A program made the position numbers and the translations under genes. The notes beneath the pieces are model-generated. The model did no database searches, was not told where the DNA came from, and saw only the letters and a program-made list of their open reading frames with translations. A stretch of DNA of 64,000 bases from Doris montereyensis (Eukaryota > Mollusca > Gastropoda > Nudibranchia > Dorididae). Within the stretch, counting starts at the first letter, position 1, and each line of letters begins with the position of its first letter. Of this stretch, positions 1 to 64,000 are shown piece by piece. The stretch is from contig JAXRKP010000100.1 in the NCBI GenBank assembly GCA_037039925.1, forward strand, positions 265,001-329,000, given 5' to 3'.

Positions 1-1297
1 GGGTGCAGCAGACCAGAGGATAATACATGACTTGCTGAAAGCTCTGGGAGCAAATCCTAGTTTCAAATGGGGTGACACAGACCAGGGGATAATACATGAA
101 TTGCTGAAAGCTCTGGGAGCAAATCCTAGTTTCAAATTGATTGAAGCAGACCAGGGGGATAATACATGAATTGCTGAAAGCTCTGGGAGCCAATCATAGT
201 TTGAAATTGGGTGAAGCAGACCAGGGGATAATACATGAATTGCTGAAAGCTCTGGGAGCAAATCCTAGTTTAATTTTGGGTGAAGCAGACCAGGTGATAA
301 TACATGACTTGCTGTAAAGTTTGGGAGCTAATCCTAGTTTAAAAATGAGTGAAGCTGACCAAAGGATAATACATGAATTGCTGAAAGCTCTGGGAACAAA
401 TCCTAGTTTCAATTTGAGTGAAGCAGACCAGGGGATAATACATGAATTGCTGAAAGCTATGGGACCAAATCCTAGTTTAAAATTGGGTGAAGCAGACCAG
501 GGGATAATACATGAATTGCTGACAGTTCTGGGAGCAAATCCTAGTTTGAAATTGGATTGAAGCAGACCAGGGGATAATACATGAATTGCTGAAAGCTCTG
601 GGAGCAAATCCTAGTTTAAAATTGATTGAAGCAGACCAGGGGATAATACATGATTTGCTGAAAGCTATGGGACCAAATCCTAGTTTAAAATTGGTTGAAG
701 CAGACCAGGGGATAATACATCATTTGCTGAAAGCTCTGGGAGCAAATCCTAGTTTAAAATTGGGACCAAATCCTAGTTTGAAATTGAGTGAAGCAGATCA
801 GGGGATAATACATGAATTGTTGAAAGCTCTGGGAGCAAATCCTAGTTTAAAATTGGGTGAAGCAGACCAGGGGATAATACATGAATTGTTGAAAGCTCTG
901 GGAGCAAATCCTAGTTTGAAATTGAGTGAAGCAGATCAGGGGATAATACATGAATTGTTGAAAGCTCTGCGAGCAAATCCTAGTTTGAAATTGGGTGAAG
1001 CAGACCAGGGGATAATACATGAATTGTTGAAAGCTCTGCGAGCAAATCCTAGTTTGAAATTGGGTGAAGCAGACCAGGGATAATACATGAATTGTTGAAA
1101 GCTCTGCGACCAAATCCTAGTTTGAAATTGGGTGAAGCAGACCAGGGGATAATACATGAATTGCTGACAGTTCTGGGAGCAAATCCTAGTTTAAAATTGA
1201 GTGAAGCAGACCAGGGGATAATACATGAATTGTTGAAAGCTCTGCGAGCAAATCCTAGTTTGAAATTGGGTGAAGCAGACCAGGGGATAATACATGT
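1..1297. repeat. 69-bp minisatellite array, truncated by window start
   Basis: About 18-19 copies of a 69-bp unit containing GAAGCAGACCAGGGGATAAT. Because 69 is a multiple of 3, stretches translate as a 23-residue repeat (EADQGIIHELLKALG...), but the frame is broken by in-frame stops (near 314 and 557) and by indels (near 160 and 760), so it is not a credible gene. The array continues to the left of the window. Confidence 0.95.
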
Positions 1298-1597
1298 CAT
1301 GAAGTTTTCCTTTAATTTTTTCACAACTTTCATCTTGTGATTTTTTCTAAATAGATTTTGAAATCACTGCATGTGGTGGACTGGAGACTTTAAAAAGAAT
1401 CAAACCGAAACTTAAAATGTTCCACTGAGGACCTTGACTTGGGATCTAAAGAATAATGAAATTTAATGTGTTCCTATATAAATGACCATTGTCTCACATC
1501 ACAATGTCAAAAGCAAGTGTTGGTTATATGTGATCTGCTTTTTTTCAAGACGGTGGTTTTGACTGTAAAATGATATTTTGGATTTTCTTCTGTCTAG

Positions 1598-1656
1598 GTG
1601 CAAGCAAGAAACATGAAATTGAACCGCTGATTTCAGACCTTGATGTGGAGTTGTAG
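1598..1656 (+). CDS. Possible last coding exon of an unidentified upstream gene
   Basis: A pyrimidine-rich tract (1581-1595) followed by AG at 1596-1597 makes a good 3' splice site. Two bases complete a codon and 18 codons follow, ending at TAG 1654-1656; the peptide reads ASKKHEIEPLISDLDVEL. The segment EIEPLI fits the acidic dileucine sorting motif [DE]xxxL[LI] found in cytosolic tails of endosomal and lysosomal membrane proteins. The DNA after the stop is richer in GC than its surroundings, like a 3' UTR start, and an ATTAAA lies near 2073. I do not recognise the protein, and no other exon of it is visible; the 69-bp array to the left would sit in its last intron. A chance acceptor followed by a short open frame is a real alternative. 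Confidence 0.3.
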
Positions 1657-2136
1657 CAGAAAGCCTCGGTACCCTGCTGCCGCCATTGATGCTGCTATTT
1701 TTAGCTAAGGAACAGACTGGTGGACGCATGTCTGCTTCCTTCTACTCAGCCTGTGATTGTTTTCTCTTTCTCACTCCTCAAATTTCAAGAAGTGTGTGAC
1801 ATAAGTGATTTGCATCATATAAGCAGATTATGTGTGCGATGTTTTAAAACAATTTTTTTTTGAATAATTTTCTCCTATTTACATGTGTGAAATGGATTTG
1901 GATTTAATGACATTCTTCCATCATTTTCTTTATTTTTCATAATTGCATATGTTCATGATTTGAGTGAATGGTATGAGAGTTGTTGTTTGCTCCAAAGAGA
2001 TTTAAGATAATAAGGATTTACTTTGTGCATCAATTGGTATGTCACTTTGAAACTGTTTTTTCTCTTTGGACATTAAATTTATGAAGACAGTGTTTAATAT
2101 CACAGATTTTGTTACATGGAGTGAAAATTATATGAA
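1657..2136. other. Unique AT-rich DNA, no gene seen
   Basis: No convincing coding frame, RNA gene or element was seen. It could be the 3' UTR of the putative exon ending at 1656. Confidence 0.5.
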
Positions 2137-2592
2137 ATGTCTTTGTGTATGTGGTGCAACTGTGTGTATGTGTGGTGCATCTCTGCAACTGTGTGTATGT
2201 GTGGTGCATCTCTGCAACTGTGTGTATGTGGTGCATCTCTGCAACTGTGTGTGTGTGGTGCATCTCTGCAACTGTGTTTATGTGTGGTGCATCTCTGCAA
2301 CTGTGTGTATGTGGTGCATCTTTGCAACTGTGTGTATGTGGTGCATCTCTGCAACTGTGTGTATGTGGTGCATCTCTGCAACTGTGTTTATGTGTGGTGC
2401 ATCTCTGCAACTGTGTGTATGTGGTGCATCTCTGCAACTGTGTGTGTGTGGTGCATCTCAGCAACTGTGTGTGTGTGTGTGGTGCATCTCTGCAACTTTG
2501 TGTGTGTGTGGTGCATCTCTGCAACCTTGTGTGTGTGTGGTGCATCTCTGCAACTGTGTGTGTGTGTGGTGCATCTCTGCAACTGTGTTTGC
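2137..2592. repeat. 27-31-bp minisatellite with a GT-rich core
   Basis: About 16 copies of a unit built from GTGCATCTCTGCAACTG followed by a variable (TG)n tract. Length differs between copies by 2-bp steps in the TG run. Overlapping open frames on both strands are Cys/Val- or His/Thr-rich products of the repeat and are not genes. Confidence 0.95.
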
Positions 2593-2828
2593 GTATGGAT
2601 GCTTGACTCTGCTGTCAGGAAAAGAAAAGGATTTTCGCCTTTATCTTTAAAAACAATTCATGCTTTGTATAATATAAATGTAAAGAATGCGATTCTGTCT
2701 GTGATTTTACAAGATTTGCGCATGTTTAACCATATTGAGCTATTTGATCTATGATTCATTGCTTGTCATTGACTTGGTTGTTGCTGTTGTGATTGATTTT
2801 ATGTCGGCTGCTGCTTTGTCTGTCCCAT

Positions 2829-3374
2829 CATTTTGCTCTGAGACCACGGATAGGAAGTGGGGAGACTGTCCCCACACTTTGCTCTGAGACCACGGATAGG
2901 AAGTGGGGAGACTGTCCCCACACTTTGCTCTGAGACCACGGATAGAAAGTGGGGAGACTGTCCCCTCATTTTGCTCTGAGACCACGGATAGGAAGTGGGG
3001 AGACTGTCCCCTCATTTTGCTCTGAGACCACGGATAGGAAGTGGGGAGACTGTCCCCACACTTTGCTCTGAGACCACGGATAGAAAGTGGGGAGACTGTC
3101 CCCTTATTTTGCTCTGAGACCACGGATAGGAAGTGGGGAGACTGTCCCAACACTTTGCTCTGAGACCACGGATAGAAAGTGGGGAGACTGTCCCCTCATT
3201 TTGCTCTGAGACCACGGATAGGAAGTGGGGAGACTGTCCCCTCATTTTGCTCTGAGACCACGGATAGGAAGTGGGGAGACTGTCCCCTCATTTTGCTCTG
3301 AGACCACGGATAGAAAGTGGGGAGACTGTCCCCACACTTTGCTCTGAGACCACGGATAGAAAGTGGGGAGACTT
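2829..3374. repeat. 46-bp minisatellite, 12 copies
   Basis: Twelve copies of a 46-bp unit containing CTCTGAGACCACGGATAG. Each unit has a short inverted repeat, GTGGGGA-GACTG-TCCCCAC in the common variant. The last copy runs directly into the next array at about 3375. Confidence 0.95.
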
Positions 3375-3384
3375 GCAAAGATGG

Positions 3385-3806
3385 AGCTGTTAAGTGTGAC
3401 ATAGCATTCAACTTTAAATTGAATGACAAGAGTGCTGTTTAGTGTGACATAGCATTCAACTTTAAATTGAATGACAAGAGTGCTGTTTAGTGACATAGCA
3501 TTCAACTTTAAATTGAATGACAAGAGTGCTGTTTAGTGACATAGCATTCAACTTTAAATTGAATGACAAGAGTGCTGTTTAGTGTGACATAACATTCAAC
3601 TTTAAATTGAATGACAAAAGTGCTGTTTAGTGTAACATAGCATTCAATTTTTAATTGAACGACAAGAGTGCTGTTTAGTGTGACATAGCATTCAATTTTA
3701 AATTAAACGACAAGAGTGCTGTTTAGTGTGACATAGCATTCAATTTTAAATTAAACGACAAGAGTGCTGTTTAGTGTGACATAGAATTTAGCTTTAAATT
3801 GAATGA
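3385..3806. repeat. 48-50-bp minisatellite, about 9 copies
   Basis: About nine copies of a unit containing GACATAGCATTCAACTTTAA and GACAAGAGTGCTGTTTAGTG. The segment ATTCAA-CTTTAAA-TTGAAT is an inverted repeat. Copies become more divergent to the right. Confidence 0.95.
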
Positions 3807-4262
3807 GCCATCAAAAAATGTGTGTGCATCAGTGTATTCTTTCAGTTGAGTTGGGATTTTTGTGACGTATAGCTCAAATTGTGTCTTGAATTGATTTTTT
3901 GTTCGATTCCTCTTCTATTACTTCAAAGTTATTGAAAAGTGTTGAAAGAAAAAAGAAGCAATTACAAAACAAGTAAAATAGTTCAATACTTAAATCAAGT
4001 CAAGATTTTTGTGTGGATGTGGTCAGCCCTTGAGTGTGAGATTTAGATGTCAACCTTTGATCATATGTAAAACACCAGCATAGGTGCTAATTGTCCCATT
4101 GTAACTTACTTTGTTCGTGCTTTCTACCATTTCCATACCCTGTGACCTGTGAACCCTAATAGAAATAAGTTGTTTTGAATTGGTCAGCTTTTGTCATTAA
4201 ATTCTTGCTCACCTTTGCCAACTGATTAAACTGAGAGAGGCATAATTTTTTGGCATACAAAG
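3807..4262. other. Unique AT-rich DNA, no gene seen
   Basis: Nothing recognisable between the two arrays. Confidence 0.5.
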
Positions 4263-4761
4263 GATTTCCAGCATTGTCAGTGTGAGGTTTGATGAATTGA
4301 AACAGTTACACAAGATTTCCAGCATTGATAGTGTGAGGTTTGATGAATTGAAACAGTTACACAAGATTTCCAGCATTGTCAGTGTGAGGTTTGATGAATT
4401 GAAACAGTTACACAAGATTTCCAGCATTGATAGTGTGAGGTTTGATGAATTGAAACAGTTACACAAGATTTCCAGCATTGATAGTGTGAGGTTTGATGAA
4501 TTGAAACAGTTACACAAGATTTCCAGCATTGTCAGTGTGAGGTTTGATGAATTGAAACAGTTACACAAGATTTCCAGCATTGATAGTGTGAGGTTTGATG
4601 AATTGAAACAGTTACACAAGATTTCCAGCATTGTCAGTGTGAGGTTTGATGAATTGAAACAGTTACACAAGATTTCCAGCATTGTCAGTGTGAGGTTTGA
4701 TGAATTGAAACAGTTACACAAGATTTCCAGCATTGTCAGTGTGAGGTTTGATGAATTGAAT
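4263..4761. repeat. 51-bp minisatellite, 10 nearly identical copies
   Basis: Ten 51-bp units (17 codons) containing GTTTGATGAATTGAAACAGT. Copies differ almost only at one place, GCATTGATAG versus GCATTGTCAG, with the order D V D D V D V V V along the array. Near-identity points to recent expansion. Open frames on both strands follow from the unit length. Confidence 0.95.
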
Positions 4762-4997
4762 CGGCATTGGTTGCTGATGACCTTTTTGTTGTGTAACTGT
4801 TCTTCAGTTACTTGGTAGGATCTATGGTTATACTTAGTATTGTTTTGTCAAGTGATGTCATGAGGCTTTTACACAATGCAAAACACAGAGTGGACTGAAT
4901 TCTAAAGCCAGGCACCAAATCACAGAGTGTCATTCTATTGATGGCGTTTATGCTGGAGAATGGATAGAATTGTGTCTTCTTATTCTTTTTTGCAAAT

Positions 4998-5430
4998 CTA
5001 GTGGCAAGTAAGACTGCCAGACTCAGGATCATGAGGTTCAAATCCTGTCCGTGGTAGATCCTGCATGGTACTGCCTTGAGAAAACACTCAACACACATTT
5101 TCCCTGTCTACCCATGTGTAAATGGTATTGGCAAGACACTCAACACACATTTTCCCTGTCTACCCATGTGTAAATGGTATTGGCAAGACACTCAACACAC
5201 ATTTTCTCTGTCTACTCATGTGTAAATGGTATTGGCAAGACACTCAACACACATTTTCCCTGTCTACTCATGTGTAAATGGTATTGGCAAGACACTCAAC
5301 ACACATTTTCCCTGTCTGCCCATGTGTAAATGGTGGCAAGACACTCAACACACATTTTCCCTGTCTACCCATGTGTAAATGGTATTGGCACCTGTTAGCA
5401 AGTAGAAATCTGTGAGACACTGTGTTCAGG
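4998..5430 (+). mobile_element. tRNA-derived SINE with an internal tandem expansion
   Basis: A SINE head with box B GGTTCAAATCC at 5035-5045 is followed by a body similar to the fuller copy at 7212-7500 (GAAAACACTCAACACACATT..., then CCATGTGTAAATGG). The body segment at about 5083-5135 is repeated six times up to about 5390, after which the normal SINE body resumes (GGCACCTGTTAGCAAGTAGA, matching the CTAGCTTGTGAGTAAAAACC part of the other copy). The array is therefore an expansion inside the SINE. Confidence 0.75.
5083..5390. repeat. About 52-bp array made from a SINE body segment
   Basis: Six copies of a unit beginning ACACTCAACACACATTTTC and ending with GTAAATGGTATTGGCAAG; one copy is shortened (near 5330). 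It lies within the SINE at 4998-5430. Confidence 0.9.
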
Positions 5431-7211
5431 TTGTTGAAACTTTTTTGTTTTGCATGTTGTGTGATTTGATTCTTGTTGACTGTGGTTTGAATTGTGTTTA
5501 TTGAAGCATACACTTACATGACCAAATTTACATCTTGTTCATGATGAGCTTGTTTTGCAAATGTTAACTTTTTTCTGAGCTTTAAGTTTCGTTTTTTTTT
5601 TCAAAAGTGGGCTTTGGAATTTCTTTTCATGGTGGTGGAGAGTGGAGGTTGTTTAAGTTTTTTATTATTTCACTTGTCTCTTTTTCCACACCCTCATTTA
5701 TTCTAAATAGACATACTTTGGTCGGCTTGGACAAAACAAATCCAGTCGGTGTGGGGGGGGGGGTAAAAAATTAGATCCAGTGTCTTAGTGTCTTTTATCA
5801 TAAAGAAGGTAAGAAATCAAATAAAAAGCTGTGATTTTGTTCCTGTATGTTTCTACTTGAATCGTAAAGACGACATGAACATTCATTCACTTCTAGTAGG
5901 CAGTCCAAACCCGCTTCACACTAGTGCGAGTGATGTCATTAAACAGGCACAACTTACACACATCATATTATGGCACTTTTCACACTTAATGGACATAAAA
6001 ACTTTAAAAAATCATAGCCATGAAAACATCTACTCAAGATCTTTGTGATGGTGTATGATAATAAATGATATGTTAGGTTTTATTGACAACAGCGTGTTGT
6101 ACCACAAGTTGAATAATGTATACCACCCGCCCATTTCCGCTCTAATCGTCAGGTTTTCAGTAATGTGTTTTCACCCCTCTTCGATGATTAATCATAACAA
6201 TTTCATTGGTGAATTCAGATCAAGTAAAAAATAATGTTTCCGGTGATACCAGGAAGCCTTCTCTTTCTTCTTTATGGTTGAATTGAGAGCGTTGTACATT
6301 TTTATTCTGTGAAAGCCCTACCAGGTATCAATAAAAAGGTCATTCAATATTCTTGTGGAAATCAACACAATTCTAATGATAACTACCCGTGGAAGTAAAT
6401 GGGATGATGATAGAAACGACATCAGCTTGTCCCCCCCCCCCCCAAAGACAGCGACTATTTCCCTCTATGCCATTGGTATCACCACCTTGGCTCAGTGTCT
6501 TACTTTGGAAATAGATCTAAGTTTTGCACAGCTTTGATTCAAACAAAAAACTTCACCGTTAATAAATGTTAATAAATCTATACCTCTGAGTAAAGTTTAC
6601 TAATAGTTCATGTTATGTCATATTGGGACTACTAATAATTTATGTTATGTCATATTGGGGCGGGGAACTTTTTGTGTCACGCTTTCCTCGATTCATTCGT
6701 CAGGAGGAACGTTGTCATCTTGATTTGTGTCGATGAACTATATAGGATCAGCCTATTGTTTTACCAGGCAAATAAAAGTTAGTTTACAACTCTATGAAAC
6801 ACATAGTGAGGGGATTTCTTGGCATCCTTGTCTTCTATAGCCAATCAGTGATTGGATCATATTCTTGGGTACTTTAAAGGCAAATATTTATTAATTTAGG
6901 CAATCATGTAGCTCATGGCGCGTTCGCCATAGAATTTTTCCCCCTTTACATTATTTTACATTGGATTCACCTGAACGTCGCTGCCGTGTTATGTTAAGGC
7001 GTGTAACATGTTAAGTAATAGTAATACTAATGTAGTACTATTGGAGAGTGCAAATATTTATATTTTGTTCATTTGAAAAGGTTTCAATTTCCCGCCAAAC
7101 CAATGTGGCCATCTAGACCTATTGTGCACAACATTTTTTTTAAAGAGTTCTGTAGTCGGGACCCAGCTATTATTTTTTAACATCAATCTATCTCTCGCCA
7201 TCCTTGACAAT
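5431..7211. other. Unique AT-rich DNA with homopolymer runs, no gene seen
   Basis: Holds an 11-base G run near 5753-5763 and a C run near 6430-6443. An 86-codon open frame on the + strand (5788-6048) has no recognisable domain and looks like chance. A 30-bp segment around TTATGTCATATTGGG is present twice near 6610-6660. Confidence 0.5.
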
Positions 7212-7500
7212 GACACACAAACACCTCAGTGTCAGTGGCTGAGTGGCTAGGCTGCCATACTGGGGATCATGAGGTCCTGGGTTTGAATCCTAGCGAAGCT
7301 AGGTCCGACATAGTATTCCTTGGGAAAGACACGTAACACGAATTTTTCCCACTCTACCCAAGTGCAAATGGGTGCAAGCACTAGCTTGTGAGTAAAAACC
7401 TGCATCAGACTAGGAGGTTATTATTATCCCATGTTCCGCTTGGTGCTATTGGAACCGGGGTAGCGTTGGCTCTATCTTTATGGGCCGTAACCACCTTGAA
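7212..7500 (+). mobile_element. tRNA-derived SINE, fullest copy of this family
   Basis: An RNA polymerase III box A-like TGGCTGAGTGG lies at 7236-7246 and box B GGTTTGAATCC at 7280-7290, 33 bp apart as in a tRNA. The body contains ATTCCTTGGGAAAGACACG, a CCCAAGTGCAAATGGGTGCA segment and CTAGCTTGTGAGTAAAAACC, and ends around GCTATTGGAACCGGGG...CCGTAACCACCTTG. The same parts recur in reverse order at 33490-33780. The head is too diverged to be a working tRNA. Confidence 0.75.
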
Positions 7501-7929
7501 AAAACTTTTATACACCATACATATGATCTGTCATCGACAGGCACATTTAGAAACTGAGATGCAGGTCATTATAATTTTCCTTGTTTAAGTTATGATTTCC
7601 ACATGTTTGTTCTACATACTCCAAACATCATTTCCTATGTCACAGTGTCACAGTTGCTGAGTAGTGGGCGAATATTAATATTAAATAATAGGTTTATTGG
7701 ACACACATTTCTCTCATGCTTTTAGCTGTGATACTTTGACTTGAAACCAAAAAGTACAATTTGATCTTATTCTGATGTTTTCAGGAAGAACATTGAAAAG
7801 CCAAATAGGACATATTGAAAAGCCAAATAGGATCTTTGTATTAAAACTTGAAGGCATTGTGCGGACATAACCAACATGTTTATTTATTTGATGCCTTTCT
7901 ATGTCATTGTCTTTTTATGTATCTGCACG
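7501..7929. other. Unique DNA, no gene seen
   Basis: No feature apart from a short direct repeat (AAAAGCCAAATAGGA) near 7795-7830. Confidence 0.5.
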
Positions 7930-8290
7930 TTTGATTTGTATGTATCCACAAGTTGGATTCATATGTATCCACAAGTTGGATTTGTACGTATCCACAAGTT
8001 GGATTTGTACGTATCCACAAGTTGGATTTGTATGTATTCACAAGTTGGACTCGTATGTATTCACAAGTTGGATTTGTATGTATTCACAAGTTGGATTTGT
8101 ATGTATCCACAAGTTGGAATTATATGTATCCACAAGTTGGATTTGTATGTATTCACAAGTTGGATTTGTATGTATTCACAAGTTGGATTTGTACGTATTC
8201 ACAAGTTGGACTCGTATGTATTCACAAGTTGGATTCATATGTATTCACAAGTTGGATTCGTATGTATTCACAAGTTGGATTCGTATGTAT
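7930..8290. repeat. 23-bp minisatellite, about 16 copies
   Basis: Units of 23 bp with the core CACAAGTTGGATT and GTATGTAT. Three overlapping + strand frames stay open because 23 bp cycles through all frames without a stop; they encode (TSWI/HKLD/SQVG) repeats and are not genes. Confidence 0.95.
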
Positions 8291-9240
8291 GTGAGTTCAT
8301 GAATGCTTGCTACATTTCTGTTGTAAATTATGTTTTTTGTTGCCTTTTTGTTTTGTTTTTGAAATAGTGTGGACATATGTTTTGGAAATCCTATGTTCAT
8401 TTCTTAATACATTTGTGATTGACCCCTTGCCCAAGCATTATTGATTCAATGATTGTACGTATCAAAATTGTTACATGCAACATACCAGCAAGTTTAGCAT
8501 TAGGGGGTTTTAAAAAAATGGATTTTATTCTTGGCTGCTGTTCACGTTTCTCATTGTTTGAATTTCTGTTAGTTTTGTTGTCAGGTTTTTTTGTGGTACA
8601 GTTTTGTTTTGTTACTGCTGTTTACATCGTGTCTTCAAAGTTATTATTACCACAACCACCAGGACTAGCAGTCGCGCAGCATTTTATGTAAGGATGAGTG
8701 AAGTGGAGGTATTCACCTATTTACAGCCTTGATGAGATTTGCATTAGTTAGGTGGGGATAATAGTGAAATTGTTTGCTCATTATATCTTAGTGGAATGTT
8801 ATAAACAGGAGTCAGTGTGGCACCTGGCTGTGTTGGTTGACTTCCCTTTCCCTTTTAGTGTAGGCCATTGACTTTTACCTTGTCCTTTATCTTGTTGTTC
8901 TCTATGAATAAATGGATAAACAGTAAAGTAGTGAGATGATCCATTTCTCTTCATAACACAATGACAAAAATCAACACATATGCGTAATGTCACTGGAAAA
9001 TGAAAAAGAAATAAAATATGAAATTCACTTTTTATTTCCTTTGACCGCTTTGCTGGCTAGGAGACAAAACGTAGCAGTTCCGGTAGTGCTTGGAAGAAAT
9101 TGACATTTGACCTTCTGTATGGATGTTGTTTAAACAATATGCAAGTGTTTTATGCAGTAATGTCCCTTAGGCCATTCAACAAACCTATTGAACAGCGTCA
9201 TGTTATAAGCCTGTAAACTTTACGGCCATATGGCGGTGAA
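8291..9240. other. Unique DNA, no gene seen
   Basis: A 90-codon frame at 8419-8691 (+) has a hydrophobic centre but no recognisable family and no splice context that I trust. Confidence 0.45.
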
Positions 9241-10400
9241 GGGGTTCACCTCTTGGTTTGCCAACACTTTGACCTTTAACCTCCAGGTTTTCCCACACTT
9301 TAGCACATAACCTCCAGGTTTTCCCACACTTTAGCTTTAACCTCCCGGTTTTCCAACACTTAACCTTTAACCTTCAGGTTTTCCCACACTTAACCTTTAA
9401 CCTTCAGGTTTTCCCACACTTAACCTTTAACCTCCTGGTTTTCCCACACTTAGGCTTTAACCTCAAGGTTTTCCCACACTTTAGCCTCCAGGTTTTCCCA
9501 CACTTTAACCTCCAGGTTTTCCCACACTTTAGCCTGTAGCCTCCAGGTTTTCCCACACTTAGGCTTTAACCTCCCGGTTTTCCTACACTTAACCTTTAAC
9601 CTTCAGGTTTTCCCACACTTAACCTTTAACCTTCAGGTTTTCCCACACTTTAGCCTTTAGCCTCCAGGTTTTCCCACACTTAGGCTTTAACCTCCAGGTT
9701 TTCCCACACTTTAGCCTCCAGGTTTTCCCACACTTAGGCTTTAACCTCCAGGTTTTCCCACACGTAACCTTTAACCTCCAGGTTTTCCCACTCTTAGGCT
9801 TTAACCTCCAGGTTTTCCCACACTTAACCTTTAACCTCCAGGTTTTCTCACACTTTAGCCTTTAACCTCCAGGTTTTCCCACTCTTAGGCTTTAACCTCC
9901 AGGTTTTCCCACACTTTAGCCTCCAAGTTTTCCCACCCTTAGGCTTTAACCTCCAGGTTTTCCCACACTTAGGCTTTAACCTCCAGGTTTTCCCACACTT
10001 AACCTTTAACCTCCAGGTTTTCTCACACTTTAGCCTTTAACCTCCAGTTTTTCCCACTCTTAGGCTTTAACCTCCAGGTTTTCCCACACTTTAGCCTTCA
10101 GGTTTTCCCACCCTTAGGCTTTAACCTCCAGGTTTTCCCACACTTAACCTTTAACCTCCAGGTTTTCCCACACTTTAGCCTCCAGGTTTTCCCACACTTA
10201 GGCTTTAGCCTCCAGGTTTTCCCACACTTTAGCATTTAACCTCCAGGTTTTCCCACACTTTAGCACATAACCTCCAGCTTTGCCCACACTTAACCTTTAA
10301 CCTCCAAATTTGGCCACACTTTAGGTTTCAACCTCCAGCTTTGCCCACACTTAACCTTTAACCTCCAGTTCTGCCTACATTTAGGCCTCTGCCCTACATC
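9241..10400. repeat. About 30-bp minisatellite, irregular
   Basis: Roughly 38 copies of a unit built on CCTCCAGGTTTTCCCACACTT, alternating with TTAACC, TAGGCTTTAA or TTTAGCC linkers. The linker choice varies, so spacing alternates between about 19 and 30 bp. The edges decay gradually. Confidence 0.95.
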
Positions 10401-10700
10401 TTTGCCCACATTTTTTCCATTGCCAATAATGCCAAGGCTACCTCAATGTCATTAGAGGTCTGTGCTTGCTATCTTTAACATGTCCATCTTTACAACAACA
10501 AAACCTTTCGGTCAGTTTTGGTAAGTTTCTTCTCATTAATGTCATCGTTATGCTTCCACTTTATTCCCGGGGTCAACGGGTCACAGATTGAGACAATTAC
10601 TTGGTCATCTGAGCTCTGCAAAGCTGAAATGAACATAGATAAGACTGGCATCATAGATATCGTATAACTGGCATGAGATGATTTTCCTTGGTGTACATCA
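10401..10700. other. Unique DNA between arrays
   Basis: No gene or element recognised. Confidence 0.5.
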
Positions 10701-10714
10701 TCACTTTGACCTTT

Positions 10715-11590
10715 AAGTTTACTACTTTTACAGTGTTGGGTATAGGTTGCATAGATAAGGAAAGGTGAAATTTACTACTTTTACATTGTTGGGTATAGGT
10801 TGCATAGATAAGGAAAGGTGAAATTTACTACTTTTACAGTGTTGGGTATAGGTTGCATAGATAAGGAAAGGTGAAATTTACTACTTTTACAGTGTTAGTG
10901 AGTATAGGCTGCATAGATAAGGAAAGGTGAAATTTACTACTTTTACAGTGTTAGTGAGTATAGGCTGCATAGATAAGGAAAGGTGAAATTTACTACTTTT
11001 ACAGTGTTGGGTAGTATAGGCTGCATAGATAAGGAAAGGTGAAATTTACTACTTTTACAGTGTTAGTGAGTATAGGCTGCATAGATAAGGAAAGGTGAAA
11101 TTTACTACTTTTACAGTGTTTTAGTGAGTATAAGCTGCATAGATAAGGAAAGGTGAAATTTACTACTTTTACAGTGTTAGTGAGTATAGGCTGCATAGAT
11201 AAGGAAAGGTGAAATTTACTACTTTTACAGTGTTGGGTATAGGTTGCATAGATAAGGAAAGGTGAAATTTACTACTTTTACAGTGTTGGGTATAGGTTGC
11301 ATGGATAAGGAAAGGTGAAATTTACTACTTTTACAGTGTTAGTGAGTATAGGCTGCATAGATAAGGAAAGGTGAAATTTACTACTTTTACAGTGTTGGGT
11401 ATAGGTTGCATAGATAAGGAAAGGTGAAATTTACTACTTTTACAGTGTTGGGTATAGGTTGCATAGATAAGGAAAGGTGAAATTTACTACTTTTACAGTG
11501 TTAGTGAGTATAGGCTGCATAGATAAGGAAAGGTGAAATTTACTACTTTTACAGTGTTTTAGTGAGTATAAGCTGCATAGATTAGGAATG
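10715..11590. repeat. 53-bp minisatellite, about 16 copies
   Basis: Units of 53-56 bp with core GGAAAGGTGAAATTTACTAC and two alternating variants, GTTGGGTATAGGTTGCAT and GTTAGTGAGTATAGGCTGCAT. The variants occur in runs, suggesting block duplication. Confidence 0.95.
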
Positions 11591-12140
11591 GTGAAGTTGG
11601 AATATGTTCAATAAGTGAGGTAGCTGTTTAGTAGAGAGAATAGAGTCATATTGTGTTAGCTATCACAGTGATCAAAAATGTATTGCTGGAACTAAGTAAC
11701 TTACAAATATACATTCAGCATGGTGATGATGATAATGATATTAAAAAGGAAGCTATTGTTAAAGCGTTTAATTTGATCCAAGCTGATGTTTCATTTCATG
11801 TAAAAAGGAAAACAAAATTACAGGACATATGCTTCATAATCATTACTTCCATTTCATTGTTTGTCTCTTTTTATTTAGTTTCTTTCTCTTCTTGAAATTA
11901 TAAGTTAAAACACAAAATTCAACATTGAAATTCACTTTTTTTATTTCCTTTATCTTTTTTGTGTGTGCTGCGTTTGCGTTAACGGTTAATTCACTGTTTT
12001 GCAGTGTGTGGTTTTTCCAATAATAGAATTAAAATGCCTATATTATTGTATTATTGAATTGGTGGAGGGCAAATGGTGCCAACTTTTACCTTATAAGTCA
12101 GTAGAGAATCATGTTTCCACATTAGATGACGAAACCTCTG
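11591..12140. other. Unique AT-rich DNA, no gene seen
   Basis: An 80-codon frame at 11653-11895 (+) has no recognised domain; nothing else is supported. Confidence 0.45.
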
Positions 12141-12144
12141 TCCC

Positions 12145-12335
12145 TGCTTTGCAATGGCCTCAGTAGCTAGGTAGATAAGGTGCTGAGCATAAGATCCTGG
12201 GTTCAAAACCTAGCGATGCTTTTCATCCTTGTATTAATTGGGACAGACACTCAACACTATTTGATTGGTTTTTGTAATTGGGTACCACTATCAGCTGGGG
12301 AAAATTTCCTGTGACAAACTAGCATCCCTTCTAGG
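12145..12335 (+). mobile_element. tRNA-derived SINE, diverged copy
   Basis: Box A-like TGGCCTCAGTAG is near 12153 and box B GGTTCAAAACC near 12200-12210. Downstream GGGACAGACACTCAACAC and the TCAGCTGGGGAAAATTTCCTG segment correspond in place to the body of the 7212-7500 copy. Confidence 0.6.
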
Positions 12336-12487
12336 AGGTGATGTACTAGAAGACCTACTATCACCTGTTCTACTTTTGCACTACAGAAGCTGAGAGTCAT
12401 TGTGTTTTTCTCTATTCTTACTTTTAAGATGAAAGACATTTCTTCTTTGTGAGGATCTCAAATTACTTACTAAGCGACTAAGATACA

Positions 12488-12592
12488 TATTATATACCTA
12501 GCCAAATCTTATGAAGACAGCCTTCCTGATAATAGTGAGACATTTATATACCTAGCCAAATCTTATGAAGAAAGCCTTCCTGGTAATAGTGA
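12488..12592. repeat. Two-copy direct repeat, about 52 bp
   Basis: TATATACCTAGCCAAATCTT...CCTTCCTG and the following TAATAGTGAG are present twice in a row with few differences. The flanks from 12336 to 13090 otherwise show no gene; frames at 12695-12904 and 12901-13104 look like chance. Confidence 0.8.
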
Positions 12593-13094
12593 GTAATTTG
12601 CAGTCTGAAGTGCATGTTCTGTTTGTGAAGATGTTCCAGTAATTATTATTCACACAAATACTCTCAAATTATAGAATTATGTCCTGTCTTCTTTGTGTAC
12701 ATAGATTCTCTTCTCGTGTATTTTAAGCCTGTCTTTCACTCTGTCAATTGTAGTATTCAACAGAATTTTAGCTTTGTTGATAAGATCGATGATCAGAATT
12801 TTTCTTATTTTTTAAAAACTTTTTCTTTTACACTCACACAAGATGAAGGTATTTTTGTTATTTTCCAGGCTTTTTTGATTGTTGTTTTTTCTCTGTCTCG
12901 GTGAGTTTTGTGTGGGGGAGAGGTGGTTTGGTTGGGAGAGGTGTGTTTTTGTGTGGGGGAGAGGTGTGTTTTTTGTTTATTGTTTACATGGAGGGGCTGT
13001 GTTTTGGTTCGGGGTTGTGTTTTAAAGTAATTTTACCATACTGCATCTATTTGAATTTTACGTCTTCTATCTCCCCTTATCATGTATTCATTTG

Positions 13095-14530
13095 CATGTT
13101 ATGAATGGGATGGGACTGTCTGTATCTACTGTCATTAATACATGTTATGAATGGGATGGGACTGTCTGTATCTACTGTCTGATATACATGTTATGAATGA
13201 ATGGGATGGGACTGTCTGTATATACTGTCATTAGTACATGTTATGAATGGCATGGGACTGTCTGTATCTACTGTCATTAGTACATGTTATGAATGGGATG
13301 GGACTGTCTGTATCTACTGTCATTAGTACATGTTATGAATGGGATGGGACTGTCTGTATCTACTGTCATTAGTACATGTTATGAATGGGATGGACTGTCT
13401 GTATCTACTGTTATTAGTACATGTTATGAATGGGATGGACTGTCTGTATCTACTGTCATTAGTACATGTTATGAATGGGATGGACTGTCTGTATCTTCTG
13501 TCATTAGTACATGTTATGAATGGGATGGGACTGTCTGTATCTACTGTCATTAGTACATGTTATGAATGGGATGGGACTGTCTGTATCTACTGTCATTAGT
13601 ACATGTTATGAATGGGATAGGACTGTCTGTATCTACTGTTATAAGTACATGTTATGAATGGGATGGGACTGTCTGTATCTACTGTCATTAGAATGGGATG
13701 GGACTGTCTGTATCTACTGTATTAGTACATGTTATGGGATGGGACTGGACTGTCATGTCATTTATGAATGGGATGGGATCTACTGTCATTAGTACATGTT
13801 ATGAATGGGATGGGACTGTCTGTATCTACTGTCATTAGTACATGTTATGAATGGGATGGGACTGTCTGTATCTACTGTTATTAGTACATGTTATGAATGG
13901 GATGGGACTGTCTGTATCTACTGTCATTAGTACATGTTATGAATGGGATGGACTGTCTGTATCTACTGTCTGATATACATGTTATGAATGGGATGGGACT
14001 GTCTGTATATACTGTCATTAGTACATGTTATGAATGGCATGGGACTGTCTGTATCTACTGTCATTAGTACATGTTATGAATGGGACTGGGACTGTCTGTC
14101 TGTGAATCAACTGTCATTAGTACATGTTATGAATGGGATGGGACTGTCTGTATCTACTGTCATTAGTACATGTTATGAATGGGATGGGACTGTCTGTATC
14201 TACTGTCATTAATACATGTTATGAATGGGATGAGACTGTGTGTATCTACTGTCTGATATACATGTTATGAATGGGATGGGACTGTCTGTATCTACTGTCA
14301 TTAGTACATGTTATGAATGGCATGGGACTGTCTGTATCTACTGTCATTAGTACATGTTATGAATGGGATGGAACTGTCTGTATCTACTGTCATTAGTACA
14401 TGTTATGAATGGGATGGGACTGTCTGTATCTACTGTCATTAGTACATGTTATGAATGGGATGGGGCTGTCTGTATCTACTGTCATTAGTACATGTTATGA
14501 ATGGGATGGGGCTGTCTGTATATACTGTCA
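13095..14530. repeat. 46-bp minisatellite, about 31 copies
   Basis: Units of 46 bp with ACATGTTATGAATGGGATGG and ACTGTCTGTATCTACTGTC. A scrambled stretch near 13690-13790 contains truncated units. A block near 13970-14060 repeats the variant order seen at 13180-13270 (TGATATACATG, then TATATACTG, then a GGCATGGG unit), which suggests block duplication inside the array. Confidence 0.95.
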
Positions 14531-14639
14531 TGAGTGCAATAGAAATAATACTAGTGTTAGCCAGTGTGGTGTGAAAAGTGAATGAGTTTGCTGTGATTGC
14601 CATATTCTAAATACAATGTAACACTTTTGGGTGCCAACA

Positions 14640-14792
14640 CTTTTGGGTAGTAGTAGGGGTACAAGGTTGGTGATGTTTTTGCCTTTGGGTAGTAGTAGGT
14701 GTACAAGGGTTGGTGATGTGTTTGCCTTTGGGTAGTAGTAGTAGTAGTAGTAGCAGTAGGTGTACAAGGGTTGGTGATGTGTTTGCCTTTGG

Positions 14793-14823
<31 letters not shown>

Positions 14824-14856
14824 GTGTACAAGGGTTGGTGATGTGTTTGCCTTTGG

Positions 14857-14887
<31 letters not shown>

Positions 14888-16979
14888 GTGTACAAGGGTT
14901 GGTGATGTTTTTGCCTTTGGGTAGTAGTAGTAGTAGTAGGTGTACAAGGGTTGGTGATGTGTTTGCCTTTGGGTAGTAGTAGTAGTAGTAGTAGGTGTAC
15001 AAGGGTTGGTGATGTGTTTGCCTTTGGGTAGTAGTAGTAGTAGTAGTAGTAGGTGTACAAGGGTTGGTGATGTGTTTGCCTTCGGGTAGTAGTAGTAGGT
15101 GTACAAGGGTTGGTGGTGTTTTTGCCTTTGGGTAGTAGTAGGGGTATAATAAGGGTCTGTGATGTTTTTGCCTTTGGGTAGTAGTAGGTGTATAATAAGG
15201 GTCTGTAATGTTTTTGCCTTTGGGTAGTAGTAGGGGTATAATAAGGGTCTGTAATGTTTTTGCCTTTGGGTAGTAGTAGGGGTATAATAAGGGTCTGTGA
15301 TGTTTTTGCCTTTGGGTAGTAGTAGGGGTATAAGGGTCTGTAATGTTTTTTGCCTTTGGGTAGTAGTAGGGGTATAGTAAGGGTCTGTGATGTTTTTGCC
15401 TTTGGGTAGTAGTAGGGGTATAAGGGTCTGTGATGTTTTTGCCTTTGGGTAGTAGTAGGGGTATAATAAGGGTCTGTGATGTTTTTGCCTTTGGGTAGTA
15501 GTAGGGGTATAATAAGGGTGTGTGATGTTTTTGCCTTTGGGTAGTAGTAGGTGTATAATAAGGGTCTGTGATTTTTTTGCCTTTGGGTAGTAGTAGTAGT
15601 AGTAGGGGTATAAGGGTCTGTGATGTTTTTGCCTTTGGATAGTAGTAGTAAGGGTATGATAAGGGTCTGTGATGTTTTTGCCTTTGGATAGTAGTAGTAG
15701 GTGTATAATAAGGGTCTGTGATTTTTTTGCCTTTGGGTAGTAGTAGTAGTAGGGGTATAAGGGTCTGTGATGTTTTTGCCTTTGGATAGTAGTAGTAGGG
15801 GTATGATAAGGGTCTGTGATGTTTTTGCCTTTGGATAGTAGTAGTAGGTGTATAATAAGGGTCTGTGATTTTTTTGCCTTTGGGTAGTAGTAGTAGTAGG
15901 GGTATGATAAGGGTCTGTGATGTTTTTGCCTTTGGATAGTAGTAGTAGGGGTATGATAAGGGTCTGTGATGTTTTGCCTTTGGATAGTAGTAGTAGGGGT
16001 ATGATAAGGGTCTGTGATGTTTTTGCCTTTGGATAGTAGTAGTAGGGGTATGATAAGGGTCTGTGATGTTTTTGCCTTTTGGTAATAGTAGTAAGTGTAC
16101 ATGGGTTGGTGATGTTTTTGCCTTTTGGTAATAGTAGTAAGTGTATAAGGGTCTGTGATGTTTTTGCCTTTGGATAGTAGTAGTAGTAGTAAGTGTATAA
16201 GGGTCTGTGATGTTTTTGCCTTTGGGTAGTAGTAAGTGTATAAGGGTCTGTGATGTTTTTGTCTTTGGGTAGTAGTAGGGTGTACAAGGGTTGGTGATGT
16301 TTTTGCCTTTGGGTAGTAGTAAGTGTACAAGGGTTGGTGATGTTTTTGCCTTTGGGTAGTAGTAGGGTGTACAAGGGTTGGTGATGTTTTTGCCTTTGGG
16401 TAGTAGTAGGGTGTACAAGGGTTGGTGATGTTTTTGCCTTTGGGTAGTAGTAGGTGTACAAGGGTCTGATGTTTTTGTCTTTGGGTAGTAGTAGGGTGTA
16501 CAAGGGTTGGTGATGTTTTTGCCTTTGGGTAGTAGTAGGTGTACAAGGGTTGGTGATGTTTTTGCCTTTGGGTAGTAGTAGGTGTATAAGGGTCTGTGAT
16601 GTTTTTGCCTTTGGGTAGTAGTAGGGTGTACAAGGGTTGGTGATGTGTTTGCCTTTGGGTAGTAGTAGGTGTACAAGGGTTGGTGATGTTTTTGCCTTTG
16701 GGTAGTAGTAGGGTGTACAAGGGTTGGTGATGTGTTTGCCTTTGGGCAGTAGTAGGTGTACAAGGGTTGGTGATGTTTTTGTCTTTTGAGTAGTAGTAGT
16801 AGTAGTAGTAGGTGTACAAGGGTTGGTGATGTGTTTGCCTTTGGGCAGTAGTAGGTGTACAAGGGTTGGTGATGTTTTTGTCTTTGGGTAGTAGTAGTAG
16901 TAGGTGTACAGGGGTTGGTGATGTGTTTGCCTTTGGGTAGTAGTAGGTGTACAAGGGTTGGTGATGTTTTTGTCTTTGG

Positions 16980-17018
<39 letters not shown>

Positions 17019-17395
17019 TAGGTGTACAAGGGTTGGTGGTGTTTTTGCCTTTGGGCAGTAGTAGTGTAAGAGTTGGTGATGTTTTTGCCTTTGGGCAGTA
17101 GTAGTAGTAGTAAGTGTATAAGGGTCTGTGATGTTTTTGTCTTCGGGTAGTAGTAGGGGTATAAGGGTTGGTGATGTGTTTGCCTTTGGGTAGTAGTAGG
17201 GGTATAAGGGTTGGTGATGTTTTTGCCTTTGGATAGAAGTAGGGGTAGAAGGGTCGTGATGTGTTTGCCTTTGGGTAGAAGTAGGGGTAGAAGGGTACGT
17301 GATGTGTTTGCTTTTGGATAGAAGTAGGGGTACAATGGTATGTGATGTGTTTGCTTTTGGGTAGTAGTAGGGTACAATGGTTGCTGATGTTTTTG
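14640..17395. repeat. 42-bp minisatellite with embedded (TAG)n microsatellite
   Basis: About 60 units share GATGTTTTTGCCTTTGGGTAG followed by a TAG run of 2 to about 12 copies and then either GTGTACAAGGGTTGGT or GGGTATAATAAGGGTCTGT. The two variants form separate blocks (ACAAGGGTTGGT at both ends, ATAAGGGTCTGT in the middle). All three - strand frames are open for 750-950 codons because the unit has no stop on that strand and TAG steps keep frame; the products (Thr/Tyr/Leu-rich plus QRQKHH) are not credible genes. Confidence 0.95.
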
Positions 17396-17617
17396 CTCAC
17401 AATTGACATTTGACCATACTATTGCTTGGCTTTGATCTTGACTTGCTCGATGGTCTTAAAATTCTGTTGTTATACATAATTTGTACTTGTATTCATCATT
17501 TTACCGGTCAGCTTCTTTTTTTTCCTTCTTTTTTCTTTCGTTGTCCTTTTTAATCATTTCTCTGCAAGGATTATTGTTCTTGCCCAATTCTGTTTCTTTT
17601 TATAGCCTCACCTTCTT
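17396..17617. other. Unique pyrimidine-rich DNA
   Basis: Holds a T-rich stretch with TTTCTTTC motifs; no gene seen. Confidence 0.5.
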
Positions 17618-18180
17618 TCAGTGTGGCCTGAGTTTGGCCTAGGTTGTGGCCTGGGTTATGGCCTAGGTTATGGCCTGGGTTATGGTCTAGGTTATGGCGT
17701 GGGTAATGGCCTAGGTTGTAGCCTGGGTTATGGCCTAGGTTATGACCTGGGTTATGGCCAAGGTTATGGCCTGGGTAATGGCCTAGGTTGTGGCCTGGGT
17801 TATGGCCTAGGTTATGGCCTGGGTTATGGCCAAGGTTATGGCGAGGTTGTAGCCTGGGTTATGACCTAGGTTGTGGCCCAGGTTATGGCCTGATGGTAAT
17901 GGCCTGGGTAATGGCCCAGGTTATGGCCTGGGTAATGGCCTAGGTTGTGGCCCAGGTTATGGCCTGGGTAATGGCCTGAGTTATGGCCTGGGTAATGGCC
18001 TAGGTTGTGGCCTGGATTATGGTGTAGATTGTAGCCTGAGTCATGGCCTGGGTCATGCCAGTTAAGGCCTGGGCGATGGCCTAGGTTGTGGCCTGGGTTA
18101 TGACCTACGTTGTGGCCTGGGTTATAACCCAGATTGTGGTCTGGGTTATGGCCTGGGTTGTGGCCTGGGTTATTGTCTGC
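17618..18180. repeat. 12/24-bp minisatellite
   Basis: Repeats of TGGCCTGGGTTA and TGGCCTAGGTTA, often alternating to give a 24-bp unit, about 45 twelve-base units in all. GGCCTAGG and GGCC sites are regularly spaced. Gly/Leu/Tyr-rich frames are repeat products. Confidence 0.95.
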
Positions 18181-18199
18181 GCTAGTTTGGTTGTCAAAC

Positions 18200-18610
18200 T
18201 TGGGACCATGAGTTGATGTTCTGTGTTCCTTGGGAAAGACATGACATATCACGCATGTGTGTGTTCCTGGGGGAAAGATATCACATATCACACATGTGTG
18301 TGTTCCTTGGGAAAGATATGACATGTCACACATGTGTGTGTGTGTTCCTTGGGAAATATATCACATATCACACATGTGTGTGTTCCTTGAGAAAGATATG
18401 ACATGTCACACAAGTGTGTATGTTCCTTGGGAAAGATATGACATATCACACATGTGTGTGTTCCTTGGGAAATATATGACATATCACACAGGTGTGTGTT
18501 CCTTGTGAAAGATATGACATATCATGCATGTATGTGTTCCTTGAGAAAGATATGGCATATCACGCAGGTGTATGTTCCTTGAGAGAGACACAGCTTACCA
18601 CGCATGTGTG
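18200..18610 (+). repeat. About 50-60-bp array probably derived from a SINE body
   Basis: About seven or eight units of GTTCCTTGGGAAAGA-TATGACATATCACACATGTGTGT. The phrase TTCCTTGGGAAAGACA followed by a CACG motif matches the body of the SINE at 7212-7500 (ATTCCTTGGGAAAGACACG...ACACG). The preceding GGGACCATGAG could be the remains of the SINE head. Origin from the SINE is inferred from this short match only. Confidence 0.6.
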
Positions 18611-19185
18611 TGATCAGTGCTACGTATTCATGAATGAAATTTAGATGCTCTCTTCCCAAGATGCGTAAGGTCAGCTCATTCCATCATGAATTTTACACTA
18701 CTCTTTACTGAATGCTTGACTGTGTATCAGTATATTATACATGTATATGTGTATACTATTATTATATATTATATGTGTCTACTGCGTCCTCTATTTCCCC
18801 CTCTCATTTTATGAGCATTTCAAATGGTAACTCATCAAGGTATTAACCTTGGAATATGCCATTTGTATTTCAGTCATTTTGATTTATTTCTTTATTTGTA
18901 TCATAAGTAACATTTGTTCAACGTCTATATGGTTTCAAATGAAATGTTTAAATAAAAGTAAAAGTTTTTCTCATTATAAAAATAGTGTCAATTTAGATTG
19001 ATGTGAATCAGATTTTCTTTCAAGTCTGTGAGTGTGAGTGCTTGGACTGTCTTGTGACTAGCTAAGTTCTCTTCTTCCTCTTTTAATTATGTGTGGTGTG
19101 CTATGCTCTCCTGTTCACTGCTAGTAGTACCAGCTTCTTTTTGCCCTTTACTTCCCATCTTATCTAGGAAAAGGCAAACTATTAC
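18611..19185. other. Unique AT-rich DNA, no gene seen
   Basis: Contains AATAAA at 18951-18956, which could be a polyadenylation signal of an upstream gene, but no coding evidence connects to it. Confidence 0.4.
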
Positions 19186-22100
19186 TATTAAACTTCATTG
19201 AACACTTGGGGTGAGGAAAGAGGAAAGTGGAAACTATTAAATTTCATTGAAGACTTGGGGTGAGGAAAGAGGAAAAAGGAAACTATTAAATTTCATTGAA
19301 GACTTGGGGTGAGGAAAGAATTTCATTGAAAAGGGGTGAGGAAAAAAGGAAACTTTTAAATTTCATTGAAGACTTGGGGTGAGGAAAAAGGAAACTATTA
19401 AACTTCATTGAAGACTTCATTGGACTTGAGTGAAAGAGGAAAAAGGAAACTATTAAATTTCATTGAAAACTTGGGTGAGGAAAGAGGAAAGTGGAAACTA
19501 TTAAATTTCATTGAAGACTTGGGTGAAGAAAGAGGAAAAGGAAACTATTAAACTTCATTGAAGACTTGGTGTGAGGAAAGAGGAAAGTGGAAACTATTAA
19601 ATTTCATTGAAGACTTGGGTGAGGAAAGAGGAAAGTGGAAACTTAAACTTCAATGAAGACTTGGGGGAGGAAAGTGGAAACTATTAAATTTCATTGAAGA
19701 CTTGGGTGAGGAAAGAGGGAAATGGACACTATTAAACTTCATTGAACACTTCGGTGAGGAAATAGGGAAAGGGAAACTATTAAATTTCATTGAAGACTTG
19801 GGTGAGGGAAGAGGAAAAGGTAAACTATTAAACGTCATTGAAGACTTGAGGAAGGAAAGAGAAAAAAGGAAACTATTAAATTTCATTGAAGATTTGGGTA
19901 AGGAAAGAGGGAAAAGCAAAATATTAAATTTCATTGAAGACTTGGAAAAGGAAAGAGGGAAAAGCAAAATATTAAATTTCATTGAAGACTTGGGGTGAGG
20001 AAAGAGAGAAAAGGAAACTATTAAATTTCATTGAAGACTTAGGGAAGGAAAGAGGGAAAAAGAAACTATTAGATTTCATTGAAGACTTGGGGTGAGGAAA
20101 GATATAAAAGAAAACTATTAAATTTCATTGAAGACTTGGAGAAGGAAAAGGTAAAGTGAAACTATTAAATTTCACTGAAGACTTGGGGTGAGAGTAAAGG
20201 GAAAAGAAAACTATTAAATTTCATTGAAGACTTAGAGAAGGAAAGAGGTAAAAGAAAACTATTAAATTTCATTGAAGACTTGAGGAAAGAAGGAAAGAGG
20301 GAAAGGAAACTATTAAATTTCATTGAAGACTTGGGTGAGGAAAAGAGAAAAGGAAACTGTTAAATTTCATTGAAGACTTGGGAAAGGAAAGAGAGAAAAG
20401 GAAACTGTTAAATTTCATTGAAGACTTGGGGAAGGAAAGAGGGAAAAGCAAAACTATTAAATTTCATTGAAGACTTAGAGAAGGAAAGAAGGAAAAGGAA
20501 AAGTTAAATTTCATTGAAGACGGGTGAGGAAATAGAGAAAGGAAACTATTAAATTTCATTGAAGACTTGAGGAAGGAAAGAGGGAAAGGCAAACTATTAA
20601 ATTTCATTGAAGACTTGAGGAAGGAAAGAGGGAAAGGCAAACTATTAAATTTCATTGAAGACTTGAGGAAGGAAAGAGGGAAAGGCAAACTATTAAATTT
20701 CATTGAAGACTTGAGGAAGGAAAGAGGGAAAGGCAAACTATTAAATTTCATTGAAGACTTGAGGAAGGAAAGAGGGAAAGGCAAACTATTAAATTTCATT
20801 GAAGACTTGGGGAAGGAAAGAGGGAAAAGGAAACTATTAAATTTGATTAAAGACTTGGGGAAGGAAAGAAAGAAATGAAAACTATTAAACTTCATTGAAG
20901 ACTTGGAGAAGGAAAGAGAGGAAAGAAAACTATGAAATTTCGTTGAAGATTCGGGGAAGGAAAGAGGAAAAGGAAACTTAAATTTCATTGAAGACTTGGG
21001 GAAGGAAAGAGGGAAAGGGAAACTATTAAACTTCATCGAAGACTTGGGGAAAGGAAAGAGAGAAAAGGAAACTATTAAAATTCGTTTAAGACTTGGGGAA
21101 GGAAAGAGAGAAAAGGAAACTATTACAATTCGTTGAACACTTGGGGAAGGAAAGAGGAAATGGAAACTATTACTATTAAAATTAATTAAAGACTCGGGGA
21201 AGGAAAGTGGGAAAAGGAAACTATTAAACTTCATTGAAGACTTGTGAAAGGAAAGAGAGAAAAGGAAACTAATAACATTCGTTGAAGACTTGGGAAGGAA
21301 AGAGAGAAAAGAAAGCTATTAAGTTTCATTGAAGACTTGGGTTAGAAAAGAGAGAAAAGGAGACTATTAAATTTCATTGAAGACTTGGCGTGAGGAAGGA
21401 GGGAAAAGAAAACTATTAAATTTCATTGAAGACTTGGGGAAGGAAAGAGAGAAAAGAAAACTATTAAATTTCATTGAAGACTTGGGGAAGGAAAGAGAGA
21501 AAAGAAAACTATTAAAATTCGTTAAGACTTTGGGAAGGTAAGGGGAAAAAGGGAACTATTAAAATGTGTTGAAGACTTGGGGAAGAAAAGAGGGAAAGGG
21601 AAAATATTAGACTTCATTGAAGAATTGGGGAAGGAAAGAGGGAAATTGAGACTATTAAATTTCATTGAAGACCTAGTGAAGGAAAGAGGGAAAAGGAGAC
21701 TATTAAATTTCATTGAAGACCTAGTGAAGGAAAGAGGGAAAAGGAGACTATTAAATTTCATTGAAGACCTAGTGAAGGAAAGAGGGAAAAGGAGACTATT
21801 AAATTTCATTGAAGACCTAGTGAAGGAAAGAGGGAAAAGGAGACTATTAAATTTCATTGAAGACTTGGGGTGAGGAGAGAGGGAAAAGGAGACTATTAAA
21901 TTTCATTGAAGACTTGGGGTGAGGAGAGAGGGAAAAGGAGACTATTAAATTTCATTGAAGAATTGGGGTGAGGAGAGAGGGAAAAGGAGACTATTAAATT
22001 TCATTGAAGACTTGGGGTGAGGAGAGAGGGAAAAGGAGACTATTAAATTTCATTGAAGAATTGGGGTGAGGAGAGAGGGAAAAGGAGACTATTAAATTTC

Positions 22101-22380
22101 ATTGAAGACTTGGGGTGAGGAGAGAGGGAAAAGGAGACTATTAAATTTCATTGAAGAATTGGGGTGAGGAGAGAGTGAAAAGGAGAATATTAAATTTCAT
22201 TGAAGAATTGGGGATGGAAAGAGGGAAAAGGAGACTATTAAATTCATTGAAGACCTAGGGAAGGAAAGAGGGAAAAGGAGACTGAAATTTCATTGAAGAC
22301 TTGAAGTGAGGAGAGAGGGAAAAGGAGACTATTAAATTTCATTGAAGACCTAAGGAAGGAAAGAGGACTAGAAGTAGGAG
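19186..22380. repeat. 48-bp purine-rich minisatellite, 3.2 kb
   Basis: About 65 units around AACTATTAAATTTCATTGAAG plus ACTTGGGGAAGGAAAGAGGG. The + strand is strongly purine-rich over the whole array. Local blocks are homogenised: identical units at about 20567-20800, identical CTAGTGAAGG units at 21650-21860, and an alternating GACTTGGGG/GAATTGGGG dimer at 21900-22170. Frames of up to 256 codons on the - strand and 111 on the + strand are repeat products. Confidence 0.95.
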
Positions 22381-22694
22381 GATATTAAATTATATTTATT
22401 TTAAACGATCGTTTTGCCATTGTCATCACCGTTTCTGTCTCCGAACATGGCCTTACAACTACCATGTATTACAGAGATACGGATATAGCTATCTCCGCCA
22501 CACATCTTCTCATCGACCTGGCTGTAAAGGTACAATCCCATACTCCCAATTTCTCAACCTCAAACTAAACGCATCTGTTCAGCCGATGTCCTATTCACAG
22601 AGGAAGCGCCTAAGATGTTTGATTTCTTCCTATGCGGAGGCTACCTCAGGGCAATCCTTTGTCAAACCTTTCATAGTGCTAAAACTGTGTCCCG
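22381..22694. other. Unique DNA, no gene seen
   Basis: More GC-balanced than its neighbours; no exon or element recognised. Confidence 0.4.
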
Positions 22695-23448
22695 TAAAGA
22701 CGCACTCAACATGATAGACTCCAATGAAAAACAGTGCAATGTAAAAGCCACGTAACTTGGAAGACATGATAGACTCCAATGAAAACAGTACAATGTAATA
22801 GCCACGTAACTTGGAAGACATGATAGATTTCAATGAAAAACAGTGCAATGCAATAGCCACGTGACTTGGAAGACATGATAGATTTCAATGAAAAACAGTA
22901 CAATGCATTAGCCACGTAACTTGGAAGACATGATAGATTCCAATGAAAAACAGTGCAAAGCAATAGCCACGTGACTTGGAAGACATGATAGATTTCAATG
23001 AAAAACAGTCCAATGCAATAGCCACGTAACTTGGAAGACATGATAGACTCCAATGAAAAACAGTACAATGCAATAGCCACGTGACTTGGAAGACATGATA
23101 GACTCCAATGAAAAACAGTACAATACAATAGCCACGTAACTTGGAAGACATGATAGACTCCAATGAAAAACAGTGCAATGTAATAGCCACGTGACTTGGA
23201 AGACATGATAGACTCCAATGAAAAACAGTACAATGCAATAGCCACGTAACTTGGAAGACATGATAGAGTCCAATGAAAAACAGTACAATGCAATAGCCAC
23301 GTGACTTGGAAGACATGATAGACTCCAATGAAAAACAGTGCAATGTAATAGCCACGTAACTTGGAAGACATGATAGACTCCAATGAAAAACAGTACAATG
23401 TAATAGCCACGTGACTTGGAAGACATGATATACTCCAATGAAAAACAG
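22695..23448. repeat. 55-bp minisatellite, 13 copies
   Basis: Thirteen units with GACATGATAGACTCCAATG and AATAGCCACGTGACTTGGAA; the last half of the site alternates CACGTGAC and CACGTAAC, nearly strictly in turn, giving a 110-bp dimer. The array ends inside a SINE-type 3' tail at 23449. Open frames on the - strand are repeat products. Confidence 0.95.
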
Positions 23449-23490
23449 TCACCTTAGTTGTGGGTGAGGATAAAATCAAATCAAATAATA
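23449..23490 (+). mobile_element. SINE 3' tail fragment
   Basis: CACCTTAGTTGTGGGTGAGG followed by ATAAAATCAAATCAAATAAT matches the tail of the complete SINE at 31950-32275. Only the tail is left; the 55-bp array takes the place of the body. Confidence 0.65.
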
Positions 23491-23539
23491 ATTTAAAGAA
23501 CCTCTTCCTCTGAAAGTATCATATACATGTATTGTAACT

Positions 23540-23812
23540 GAACCGTAGTGTGTGAGCTTGTAATCATGACAACACTGGTTCAAGCCCCACGGCTGACTCA
23601 GGCGGGATTTTTTCACGACGTTCTACTCTTAGGAAAGATACTTTACTCTTCTTTCCTCACTCGACTCGGGTGTGAATGAGTACCCAGCTATAGGTAGAGA
23701 AATATTGTATCAGGGTGTTAGTACGATAGTCTTAAAAGCTTGTGTACTGTATGCTCCCCCGGATCTCAGAAGGACATTGAATGAAATAGCCTGCTGGGGG
23801 ATAAATGGTGTA
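23540..23812 (+). mobile_element. tRNA-derived SINE-like element
   Basis: Box B-like GGTTCAAGCCC lies at 23579-23589, preceded by TAGTGTGTGAGC as a possible box A. The body (TTAGGAAAGATACTTTACTC, GTGTGAATGAGTACCC) resembles other mollusc-type tRNA SINEs in layout. It is diverged and its ends are uncertain. Confidence 0.5.
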
Positions 23813-24362
23813 TTCGGTGAGCCGACACTTGTGTGGGGATACGGATAATAAATCCAGTTTTGTTTATGTCCATGAATATCTCAGTTTTGGATAATTTGAG
23901 TTCCGAAACACATTTACATGAAAAGGGAGGTAAGCGTTGACATTTATTAATGTGTGAATGCTATTTAGGCAATCTAGAAGAAATGAATAATATTATCCAT
24001 GTAAATAAGATTAAAGAAAACGTGTTGCGGAGAAATTTAGGAAGTCCGCAGATTTTCCTGGATAAAGAAACATAACTTTTTAAGGAAATATTTCTAAATG
24101 AACCTAATTATCGATATTACAAATTATCGATATCCTTCATTCCACTCTACTGAGGAAAGAGTCTAGTCCAAAATAATATCACGATGCAGTACCATAAATG
24201 TATTGTAATTTCCGATCACCCATAGAGTATCGAAAACTCACCACTCACCAGCCACCAACACGGTTCTTGCTCTGCAGACTGACTCACTTTGGAGTTTCGA
24301 GAGTTCTCAGGGAACGATAGCCTAAAAACCAAGGGGTGTTCATCAACTTCGTCCAGAGGTTG
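23813..24362. other. Upstream flank of the TRIC gene
   Basis: AT-rich, without tandem repeats. It should contain the proximal promoter, but I can assign no specific factor site. TTATCGATATTACAAATTATCGATAT at 24110-24132 holds two copies of ATTATCGATAT. Confidence 0.4.
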
Positions 24363-24370
24363 TATAAAAG
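24363..24370 (+). promoter_or_regulatory. Possible TATA box of the TRIC gene
   Basis: TATAAAAG at 24363-24370 lies 43 bp before the start codon. Used as a core promoter it would give a very short 5' UTR of about 10-15 bases, so it could equally be a chance match, with the true start further upstream or in an untranslated exon. Confidence 0.3.
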
Positions 24371-24405
24371 CTGTGCATTTTCGAGAGAACAGCAATTCAC
24401 CCAGC

Positions 24406-24532
24406 ATGGATCCTCAAACATACATGGATGTTGCGACTGTCGTGACGAAATTGAAGATGTACCCCTATTTCGACATGGCACATTACATCCTGATGTGCAT
24501 TTCTGTGAGGGAAGACATTTTGCCCCAACAAG
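24406..24532 (+). CDS. TMEM38: TRIC channel (TMEM38-like), coding exon 1
   Basis: Encodes residues 1-42 plus the first base of codon 43. TRIC channels are homotrimeric K+-permeable channels of the ER/SR membrane that balance charge during Ca2+ release through ryanodine and IP3 receptors. The start is ATG 24406 in a good context (A at -3, G at +4); an in-frame stop lies upstream and no earlier in-frame ATG exists. The N-terminus MDPQ...YPYFDMAHYILM matches the family, where a short cytosolic or lumenal leader is followed by a first membrane helix starting near a conserved FD.AHY. The exon ends CAACAAG before donor GTGAGAG, phase 1. The YFDMAHY segment resembles vertebrate TMEM38B more than TMEM38A, but invertebrates generally have one gene, so I leave the paralogue open. 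Confidence 0.88.
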
Positions 24533-24700
24533 GTGAGAGGAAGGATATATTCTCTATTTATATCTAAGATCTAGATTCTTGATCGAGAAGATCTATATCT
24601 ATATTATGTCTTAGAGCTAGATTAGATCTAGATCCATATTCTTAAGAATATAAAGATCTCGAGAGCTCTTCTAAACGCATATAAAAACAATCTAGTTTAG

Positions 24701-24701
<1 letters not shown>

Positions 24702-24762
<61 letters not shown>
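24702..24762. repeat. (AT)n microsatellite
   Basis: About 30 uninterrupted AT dinucleotides, followed by ATGTAATTATATG. It lies in TRIC intron 1. Confidence 0.95.
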
Positions 24763-24765
<3 letters not shown>

Positions 24766-25216
24766 ATTATATGTAGACCGAGGACTTCGTTAATATATTG
24801 TAGTCCTCGATGTAGACCTATAATTAAGTATAAATCTAGATTAGATCTCTAGTCTCTAGATACTAGATCTAGATCTAGATTTAAATCTATATTTTCTAGC
24901 TCTAGAACCTAGATCTAGATCTAGATTCAGGTGTGAAATAAAAGTTCAAAGAAAGTATTTTGGGACAATATAAAATTCTAGATTATATTCTTATCTTGTT
25001 CTCTTATTTTAAAAGCAGATTGAGATTTTTTTCTGGGAAAATCACACTTTAGCACCGCCAAGATTTCTCCTTGAATATGATTACAAACCCAGTTTATGCT
25101 CGATACTGGGCATGGTCCTGATAGCCCTCTTTCACTCTCTCATGCTCCTTGATCACTAGAGCGCCGCACAGCGTGTTGTGAAGGTAGGGCCTCTGACTCT
25201 CACGTTTGTGTTCTCC

Positions 25217-25446
25217 AGTTGTCTTATTATTACTCCCACTTAAGCACCGCTGACCATAGTAAATGAAGTTGAAAATACACTGCGGCGGTGCTTAAGGGGG
25301 AGTAATAATAGAGAGACGACTTGGGCCAGGCAAGCAAAAGTCATCTTCCTATTATTACTTCCACTTTAGTACAGCTGAACATAGTCACAACAGTGGGAAA
25401 TACACGGTAGCGGTGCTTAAGCGGGAGTAATAATAGAGAAACGACC
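25217..25446. mobile_element. Two adjacent hairpin (MITE-like) elements
   Basis: The first hairpin (25217-25322) has arms around TATTATTACTCCCACTTAAG and its complement, with a loop of about 30 bp. The second (25340-25446) has the same arm sequence and a related loop (CATAGT...AAATACAC), more diverged on the left. Together they look like a tandemly duplicated non-autonomous element. No transposase is present. Confidence 0.6.
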
Positions 25447-25693
25447 GAATTGGGAAGGCGACTTGGAAACACGAGAGCGCGGCTTTTTATTGTTGTTTGT
25501 TCTGATGCAGGGGGGGAGCCCCCTGAACATCCACACTTTCCTCAAGACGAGGATAAAACTGAAAAAGAGAACCAGTAAGGAGGTAAAATATTAATATTAT
25601 TATTATTCCTCGCCATCAGGAAACAAGAATGGCATTGGTCAGCTATTTTGAAGAAGGCAGCCACAAGGAGTATAAATATGTTCAAACACGACA

Positions 25694-25810
25694 TGGGAAC
25701 ACTGCAGAACCTCCCACTCTCTCAGGATAAAGTATAAAAATCTTATTAATTATTTATTTGAGATTTTTGTACTTTATCCTGAGAGAGTGGGAGGTTCTGC
25801 AGTGTTCCCA
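25694..25810. repeat. 50-bp inverted repeat with 17-base loop (fold-back)
   Basis: Left arm 25694-25743 and right arm 25761-25810 are reverse complements with one difference in 50 (GTATAAAA against GTACAAAA). In + strand RNA that difference would be a U-G pair, so the stem would be unbroken. Arm ends are TGGGAACACTGC and GCAGTGTTCCCA. It may be a fold-back transposon remnant or a hairpin RNA source. Confidence 0.85.
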
Positions 25811-26044
25811 ACAAAATTTAGAAGAATTTAACTCTCAAGTCTCATTCCCGGAGTTAAGCAGAAAGGAGATGGGACGACAGAGCAGAGATGTAGGGTAGGC
25901 CTCACGAAGTGGTGAGAGAGCACCGCCAAGTGTCCAATGGTCATGTCAGAATTATTTTTTCACACTCAGTCACGGAGGCGTGTGATAATAAGTTCGATAC
26001 TGCCTGGCAGTGCTTAAGTGCGACCGTTTTCTCTCTATTTCTGC

Positions 26045-26047
<3 letters not shown>

Positions 26048-26103
<56 letters not shown>

Positions 26104-26165
26104 CTCTCTTTCATTCACTCTTTCACTCTCTCTCTCACTCTCTTTCACGTACACACTCTCTTCCC
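26048..26165. repeat. (TC)n microsatellite tract
   Basis: About 25 TC dinucleotides followed by imperfect TCTCTCAT/TCACTC repeats, then a C run. It lies in intron 1. Confidence 0.95.
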
Positions 26166-27239
26166 CCCCCCATCTCTATCATGGTCTCTCCATGTGGAGA
26201 AGTTGTTGTCTCACCTTCTACCTATGCCTCTACCTGATGTTTCTGCACTGTTGCTTACTCTAGCATTTAAATCTCTTGAAACCATTAGTTCCTGTTTGGG
26301 TTTGAGATTCTGTGCAGCTATTTGTAAATTGGTTTCAAATCTCTTTGTTCTTTGCTAGCATCTTTGTTTTGTCCATTTAAACTTACTAATAATTTAATTT
26401 CTCTTCCTTTTGGTTTAATGTTTTAAACTTCTAATAACTGCCATCTGTTTATTCAAATGGCTTTTCATGTATTTTATGTATTAAGAGGCCTTCAAGGCAG
26501 CAGGAGACTCATGGACAGCGGAATTGTCTAGTCCCCGTACAGGTGCAAGCGCCTGCCCACTGCTCGGAGTATAAAAACTTTGGTCAAAAATATGATTCTT
26601 AAAGGAATGAATTTATTGAAAATCTCAGAATCGATATTTTGAAGACAAAATCGAGTTTCAGGAATCTTCCTTCCTGAATCTTACCATCTGTTACAATCCC
26701 TGACATACAGACACCCCACCAGCTATTGTGTAAGATAGATGTTTAGAAATATGGTCATATATATAATAAGCAAGTGAATGTCAGATTAGCTAGAAATTTG
26801 AAACATCAATGGTTTGTCCCAGTCCGACACGTCACACTGGCATTTGCAGAAGACGTTTGAATTACGCCAATTCAAATAAGATATCCGATGAAATAGTGTC
26901 ATACTGAGTGAATTTGGCGTAGATTACCAACTCTATGCACGAAACATTGCAGCAACCGGAAGAAATATTTCTCTTATTTTTTTACCCCATATTTTCCCTG
27001 CAGAAATCGTTCCGAGATGTTTGTATTGCAACAAAAGAATCAAACAAAAGATTGAAACAATAGAAGTGATAGTACTGGTATTGACAGATTTACTTCTTAA
27101 ACTTAAAAATATGATGCCTTATTTGAGGTGTTTTCATGTTTTCAAGGAAGAGGTAACAAAAGTAATATATAATATATATATATATTTGTGTACTTTCAAA
27201 AAGTTTATATATAATGCTATTTCTTCATGTTCTTTACAG

Positions 27240-27411
27240 GTTCAGGCAATCCACAAAGTCACATGTTCCCTCGCAAACACCCGCTCTCAAGCTGGCTAGC
27301 CTCCATGGTCACCTGTTTTGCTGGTAGCATCTTGGCAAACTTGCTGCTTGGAGAACCAATCATCACACCCTTCAAAGACCATCAGAGTATTTTACTGGCC
27401 TCAATTATCTG
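27240..27411 (+). CDS. TMEM38: TRIC channel (TMEM38-like), coding exon 2
   Basis: Encodes residues 43-100 (codons 43 and 100 split). It follows acceptor TTCTTTACAG and ends at TG before GTACCT. The peptide contains RKHPLSSWLASMVTCFAG (residues 54-71) and ILANLLLGEPII, the second TRIC membrane helix with its Gly bend, followed by SILLASIIWY, the start of helix 3; both are hallmarks of the family. The donor GTACCT is a weak match to the usual GTRAGT, and a second GT (GTATAT) lies 8 bases later, but only the first restores the frame into exon 3 (TG|G TAC giving Trp-Tyr). Residues 38-52 form a loop about eight residues longer than in vertebrate proteins. Confidence 0.92.
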
Positions 27412-30400
27412 GTACCTAAGTATATAAATGTTATGATTATTCTTATTTTTCTTTCTTTAGTCATTTGTCTAGTTATAAAAATGTTTATATATGTATAATG
27501 TATATATATGCCATGCCACTATGGCATCTGGACAAACACCGCAATGTTTAAAATATATGGAGCTTAACCCTTGTTAGGCCAACCTACCGGTTGACCTCAA
27601 TATCGATCGATAATCTCGTTCCGTTGTGTATGAGGCTTCAGCACGTGGGACCGATAGTTTTCTCGTCCATTCGACGAGGCTGCGGCGCTTGACCATGACG
27701 TATCTGTGATTATTGTGATTGTTTTTGATCTTTGTTGAGTAAGGTGACATAGAGGGCAATTCCTTTTGTTATTGTCATTGTGTTTATATTGCATTGTTTA
27801 CTAATAATAACATCTATTACAGCCTACTTTTATTAAACATGAAATGGAATAATAATGCAGTTGGCCCATTACTAATGAAGAGGGATATGAAAGGTATAAT
27901 ACTAATTGATAGAAAAGGGGTCAGGACCGAGAAGTCTTCAGTGTGCCCAACCTTTATAAGCAACAAGGAGACATAGAAACAATATAAACACTAAACAATG
28001 CTGTACGAAACTAATACTAATAGAGCCATTGGTGCAACGACCCATCGCACAATGTTCATCAACAGAACAAGCTTCATAACAACAAAAACAAAAAGAAAGA
28101 AGAAAATGAAATACAACTGCCATAAGAGAGAGGAGGGATGGATAGAAAGGGAGAGAGAAAGAGGAAAGGAAACAAAAAGGAGACATTTAAGAACGAGGAA
28201 GATAAAAAAAGACAAATAGAGGATGGGGAAAATGAGAGAGAGAGGGATGAGGTAACATAGAGCGGGGGGGGGGGGGGGGGGCATGTGGCTGCATGGTCAG
28301 GCTTTACTCCAGGCATTCAATAATGGCGTGGCTTGCTGTGTCAAATTTTATGTAGTAGAGTTTCAATGAACAGCATTTATCTTTATTTCTAAAGGAATCA
28401 TTTTCATTTTCACGTCTAAATAAAATGATAGAACTATAATACTAATACTAGAGGAAACGTCCAACCGCCCTTCGCTAATCCCATGACTGAGTCTGATGTG
28501 CATAGCTAACACATTCCAATGATGAAAGAAACAGGTCCCCCGGTTTATTGCTTTCACAAGTGTGTATCGCCCCAGCTGCGGAAACGTTCTCTATCCCAGA
28601 CCTAACACCTCTCCTCAGCTATATGCTTCCCATGCTTTTGAAAACTCCTCCCTACCCTATGTCCATCACTAGTATCACCCTCTCTTCTCCTTTACAATGA
28701 CATGAGTGACCATCGTTTTATATTCTTGGCTGTTCCTTTACTACAGTTCAATAGTAATCCACCTCCTCCCAAACAGCCCCCCACCCCTTACGCAATCCAG
28801 TGGTTTTTCGCATCTTCCCCCTACTTTTGGATGTAAGTCTCCCTCCTTAGTTCTTTCTGATTATAATGATTAGCAAGACCACTGATGAGAAAGAGAGGAA
28901 AAGTGAGTGTGTCTTCCACTTCCAGTATGTAAACAATGAGTGGGAAGGAGGCAACTGTAATGCTGATTTAGTACTAGAATTCAGGTTTTATTGGCACTGG
29001 GGGGGGGGGGTGCTATTATAATGGATATTTTTACTTGGGAAAAAGGCAGAACCAGCGTCAACAATGACCGAATTTTATTATTATTAAGTTTGAGATTAGG
29101 CGACCGGCTGACTCTATACCTGAAATCGTTCGTGTACCAGGATTTTTTTCCCCAGGATCCTGGTTTTTTTACATCTAGGTCCTGATTTAATTTTTTTTAG
29201 AGTGGCAGGTCTGCGCTTTTGCTGAAAGGCCGGGAGTGATGCAAATGTACGGGACCTGCCATTTGCGTAGGTGGGCTTAGAGTGACCAGTGGCATGCAAA
29301 GATACGGGACCCGCCTGAAAAGGGTTAATTGGACGATACAGACTGGAAGGTCATGCTTTTTAAAGGCAAATGCAAGCAAATTGCTTATCATGCGTACATG
29401 AAACGTGACAATCGGACTGGAAATATATCCAATATTCTTTTAAGTTGACAATGTTTTTTTATAACATTTGAAAGTAGTTTTTTCCCTCAAGGTTAATTGA
29501 AATCAACCTCAAACTTGAAAAGCATTTGAATGTTTTTCTTTGAATGTAAATTCAGGCATATATGGATTTTCCGGTTTTCTTGGGTTTTTTTGGCACAGCG
29601 GAGCATGTCCATGTTTTTGTGTCTCATTTTATATACACACAAAAGCACCAGCCGTCCGGAAAACATAGGGTCTAAGTCTAATTAGGACAGATGTCCCAAA
29701 TAGAGAAATAGAGCATGTCACTGCCGTATCATTTATCATCGTTCAATGAGAGAGGGAATAGGAGGGAAAGAGAGAATGTTACTACGGTCTCATTTATCGC
29801 CGTTTAAACTGACAAAAATGACACATATGCAAAAGCCCTGCTTAAAATTCAAAGTGACAGAAATTAACACCTGTTAATACAGGCCCACATTGTTTAAGCC
29901 AATCAAAACAGACAAGCGACGACCCACCTCTTGTTTTTGTTGATGGTCACATGAATGAAGCTATTGTTCTGAATTTAGAATAGAATACAACATCAAAGGT
30001 CAGGGCAGCTTTACGTGACCAACTGAAGGTAGTGGCCCAAAAGTGCAGACCGATCCACATTCTCTTATGAAGATCAGCTGGCACGACGTCAAGTAATATG
30101 TAAACAACGCAGGTTGGCGCAGTGGAGAGACAATTGAATGTAGAGCAAGATGGCCGCTGCTTAATGTAAACACGAAAGGGGTAATGAGAGAGAGACAGAG
30201 GGAAAAGGAGGGAGAGAGAGAAAGTAAAAATAGTAGTACTAGTAAGCCTAGTAGCAGTAGAAACGGCAGTAGGATTAGTACATGTACAGACCTGACTCTT
30301 TCAGATACAAGTTTGATCGTTACACTTTTGTAGAAGTATGCCTCATTTACTATTTTACAATTGGTTTTACTTTTTCAAGTCATTAAAGCCCATCCAGGCC

Positions 30401-30459
30401 AGAAACTTCCGCTGGGTGCTTTGTCTTACCTTGTTTGCCTTTGTAAGAAAGATGCAATC

Positions 30460-30509
30460 TCTCTTTCTCTCTCTCTGTCTGTCTGTCTGTCTGCCTCTCT
30501 TTTTGTCTG

Positions 30510-30578
<69 letters not shown>

Positions 30579-30593
30579 TTGTCCGTCTGTCTG

Positions 30594-30626
<33 letters not shown>

Positions 30627-30711
30627 ATCTCTGTCTGTCTGTCTGTCTGTCTCTCTCTTTGTCCGTCTGTCTGTCTCTCTCTCTCTGTCTGTCTCTCTCT
30701 CTGTCTGTCTC

Positions 30712-30803
<92 letters not shown>

Positions 30804-30857
30804 TCTCTCCCTCTCTCTCTCTGTCTGTCTGTCTCTCTCTGTCTCTTTGTCCGTCTG

Positions 30858-30888
<31 letters not shown>

Positions 30889-31042
30889 CTCTCTCGCTGT
30901 CTCTCTCTGTCTCTTTGTCCGTCTGTCTGTCTCTCTCTTTCTGTCTGTCTGTCTCTCTCTCTTTATCTCTGTCTGTCTGTCTCTCTCTCTCTTTATCTCT
31001 GTCTGTCTCTCTCTCTCTTGTGTCCGTCCGTCTGTCTCTCTC

Positions 31043-31136
<94 letters not shown>
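30460..31136. repeat. TCTC/TCTG microsatellite, about 680 bp
   Basis: A pyrimidine-only + strand apart from interspersed G: (TC)n blocks alternate with (TCTG)n blocks, and blocks such as TCTCTTTGTCCGTCTGTCTG recur four times or more, showing internal duplication. Ser/Leu/Cys-Val frames on + and Arg-Glu/Thr-Asp frames on - are products of the repeat. Confidence 0.97.
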
Positions 31137-31139
<3 letters not shown>

Positions 31140-31636
31140 CAGCATCCTGAAGTACACTACAACCGTTGGAAGACAATTCAAGGGAAATAATCCCTTTATA
31201 ACTTTACTGAATAATTATTATTGAGTTACTTCCCTCACCTGGATAACGCATCGTGACCGCGTGAAAACACACATTGTCATAGGGCGCTAAGCTGCTAAAA
31301 ATAGACACAATTGAGCGGGCTCTTCGTGTGTGCTGTGAAATGTATTGGGCCTAGCATAGTAATAGTATGCTGTCCACTTTAGGGTAGGCCTAGTAGTGTA
31401 GGGTTGCGCCTATAGGCTAAGCGAAGTGGGCATAATAATTATTGTACATTGGTCAATGGTAGGCCTACACTAGGCATACCAGTCAGCAGTCAGTACTGTG
31501 TGCTTGTACATTGCACATCGTTAAGTTTATTTTTAAACCATTGTTAGGTCAAAAATAATCACGGTGAAAAAAATCCTTACATCCGTTGTCTTTTTACTAT
31601 GTACATGTATAAACTTTAAGGGCCGGGGATAAGAAT

Positions 31637-31800
31637 ACATTTCACTACAACCGTCACGACGGATGTAGTGAAGTCAATACAACCGTTTGATTTTTACTGA
31701 GTTTGTGTGACATCGGTGCCCGTTCCAGGGGAAAAGATTGCTACATCTGAAGATCTCCACAACCGACTTCGCTACAAGTGGAGTCGACTGTAGTATTGTA
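31637..31800 (-). mobile_element. Possible pogo/Tigger-like DNA transposon end
   Basis: Read on the - strand from 31800, CTACAGTCGACTCCACTTGT begins a terminus with short phrases repeated in both senses (GTAGCGAAGTCGGTTGT, ACTTCACTACATCCGTCGTG), a layout common at ends of pogo-like elements. TA lies next to the CAGT end. No transposase ORF is near and no second terminus was found. Confidence 0.3.
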
Positions 31801-31949
31801 TTTATATTACAAGTGGTCCTTCTTATACTGCGTAAATATTGATTTTTTTTCTTTTTCAAGTTCGCTTGTTATTACTTTAGGAAATTTCGAGCTTGACTTG
31901 AACTACTGAAGTGAAGCTACTTTGATTTGAGCTTGTCTTGTAATATCTG

Positions 31950-32275
31950 AGACTCAAGTTCAACAGGGGACTCGGTAGTCCAGAGGCAAGGTGTCGGCGT
32001 CTCAACCGAAAGATAGTGAGTTCGAGCCCTGCCAACAATTCAAAAATTGTTCTCGATTTTTTTCGAGCAAAATCAGTCCCCCTGGTCTAGGTAGGTCGAA
32101 CGACACTGAGTCCCATCAGAGACGGATGATAAAAAGGAGGTCCCGTGTGCTGATCACAACACTGTGCATGTTAAAGATCCCTGGGCAGTCCAGGCAAAAT
32201 TTTACAAAAAATCCCACCACAAACCCCAAGATCACCTTAGTTGTGGATGTGGATAAATCAAATCAAATAACTGTG
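31950..32275 (+). mobile_element. tRNA-derived SINE with ATCAA-type tail
   Basis: Box A TAGTCCAGAGG is at 31976-31986 and box B AGTTCGAGCCC at 32019-32029, followed by a conserved-looking body (CACTGAGTCCCATCAG, GTGCATGTTAAAGATCCCTG) and the tail ATAAATCAAATCAAAT. This is a different SINE family from the one at 7212-7500; its tail is shared by the fragment at 23449. Confidence 0.75.
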
Positions 32276-33224
32276 AGCGGTTAGCGGGGGCTACTGGTAG
32301 TGTCTTCTTCTTCCCCTTCCCGCTTTTATTTTACGTTAATCTTGCTGTTTCTCCAACTGACATCAAGGCTCTTTACCAATCACAGCCATAAAGGGAGATT
32401 ACTTACATATGTTGATTATAGGTGTTGATTTTTTGGCTTGGATTAGGTTTTTTTCTGTCCAAGAGTGGCAGGTACCATTGTTGAGAAAGAGAGGGGTGGG
32501 GTTGGGGAAGGAGGGCATACTTAAAGAGAACATGAAGGAATATATTACAGTTGTAGTAAAATGTTCTGGGGGAAGTAAGGTGACTACAGAGTAAAGAGCC
32601 ATGAAAATGTGAGAAGATAACATGTAAGTTGAGGGAAGAAAGTTAGTAAGAAAACATGAAATATATGGTTGAAATTAGTCACTGCGATAAAAGAGGGTAA
32701 AGAATGTTTGGTGAGAAGAAGTCGGTTTGGGTGAAAAAAATGGCGATAAAGGAAAAGAAGAGATGATTAACTGGTTTCTGTCTTTTCTTGGATTGTTTTT
32801 TTTTGGTGTGTGTAATTATTTGGCTAGAGTGTGATCATGCGGAGGGAGGGGGCACCACACCTTTTTAATAACTGCTGTGGGATCTGTCAGTTGTACCAAG
32901 TGCATATGGCACCTGTGAAATTATCACTCATGTTTTTTTATAGTCAAAACAATAAAGGTAGACCATATCAGGAATCAAACCATAAAATCCTCTCTTGCTA
33001 CTGCCAGACCAGCAATGTACTACTACACGACTATGATGACACAGATCTATCTTGAATTCTAATTCTAAAATGTTGGCATGTCTGATTGCATTGTATTTTA
33101 TTTACTATTGGGGCCTTTTTCTTTATATTTTTTGTACACATATTTAAATTAAGTACTTTTATGTCATAGTATTTTGACATCTTTAAGGGAGTGATAAATT
33201 TCAAGGTGTTTTATTTCAGAACTT

Positions 33225-33492
33225 GTCCCCATCTCCGTGTAAATGTTTGTTGTAAGAATTTAATGGATGACATTCCTGTACGGAAAGAAAAAAGTGTCTC
33301 TGTGTAAATGTTTGTTGTAAGAATTTATTGGATGACATTCCTGTACGGAAAGAAAAAAAAAGTATCTCTGTGTAAATGTGTGTTGTAAGAATTTATTGGA
33401 TGACATTCCTCTATGAAAAGAAAAAAGTATCTCTGTGTAAATGTTTGTTGTAAGAATTTACTGGATGACATTCCTGTACGGAAAGAAAAAAG
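33225..33492. repeat. 66-bp minisatellite, 4 copies
   Basis: Four units of GTGTAAATGTTTGTTGTAAG plus GGATGACATTCCTGTACGG and an A-rich linker of varying length. It abuts the 3' end of the inverted SINE that follows. Confidence 0.95.
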
Positions 33493-33782
33493 TTACGTTG
33501 CTTCAAGGCCCATGGGGGTGGGAGTGTATCCCGGTTTCAATAGCCTGAAGCACAACAGGCTATACTAATCACATCCCGCACAGGATGCTACTCTAATGCA
33601 GGTTTTTACTCCCAAGCTAGTGCTTGTACCCATTTGCACCTGAGTTTGGGAGTGTGGAAACGCGTGTTAAGTGTCTTTCCCCAAAAGGCAACGTGGGTTG
33701 TAGCTTTGCTAGGATTGGAACGCGGGACCTCATGATCCCCAGTCCGGCAGCCTAGCCACCCAGTCACCGATGTCACTATAAA
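33490..33782 (-). mobile_element. tRNA-derived SINE, inverted copy
   Basis: On the - strand, GGTGACTGGGTGGCTAGG (box A region) and GCGTTCCAATCC (box B) are followed by the same body as at 7212-7500, including the GGGAAAGACACTTAACACGC segment, CAAATGGGTACAAGCACTAG and the terminal CTATTGAAACCGGG part. Confidence 0.75.
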
Positions 33783-34695
33783 TTTAATACTTAGCGTCAT
33801 TTATGAGACCAATGTGGGTCTGCATTGGGAGCTGTCGGTTTAGACTTTCAGTGGAGGTCATGCGCTTGTTGATTTAAATATGAAAGGGTTAAACTAAGTG
33901 TTGCAATAAAGCAATTAGTTTATATTGTTCCTATAGGGTTTAATCAACACCGTCAAGATGCCATGAGAAAGACGGTAAACTCTTTTCAAACTCTGTATTT
34001 CAATGATGAACATTTTCCGCCAATAAGCGGAAATTCGCTTTTTTCATCGTTCAGATGAAATTTCTTCCTTTTTCCACCCTTCCCGTGTGGAGACAACGGT
34101 AGTAGTGTGAAACCCAAATTTGTCGACGATTGAGCTTTTTATCTCTACCATTAAAGATTATTAACTTTTTAACGAGGTTTGGCAATTAAGTCTGTAAAAC
34201 TATCGATACCGGCACGTTAAACACGAATTATCGCCTCAATATTTTTTGTTGTTGGGCGATATTTTGATTACACAATGATATTAACCGATTCCTACATGAC
34301 ATTATATCATGTCGGCAGATGTTATGTCATTGCAAGAAACAAGAACATATATTATATTATTTATATTATATATATAAATACAACATGTTTTTCACACATA
34401 TTATTTGAAACAGGAAAGACGGGCCATCATTATCACTTTGTTTCCAATGCACTGTTCTCATTAGCCGTAATTCAACATCTGCATACCAGTAGCCTTAGAT
34501 CTAGGCTTTCACGAAGTTATGACGATTGTGAGAGGGATGGAGAGAAAGGGAGTGGGAGGGATGTAGAGAGAGGGGCGGGACAGAGAGAGATGTTAGATGT
34601 CAGACCACTAGTACTAGTAGGACTACTACATGAATATTATTATTTTTAGGTCGCATGTTAGTATTATTTTAGCATTATTCCCACATACTCATGTC

Positions 34696-37600
34696 AGAAA
34701 GTTTAGGGCTTTGAACTAAGGGAAGTGAAGTTGGTTTGATTTGGGTGTATTACATGTAATATTATACAAAGTTTAGGGGTTTGAACTAAGGAAGTCAAGC
34801 TAGTTTGATTTGGGTGTATGTAATATTATAGAAAGTTTAGGGCTTTGAACTAAGGAAGCGAAGCTAGTTTGATTTAGGTGTATTACATGTAATATTATAG
34901 AAAGTTTAGGGCTTTGAACTAAGGAAGAGAAGCTAGTTTGATTTTGTGTATTACATGTAATATTATAGAAAGTTTAGGGCTTTGAACTAAGGAAGTGAAG
35001 CTAGTTTGATTTGTGTCTATTACATGTAATATTATAGAAAGTTTAGGGCTTTGAACTAAGAAAGTGAAGCTAGTTTGATTTTGTATGTAATATTATAGAA
35101 AGTTTATGGCTTTGAACTAAGGAAGAGAAGCTAGTTTGATTTTTGTGTATTACATGTAATATTATAGAAAGTTTAGGGCTTTGAACTAAGGAAGAGAAGC
35201 TAGTTTGATTTGTGTGTATTACATGTAATATTATAGAAAGTTTAGGGCTTTGAACTAAGGAAGTGAAGCTAGTTTGATTTGTGTCTATTACATGTAATAT
35301 TATAGAAAGTTTAGGGCTTTGAACTAAGGAAGAGAAGCTAGTTTGATTTGTGTGTATTACATGTAATATTATAGAAAGTTTATGGCTTTGAACTAAGGAA
35401 GAGAAGCTAGTTTGATTTGGGTGTATTACATGTAATATTATAGAAAGTTTAGGGCTTTGAACTAAGGAAGTGAAGCTAGTTTGATTTGTGTGTATTACAT
35501 GTAATATTATAGAAAGTTTAGGGCTTTGAACTAAGGAAGTGAAGCTAGTTTGATTTGTGTGTATTACATGTAATATTATAGAAAGTTTAGGGCTTTGAAC
35601 TAAGGAAGTGAAGCTAGTTTGATTTAGGTGTATTACATGTAATATTATAAAAAGTTTAGGGCTTTGAACTAAGGAAGTGAAGCTAGTTTGATTTGTGTGT
35701 ATTACATGTAATATTATAGAAAGTTTATGGCTTTGAACTAAGGAAGTGAAGCTAGTTTGATTTGGGTGTATTACATGTAATATTATAGAAAGTTTATGGC
35801 TTTGAACTAAGGAAGTGAAGCTAGTTTGATTTGTGTGTATTACATGTAATATTATAGAAAGTTTAGGGCTTTGAACTAAGGAAGTGAAGCTAGTTTGATT
35901 TGTGTGTATTACATGTAATATTATAGAAAGTTTAGGGCTTTGAACTAAGGAAGTGAAGCTAGTTTGATTTAGGTGTATTACATGTAATATTACAGAAAGT
36001 TTAGGGCTTTGAACTAAGGAAGTGAAGCTAGTTGGATTTTGTGTATTACATGTAATATTATAGAAAGTTTAGAGCTTTGAACTAAGGAAGTGAAGCTAGT
36101 TTGATTTAGGCGTAGGTAATATTATAGAAAGTTTAGGGCTTTGAACTAAGGAAGTGAAGCTAGTTTGATTTGGGTGTATTACATGTAATATTATAGAAAG
36201 TTTATGGCTTTGAACTAAGGAAGTGAAGCTAGTTTGATTTGTGTCTATTACATGTAATATTATAGAAAGTTTAGGGCTTTGAATTAAGGAAGAGAAGCTA
36301 GTTTGATTTGTGTGTATTACATGTAATATTATAGAAGGTTTAGGCTTTGAACTAAGGAAGAGAAGCTAGTTTGATTTGGGTGTATTACATGTAATATTAT
36401 AGAAAGTTTAGGCTTTGAACTAAGGAAGTGAAGCTAGTTTGATTTGTGTGTATTACATGTAATATTATAGAACGTTTAGGGCTTTGAACTAAGGAAGTAA
36501 AGCTAGTTTGATTTGTGTGTATTACATGTAATATTATAGAAAGTTTTATGGTTTTGAACTAAGGAAGTGAAGCTAGTTTGATTTAGGTGTATTACTTGTA
36601 ATATTATAGAAAGTTTAGGGCTTTGAACTAAGGAAGTGAAGCTAGTTTGATTTTGGGTGTATGTAATATTATAGAAAGTTTAGGGCTTTGAACTGAGGAA
36701 GAGAAGCTAGTTTGATTTGGGTGTATTACATGTAATATTATAGAAAGTTTAGGGCTTTGAACTAAGGAAGTGAAGCTAGTTTGATTTGGGTGTATGTAAT
36801 ATTATAGAAAGTTTAGGACTTTGAACTAAGGAAGCGAAGCTAGTTTGATTTAGGTGTATTACATGTAATATTATAGAAAGTTTAGGGCTTTGAACTAAGG
36901 AAGAGAAGCTAGTTTGATTTGTGTGTATTACATGTAATATTATAGAAAGTTTAGGGCTTTGAACTAAGGAAGTGAAGCTAGTTTGATTTGTGTGTATTAC
37001 ATGTAATATTATAGAAAGTTTAGGGCTTTGAACTAAGGAAGAGAAGCTAGTTTGATTTGAGTGTATTACATGTAATATTATAGAAAGTTTAGGGCTTTGA
37101 ACTAAGGAAGTGAAGCTAGTTTGATTTGTGTGTATTACATGTAATATTATAGAAAGTTTAGGGCTTTGAACTAAGGAAGTGAAGCTAGTTTGATTTAGGT
37201 GTATTACATGTAATATTATAGAAAGTTTAGGGCTTTGAACTAAGGAAGTGAAGCTAGTTTGATTTGTGTGTATTACATGTAATATTATAGAAAGTTTAGA
37301 GCTTTGAACTAAGGAAGTGAAGCTAGTTTGATTTAGGCGTAGGTAATATTATAGAAAGTTTAGGGCTTTGAACTAAGGAAGTGAAGCTAGTTTGATTTGT
37401 GTGTATTACATGTAATATTATAGAAAGTTTATGGCTTTGAACTAAGGAAGTGAAGCTAGTTTGATTTGTGTGTATTACATGTAATATTATAGAAAAGGGT
37501 TTAGGGCTAGTTTGATTTGGGTGAATGTAATATTATAGAAAAGGAAGGAGAAGCTAGTTTGATTTGTGTGTATTACATGTAATATTATAGAAAGTTTAGG

Positions 37601-40600
37601 GCTTTGAACTAAGGAAGTGAAGCTAGTTTGATTTAGTAATATTTAGAAAGATTTAGGTGTTTGATTTAGGTGTATTACATGTAATATTATAGAAAGTTTA
37701 GGGCTTTGAACTAAGGAAGTGAAGCTAGTTTGATTTTGGGTGTATGTAATATTATAGAAAGTTTAGGGGTTTGAACTAAGGAAGAGAAGCTAGTTTGATT
37801 TGTGTGTATTACATGTAATATTATAGAAAGTTTAGGGCTTTGAACTAAGGAAGTGAAGCTAGTTTGATTTGGGTGTATGTAATATTATAGAAAGTTTAGG
37901 GCTTTGAACTAAGAAAGCGAAGCTAGTTTGATTTAGGTGTATTACATGTAATATTATAGAAAGTTTAGGGCTTTGAACTAAGGAAGTGAAGCTAGTTTGG
38001 ATTTGTGTGTATTACATGTAATATTATAGAAAGTTTAGGGCTTTGAACTAAGGAAGTGAAGCTAGTTTGATTTGTGTGTATTACATGTAATATTATAGAA
38101 AGTTTAGGGCTTTGAACTAAGGAAGTGAAGCTAGTTTGATTTAGGTGTATTACATGTAATATTATAGAAAGTTTAGGGCTTTGAACTAAGGAAGTGAAGC
38201 TAGTTTGATTTGGGTGTATTACATGTAATATTATAGAAAGTTTAGGGCTTTGAACTAAGGAAGTGAAGCTAGTTTGATTTGGTGTATTACATGTAATATT
38301 ATAGAAAGTTTAGGCTTTGAACTAAGGAAGTGAAGCTAGTTGGATTTGTGTGTATTACATGTAATATTATAGAAAGTTTAGAGCTTTGAACTAAGGAAGT
38401 GAAGCTAGTTTGATTTAGGCGTAGGTAATATTATAGAAAGTTTAGGGCTTTGAACTAAGGAAGTGAAGCTAGTTTGATTTGTGTGTATTACATGTAATAT
38501 TATAGAAAGTTTATGGCTTTGAACTAAGGAAGAGAAGCTAGTTTGATTTGTGTCTATTACATGTAATATTATAGAAAGTTTAGGGCTTTGAATTAAGGAA
38601 GAGAAGCTAGTTTGATTTGTGTGTATTACATGTAATATTATAGAAAGTTTAGGGCTTTGAACTAAGGAAGAGAAGCTAGTTTGATTTGGGTGTATTACAT
38701 GTAATATTATAGAAAGTTTAGGGCTTTGAACTAAGGAAGTGAAGCTAGTTTGATTTGTGTGTATTACATGTAATATTATAGAACGTTTAGGGCTTTGAAC
38801 TAAGGAAGTAAAGCTAGTTGGATTTGTGTGTATTACATGTAATATTATAGAAAGTTTATGGCTTTGAACTAAGGAAGTGAAGCTAGTTTGATTTAGGTGT
38901 ATTACATGTAATATTATAGAAAGTTTAGGGCTTTGAACTAAGGAAGTGAAGCTAGTTTGATTTTGGGTGTATGTAATATTATAGAAAGTTTAGGGGTTTG
39001 AACTGAGGAAGAGAAGCTAGTTTGATTTGTGTGTATTACATGTAATATTATAGAAAGTTTAGGGCTTTGAACTAAGGAAGTGAAGCTAGTTTGATTTGGT
39101 GTATGTAATATTATAGAAAGTTTAGGCTTTGAACTTGCTAGTTTGATTTAGGTGTATTACATGTAATATTATAGAAAGTTTAGGGCTTTGAACTATGTAA
39201 TATTATAGAAAGTTTAGGCTTTGAACTAAGGAAGAGAAGCTAGTTTGATTTGTGGTATTACATGTAATATTATAGAAAGTTTAGGGCTTTGAACTAAGGA
39301 AGTGAAGCTAGTTTGATTTGGGTGTATTACATGTAATATTATAGAAAGTTTATGGCTTTGAACTAAGGAAGTGAAGCTAGTTTGATTTGTGTGTATTACA
39401 TGTAATATTATAGAAAGTTTATGGCTTTGAACTAAGGAAGAGAAGCTAGTTTGATTTGGGTGTATTACATGTAATATTATAGAAAGTTTAGGGCTTTGAA
39501 CTAGGGAAGTGAAGCTAGTTTGATTTGTGTGTATTACATGTAATATTATAGAAAGTTTAGGGCTTTGAACTAAGGAAGTGAAGCTAGTTTGATTTGTGTG
39601 TATTACATGTAATATTATAGAAAGTTTAGGGCTTTGAACTAAGGAAGTGAAGCTAGTTTGATTTAGGTGTATTACATGTAATATTATAGAAAGTTTAGGG
39701 CTTTGAACTAAGGAAGTGAAGCTAGTTTGATTTTGGGTGTATGTAATATTATAGAAAGTTTAGGGGTTTGAATTAAGGAAGAGAAGCTAGTTTGATTTGT
39801 GTGTATTACATGTAATATTATAGAAAGTTTAGGGCTTTGAACCAAGGAAGTGAAGCTAGTTTGATTTGGGTGTATGTAATATTATAGAAAGTTTAGGGCT
39901 TTGAACTAAGAAAGCTAAGCTAGTTTGATTTAGGTGTATTACATGTAATATTATAGAAAGTTTAGGGCTTTGAACTAAGGAAGTGAAGCTAGTTGGATTT
40001 GTGTGTATTACATGTAATATTATAGAAAGTTTAGGGCTTTGAACTAAGGAAGTGAAGCTAGTTTGATTTGTGTGTATTACATGTAATATTATAGAAAGTT
40101 TAGGGCTTTGAACTAAGGAAGAGAAGCTAGTTTGATTTGGTGTATTACATGTAATATTATAGAAAGTTTAGGGCTTTGAACTAAGGAAGAGAAGCTAGTT
40201 TGATTTGGGTGTATTACATGTAATATTATAGAAAGTTTATGGCTTTGAATTAAGGAAGTGAAGCTAGTTTGATTTGTGTGTATTACATGTAATATTATAG
40301 AAAGTTTAGAGCTTTGAACTAAGGAAGTGAAGCTAGTTTGATTTGTGTGTATTACATGTAATATTATAGAAAGTTTAGGGCTTTGAACTAAGGAAGAGAA
40401 GCTAGTTTGATTTAGGCGTATTACATGTAATATTATAGAAAGTTTATGGCTTTGAACTAAGAAAGTGAAGCTAGTTTGATTTAGGTGTATTACATGTAAT
40501 ATTATAGAAAGTTTAGGGCTTTGAACTAAGGAAGTGAAGCTTGTTTGATTTAGGTGTATTACATGTAATATTATAGAAAGTTTAGGGCTTTGAACTAAGG

Positions 40601-40985
40601 AAGTGAAGCTAGTTTGATTTGTGTGTATTACATGTAATATTATAGAAAGTTTAGGGCTTTGAACTAAGGAAGAGAAGCTAGTTTGATTTGTGTGTATTAC
40701 ATGTAATATTATAGAAAGTTTAGAGCTTTGAACTAAGGAAGAGAAGCTAGTTTGATTTGGGTGTATTACATGTAATATTATAGAAAGTTTAGGGCTTTGA
40801 ACTAAGAAAGTGAAGCTAGTTTGATTTGTGTGTATTACATGTAATATTATAGAAAGTTTAGGGCTTTGAACTAAGGAAGTGAAGCTAGTTTGATTTGTGT
40901 GTATTACATGTAATATTATAGAAAGTTTAGGGCTTTGAACTAAGGAAGTGAAGCTAGTTTGATTTAGGTGTATTACATGTAATAA
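34696..40985. repeat. 68-bp satellite, 6.3 kb in TRIC intron 2
   Basis: About 92 units with AGTTTAGGGCTTTGAACTAA and GAAGCTAGTTTGATTTG. Most units carry the perfect 12-bp palindrome ATTACATGTAAT; shorter units have lost TTACATG. Shared rare variants spaced by a constant 2.3 kb (AACTGAGG at 36691 and 39001, AACGTTTAGG at 36471 and 38782, GGCGTAGG near 36108 and 38412) show that a block within about 36.1-36.7 kb was duplicated to 38.4-39.0 kb. A 293-codon - strand frame (40113-40994) is a repeat product. Confidence 0.97.
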
Positions 40986-41139
40986 GTCGATCATTTAGTC
41001 AAGGTCCTGTGAATAGTGGGAGTGTTGACTCATCTGGCATTTACTGTAGTAGAATTTTATGAAGAAAAACAAGAATTGTTATTGTTTTTAGAATTTTAAA
41101 TTTATTTCTTTTCTTTTCTTTTCTTGTGGGATGCGAATG

Positions 41140-41470
41140 GGTTTGTACAGTTGAGATTACAGATGTTAAGAATACACCAAACATACAGTTGAGATTACAG
41201 ATGTTAAGAATGCAACCAAATATGGTTTCATACAGTTGAGATTACAGATGTTAAGAATGCAAACCAAGATGTTAAGAATGCACCAAATTTGTTTTCATAC
41301 AGTTGAGATTACAGATGTTAAGAATGCACCAAATTTGTTTTCATACAGTTGAGATTACAGATGTTAAGAATGCACCAAATTTGAGATTACAGATGTTAAG
41401 AATGCACCAAATTTGGTTTCATACAGTTGAGATTACAGATGTTAAGAATGCAAACCAAATTTGAATGTTT
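41140..41470. repeat. About 46-bp minisatellite, 7-9 partial copies
   Basis: Units of CAGTTGAGATTACAGATGTT plus AAGAATGCACCAAATTTG; several copies lack the CATACAGTTG part. Confidence 0.9.
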
Positions 41471-42093
41471 CATACATTTGAGACTTGGTCCTTTGGCCTC
41501 CAAAAGGTTAGCAGGTTTGGTATCAGATGCTTTCAAAGTAAGAAGACAGTACACTTTTGTAATCATGTAAATGATTTAAATTCCCTCATTGTCAAACAGG
41601 CAAGTCTATACTATGCTTTTATTCAATTAAATGCAAGACAAAAGAGTATTCAAAGTTTTTGTTTTCATACATGAAATCCTGGGTTGGTGTGGCGTGGGGT
41701 GAAAAGCCTGCGTCTCGGTGGTTTGTCGAGACACCATTAATTTTCCTAATTTTTGGCTTTTTTCCGTTATCATCACTGTTATTTTCTGTATACCCGTAGT
41801 GGTGTATTTTTTCTTCCAAACATTGTCATTGTCTGTAAAAAGTATGGTTTTATGAATTTTAGTTACATAAGGTTATGAATAAGTGTGCAAAATTTGAACA
41901 TGGAAGGATGTAATAAAAAAAGATATCACTTAAAAGAAACATTGCCCATCTGAAGTGAAATTGGTTATAATATGTTTAAATGCTTTGCCTACTTTAAGAA
42001 GGCTTGATTCTTTTAGTTAGTTTGGTTCTTTCTCTAGGTCTACTTGTATGTGCTATGAACATGTTGATTAATCTATTGGTTTGTGTTTTGCAG

Positions 42094-42278
42094 GTACATT
42101 GTCAACTACTCACCTTTTGATTTGGTTTACAAGATTGCCAAGTTTCTTCCGGTCAAGCTCTTGATTTGTGTCTTGAAAGAAACCCAGAGAGCGCATAAGG
42201 TCTACCATGGAGTATTGGTGACGGCTAAGCTATACCCAAGTTCCTACCTCATCATAGTCCTCATTGGAACAATCAAAG
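42094..42278 (+). CDS. TMEM38: TRIC channel (TMEM38-like), coding exon 3
   Basis: Encodes residues 100-162 (both split). Acceptor GTGTTTTGCAG, donor GTGAGAG. The peptide has YIVNYSPFDLVYK (helix 3 and the following loop; vertebrate proteins have FCP.DL here), FLPVKLLICVLKE (helix 4) and the KETQRAHK segment at residues 128-135. This corresponds to the family's KEVxR motif, whose Lys and Arg four residues apart bind phosphoinositide near the pore in solved TRIC structures; here Lys128 and Arg132 keep that spacing, while the Val is Thr. YPSSYLIIVLIGTIKG is helix 5 with the conserved Gly and Lys-Gly end. Confidence 0.93.
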
Positions 42279-42489
42279 GTGAGAGAGAAATAAAAAATGA
42301 TTATGTCACCAGTCATCAAACTTTTCATCTTTCCGTCTCGTCTTTTACATGGTTCAGTCATGTAACAGTGTCTGTGAAATGTATGTGAGGCGTACCGCAC
42401 ATTTTTACAAGGGAAGAGAAAGGAAAATCCATAAACAACATCAAATAAATTAGCTTTGTTTAAATTCAAGGTATCATAATAAAAAAAGA

Positions 42490-44360
42490 TCAGATTCCAT
42501 GAATAGATTTAGTCATTGTAAGGAGGCAAGTTTCAGGGGGAAATGTGGCACCAGGAATGGGCCATTTGGGGTCAAAATATACAAATTTAGGTTTATGGTA
42601 TTTCTTTCCAGTTCCACTTCTTAGCTTTACTAATAAACCATCCCCAAGTCTGAATTCCCTGTCTTGAATTGCCTGTCTTGAATTGCTTGTCTTGAATTGC
42701 TTGTCTTGAATTGCCTGTCTTGAATTCCCTGTCTTGAATTGCCTGTCTTGAATTGCCTGTCTTGAATTGCCTGTCTTGAATTCCCTGTCTTGAATTGCCT
42801 TGTCTTGAATTGCCTGTCTTGAATTGCCTGTCTTGAATTCCATATGTTAAATTCCATGTCTTGAATTGCCTGTCTTGAATTCCCTGTCTTGAATTCCCTG
42901 TCTTGAATTGCTTGTCTTGAATTGCCTGTCTTGAATTCCATATGTTAAATTCCATGTCTTGAATTGCCTGTCTTGAATTCCCTGTCTTGAATTGCCTGTC
43001 TTGAATTGCCTGTCTTGAATTCCATATGTTAAATTCCATGTCTTGAATTGCCTGTCTTGAATTGCCTGTCTTGAATTCCATATGTTAAATTGCCTGTCTT
43101 GAATTGCCTGTCTTGAATTGCCTGTCTTGAATTCCCTGTCTTGAATTCCCTGTCTTGAATTCCATGTCTTGAATTCCATGTCTTGAATTCCATATGTTAA
43201 ATTCCATGTCTTGAATTGCATGTCTTGAATTCCATGTCTTGAATTCCATGTCTTGAATTGCCTGTCTTGAATTCCATGTCTTGAATTGCCTGTCTTGAAT
43301 TCCCTGTCTTGAATTGCCTGTCTTGAAATTCCCTGTCTTGAATTGCCTGTCTTGAATTCCATGTCTTGAATTGCCTGTCTTGAATTCCATGTCTTGAATT
43401 CCCTGTCTTGAATTCCATATGTTAAATTCCATGTATTGAATTCGCTGTCTTGAATTGCCTGTCTTGAATTCCATGTCTTGAATTCGCTGTCTTGAATTTC
43501 ATGTCTTGAATTGCCTGTCTTGAATTCCATGTCTTGAATTCCATGTCTTGAATTGCCTGTCTTGAATTCCGTCTTGAATTTCCTGTCTTGAATTGCCTGT
43601 CTTGAATTGCCTGTCTTGAATTCCATGTCTTCTATTCCATGTCTTCTATTCCATGTCTTGAATTCCATGTCTTGAATTGCATGTCTTGAATTGCCTGTCT
43701 TGAATTCCATGTCTTCAATTCCATGTCTTGAATTTGCTGTCTTGAATTCCATGTCTTGAATTCCATGTCTTGAATTCCATGTCTTGAATTGCCTGTCTTG
43801 AATTCCTGTCTTGAATTGCCTGTCTTGAATTGCCTGTCTTGAATTCCATGTCTTGAATTCGCTGTCTTGGATTTCCTGTCTTGAATTGCCTGTCTTGAAT
43901 TCGCTGTCTTCAATTCCATGTCTTCAATTCCATGTCTTGAATTCCATGTCTTGAATTCCATGTCTTGAATTCGCTGTCTTGAATTCGCTGTCTTGAATTC
44001 CATGTCTTGAATTGCATGTCTTGAATTGCCTGTCTTGAATTCCCTGTCTTGAATTGCCTGTCTTGAATTCGCTGTCTTCAATTCCATGTCTTGAATACGC
44101 TGTCTTGAATTGCATGTCTTGAATTCGCTGTCTTGAATTCCATGTCTTGAATTGCCTGTCTTGAATTCCATGTCTTGAATTCCATGTTTTAAATTCCATG
44201 TCTTGAATTGCCTGTCTTGAATTCCCTGTCTTTCTGTGAAAAAATCGTCTTTGAAGTCAACATTGTCACCAGTTTCATAACAAATTATCAAATTTTGCCC
44301 TATTTTGGCACTCTCATAAAGATATAACCCCTCGAATACAATAGAATCGTCCTGAACCAT
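42490..44360 (-). pseudogene. Unidentified - strand open frame split by a 14-bp array
   Basis: Right of the 14-bp array, the - strand is open from ATG 44358-44360 (MVQDDSIVFEGLYLYESAK..., about 44 codons) into the array. Left of it, a - strand frame continues out of the array as FRLGDGLLVKLRSGTGKKYH... for about 50 codons to a stop at 42490. Both flanks have mixed, protein-like composition unlike the repeat. I recognise no family. They could be one former coding sequence interrupted by the array, or chance; the two flanks have no proven continuity. Confidence 0.22.
42650..44232. repeat. 14-bp minisatellite, 1.6 kb
   Basis: About 112 units of TGTCTTGAATTGCC or TGTCTTGAATTCCA, with TATGTTAAATTCCA as a scattered variant. 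The GAATTC variants create dense EcoRI sites. All - strand frames are open because three units make 42 bp without a stop. Confidence 0.97.
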
Positions 44361-45574
44361 TTCACACCTTCATGTATTACCTGTGCTGTTACGTTGAGAC
44401 TAGACAGCCAGTGACATCCTGTTAGTATTATTCACTATAGTACAATTTGTATTTAGCACTACAACAAAACCCACGCTTTCATATATGGGCAATGGTAACA
44501 CTTAAATGCTACAAACATCTGGCAACCAGTCGCAAAGTCTCTGCCTGCCTCTCACGGCTGGTCAGTTCAGGCAATCAACACCACTTTTGCGCGATCACGC
44601 GTGTTGTTTCCCATCAGCAAGGCAGTCGGTTCCACGATCTCGAAAGTAATGAATCATTCTGTATTCAGGATTACATTTGACAATAGAATATATCAATTTT
44701 ATATCAATTCTATATCAATTCCATATCAATTCTATTCTATGCGTTGGTTTAATTATCATTTGGTGCATGTTTGATACTATGACTAAAAAAACATTTGTGA
44801 ACTGAAAGTTGTGTGAAGGATGTGTTTTTGTATGTGTTTAGTGTTGTGAAATCTCAATTGCTTTTTTCTCGAAATGTTTTTTAAAATTAATTTTTTTTAT
44901 CTATTTGGCCTTATTGATACATATTTCTTCATGAAATTTGCATGTACATAGCCATTTACTGCACAAACAAACTTTCAAAAACCTTTTTTCTAAAAAAATC
45001 ATGTTTTGCAAAAAACCTTTTTTCCATAAATAGTTTGTATGTTTTATATGTCAAACTATAAGAAAATAATAACATAAATAAAACTAAAAGTAAAAGAAAA
45101 AGAATTTCGTTTTAAAAGTTTTATAGTCATTATTTGAACAATTTGTATCATGTGAAGTTTGGAACGATTTGGTCATAAAATTTATTGTAACCCACGTGTA
45201 GCTATCCTATTCATTACACACTGTGTTCGCGATTCACTTTGCCCAGGCGATTCTTACGTCAGCGCGGGTTTGCCTGGGCCTAGTGGTTGGTTTATGTTTC
45301 TTGCTCTGTGTTAAAAATCCACATAACTTTATAACTGACACAATGATATTTAGATGTGAAACCTATATATTCTGACAAAGTGTTATTAATAAGCCATGTA
45401 ATTATTTTTTTTGTAATACTGTTGAGTTTGGAAGAGCTGCCTTAAAGCCATGATGAATAAAGAACAAAATACGATTGGCAGCTGTGAACAGTGGTCAATT
45501 TGAGTAAGAATAGCCCCTACAATGCTTCTTCTACAATCGCTTCTAAATTGTCTCTTTGTAGCGTCAATAACACA

Positions 45575-45665
45575 CTCCAAACCCCACACTATTTACAGAA
45601 GATACCACAAACCTCACACTATTTACATGAAGATACCACAAACCCCACACTATTTACAGAAGAGA
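45575..45665. repeat. 30-bp repeat, 3 copies
   Basis: Three copies of ACCACAAACCCCACACTATT-TACAGAAGAT, with small differences. Confidence 0.85.
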
Positions 45666-45954
45666 CCATTTTAGTGTGTAAAGGGGTGGTCAAGACAATC
45701 CACTTCAAATAAAAATCCTTTCATTCTCTGTAACGAAAAGGTCTATTCTTCGCACCTTGAAACCTAACACCTCCTATCTATTAGGACTCGACCAAGATTC
45801 ACTAATTAGTGAAGCAAACGTCAATTTATTCAAATATAATTGGCTGACCAACCAGAAAGCTAGTTTTAAACTTTATTTGAGTCAACGAGAGTGGAAATAC
45901 AATGAAAATAGACACTTTGAGGGCATCCCCCATCCACATGGAAATAGCTTTCAC

Positions 45955-47550
45955 CACACACGGTTTCACCAATACACACGGTTTGCAGGAGGAAAACTGC
46001 AATAGCCACATGGTTTGTTAGAGGAAGGAAATATCTGGCTTTCACCACACACGGTTTGCAGGAGGAAAACTGCAATAGCCACATGGTTTGTTAGAGGAAG
46101 GAAATAGCTGGCTTTCACACACACGGTTTGCAGGAGGAAAACTGCAATAGCCACATGGTTTGTTAGAGGAAGGAAATATCTGGCTTTCACCACACACGGT
46201 TTGCAGGAGGAAAACTGCAATAGCCACATGGTTTGTTAGAGGAAGGAAATAGCTGGCTTTCACCACACACGGTTTGCAGGAGGAAAACTGCAATAGCCAC
46301 ATGGTTTGTTTATCTGGCTTTCACCACACACGGGAGGAGGAAATAGCCACATGGTTTGTTTCTTTCACCACACACGGTTTGCAGGAGGAAAACTGCAATA
46401 GCCACATGGTTTGTTAGAGGAAGGAAATAGCTGGCTTTCACCACACACGGTTTGCAGGAGGAAAACTGCAATAGCCACATGGTTTGTTAGAGGAAGGAAA
46501 TATCTGGCTTTCACCACACACGGTTTGCAGGAGGAAACTGCAATAGCCACATGGTTTGTTAGAGGAAGGAAATATCTGGCTTTCACCACACACGGTTTGC
46601 AGGAGGAAAACTGCAATAGCCACATGGTTTGTTAGAGGAAGGAAATATCTGGCTTTCACCACACGGTTTGCAGGAGGAAAACTGCAATAGCCACATGGTT
46701 TGTTAGAGGAAGGAAATATCTGGCTTTCACCACACACGGTTTGCAGGAGGAAAACTGCAATAGCCACATGGTTTGTTAGAGGAAGGAAATAGCCGGCTTT
46801 CACCACACACGGTTTGCAGGAGGAAAACTGCAATAGCCACATGGTTTGTTAGAGGAAGGAAATAGCCGGCATGGTTTGTTCACTGGCTTTCACCACACGG
46901 TTTGCAGGAGGAAAACTGCAATACACATGGTTTGTTAGAGGAGGAAACTGCAATACACATGGTTTGTTTAGAGGCTTTCACCACACAGTTTGAGGAAAAC
47001 TGCAATAGCCACATGGTTTGTTAGAGGAAGGAAATATCTGGCTTTCACCACACACGGTTTGCAGGAGGAAAACTGCAATAGCCACATGGTTTTGTTAGAG
47101 TTTGAGGAGGAAATATCTGGTTTGTTAGAGGAAGGAAATTCACCACACACGGTTTGCAGGAGGAAAACTGCAATAGCCACATGGTTTGTTAGAGGAAGGA
47201 AATATCTGGCTTTCACCACACACGGTTTGCAGGAGGAAAACTGCAATAGCCACATGGTTTGTTAGAGGAAGGAAAATCTGCACACGGTTTGCAGGAGAAA
47301 ACTGCAATAGCCACATGGTTTGTTAGAGGAAGGAAATAGCCGGCTTTCACCACACACGGTTTGCAGGAGGAAAACTGCAATAGCCACATGGTTTGTTAGA
47401 GGAAGGAAATATCTGGCTTTCACCACACACGGTTTGCAGGAGGAAAACTGCAATAGCCACATGGTTTGTTAGAGGAAGGAAATAGCCGAAGCCACACACG
47501 GTTTGCAGCTGCAATAGCCACATGGTTTGTTAGAGGAAGGAAATAGCTTT
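45955..47550. repeat. 73-bp minisatellite, about 22 copies
   Basis: Units with CACACACGGTTTGCAGGAGG, AACTGCAATAGCCACATGG and TTAGAGGAAGGAAATA. Many units between 46300 and 47150 are truncated or rearranged. One isolated further unit and a half lies at about 47712-47798, separated by 160 bp of other DNA. Confidence 0.95.
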
Positions 47551-48239
47551 TTAAAAAGACTGAACAATAAACATACAAGATGGTGGCCATTTCCATGGCA
47601 TCCAAGTAAACATCACCAAAGTAGTTTATATTTCAATGCAGGAGGAAAACATTGCTTACATATGTACATAAATTAATCTCCCAAATTAGAACCGGTCAGA
47701 GTGAAAGCGGGCAGAGGAAGGAAATATCTGGCTTTCACCACACACGGTTTGCAGGAGGAAAACTGCAATAGCCACATGGCTTTGTTAGAGGAAGGGGACC
47801 ACCATTAACTATTATAATAACATGCAACGCCTGACCACATCCTATTGTCAAATTAGAAGTTCAGCAATGAGATTGTGTGTGTGTGAGATTGGGGAGGGGG
47901 TAGAAAAAAGCTGGAGGTGCCAAGGATCTTACTCTTACCCATTCATTGTAAACCGGCCATCGGCTTTTAATATTGTTAGTGTTAGTATTACTATTAGTAG
48001 ATCTGTCTCCACTAAGCACTTGACAAAACGCGAATGGTTTAGAAAATAATGAATTGAAGATAAAGATCTAATGTAATCGCATGCGCTGTCTTACTATTAG
48101 TAATACCATAATATATTTTTCTATCAGCGCTACTTCTCTTTTTCATTTGGAATTCTACCACAGTGCTCAATCGCATGTACACAAACTTCCTGTAATAATA
48201 AAACAAGAAAAACAACACATGCACGTGAGCATACGTCAG

Positions 48240-48383
48240 TCAGTAAAAATACCCAAGACCTTTACTTTGAAAATCATGTCAGGGGACGTAACTGGGCAAT
48301 TGCGTAAGTCAATTTTTTACATAAGTCGATCTTTTTTCATAGATCCCTTGAGCATCGATTTATGCGGCATCCACTGTAATGTA
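48240..48383 (-). mobile_element. Possible pogo/Tigger-like DNA transposon end
   Basis: On the - strand from 48379, TACAGTGGATGCCGCATAAA is followed by phrases such as ATCGACTTATGT repeated in two senses, like the terminus near 31800. No transposase or partner end was found. Confidence 0.3.
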
Positions 48384-48797
48384 TATTGAATGGGCCAAAA
48401 ATCTTGCCCGAAGTTTGACAGTACTCCTTATAACTAATTGTTTAGTTTCGTTCAGAATTCGCATGCAGTAAGATTATTTAAGTTTATGTATGAAATTTCA
48501 AGTCAATATGTTAAAATTTGTTAATAATATAAATGATTAAACATAATAAGGTCAAAGACAAAGGTGTGGCTCAGAACACACCTAATTTGTAACGAAAATC
48601 ATTTAATGTTTAAATGCTCTGCATTTAGGAAAATTCATTTTCACAGTTTTAACGGTTAAAACATCTTACACAGAATGGTTTTACAGTACAGTGTTTCTGT
48701 ATCTGCCGTGTGATTTTTCTCATTAGCCAACTAGATTATAGGTCTAGCATTTAAAAAAGGGTCAACATGAGATTTTTGGTTGTTTAAATGGTCCTTA

Positions 48798-50748
48798 GCC
48801 ATGCTGATAAGATAGTCGTAGAGACATTGTTTTAACCATGCTGATAAGATAATCATAGAGACATCGTTCTAGCCATGCTGATAAGATAGTCATAGATGAC
48901 ATTATTCTAGCCATGCTGATAAGATAGCCATAGAGAGCCATGCTGATAAGATAATCATAGAGACATCGTTCTAGCCATGCTGATAAGATAATCTTAGAGA
49001 CATTGTTCTAGCCATGCTGATAAGATAATCATAGAGACATTGTTCTAGCCATGCTGATAAGATTAGAGACATTGTTCTAGCCATGCTGATAAGATAGTCA
49101 TAGAGACATTGTTCTAGCCATGCTGATAAGATAATCATAGAGCATCGTTCTAACCATGCTGATAAGATAATCATAGAGACATTGTTCTAGCCATGCTGAT
49201 AAGATAATCATAGAGACATTGTTATAGCCATGCTGATAAGATAATCATAGAGACATTATTCTAGCCATGCTGATAAGATAATCTTAGAGACATTATTCTA
49301 GCCATGCTGATGAGATAGTCATTCATAGAGATATTGTTCTAGCCATGCTGATAATATAGTCATAGAGACATCGTTCTAGCCATGCTGATAAGATAGTCAT
49401 AGAGACATCGTTCTAGACATGCTGATAAGATAGTCATAGAGACATTGTTCTAGACATGCTGATAAGATAGTCATAGAGACATTGTTCTTGCTATGCTCAT
49501 AAGATAATCATAGCGACATTGTTCTAGACATGCTGATAAGATAGTCATAGAGACATTATTCTAGCCATGCTGATAAGATAGTCATAGAGACATTGTTCTT
49601 GCTATGCTCATAAGATAGTCATAAAGACATTGTTCTAGGCATGCTGATATGATAGTAGTAGCGACATTGTCCTAGCCATGCTGATAAGATAGTCATAGAG
49701 ACATTATTCTAGACATGCTGATAAGATAGTCATAGAGACATTGTTCTAGCCATGCTGATAAGATAGTCATAGCGACATTGTTCTAACCATGCTGATAAGA
49801 TAGTCATAGCAACATTGTTCTAGACATGCTGATAAGATAGTCATAGCGACATTGTTCTAACCATGCTGATAAGATAGTCATAGCGACATTGTTCTAGACA
49901 TGCTGATAAGATAAGATAGTCATAGAGACATTATTCTAGCCATGCTGATAAGATAGTCATAAAGACATTATTCTAGCCATGCTGATAAGATAGCCATAGA
50001 GACATTATTCTAGCCATGCTGATAAGATAGCCATAGAGACATTATTCTAGCCATGTTGATAAGATAGTCATAGAGACATTATTCTAGCCATGCTGATAAG
50101 ATAGTCATAGAGACATTATTCTAGCCATGCTGATAAGATAGCCATAGAGACATTATTCTAGCCATGCTGATAAGATAGTCATAGAGACATTATTCTAGCC
50201 ATGCTGATAAGATAGTCATAGAGACATTATTCTAGCCATGCTGATAAGATAGCCATAGAGACATTATTCTAGCCATGCTGATAAGATAGCCATAGAGACA
50301 TTATTCTAGCCATGCTGATAAGATAGTCATAGAGACATTATTCTAGCCATGCTGATAAGATAGTCATAGAGACATTATTCTAGCCATGCTGATAAGATAG
50401 CCATAGAGACATTATTCTAGCCATGCTGATAAGATAGCCATAGAGACATTATTCTAGCCATGCTGATAAGATAGTCATAGAGACATTATTCTAGCCATGC
50501 TGATAAGATAGTCATAGAGACATTATTCTAGCCATGCTGATAAGATAGTCATAGAGACATTATTCTAGCCATGCTGATAAGATAGTCATAGAGACATTAT
50601 TCTAGCCATGCTGATAAGATAGCCATAGAGACATTATTCTAGCCATGCTGATAAGATAGTCATAGAGACATTATTCTAGCCATGTTGATAAGATAGTCAT
50701 AGAGACATTATTGTAGCCATGCTGATAAGATAGCCATAGAGACATTGT
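48798..50748. repeat. 37-bp satellite, about 52 copies
   Basis: Units of AGCCATGCTGATAAGATAGT plus CATAGAGACATTATTCT. The left part is variable (ATTGTTC, GCGACATTG, GACATGCTG) and the right part from about 49920 is highly uniform, alternating only AGTCATAG and AGCCATAG; the right side looks like the most recent expansion. Confidence 0.97.
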
Positions 50749-51226
50749 TGAAAGAAAAGGGATGGTGTAGCTGATGCATTTGTCAGGGAAAGTTGGAGCG
50801 TTAGAACGATCAGCTTATTAATTTGAAAACTTGAGACTGCAGGATCTACAACGAGGAATTTTGGGATACACAGGGAGAGATTTTTGTTGCCGCATGAAGA
50901 CAATCCTGACATTCTTAAACCCGACTCGTAAAATTAAACAAGACTGGTATTAGCCGTAAATTGATGCGACCGATAGTAAAGAAAGATCTTGCCTTGAAAT
51001 CATATTAAAGTGTTCAAACCAGTCAAAAATCAAACTCTGTGAAAGTCTATGGTTGAAGGTTCCAGCATTATAGTCGTGAGTCCCGACCTCCTGAAACGTA
51101 AATAGTAGTCCACCTGTCTCAACAACACACTGACGAAGACAACTCACTTGTGGCTAAACAAACCAAACTTGGGGTCGAATCAGTGCATGCGAGTAAGAGT
51201 CATAACAATAAGAAAACACACACAGT

Positions 51227-51590
51227 TAGAATAATGAATGTGAACTGTCGCAATAAACTAGCTTCGACAAAAAACTGAAAGTTGGAACAAGTTGTGGAAA
51301 TACGCAAACCAGATATAATAACAGCATCCGAAACACACCTGTAAGAAAACCTAAAATTCAATGACACCCAGCACCCCGTAGGAAAGACCGATCACTAGGC
51401 CAAAGAGGTGTCCTTATAGCGGTGAAGTTTGACTTCATTTCGGTTGCAAAGGAAACAGATGCAGAGTGTGAAATCCTATGGACGAAAGTGTCCTGAAGCA
51501 AAGTCATGTACTTGTAGGCAGTTTCTATCGCCAACCATCCAGTGGAACTGAAGTCATGAAGCAGCTGCACAAATCTTTAGTAATAATTTG
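51227..51590 (+). pseudogene. LINE endonuclease fragment (non-LTR retrotransposon)
   Basis: A decayed piece of the apurinic-type endonuclease that begins ORF2 of CR1/Jockey/L2-like LINEs and nicks target DNA for insertion. Three frames are needed: MNVNCRN...(51234) to KPDIITASETHL (51306-51341), which holds the catalytic-type Glu; RGVLIAVKFDFIS...ETDAECEILW (from 51404); and VLVGSFYRQPSSGTE (about 51508-51552), the conserved GSFYRPP-like strand. In-frame stops occur at 51276 and after the ETHL segment, so it is dead. The DNA then passes directly into the 36-bp array. Its clade cannot be settled by eye. Confidence 0.85.
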
Positions 51591-53848
51591 TAACACTACA
51601 TCTACCATGGATAATTACACAAAGTGGAAAACCACATCTGTCATGGATAACTCCCCAAAGTGGAAATCCACATCTACCATGAATAACTCCCCAAAGTGGA
51701 GAACCACATCTACCATGGATAACTCCCCAAAGTGGAGAACCACATCTACCATGGATAACTCCCCAAAGTGGAAAACCACATCTACCATGGATAACTCCCC
51801 AAAGTGGAAATCCACATCTACCATGAATAACTCCCAAAGTGGAGAACCACATCTGTCATGGATAACTCCCCAAAGTGGAAAACCACATCTACCATGGATA
51901 ACTCCCCAAAGTGGAAAACCACATCTACCATGGATAACTCCCCAAAGTGGAAAATCACATCTTTCATAGATAACTCCCCAAAGCGGGAAACCACATCTTT
52001 CATAGACAACTCCTCAAATTGGAAAACCACATCTTTCATAGACAACTCCTCAAATTGGAAAACCACATCTACCATGGATAACTCCCCAAAGTGGAAAATC
52101 ACATCTTTCATAGACAACTCCCCAAAGTGGAAAACTACATCTACCATGGATAACTCCTCAAATTGGAAAACCACATCTTTCATAGACAACTCCTCAAATT
52201 GGAAAACCACATCTACCATGGATAACTCCCCAAAGTGGAAAACCACATCTACCATGGATAACTCCCCAAAGTGGAAAACCACATCTACCATGGACAACTC
52301 CCCAAAGTGGAAAACTACATCTACCATGGATAACTCCCCACAATGGAAAACTACATCTACCATGGATAACTCCCCACAATGGAAAACCACATCTACCATG
52401 GATAACTCCCCAAAATGGAAAACTACATCTACCATGGATAACTCCCCACAATGGAAAACTACATCTACCATGGACAACTCCCCAAAGTGGAAAACTACAT
52501 CTATTATGGATAACTCCCCAAAATCGAAAACCACATGTGTCATAGACAACTCCTCAAAGTGGAAAATTACATCTACCATGGATAACTCCCCAAAATGGAA
52601 AACTACATCTACCATGGATAACTCCCCAAAGTGGAAAACTACATCTATTATGGATAACTCCCCAAAATGGAAAACTACATCTACCATGGATAACTCCCCA
52701 AAATGGAAACCTACAACTACCATGGATAACTCCCCAAAGTGGAAAACTACATCTACCATGGATAACTCCCCAAAGTGGAAAACTACATCTACCATGGATA
52801 ACTCCCCAAAGTGGGAAACCACATGTGTCATAGACAACTCCCCAAAGTGGAAAACTACATCTACCATGGATAACTCCCCAAAGTGGAAAACCACATGTTT
52901 CATAGACAACTCCCCAAATTGGAAAACTACATCTAACATGGATAACTCCCCAAAATGGAAAACTACATCTACCATGGATAACTCCACAAAGTGGAAAACT
53001 ACATCTATTATGGATAACTCCCCAAAGTGGAAAACCATATCTTTCATAGACAACTCCTCAAAGTGGAAAACCACACCTTTCATACACAATTCCTCAAAGT
53101 GGAAAACCACACCTTTCATAGACAATTCCCCAAAGTGGAAAACCACATCTTTCATACACAATTCCCCAAAGTGGAAAACCACATCTTTCATAGACAACTC
53201 CCCAAAGTGGAAAACCACATCTTTCATAGACAACTCCCCAAAGTTGAGAACCACATCTACCATGGATAACTCCCCAAAGTGGAAAACCACATCTTTCATA
53301 GACAATTCCCCAAAGTGGAAAACTACATGTACCATGGATAACTCCCCAAAGTGGAAAACTACATCTACCATGGATAACTCCCCAAAGTGGAAAACCACAT
53401 CTTTCATAGACAACTCCCTAAAGTGGAAAACTACATCTACCATGGATAACTCCCCAAAGTGGAAAACTACATCTACCATGGATAACTCCCCAAAGTGGAA
53501 AATCACATCTTTCATAGACAATTCCCCAAAGTGGAAAACTACATTTACCATGGATAACTCCCCAAAGTGGAAAACTATATCTACCATGGATAACTCCCCA
53601 AAGTGGAAAACTACATCTACCATGGATAACTCCCCAAAGTGGAAAACTACATGTGTCATAGACAACTCCCCAAAGTGGAAAACCACATCTTTCATAGACA
53701 AATCCCCAAAGTGGAAAACCACATCTTTCATAGACAAATCCCCAAAGATGAAAACCACATCTTTCATAGACAAATCCCCAAAGTGAAAAACCACATCTTT
53801 CATAGACAAAATCCCAAAGTGGAAAACCACATCTACCATGGATAACTC
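51590..53848. repeat. 36-bp minisatellite, about 62 copies
   Basis: Units of ACCATGGATAACTCCCCAAA plus GTGGAAAACCACATCT, with a common TTTCATAGACAA variant. Being 12 codons long with no stop in the main frame on either strand, it gives overlapping open frames of 642 codons (+) and 691 codons (-). It begins within the LINE endonuclease fragment; whether the unit itself comes from the LINE is not clear. Confidence 0.97.
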
Positions 53849-55697
53849 CCCAATGACTATAAATAATTCCAATGACTGCATAAATAACCCCAATGACTAC
53901 ATAAATAAGCCCAATGACTATATAAATAACCCCAATGACTATATAAATAACCCCAATTACTACATAAATAACCCCAATGACTATATAAATAACCCCAATG
54001 ACTACATAAACAACCCCAATGACTACATAAACAACCCCAATGACTACATAAATAATCTCAATGACTATATAAATAACCCCATTGACTATATAAATAACCC
54101 CAATGACTATATAAATAACCCCAATGACTACATAAATAACCCCAATGACTACATAAATAACCCAATGACTACATAAATAACCCCAATGACTACATAAATA
54201 ACCCCATTGACTATATAAATAACCCCAATGACTACATAAATAACCCCATTGACTATATAAATAACCCCAATGACTACATAAATAACCCCAATCCCCAATG
54301 ACTATATAAATAACCCCAATGACTATATAAATAACCCCAATGACTACATAAATAACCCCAATGACTACATAAATAACCCTAATGACTACATAAATAACCC
54401 TAATGACTACATAAATAACCCCAATAACTACATAAACAACCTCAATGACTACATAGATAACCCCAATCCCCAATAACTACATAAATAACCCCAATGACTA
54501 TATAAATAACCCCAATGACTATATAAATAACCCCAATGACTACATAAATAACCACAATGACTATATAAATAACCCCAATGACTATATAAATAACCCCAAT
54601 GACTGTATAAATAACCCCAATGACTATATAAATAACCCCAATGACTGCATGAATAACCCCAATGACTACATAAATAACCCCAATGACTATATAAATAACC
54701 CCAATGACTATATAAATAACCCCAATGACTACATAAATAACCCCAAGGACTACATAAATAACCCCAATGACTATATAAATAGCTCCAATGACTACATAAA
54801 TAACCCCAAGGACTACATAAATAACCCCAATGACTGCATGAATAGCTCCAATGACTACATAAATAACCCCAATGACTATATAAATAACCCCAATGACTAC
54901 ATAAATAACCCCAAGGACTACATAAATAACCCCAATGACTGCATGAGTAACTCCAATGACTACATAAATAACCCCAATGACTATATAAATAACCCCAATG
55001 ACTACATAAATAACCCCAAGGACTACATAAATAACCCCAATGACTGCATGAATAACCCCAATGACTATATAAATAACCCCAATGACTATATAAATAACCC
55101 CAATGACTGCATGAATAACCCCAATGACTATATAAATAACCCCAATGACTACATGAATAACCCCAAGGACTACATGAATAACCCCAATGACTACATGAAT
55201 AACCCCAATGACTACATAAATAACCCCAATGACTATATAAATAACCCCAATGACTACATAAATAACCCCAATGACTATATAAATAACCCAAATGACTACA
55301 TAAATAACCCCAATGACTACATAAATAACCCCAATGACTATATAAATAACCCCAATGACTAAATAAATAACCCCAATGACTACATAAATAACCCCAATGA
55401 CTACATAAATAACCCCAATGACTGCATGAATAACTCCAATGACTGCATAAATAACGTCAATGACTGCATGAATAACCCAATGACTACATAAATAACTCCA
55501 ATGACTATATAAATAACCCCAATGACTACATAAATAACTCCAATGACTATATAAATAACCCCAATGACTATAAATAACCCCAATGACTGCATGAATAATG
55601 TTAATGACTACATAAATAACCCCAATGACTACATAAATAACCCCAATGACTATATAAATAACCCCAATGACTGCATGAATAACCCCAGTGACTGCAT
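53849..55697. repeat. 21-bp satellite, about 88 copies, LINE-derived
   Basis: Units of AATAACCCCAATGACTACATA, which is one base over the quoting limit only if extended; 7 codons reading INNPND(Y/C) on the + strand. The final units read NNPSDCIVLQ and continue into LINE reverse-transcriptase sequence, and (I/N)NPNDC...LQ is the kind of segment found after the FADD motif in CR1/Jockey-type ORF2. The - strand frame stays open for over 430 codons as a repeat product. Confidence 0.93.
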
Positions 55698-57345
55698 TGT
55701 GCTTCAAATGGGACCTTGAGTCTCTGGTGAGCTGACGAAGACATGGCAGTTGTAATTCCACCCTGCTAAATGCTTTGTAATGTCAATTGATTCTGTGGTG
55801 AGCTGGACGAAGACAGCAGTTGTAATTCCACCCGGCTAAATGCTTTGTAATGTCAATTGATTCTCTGGTGAGCTGGACGAAGACATGGCAGTTGTAATTC
55901 CACCCGGCTAAATGCTTTGTAATGTCAATTGATTCTCTGGTGAGCTGGACGAAGACATGGCAGTTGTAATTCCACCGGCTAAATGCTTTGTAATGTCAAT
56001 TGATTCTGTGGTGAGCTGGACGAAGACATGGCAGATTTAGTTCCACCGGCTAAATACTTTGTAATGTCAATTGATTCTGTGGTGAGCTGGACGGAGACAT
56101 GGCAGGTGTAGTTCCACCCAGCTAAATACTTTGTAATGTCAATTGATTTTCTGGTGAGCTTGACGAAGGCATGGCAGATTTAGATCCGCCTGGCGAAATG
56201 TAATGTCAATTGATTCTCTGGTGAGCTGGACGAAGATATTCCAGATTTAGTTCCACCCGGCTAAATACTTTGTAATGTCAATTGATTTTCTGGTGAGCTG
56301 GACAGACACATGGCAGGTGTAGTTCCACCCGGCTAAATGCTTTGTAATGTCAATTGATTTTCAGGTGAGCTTGACGAAGGCTTGGCAGATTTAGATCCGC
56401 CTGGCGAAATGTAATGTCAATTGATTCTCTGGTGAGCTGGACGAAGATATTCCAGATTTAGTTCCACCTGGCTCAATACTTGTAATGTCAATTGGTCTTC
56501 TGGTGAGCTGGACAAAGACATGGCAGTTGTAGTTCCACCAGGCTAAATGCTTTGTGATGTTAATTGATTTTCTGGTGAGCTGGACTTAGACCTAGCAGTT
56601 GTAATTCCACCCGGCTAAATGCTTTGTAATATCAATTGATTCTGTTGCGAGCTGACGAAGACATGGCAGTTGTAGTTCCACCCGGCTAAATGCTTTATAA
56701 TGTCAACTGATTCTCTGGTGAGCTGGACGAAGACATGGCAGTTGTAGTTCCACCCTGCCAAATGCTTTGTAATGTCAATTGATTCTCTGGTGAGCTGGAG
56801 GAAGACATGGCAGTTGTAGTTCCACCCGGGTTAAATGCTTTGTAATGTCAATTGATTTTCTGGTGAGGTAGACGAAGACATGGCAGTTGTAGTTCCACCC
56901 GGCTAAATGCTTTGTAATGTCAATTGATTTTCTGGTGAGGTAGACGAAGACATGACAGTTGTAGTTCCACCCGGCTAAATGCTTTGTAATGTCAATTGAT
57001 TTTCTGGTGAGCTGGACGAAGACATGGCAGTTGTAGTTCCATCCGGCTAAATGCTTTGTAATGTCAATTGATTTTCTGGTGAGCTGGAGGAAGACATGGC
57101 AGTTGTAGTTCCACCCGGCTAAATGCTTTGTAATGTCAATTGATTTTCTGGTGAGCTGGACGAAGACATGGCAGTTGTAGTTCCCCACCCAGCTAAATGC
57201 TTTGTGATATCAATTGATTCTCTGGTGAGGTAGACGAAGACATGGCAGATGTAGTTCCGTCTGGCTAAATGCATTGGAATATCATTTGATTTTCTGGTGA
57301 GCTGGACGAAGACATGGCAGATGTAATCCCACCCAGCTAAATGCT
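55698..57345 (+). repeat. 72-bp array made from a LINE RT segment
   Basis: About 22 units of 72 bp. On the + strand one unit reads DSLVSWTKTWQL-x-FHPAKCFVMSI, where x is a stop or altered codon. This is the W..xWQMxFxPxKCxVM segment that follows the reverse-transcriptase palm in CR1/Jockey-type LINEs. The first unit is preceded by DLESLVS and the last runs into KCFVLSISNKKKPSP (from 57339), so the array sits in register inside the old ORF. Confidence 0.9.
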
Positions 57346-57447
57346 TTGTACTGTCAATCTCAAATAAGAAAAAGCCATCACCAGCTATATTACACAATGC
57401 TTGGCCGCTCACTGACATGTGAATGGAATGATACCTTGGCGTGCATG

Positions 57448-57605
57448 CACCACAACAAAATTCTAAAATGGGACCACCACCACAACAAAATTCTAAAAAT
57501 GGGACCACCACCACAACAAAATTCTAAAATGGGACCACCACCACAACAAAATTCTAAAATGGGACCACCACCACAACAAAATTCTAAAATGGGACCACCA
57601 CGTCA
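57448..57605 (+). repeat. 30-bp array, 5 copies, LINE-derived
   Basis: Five units of about 30 bp, CACCACAACAAAATTCTAAA plus ATGGGACCAC, encoding HHHNKILKWD. This corresponds to the LKWDHHxxN segment next to YLGV in the LINE ORF that flanks it on both sides. One unit has one extra A. Confidence 0.93.
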
Positions 57606-57934
57606 ACAATGATAAAGCAAAGGTTATGATTCATCAGGCACAAACTTACACACTAATGAGACAGACTCTAGGATATGTCTGTGCAGCGAAGGACCCCTAC
57701 TAATAAAGTTCATATAATCAAAATAAAGCGTCCAAAGACAAGTTGCACGGTTTACAAAAGAGATCCACAGTGTGTCACACATGCCCTTGAAAAATTTAAA
57801 TTTCAACCTTTGGAAGATCGCAGGAAAACAGCTTGTCTCGCCCTGTTTTTAAAGCCACCAGAGGCAATTAAGGAATTTTCTTCCTCAGCGCTACCTACAA
57901 AACAAAAGAAATCACTCTATCAGACATGGCATCT

Positions 57935-58410
57935 GATTCCAATTTATTCAATCACACACCAGAACAGACACATTTCAAATTCATTCAACCACACACCAGA
58001 ACAGAAACACTTCAAATTCATTCAATCACACACCAGAACAGACACATTCTACTTTATTCAATCACACACCAGAACAGACACATTTCAAATTCATTCAACC
58101 ACACACCAGAACAGAAACACTTCAAATTCATTCAATCACACACCAGAACAGACACATTCTACTTTATTCAATCACACACCAGAACAGACACATTTCAAAT
58201 TCATTCAACCACACACCAGAACAGAAACACTTCAAATTCATTCAATCACACACCAGAACAGACACATTCTACTTTATTCAATCACACACCAGAACAGACA
58301 CATTTCAAATTCATTCAACCACACACCAGAACAGAAACACTTCAAATTCATTCAATCACACACCAGAACAGACACATTCCACTTCATTCAATCACACACC
58401 AGAGCAGACA
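57935..58410 (+). repeat. 110-bp higher-order array inside LINE ORF2
   Basis: Four 110-bp units (GACACATTCT or CC at 58041, 58151, 58261, 58371), each made of three related subunits of 37, 37 and 36 bp around CACACACCAGAACAGACACA. Subunits encode (F)KFIQPHTRTDTF-like peptides, an expansion of the PxTRTDxYKNSFFPRT segment at the end of the LINE ORF. As 110 is not a multiple of 3, the long + strand frames of 299 and 203 codons here are fortuitous. Confidence 0.93.
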
Positions 58411-58537
58411 CTTACAAAACAGCTTCTTTCCCAGAACCATTACAGATTGGAATGGGCTGCCACAGGACGTTGTGGGGAGCGAGAACATGGATGATTTTAC
58501 GAAGACTCTGGCCACATTTGTGTCCCTTGGGAATTGA

Positions 58538-58640
58538 CTGTGTGTGTGCTGTGTTGATTGTACAGTTGCAGTGATGGGCATGCTTTAGCCTTTTTGCGAC
58601 TCAGTTTCCAGATCCAGAAGAGTTTGATTGAGGTGTCTAC
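58538..58640 (+). mobile_element. Probable LINE 3' UTR
   Basis: Directly follows the ORF2 stop and ends around CAGTTTCCAGATCCAGAAGA. The boundary with host DNA is not clear; no poly(A) or tail repeat was seen. Confidence 0.45.
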
Positions 58641-59009
58641 TTGATAGATTCAAATAGTGATCACGTGAAAAGAATTTTGTTTCGGCACAAAACCGACTTT
58701 ACGCTAGAGATTGTTTGAAGCTGTCAAAATGATATTATGCATGGTTCCAAAAGGTCCATGGCTGTATTCTCGAACCGTCTGGTCAATGTAGTGATGGCCG
58801 ATAAAATATCATTGTAACTATTAGTACTGATTGGGGAGGAGGTTACAGTCTCATGTTTTGACAGGAAGCGGTATTCTACTGTGTTGGTCAGTGTGGCTTT
58901 CTTTGAGCGGTTAATTGACAACGTTGACTGTTTAGCTCAGGGTTTGCCTCAATGTCTCCGCAACATAAAGCAGATAGACTTAGAGAAAGAACATTTGCTT
59001 TCTAGCACA
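58641..59009. other. Unique DNA, no gene seen
   Basis: Nothing recognised between the LINE end and the 54-bp array. Confidence 0.45.
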
Positions 59010-60224
59010 GACCTTTGAGCTAGTGAGACTCATTTGCCTACCGGCTTGGGTCCTTCTGCCACAGACCTGTGAGCTAGTGAGACTCATTTGCCTACTGGCT
59101 TGGGTCCTTCTGGCACAGACCTGTGAGCTAGTGAGACTCATTTCCCTACCGGCTTGGGTCCTTCTGCCACAGACCTGTGAGCTAGTGAGACTCATTTCCC
59201 TACCGGCTTGGGTCCTTCTGCCACAGACCTGTGAGCTAGTGAGACTCATTTCCCTACCGGCTTGGGTCCTTCTGCCACAGACCCTGTGAGACTCATTTGA
59301 GCTGGCACAGACCTGTGAGAGATTCATTTGCCTACCGGCTTGGGTCCTTCTGGCACAGACCTGTGAGCTAGTGAGATTCATTTGCCTACCGGCTTGTGTC
59401 CTTCTGGCACAGACCTGTGAGCTAGTGAGATTCATTTGCCTACCGGCTTGGGTCCTTCTGGCACAGACCTGTGAGCTAGTGAGATTCATTTGCCTACCGG
59501 CTTGGGTCCTTCTGGCACAGACCTGTGAGCTAGTGAGACTCATTTGCCTACCGGCTTGGGTCCTTCTGGCACAGACCTGTGAGCTAGTGAGATTCATTTG
59601 CCTACCGGCTTGTGTCCTTCTGGCACAGACCTGTGAGCTAGTGAGATTCATTTGCCTACAGGCTTGGGTCCTTCTGGCACAGACCTGTGAGGTAGTGAGA
59701 TTAATTTGCCTACCGGCTTGGGTCCTTCTGGCACAGACCTGTGAGCTAGTGAGACTCATTTGCCTACCGGCTTGGGTCCTTCTGGCACAGACCTGTGAGC
59801 TAGTGAGATTAATTTGCCTACCGGCTTGGGTCCTTCTGGCACAGACCTGTGAGCTAGTGAGACTCATTTGCCTACCGGCTTGTGTCCTTCTGGCACAGAC
59901 CTGTGAGCTAGTGAGATTCATTTGCCTACCGGCTTGGGTCCTTCTGGCACAGACCTGTGAGCTAGTGAGATTCATTTGCCTACCGGCTTGGGTCCTTCTG
60001 GCACAGACCTGTGAGCTAGTGAGATTCATTTGCCTACCGGCTTGGGTCCTTCTGGCACAGACCTGTGAGCTAGTGAGATTAATTTGCCTACCGGCTTGGG
60101 TCCTTCTGGCACAGACCTGTGAGCTAGTGAGACTCATTTGCCTACCGGCTTGGGTCCTTCTGGCACAGACCTGTGAGCTAGTGAGATTCATTTGCCTACC
60201 GGCTTGGGTCCTTCTGGCACAGAC
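59010..60224. repeat. 54-bp minisatellite, about 22 copies
   Basis: Units with GCCTACCGGCTTGGGTCCTT and CTGGCACAGACCTGTGAGCT plus AGTGAGATTCATTT. At 54 bp (18 codons) it leaves long frames open on both strands (429 codons on -, 350 on +). One rearranged unit lies near 59280-59330. Confidence 0.97.
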
Positions 60225-60673
60225 AACAAACATGCCAGTGACGATCTGCCTTTGGTCAAAGGAGATCATATCCTTTAAGAAGTTTATCTCGACGATTTCC
60301 GGAATAAATAATAAAAAAAAAAAAAATTATGAGCAAATTGTGAGAAAATGTAAGAGGTACGATCCAGGAATGCTATATGCCTGCCATATTGTTTTCACCG
60401 GAAGTCCTCTTAGAATTGTTTGAAATGTCAAATAAAATCTAGAACTTTTGTTAATCTCGTATAAAATCTCCTAGAATTGTTTACAAACAATCACCTGGAA
60501 TTGTGTATAGTCTCTTAAAATTCTTTAAAATTTCCTAAAATGTTTGGTTTTGCTTAGTGCTGGGAGTCGTGAAGTACAGCTGAACTTAAAAGCTTCATTT
60601 TACATTATCGAGTCCAAAAAAGAAATAAAGTTCCCTTGCTTATCTTCCCTTTTCTTGTATTCATTTGCACCAG

Positions 60674-60761
60674 GTAGTGGAAGTGGATTTCTGAAGAGCT
60701 TTCAGCGTCTGGTGAGAGGAATCTGGATCCCAGGGAGTAATGAAGTTTTACAACCATCATT
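60674..60761 (+). CDS. TMEM38: TRIC channel (TMEM38-like), coding exon 4
   Basis: Encodes residues 162-191 (both split). Acceptor TTTGCACCAG after a good pyrimidine tract, donor GTAAGC. The peptide GSGSGFLKSFQRLVRGIW (162-179) followed by PGSNEVLQPS matches the family segment in which a Gly-rich turn, an F..L.(R/K)G.W helix and a P...NE(I/V)L loop lead to helix 6. The Arg/Lys-rich face of this stretch is part of the cytosolic side of the channel in known family members. Confidence 0.93.
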
Positions 60762-61164
60762 GTAAGCAGTTTATGATTGATCATGACCTTGATTTCATGT
60801 TTGTTCATTTTGTTTTTTGAAAAGAAACAGGAAGGTCATTGTAAATGTAGAACTTGACCTACTGGGTTTTTTAGTAACAGGTTTGTAATATAAGCAAGTA
60901 TTTAATACAATAAGGGAAGCCCTTTAACATTTTTTTTATCTAGAGAGAAAACAAAATTGAAAAGATTATAATGAATATTCCGATGCTCAGTAAAGAGTGA
61001 AATGCATTACTTTACTGTATGGTTTTTAAAAACTGCATTGGTTTGGTAAACTAATTATGTTTTAGTTTTAGTTTTAGTTTTTTTAAAAATTTTAATCCCC
61101 CACACCTTTCTTTGAATTAGATGGTTTCCTGTTAATTTTTGTCTGTGTTATCTGTATGATCTGA

Positions 61165-62125
61165 CACTAAAATGACCTCAAAACACTGAAATGATCTCAA
61201 AGCACTAAATTTATCTCAAAATAACCTCAATACACTGAAATGACCTCAGAACACTGAAATGACCTCAGAACACTGAAATGATCTTAAAGCACTAAATTTA
61301 TCTCAAAATGATCTCAATACACTGAAATGACCTCAATACACTGAAATGACCTCAGAACACTGAAATGACCTACACTGAAATACACTGAAATGACCTCAAT
61401 ACACTGAAATGACCAGAACACAGAACACTGAAATGGAAATGACCTCAAAACATTGAAATGATCTCAAAACACTGAAATGACCTCAACATTGAAATGATCT
61501 CAAAACACTGAAATGATCTCACACTGAAATGATCTCAAAACACTGAAATGATCGCAAAACACTAAATTTATCTCAAAATCACCTCAATACACTGAAATGA
61601 CCTCAGAACACTGAAATGACCTCAGAACACTGAAATGACCTCAGAATACTGAAATGACCTCAAAACACTGAAATAACCTCAAAAACACTGAAATGATCTC
61701 AAAACACTGAAATGATCTCAAAACATTGAAGCGATCTCAAAACATTGAAATGATTTCAAAACATTGAAATGATCTCAAAACACTGAAATGATCTCAAAAC
61801 ATTGAAATGATCTCAAAACACTGAAATGATCTCAAAACACTGAAATGAAATGATCTGAAAACACTAAAATGATCTCAAAACATTTAAACACTGAAGTGAT
61901 CTCAAAACACTAAAATGATCTCAAAACACTGAAATGATCTCAAAACATTGAAATGATCCCAAAACACTAAATTTATCTCAAAACGATCTCAAAACACTGG
62001 AATGATCTCAAACACAAAATTTATCTCAAAATGATCTCAAAACACTGAAATGACGTCAAAACATTGAAATGACCTCAAAACACTGAAATGATTTCAGAAC
62101 ACTGAAATAATCTCATGCTGAAATA
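61165..62125. repeat. 19-bp minisatellite, about 48 copies
   Basis: Units of CACTGAAATGACCTCAGAA or CACTGAAATGATCTCAAAA, with a CTAAATTTATCTCAAAA variant at intervals. It reaches to within about 85 bp of exon 5 and merges into the duplicated splice-acceptor segment. Confidence 0.95.
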
Positions 62126-62208
62126 ATTGCCTTTTCAATTTTGGGTACAGATCTCAGAACACTGAAATAATCTCACGCTGAAATAATTTCCTTTTCAATT
62201 TTGTGCAG
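62091..62208 (+). repeat. Duplicated 3' splice-site region of exon 5
   Basis: Two copies of about 60 bp, at 62091-62150 and 62151-62208. Both begin AT(T/C)TCAGAACACTGAAATA, both contain CCTTTTCAATTTT, and they end in GGGTACAG and GTGCAG respectively. The second AG (62207-62208) is the one that keeps the reading frame; the first (62149-62150) is a ready-made decoy acceptor 58 bases upstream. Confidence 0.9.
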
Positions 62209-62647
62209 CACCCTGAAAGCCAGCATTGTAGCATCCATCATCTTCTTGTGCGAACGCCTGAACTTCATTGCTGTGCCCCACCCTCTCATCTACTTTGGCG
62301 TCGTGCTTTTCTTCATCTACTTCAAGGTGTCTTCCATCGTCTTGGGCATCCATGACCCCTTCAGCCCGTTTGAGAATTTGTTTTGTGCCATTTTCATGGG
62401 GGCATGTGGGATGCTCTCCGTAGAGCGACTTCAAAGGAGCCCAGCAAAGAGGAGGACAACAAAGACCCAAGAAATGATGTCATCAAGTCCAAGGAAGACA
62501 AAAAGAAAGAGTGAACAAAAAAAAAGTGGCCGAAGAGCAACTCTTATAAATGGAAATGAAAAAACCCCCAAACAAATACATGTTAACATAGAGCTCTTCT
62601 TTTTGTTTATGTGGTTTCTTACTGAGTCAGTATTTGAGGAAATATGA
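62209..62647 (+). CDS. TMEM38: TRIC channel (TMEM38-like), last coding exon, tail frameshifted
   Basis: Begins with the third base of codon 191. TLKASIVASIIFLCER (192-207) is helix 6; PHPLIYFGVVLFFIYFKV (214-231) is helix 7; HDPFSPFENLFCAIFMG (239-255) ends the conserved core. From the G run 62398-62402 the frame as given reads a Ser/Arg/Lys-rich tail ending in a hydrophobic stretch, stop TGA 62645, 336 aa in all. In the frame one base over, the sequence reads GGMWDALRRATSKEPSKEED and continues to KSKEDKKKE and TGA at 62512-62514, for 292 aa. That fits the usual family length of about 290-300 and its charged C-terminus. I therefore think one G is missing here, either a sequencing error or a real mutation. 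Confidence 0.92.
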
Positions 62648-64000
62648 TCTGTGTATAATATTTATTATTTTCTTTTTCTCCTAGCTTAATTGTCACTTTG
62701 TTAAAAACTTTCTATAGTTAAACTGTAGATTGGTCAGAAGTCAGAAAAGTAAAGCCGAATTGCAAACACCTTTTTGCGTTGTGAATGGTCGTAAGACTTT
62801 TAATACCTTTTTCAAGATGGCTTACCATGCGATGATTCCATGTGAGATTTTGTGCCATTTGACACAGCTTTATCCAGGAACGAGTCAGCTTGACCACCAA
62901 CTGTCGTTGCTATTTATTGTGTTTCTTCAGATCAACCCCAGAAGGTTATAGAAGAGATGACACTTCAAAGGTTTTTTTATTATGAGTGTTTTCTTCTCAA
63001 CTTAAATTACATCATAATCATTGACCTTATGCCACCACTTGCATGTCTAAAGGTGTAAATGCTAAACCTGTCTGTGTGTGAACACTGCCAGTGATGACAT
63101 TGATTACAAAATTTTAGGCTAGATGTAACACAGAATTTAACCAATATATGAACTGGAGTTGTTAAAACATTTAACACAATGAGGCGTGTCGTAGTAACAC
63201 CACTCTTGATTTGATCCGCTATATGCTTAGTTCAGTGTGTTCCATGCCAAGTGTGGATGTATTTTTGAAATGGGTGTGAATGCATTTTTTGAAACACGTC
63301 TGGTTGAAAATGTCACAATCAGATAAATAGTCTCGCATCACAATTTTTCCATTCTTGTTCTAAGTTCTCATTAATGAGCTGAAGCAATCCAACCTTTATT
63401 GATGTCGTATTTATGTGTTTTCATTTTGACTTCATAATGTTGTTACATTTTGTTTAAAAAAGAGAAAGTGGATGTACCATTTTTCTTAGTCATGTTCAAA
63501 CAAAACAAAATGTGGTGCTTTTATCAGCAAACTTGTTTTTCTTTTTACATCAAGTTAGGCTAGTCATGTAATTCCCGACAGAATGTTTTGACTTTGTATA
63601 CCAGAGTTTTGCAATACATCCAACGTGAGACGAGAGAAAAAAATAACTGATTTTTGGTCTCCATGTCTTAGCACTAGTCTTAAACCAAATATGTTTTGTG
63701 AACCCCAGAATCAGGATTTTATGATTTTTAAACATATCTTGTGTCTAACATTTTCATTTTTTTTTTTACGAGTGAGTGTGTGTATGTTACTCTTTCATTT
63801 TTGTTTTGTTTGTGTGTCTATGTGATTTGATTCTCACATGTGTGTGTGTGTGTGTGTGTGTGTCTATGTTATTCCCCCTTGTTCTTTCCCAAACTGCTCC
63901 CAATTTGACATATTCACATTCCACCCTTGAAATAGGCACTGGTCATTTCCATGGTGGTATTTTGTCATGATGCTTTTCTCTCCTCCACCTTGTGCACTAC
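62648..64000. other. 3' flank / probable 3' UTR of the TRIC gene
   Basis: AT-rich. I saw no canonical AATAAA in this stretch, so the polyadenylation site is unplaced. A (GT)n run lies at about 63838-63863. No second gene is supported. Confidence 0.5.

Follow-up and report, generated by a model that had tools for sequence, protein, structure and literature searches.

We analysed a 64,000-nucleotide window from the nudibranch Doris montereyensis. It contains the remains of a LINE ORF2 together with five tandem arrays, and these lie within a predicted intron of a gene for a trimeric intracellular cation (TRIC) channel (Table 1). The upstream TRIC exon also matched chains of trimeric intracellular cation channels, 6iz3 (6e-7) among them, and the last detected exon also matched 5egi (1.9e-11; both phmmer). 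The stretch listed between the LINE and that last exon presumably resembles TRIC. The exons follow the protein order, and the host gene of the LINE is likely an animal gene. We take the element itself to be a non-LTR (LINE) retrotransposon of a Jockey/CR1/L2-like clade, with endonuclease and reverse transcriptase (RT) in one ORF.

Table 1. Features of the LINE relic, its tandem arrays and the surrounding TRIC gene (window coordinates)
Feature	Position	Strand	Evidence and remarks
TRIC (TMEM38-type) channel gene exon, upstream of LINE	42089..42283	+	phmmer 6.7e-19 to 5egi
LINE ORF2 remains with five arrays	51129-58537	+	endonuclease first, RT end and C-terminus after
LINE ORF2 endonuclease fragment	51129..51597	+	tblastn; three frames, several stops
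36-bp array, x62.7 (~63 copies)	51598..53853	+	TRF; unit read as HLPWITPQSGKP
36/21-bp array junction	53848..53853	+	CCCCAA common, at and beside the junction
21-bp array, 88 units	53848..55697	+	TRF; unit INNPND(Y/C)
72-bp array, 23 full units, RT segment	55716..57358	+	TRF; DSLVSWTKTWQL*FHPAKCFVMSI
RT sequence leaving the 72-bp array, SNKKKPSPAILHNAW...YLGV	57327..57446	+	tblastn E=2.5e-8, P0038
30-bp array, 5 identical units and a partial one	57448..57609	+	TRF; unit HHNKILKWDH
Single-copy RT C-terminal sequence, shifting frames	57610..57935	+	tblastn with P0038, P0112
37-bp array, 13 units	57936..58418	+	TRF; FKFIQSHTRTDTF
ORF2 C-terminus, NSFFPRTITDWNGLPQDVV...GN then stop	58415..58537	+	tblastn E=8.7e-6, P0035
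Likely next TRIC exon, downstream of LINE	60649..60753		motif scan only; approximate ends; + strand
Last detected TRIC exon	62213..62383	+	Pfam TRIC 4.3e-8, above curated cut-off

We searched 122 LINE proteins against the window using tblastn. Matches at 51000-58700 were found with 117 of the queries, and 366 out of 368 HSPs at E<=0.01 fell within this region on the + strand, whereas the reversed-window control gave 2 HSPs. This agrees with the original prediction that an endonuclease and an RT C-terminal fragment lie here in the same orientation. As references we used two uninterrupted relatives, L001, a LINE from a mussel record, and L002. Residues 313-386, 410-448 and 454-487 of the L001 ORF matched the endonuclease fragment in order (joint E=6e-11, compared with 0.17 for the best match in the reversed window). 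The fragment had been predicted to start at 51227; it is real and detectable from ~51129. Aligned as single pieces, the endonuclease parts fall at 340-386, 412-448 and 454-478 of L001, so the endonuclease (340-478) lies upstream of the RT and C-terminal pieces (1050-1292) on the same strand. An HMM matched over 57288-57854 (E=6.7e-8), and the C-terminal piece was placed on both relatives (0 of 300 shuffles each; 1259-1292 of L001). The isolated piece 57715-57852 is weak, aligning with 841-872 of L002 (6/300 shuffles) and out of place on L001 (57/300). The LINE pieces are spread over several reading frames.

The element is a deleted relic, an incomplete LINE, because the stretch of L001 from 513 to ~1035 (~520 aa, ~1.6 kb of ORF2) has no counterpart in the window. 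The RT catalytic core (FADD, L001 1027) is within this missing stretch and is absent from the window. Pfam detected no LINE domain in seven single pieces (FAM186A appeared weakly, E 0.063, below the cut-off) or in three longer ones, and a PDB search with the endonuclease piece gave a single match at E 0.82. Protein searches with read-through RT stretches retrieved no homologue. The 221-aa C-terminal piece gave 19 pattern matches in genome contigs, and in viral contigs the endonuclease piece gave 27 and a 20-LINE-protein alignment 56, none of them confirmed. Rfam and tRNA scans, and a literature search for the LINE RT peptide strings, found nothing.

We assessed how each repeat unit relates to ORF2. 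The original prediction described arrays of 21, 72, 30 and 110 bp; all four are present with the translations it quoted, and a fifth, the 36-bp array from the endonuclease segment, had been missed. The 36-bp unit HLPWITPQSGKP matches HIDWSIPQVIPGKP of L001 (499-512), with 0 of 200 shuffles reaching it on either relative and weaker results on six P proteins (3-32/200). When the ORF2 segment was compared with 504 array frames, this unit scored best (34 vs 23); its frame differs from that of the left flank. The 72-bp unit scored 69 on L001 (position 1050-1074), while none of 300 shuffles exceeded 42. The last 30-bp unit, taken with its flank, aligned with 780-834 of L002 (0/300 shuffles) and 1109-1163 of L001 (3/300); one extra base separates two units of this array.

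The two remaining units were placed at a fixed offset measured from neighbouring motifs, with frameshifts passed. The 21-bp unit sits where L001 has IKSQKDC and L002 has IKSQSDC. Its last copy with the flank was equalled or bettered by 2 of 127,930 window peptides (one of them the query), and its commonest form by 90 of 127,960; the 37-bp consensus was equalled or bettered by 8 of 127,930, array copies included. Free alignment placed neither the 21-bp flank as a lone peptide (102/300 shuffles on L001, 13/300 on L002) nor the two 37-bp pieces (28 and 79/300 on L001; 6 and 47/300 on L002). Homology to the transposable element (TE) is thus clear in three cases, the 36-bp unit, the 72-bp unit and the 30-bp unit with its flank, and is given by fixed offset only for the 21- and 37-bp units. 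The sequence comparisons suggest that the units match five ORF2 stretches in order, the match being clear for three and mainly positional for two, so the predicted succession of ORF2 segments stands for the 72-bp unit and the flanked 30-bp unit and, on position only, for the other two. The segment order in intact relatives had been proposed as a check, and in both L001 and L002 the clear segments follow the order of the relic (free alignment placed 7 of 11 pieces on L001 and 8 of 11 on L002; the 4 and 3 that it misplaced are too weak to locate). Best matches of five RT pieces were in order for 43 of 120 relatives, compared with 1 in 120 for random order. The claim that every array is flanked by non-repeated sequence continuing the ORF fails at the 36/21-bp boundary, where ~1.6 kb of ORF2 is missing: the 21-bp array directly abuts the 36-bp array, and no single-copy ORF remains on its left side.

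Our preferred explanation, to which we assign a probability of roughly 80%, is a dead LINE copy whose five arrays grew by tandem amplification where they stand, through a local process that would act on any sequence of the predicted intron. A stop occupies one codon in all 23 full 72-bp units (TAG in 17, TAA in 6). Because the stop is common to all of them, amplification of this array would postdate the death of the copy: most likely the founder was already dead and the array then grew in place, although homogenisation could in principle have spread the stop. The predicted in-place amplification therefore remains the most likely account, given this stop and the relatives without arrays. The arrays are most likely non-coding; a coding function was rejected in view of the same stop and of a 37-bp unit that is not a multiple of 3.

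The arrays might instead have formed in an earlier LINE copy and arrived by retrotransposition, in the manner of TE families with internal tandem repeats, which are known according to the available text of PMC9659126. We consider this improbable. The shared stop argues against it, for the 72-bp array only, as do the several frames of the LINE pieces and the uninterrupted relatives: TRF found no array in L001 and, in the L002 ORF, one of 2.2 copies, none comparable to those of the relic.

A second alternative is that the LINE is a hotspot, with some feature of ORF2 driving serial duplication beyond that of ordinary sequence. We ran an array-density test on collapsed sequence, in which the LINE measures 1.2 kb. 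With the place fixed, five arrays were observed where 1.1-1.6 were expected (P 0.006-0.02, three length cut-offs), and four where 1.2 were expected at a fourth cut-off (P 0.03). However, the place was picked for its arrays, and once this choice is allowed for, such a cluster anywhere in the window has P 0.37-0.88 over all cut-offs, and 0.37-0.86 where five arrays are counted. In total, 39 arrays fill 57% of the window, 34 of them outside the LINE, and arrays make up 12,893 of the 18,377 intron bases (70%). Given this coverage and these cluster probabilities, the LINE is not special and such clustering somewhere in the window is not unusual; serial arrays are not borne out as a property of the LINE. 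A mild preference of arrays for the LINE is possible, since the fixed-place count exceeds expectation (P 0.006-0.03), but a true hotspot is unlikely.

An assembly artefact, with wrong array lengths or junctions, is very unlikely: units differ by substitutions in all arrays except the 30-bp one, one array has a higher-order repeat, and the surrounding TRIC exons are in protein order. A merely accidental resemblance to ORF2, in minisatellites of unrelated origin that came to lie within or next to LINE debris, would fit the shortness of the units and the failure of free alignment to place the 21- and 37-bp ones, but is hardly credible when the 36- and 72-bp units match ORF2 where expected and profile matches >3 bits across the whole window are confined to the LINE region with both profiles (8/8 and 7/7).

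Within the arrays, we compared neighbouring units by permutation. Neighbours in the 36-bp array are more alike than in random order (0 of 5000 permutations). For the 72-bp array the corresponding count was 207 at lag 1 and 13 over lags 1-3; for the 21-bp array, where the similarity is weak, it was 347 and 132. The 37-bp array has none at lag 1 (4665/5000), as its 110-bp (37+37+36) higher-order repeat implies (identity 0.986 at lag 3 vs 0.902 at lag 1), and the test is uninformative for the 30-bp array. Expansion through local duplication has support from the 36-bp array, the 72-bp array and the 37-bp higher-order repeat, and weak support from the 21-bp array.

Under in-place amplification, each array would begin as a short local tandem duplication and grow via replication slippage or unequal exchange among neighbouring units. 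The arrays probably grew at different times, because the 30-bp units are identical whereas the 36-bp units are 86% alike. A deletion through the shared CCCCAA may have taken out the RT core and joined the 36- and 21-bp arrays. The same local process would also account for the tandem repeats filling over half of the surrounding DNA. We lean slightly towards a broader reading, in which runaway tandem duplication in this genome, or at least in the TRIC gene, makes intron content into minisatellites in place, with one array arising for roughly every 0.7-1.1 kb of founding sequence.

The origin of minisatellites is poorly understood, and in most cases the sequence that founded an array is unknown. 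A genome rich in minisatellites can reveal it through its dead LINEs, as intact relatives give the ancestral protein; the process is legible here because the starting sequence is known from them. If the runaway process is true, the state before, the founder duplication and the state after could be read at a single site. A large set of such relics would allow the junctions of founding duplications, their microhomology and the steps of expansion to be studied in bulk. This relic further suggests that introns can grow mainly via in-place tandem duplication, without new insertions.

We compared the relic with known systems. The original prediction named LINE-derived satellites as known, but no serial in-place amplification along a single copy. 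The phenomenon is not without precedent: the available text of Ahmed and Liang 2012 (PMC3389668) reports that 7,276 of 31,472 human minisatellites are TE-derived, that 5,747 of 5,932 clusters occur at a single locus and that proposed birth mechanisms account for only 6% of the TE-derived minisatellites. As described there, segments of individual TE copies are likewise repeated and expanded by local duplication, whereas here five arrays run along the coding region of one LINE copy, within an intron of which arrays make up 70%. TE-derived minisatellites are thus already known, and the relic is a dense, readable case. Among the matches listed in a literature search on arrays in TEs, no title or abstract opening describes several arrays along one element. 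Satellites related to part of a LINE ORF2, as here, include PROsat of Phodopus, Pvc 20 of harbour seal and chicken HinfI/CR1 (PMC9659126, in the text available). These are named families, whereas the present repeats are short minisatellites still joined to their source element. In the model of Haber and Louis, as relayed in the accessible parts of PMC3389668 and PMC6947457, minisatellites are born by slippage or unequal crossing-over between direct repeats of 5-10 bp. The proposed course here is similar (short local duplication, then slippage or unequal exchange), and the edges of the 30-bp array have CAC repeats. The three readable founder junctions share 0, 1 and 3-6 bp; in contrast to the 5-10 bp repeats of the model, the 72-bp junction shares 1 bp and the 37-bp junction 0 bp.

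We compared the broken LINE pieces with Pfam and the PDB and by direct searches, which returned nothing of LINE kind. Relatives came from a separate collection: a generic LINE RT sequence matched 7,903 proteins, and 120 among the matches listed were used. Alignment of 20 of the 120 proteins led to 20 loci, all in bacterial or archaeal records. Two uninterrupted LINE ORFs, L001 (1300 aa) and L002 (974 aa), lie in a Bathymodiolus brooksi gill symbiont assembly, presumably as host contamination. The same presumably holds for animal-like LINE ORFs (among them L001, L002 and L004) filed under bacterial records, this mussel gill symbiont assembly among them.

When the 122 proteins (the 120 plus L001 and L002) were searched against the whole window with tblastn, 366 of the 368 HSPs at E ≤ 0.01 fell at 51000-58700 on the + strand. 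There, 117 of the 122 queries matched; a single query accounted for the remaining two HSPs, and searching the reversed window yielded two HSPs, from two queries. The endonuclease (EN) remnant is matched by L001 as three consecutive pieces (joint E = 6e-11, tblastn). Among the best 40 of 110 HSPs, the strongest L001 match outside the LINE had E = 0.075 (reversed window, 0.17). A profile of the 120 proteins detected 57288-57854 (E = 6.7e-8) and 58337-58516 (E = 1.3e-7), and all eight of its hits above 3 bits lay at 55853-58516 on the + strand, as did all seven from a second profile. The profiles cover the RT side, since the EN start is absent from the majority of these 120 sequences.

Tandem Repeats Finder (TRF) reports arrays of 36, 21, 72, 30 and 37/110 bp within 51598-58418. 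The original prediction had named those of 21, 72, 30 and 110 bp, all recovered here with its quoted translations correct on re-translation, and had omitted the 36-bp array, which holds 62.7 copies inside the LINE. TRF found no tandem array in L001; L002 has one 2.2-copy array inside its ORF and three outside.

We aligned 11 translated pieces (single-copy fragments and array units with flanks) freely and locally to both relatives, scoring each against 300 shuffles. On L001, seven of the 11 fell in order: the EN pieces at residues 340-386, 412-448 and 454-478, the 72-bp unit at 1050-1074, the right end of its array at 1051-1089, the 30-bp unit with flank at 1109-1163 (3/300 shuffles as good) and the C-terminus at 1259-1292. 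The other four were out of place, at or near chance: the 21-bp flank (102/300), 57715-57852 (57/300) and both 37-bp pieces (28 and 79/300). On L002, eight were in order; the 21-bp flank (13/300) and both 37-bp pieces (6 and 47/300) were not. A second test fixed each position from neighbouring motifs, passing frameshifts, with all window peptides as background, and here the poorly placed units fared better. The last 21-bp unit plus flank, MNNPSDCIVLQM, was equalled or exceeded by 2 of 127,930 peptides (itself counted) and the 37-bp consensus by 8 of 127,930 (array copies counted). For INNPNDY, the most frequent 21-bp unit, however, 90 of 127,960 peptides did as well or better. Best hits of the five RT pieces were ordered in 43 of 120 relatives, with a chance expectation of 1 in 120.

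The 36-bp unit reads HLPWITPQSGKP, and its best place in the L001 ORF is HIDWSIPQVIPGKP (499-512). On L002, HLPWITP aligns over HIDWNTP, keeping the L001 register and extending in the opposite direction. No shuffle of 200 reached either score; on six proteins of the 120-member set the match was weaker (3 to 32/200). Against the 499-512 segment, this frame scored highest of 504 array frames (34, next 23). The left flank reads into the array in a different frame, so a frameshift must separate the two. We read the five arrays as ORF2 stretches in order (the 21- and 37-bp units mainly by position), most likely amplified in place by a region-wide local process; we put this at about 0.82, slightly lowered for the pieces that free alignment misplaces.

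It had also been proposed that continuing single-copy ORF flanks every array. This breaks down at the 36/21 boundary, where one array passes directly into the other and both consensus units carry CCCCAA. L001 residues 513 to about 1035, including the RT catalytic core, have no counterpart in the window by profile, tblastn or alignment. A deletion through the short CCCCAA identity may have formed this junction.

All 23 full units of the 72-bp array carry a stop at one codon (TAG in 17, TAA in 6); the residue at this site is S, E or Q in 91 of 121 relatives. Most simply, the founder would thus have been already inactivated; later homogenisation may instead have spread the shared stop. Mean unit likeness is 86% (36-bp), 91% (21-bp), 88.5% (72-bp), 100% (30-bp) and 92% (37-bp), which means that they are not all equally old or not all equally homogenised. 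Neighbouring units are more alike than in random order in the 36-bp array (0/5000 permutations) and the 72-bp array (207/5000 at lag 1, 13/5000 at lags 1-3), and weakly so in the 21-bp array (347 and 132/5000). The 37-bp array shows no such likeness at lag 1 (4665/5000) because of its higher-order period of three, and for the 30-bp array the permutation is uninformative. Read by eye, the readable founder junctions share 1 bp (72-bp), 3-6 bp of CAC (30-bp) and 0 bp (37-bp). Growth may have proceeded by slippage or unequal exchange.

We assessed clustering with each array collapsed to one unit, at several array-length cut-offs. The collapsed LINE (1.2 kb) holds five arrays against 1.1-1.6 expected at three cut-offs, with P = 0.006-0.02 at a fixed place and 0.37-0.86 for some window stretch holding as many. 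For arrays of at least 300 bp alone, it holds four in 1.3 kb against 1.2 expected (P = 0.03 fixed, 0.88 anywhere). The anywhere figure is the relevant one, because it was the arrays that led to this place being picked.

Minisatellites derived from transposable elements (TEs) are already known as a kind. According to PMC3389668, TEs gave rise to 7,276 of the 31,472 minisatellites in the human genome; the clusters, mostly confined to one locus, expanded by local duplication, and proposed mechanisms account for only 6% of the TE-derived ones. PMC9659126 names satellites that resemble LINE ORF2. Among the open-licence papers found by search, no title or abstract opening described multiple arrays set along a single LINE ORF2.

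A TRIC (TMEM38-type) intracellular cation channel gene with minisatellite-rich introns occupies much of the window (24403-62383, + strand). Its three phmmer exons match chains 5egi and 5eik (Y57A10A.10 and Y57A10A.28, C. elegans TRIC), and two of them additionally match chains named trimeric intracellular cation channel; two further exons, found by motif and resemblance to TRIC, are likely. The LINE lies in sense orientation in the predicted intron between 42283 and about 60650, where arrays make up 12,893 of 18,377 bases. Because of this position, its surroundings are likely gene territory and not centromeric satellite.

Exons assigned to the TRIC gene
Feature	Position	Strand	Evidence
TRIC exon	24403-24531	+	phmmer, chains 5egi / 5eik
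Likely TRIC exon	near 27263-27430	+	motif, resemblance to TRIC
TRIC exon	42089-42283	+	phmmer, chains 5egi / 5eik
Likely TRIC exon	near 60649-60753	+	motif, resemblance to TRIC
TRIC exon	62213-62383	+	phmmer, chains 5egi / 5eik; Pfam TRIC

Across the window, TRF gives 39 arrays covering 56.7% (overlapping rows merged, periods of at least 10 bp), some with just two copies. A TC-rich microsatellite of ~680 bp (85% match to unit) occupies 30458-31136. The 2.7-kb array at 14642-17396 has units of ~43-46 bp with GTA runs of variable length inside them, and is a microsatellite nested in a minisatellite.
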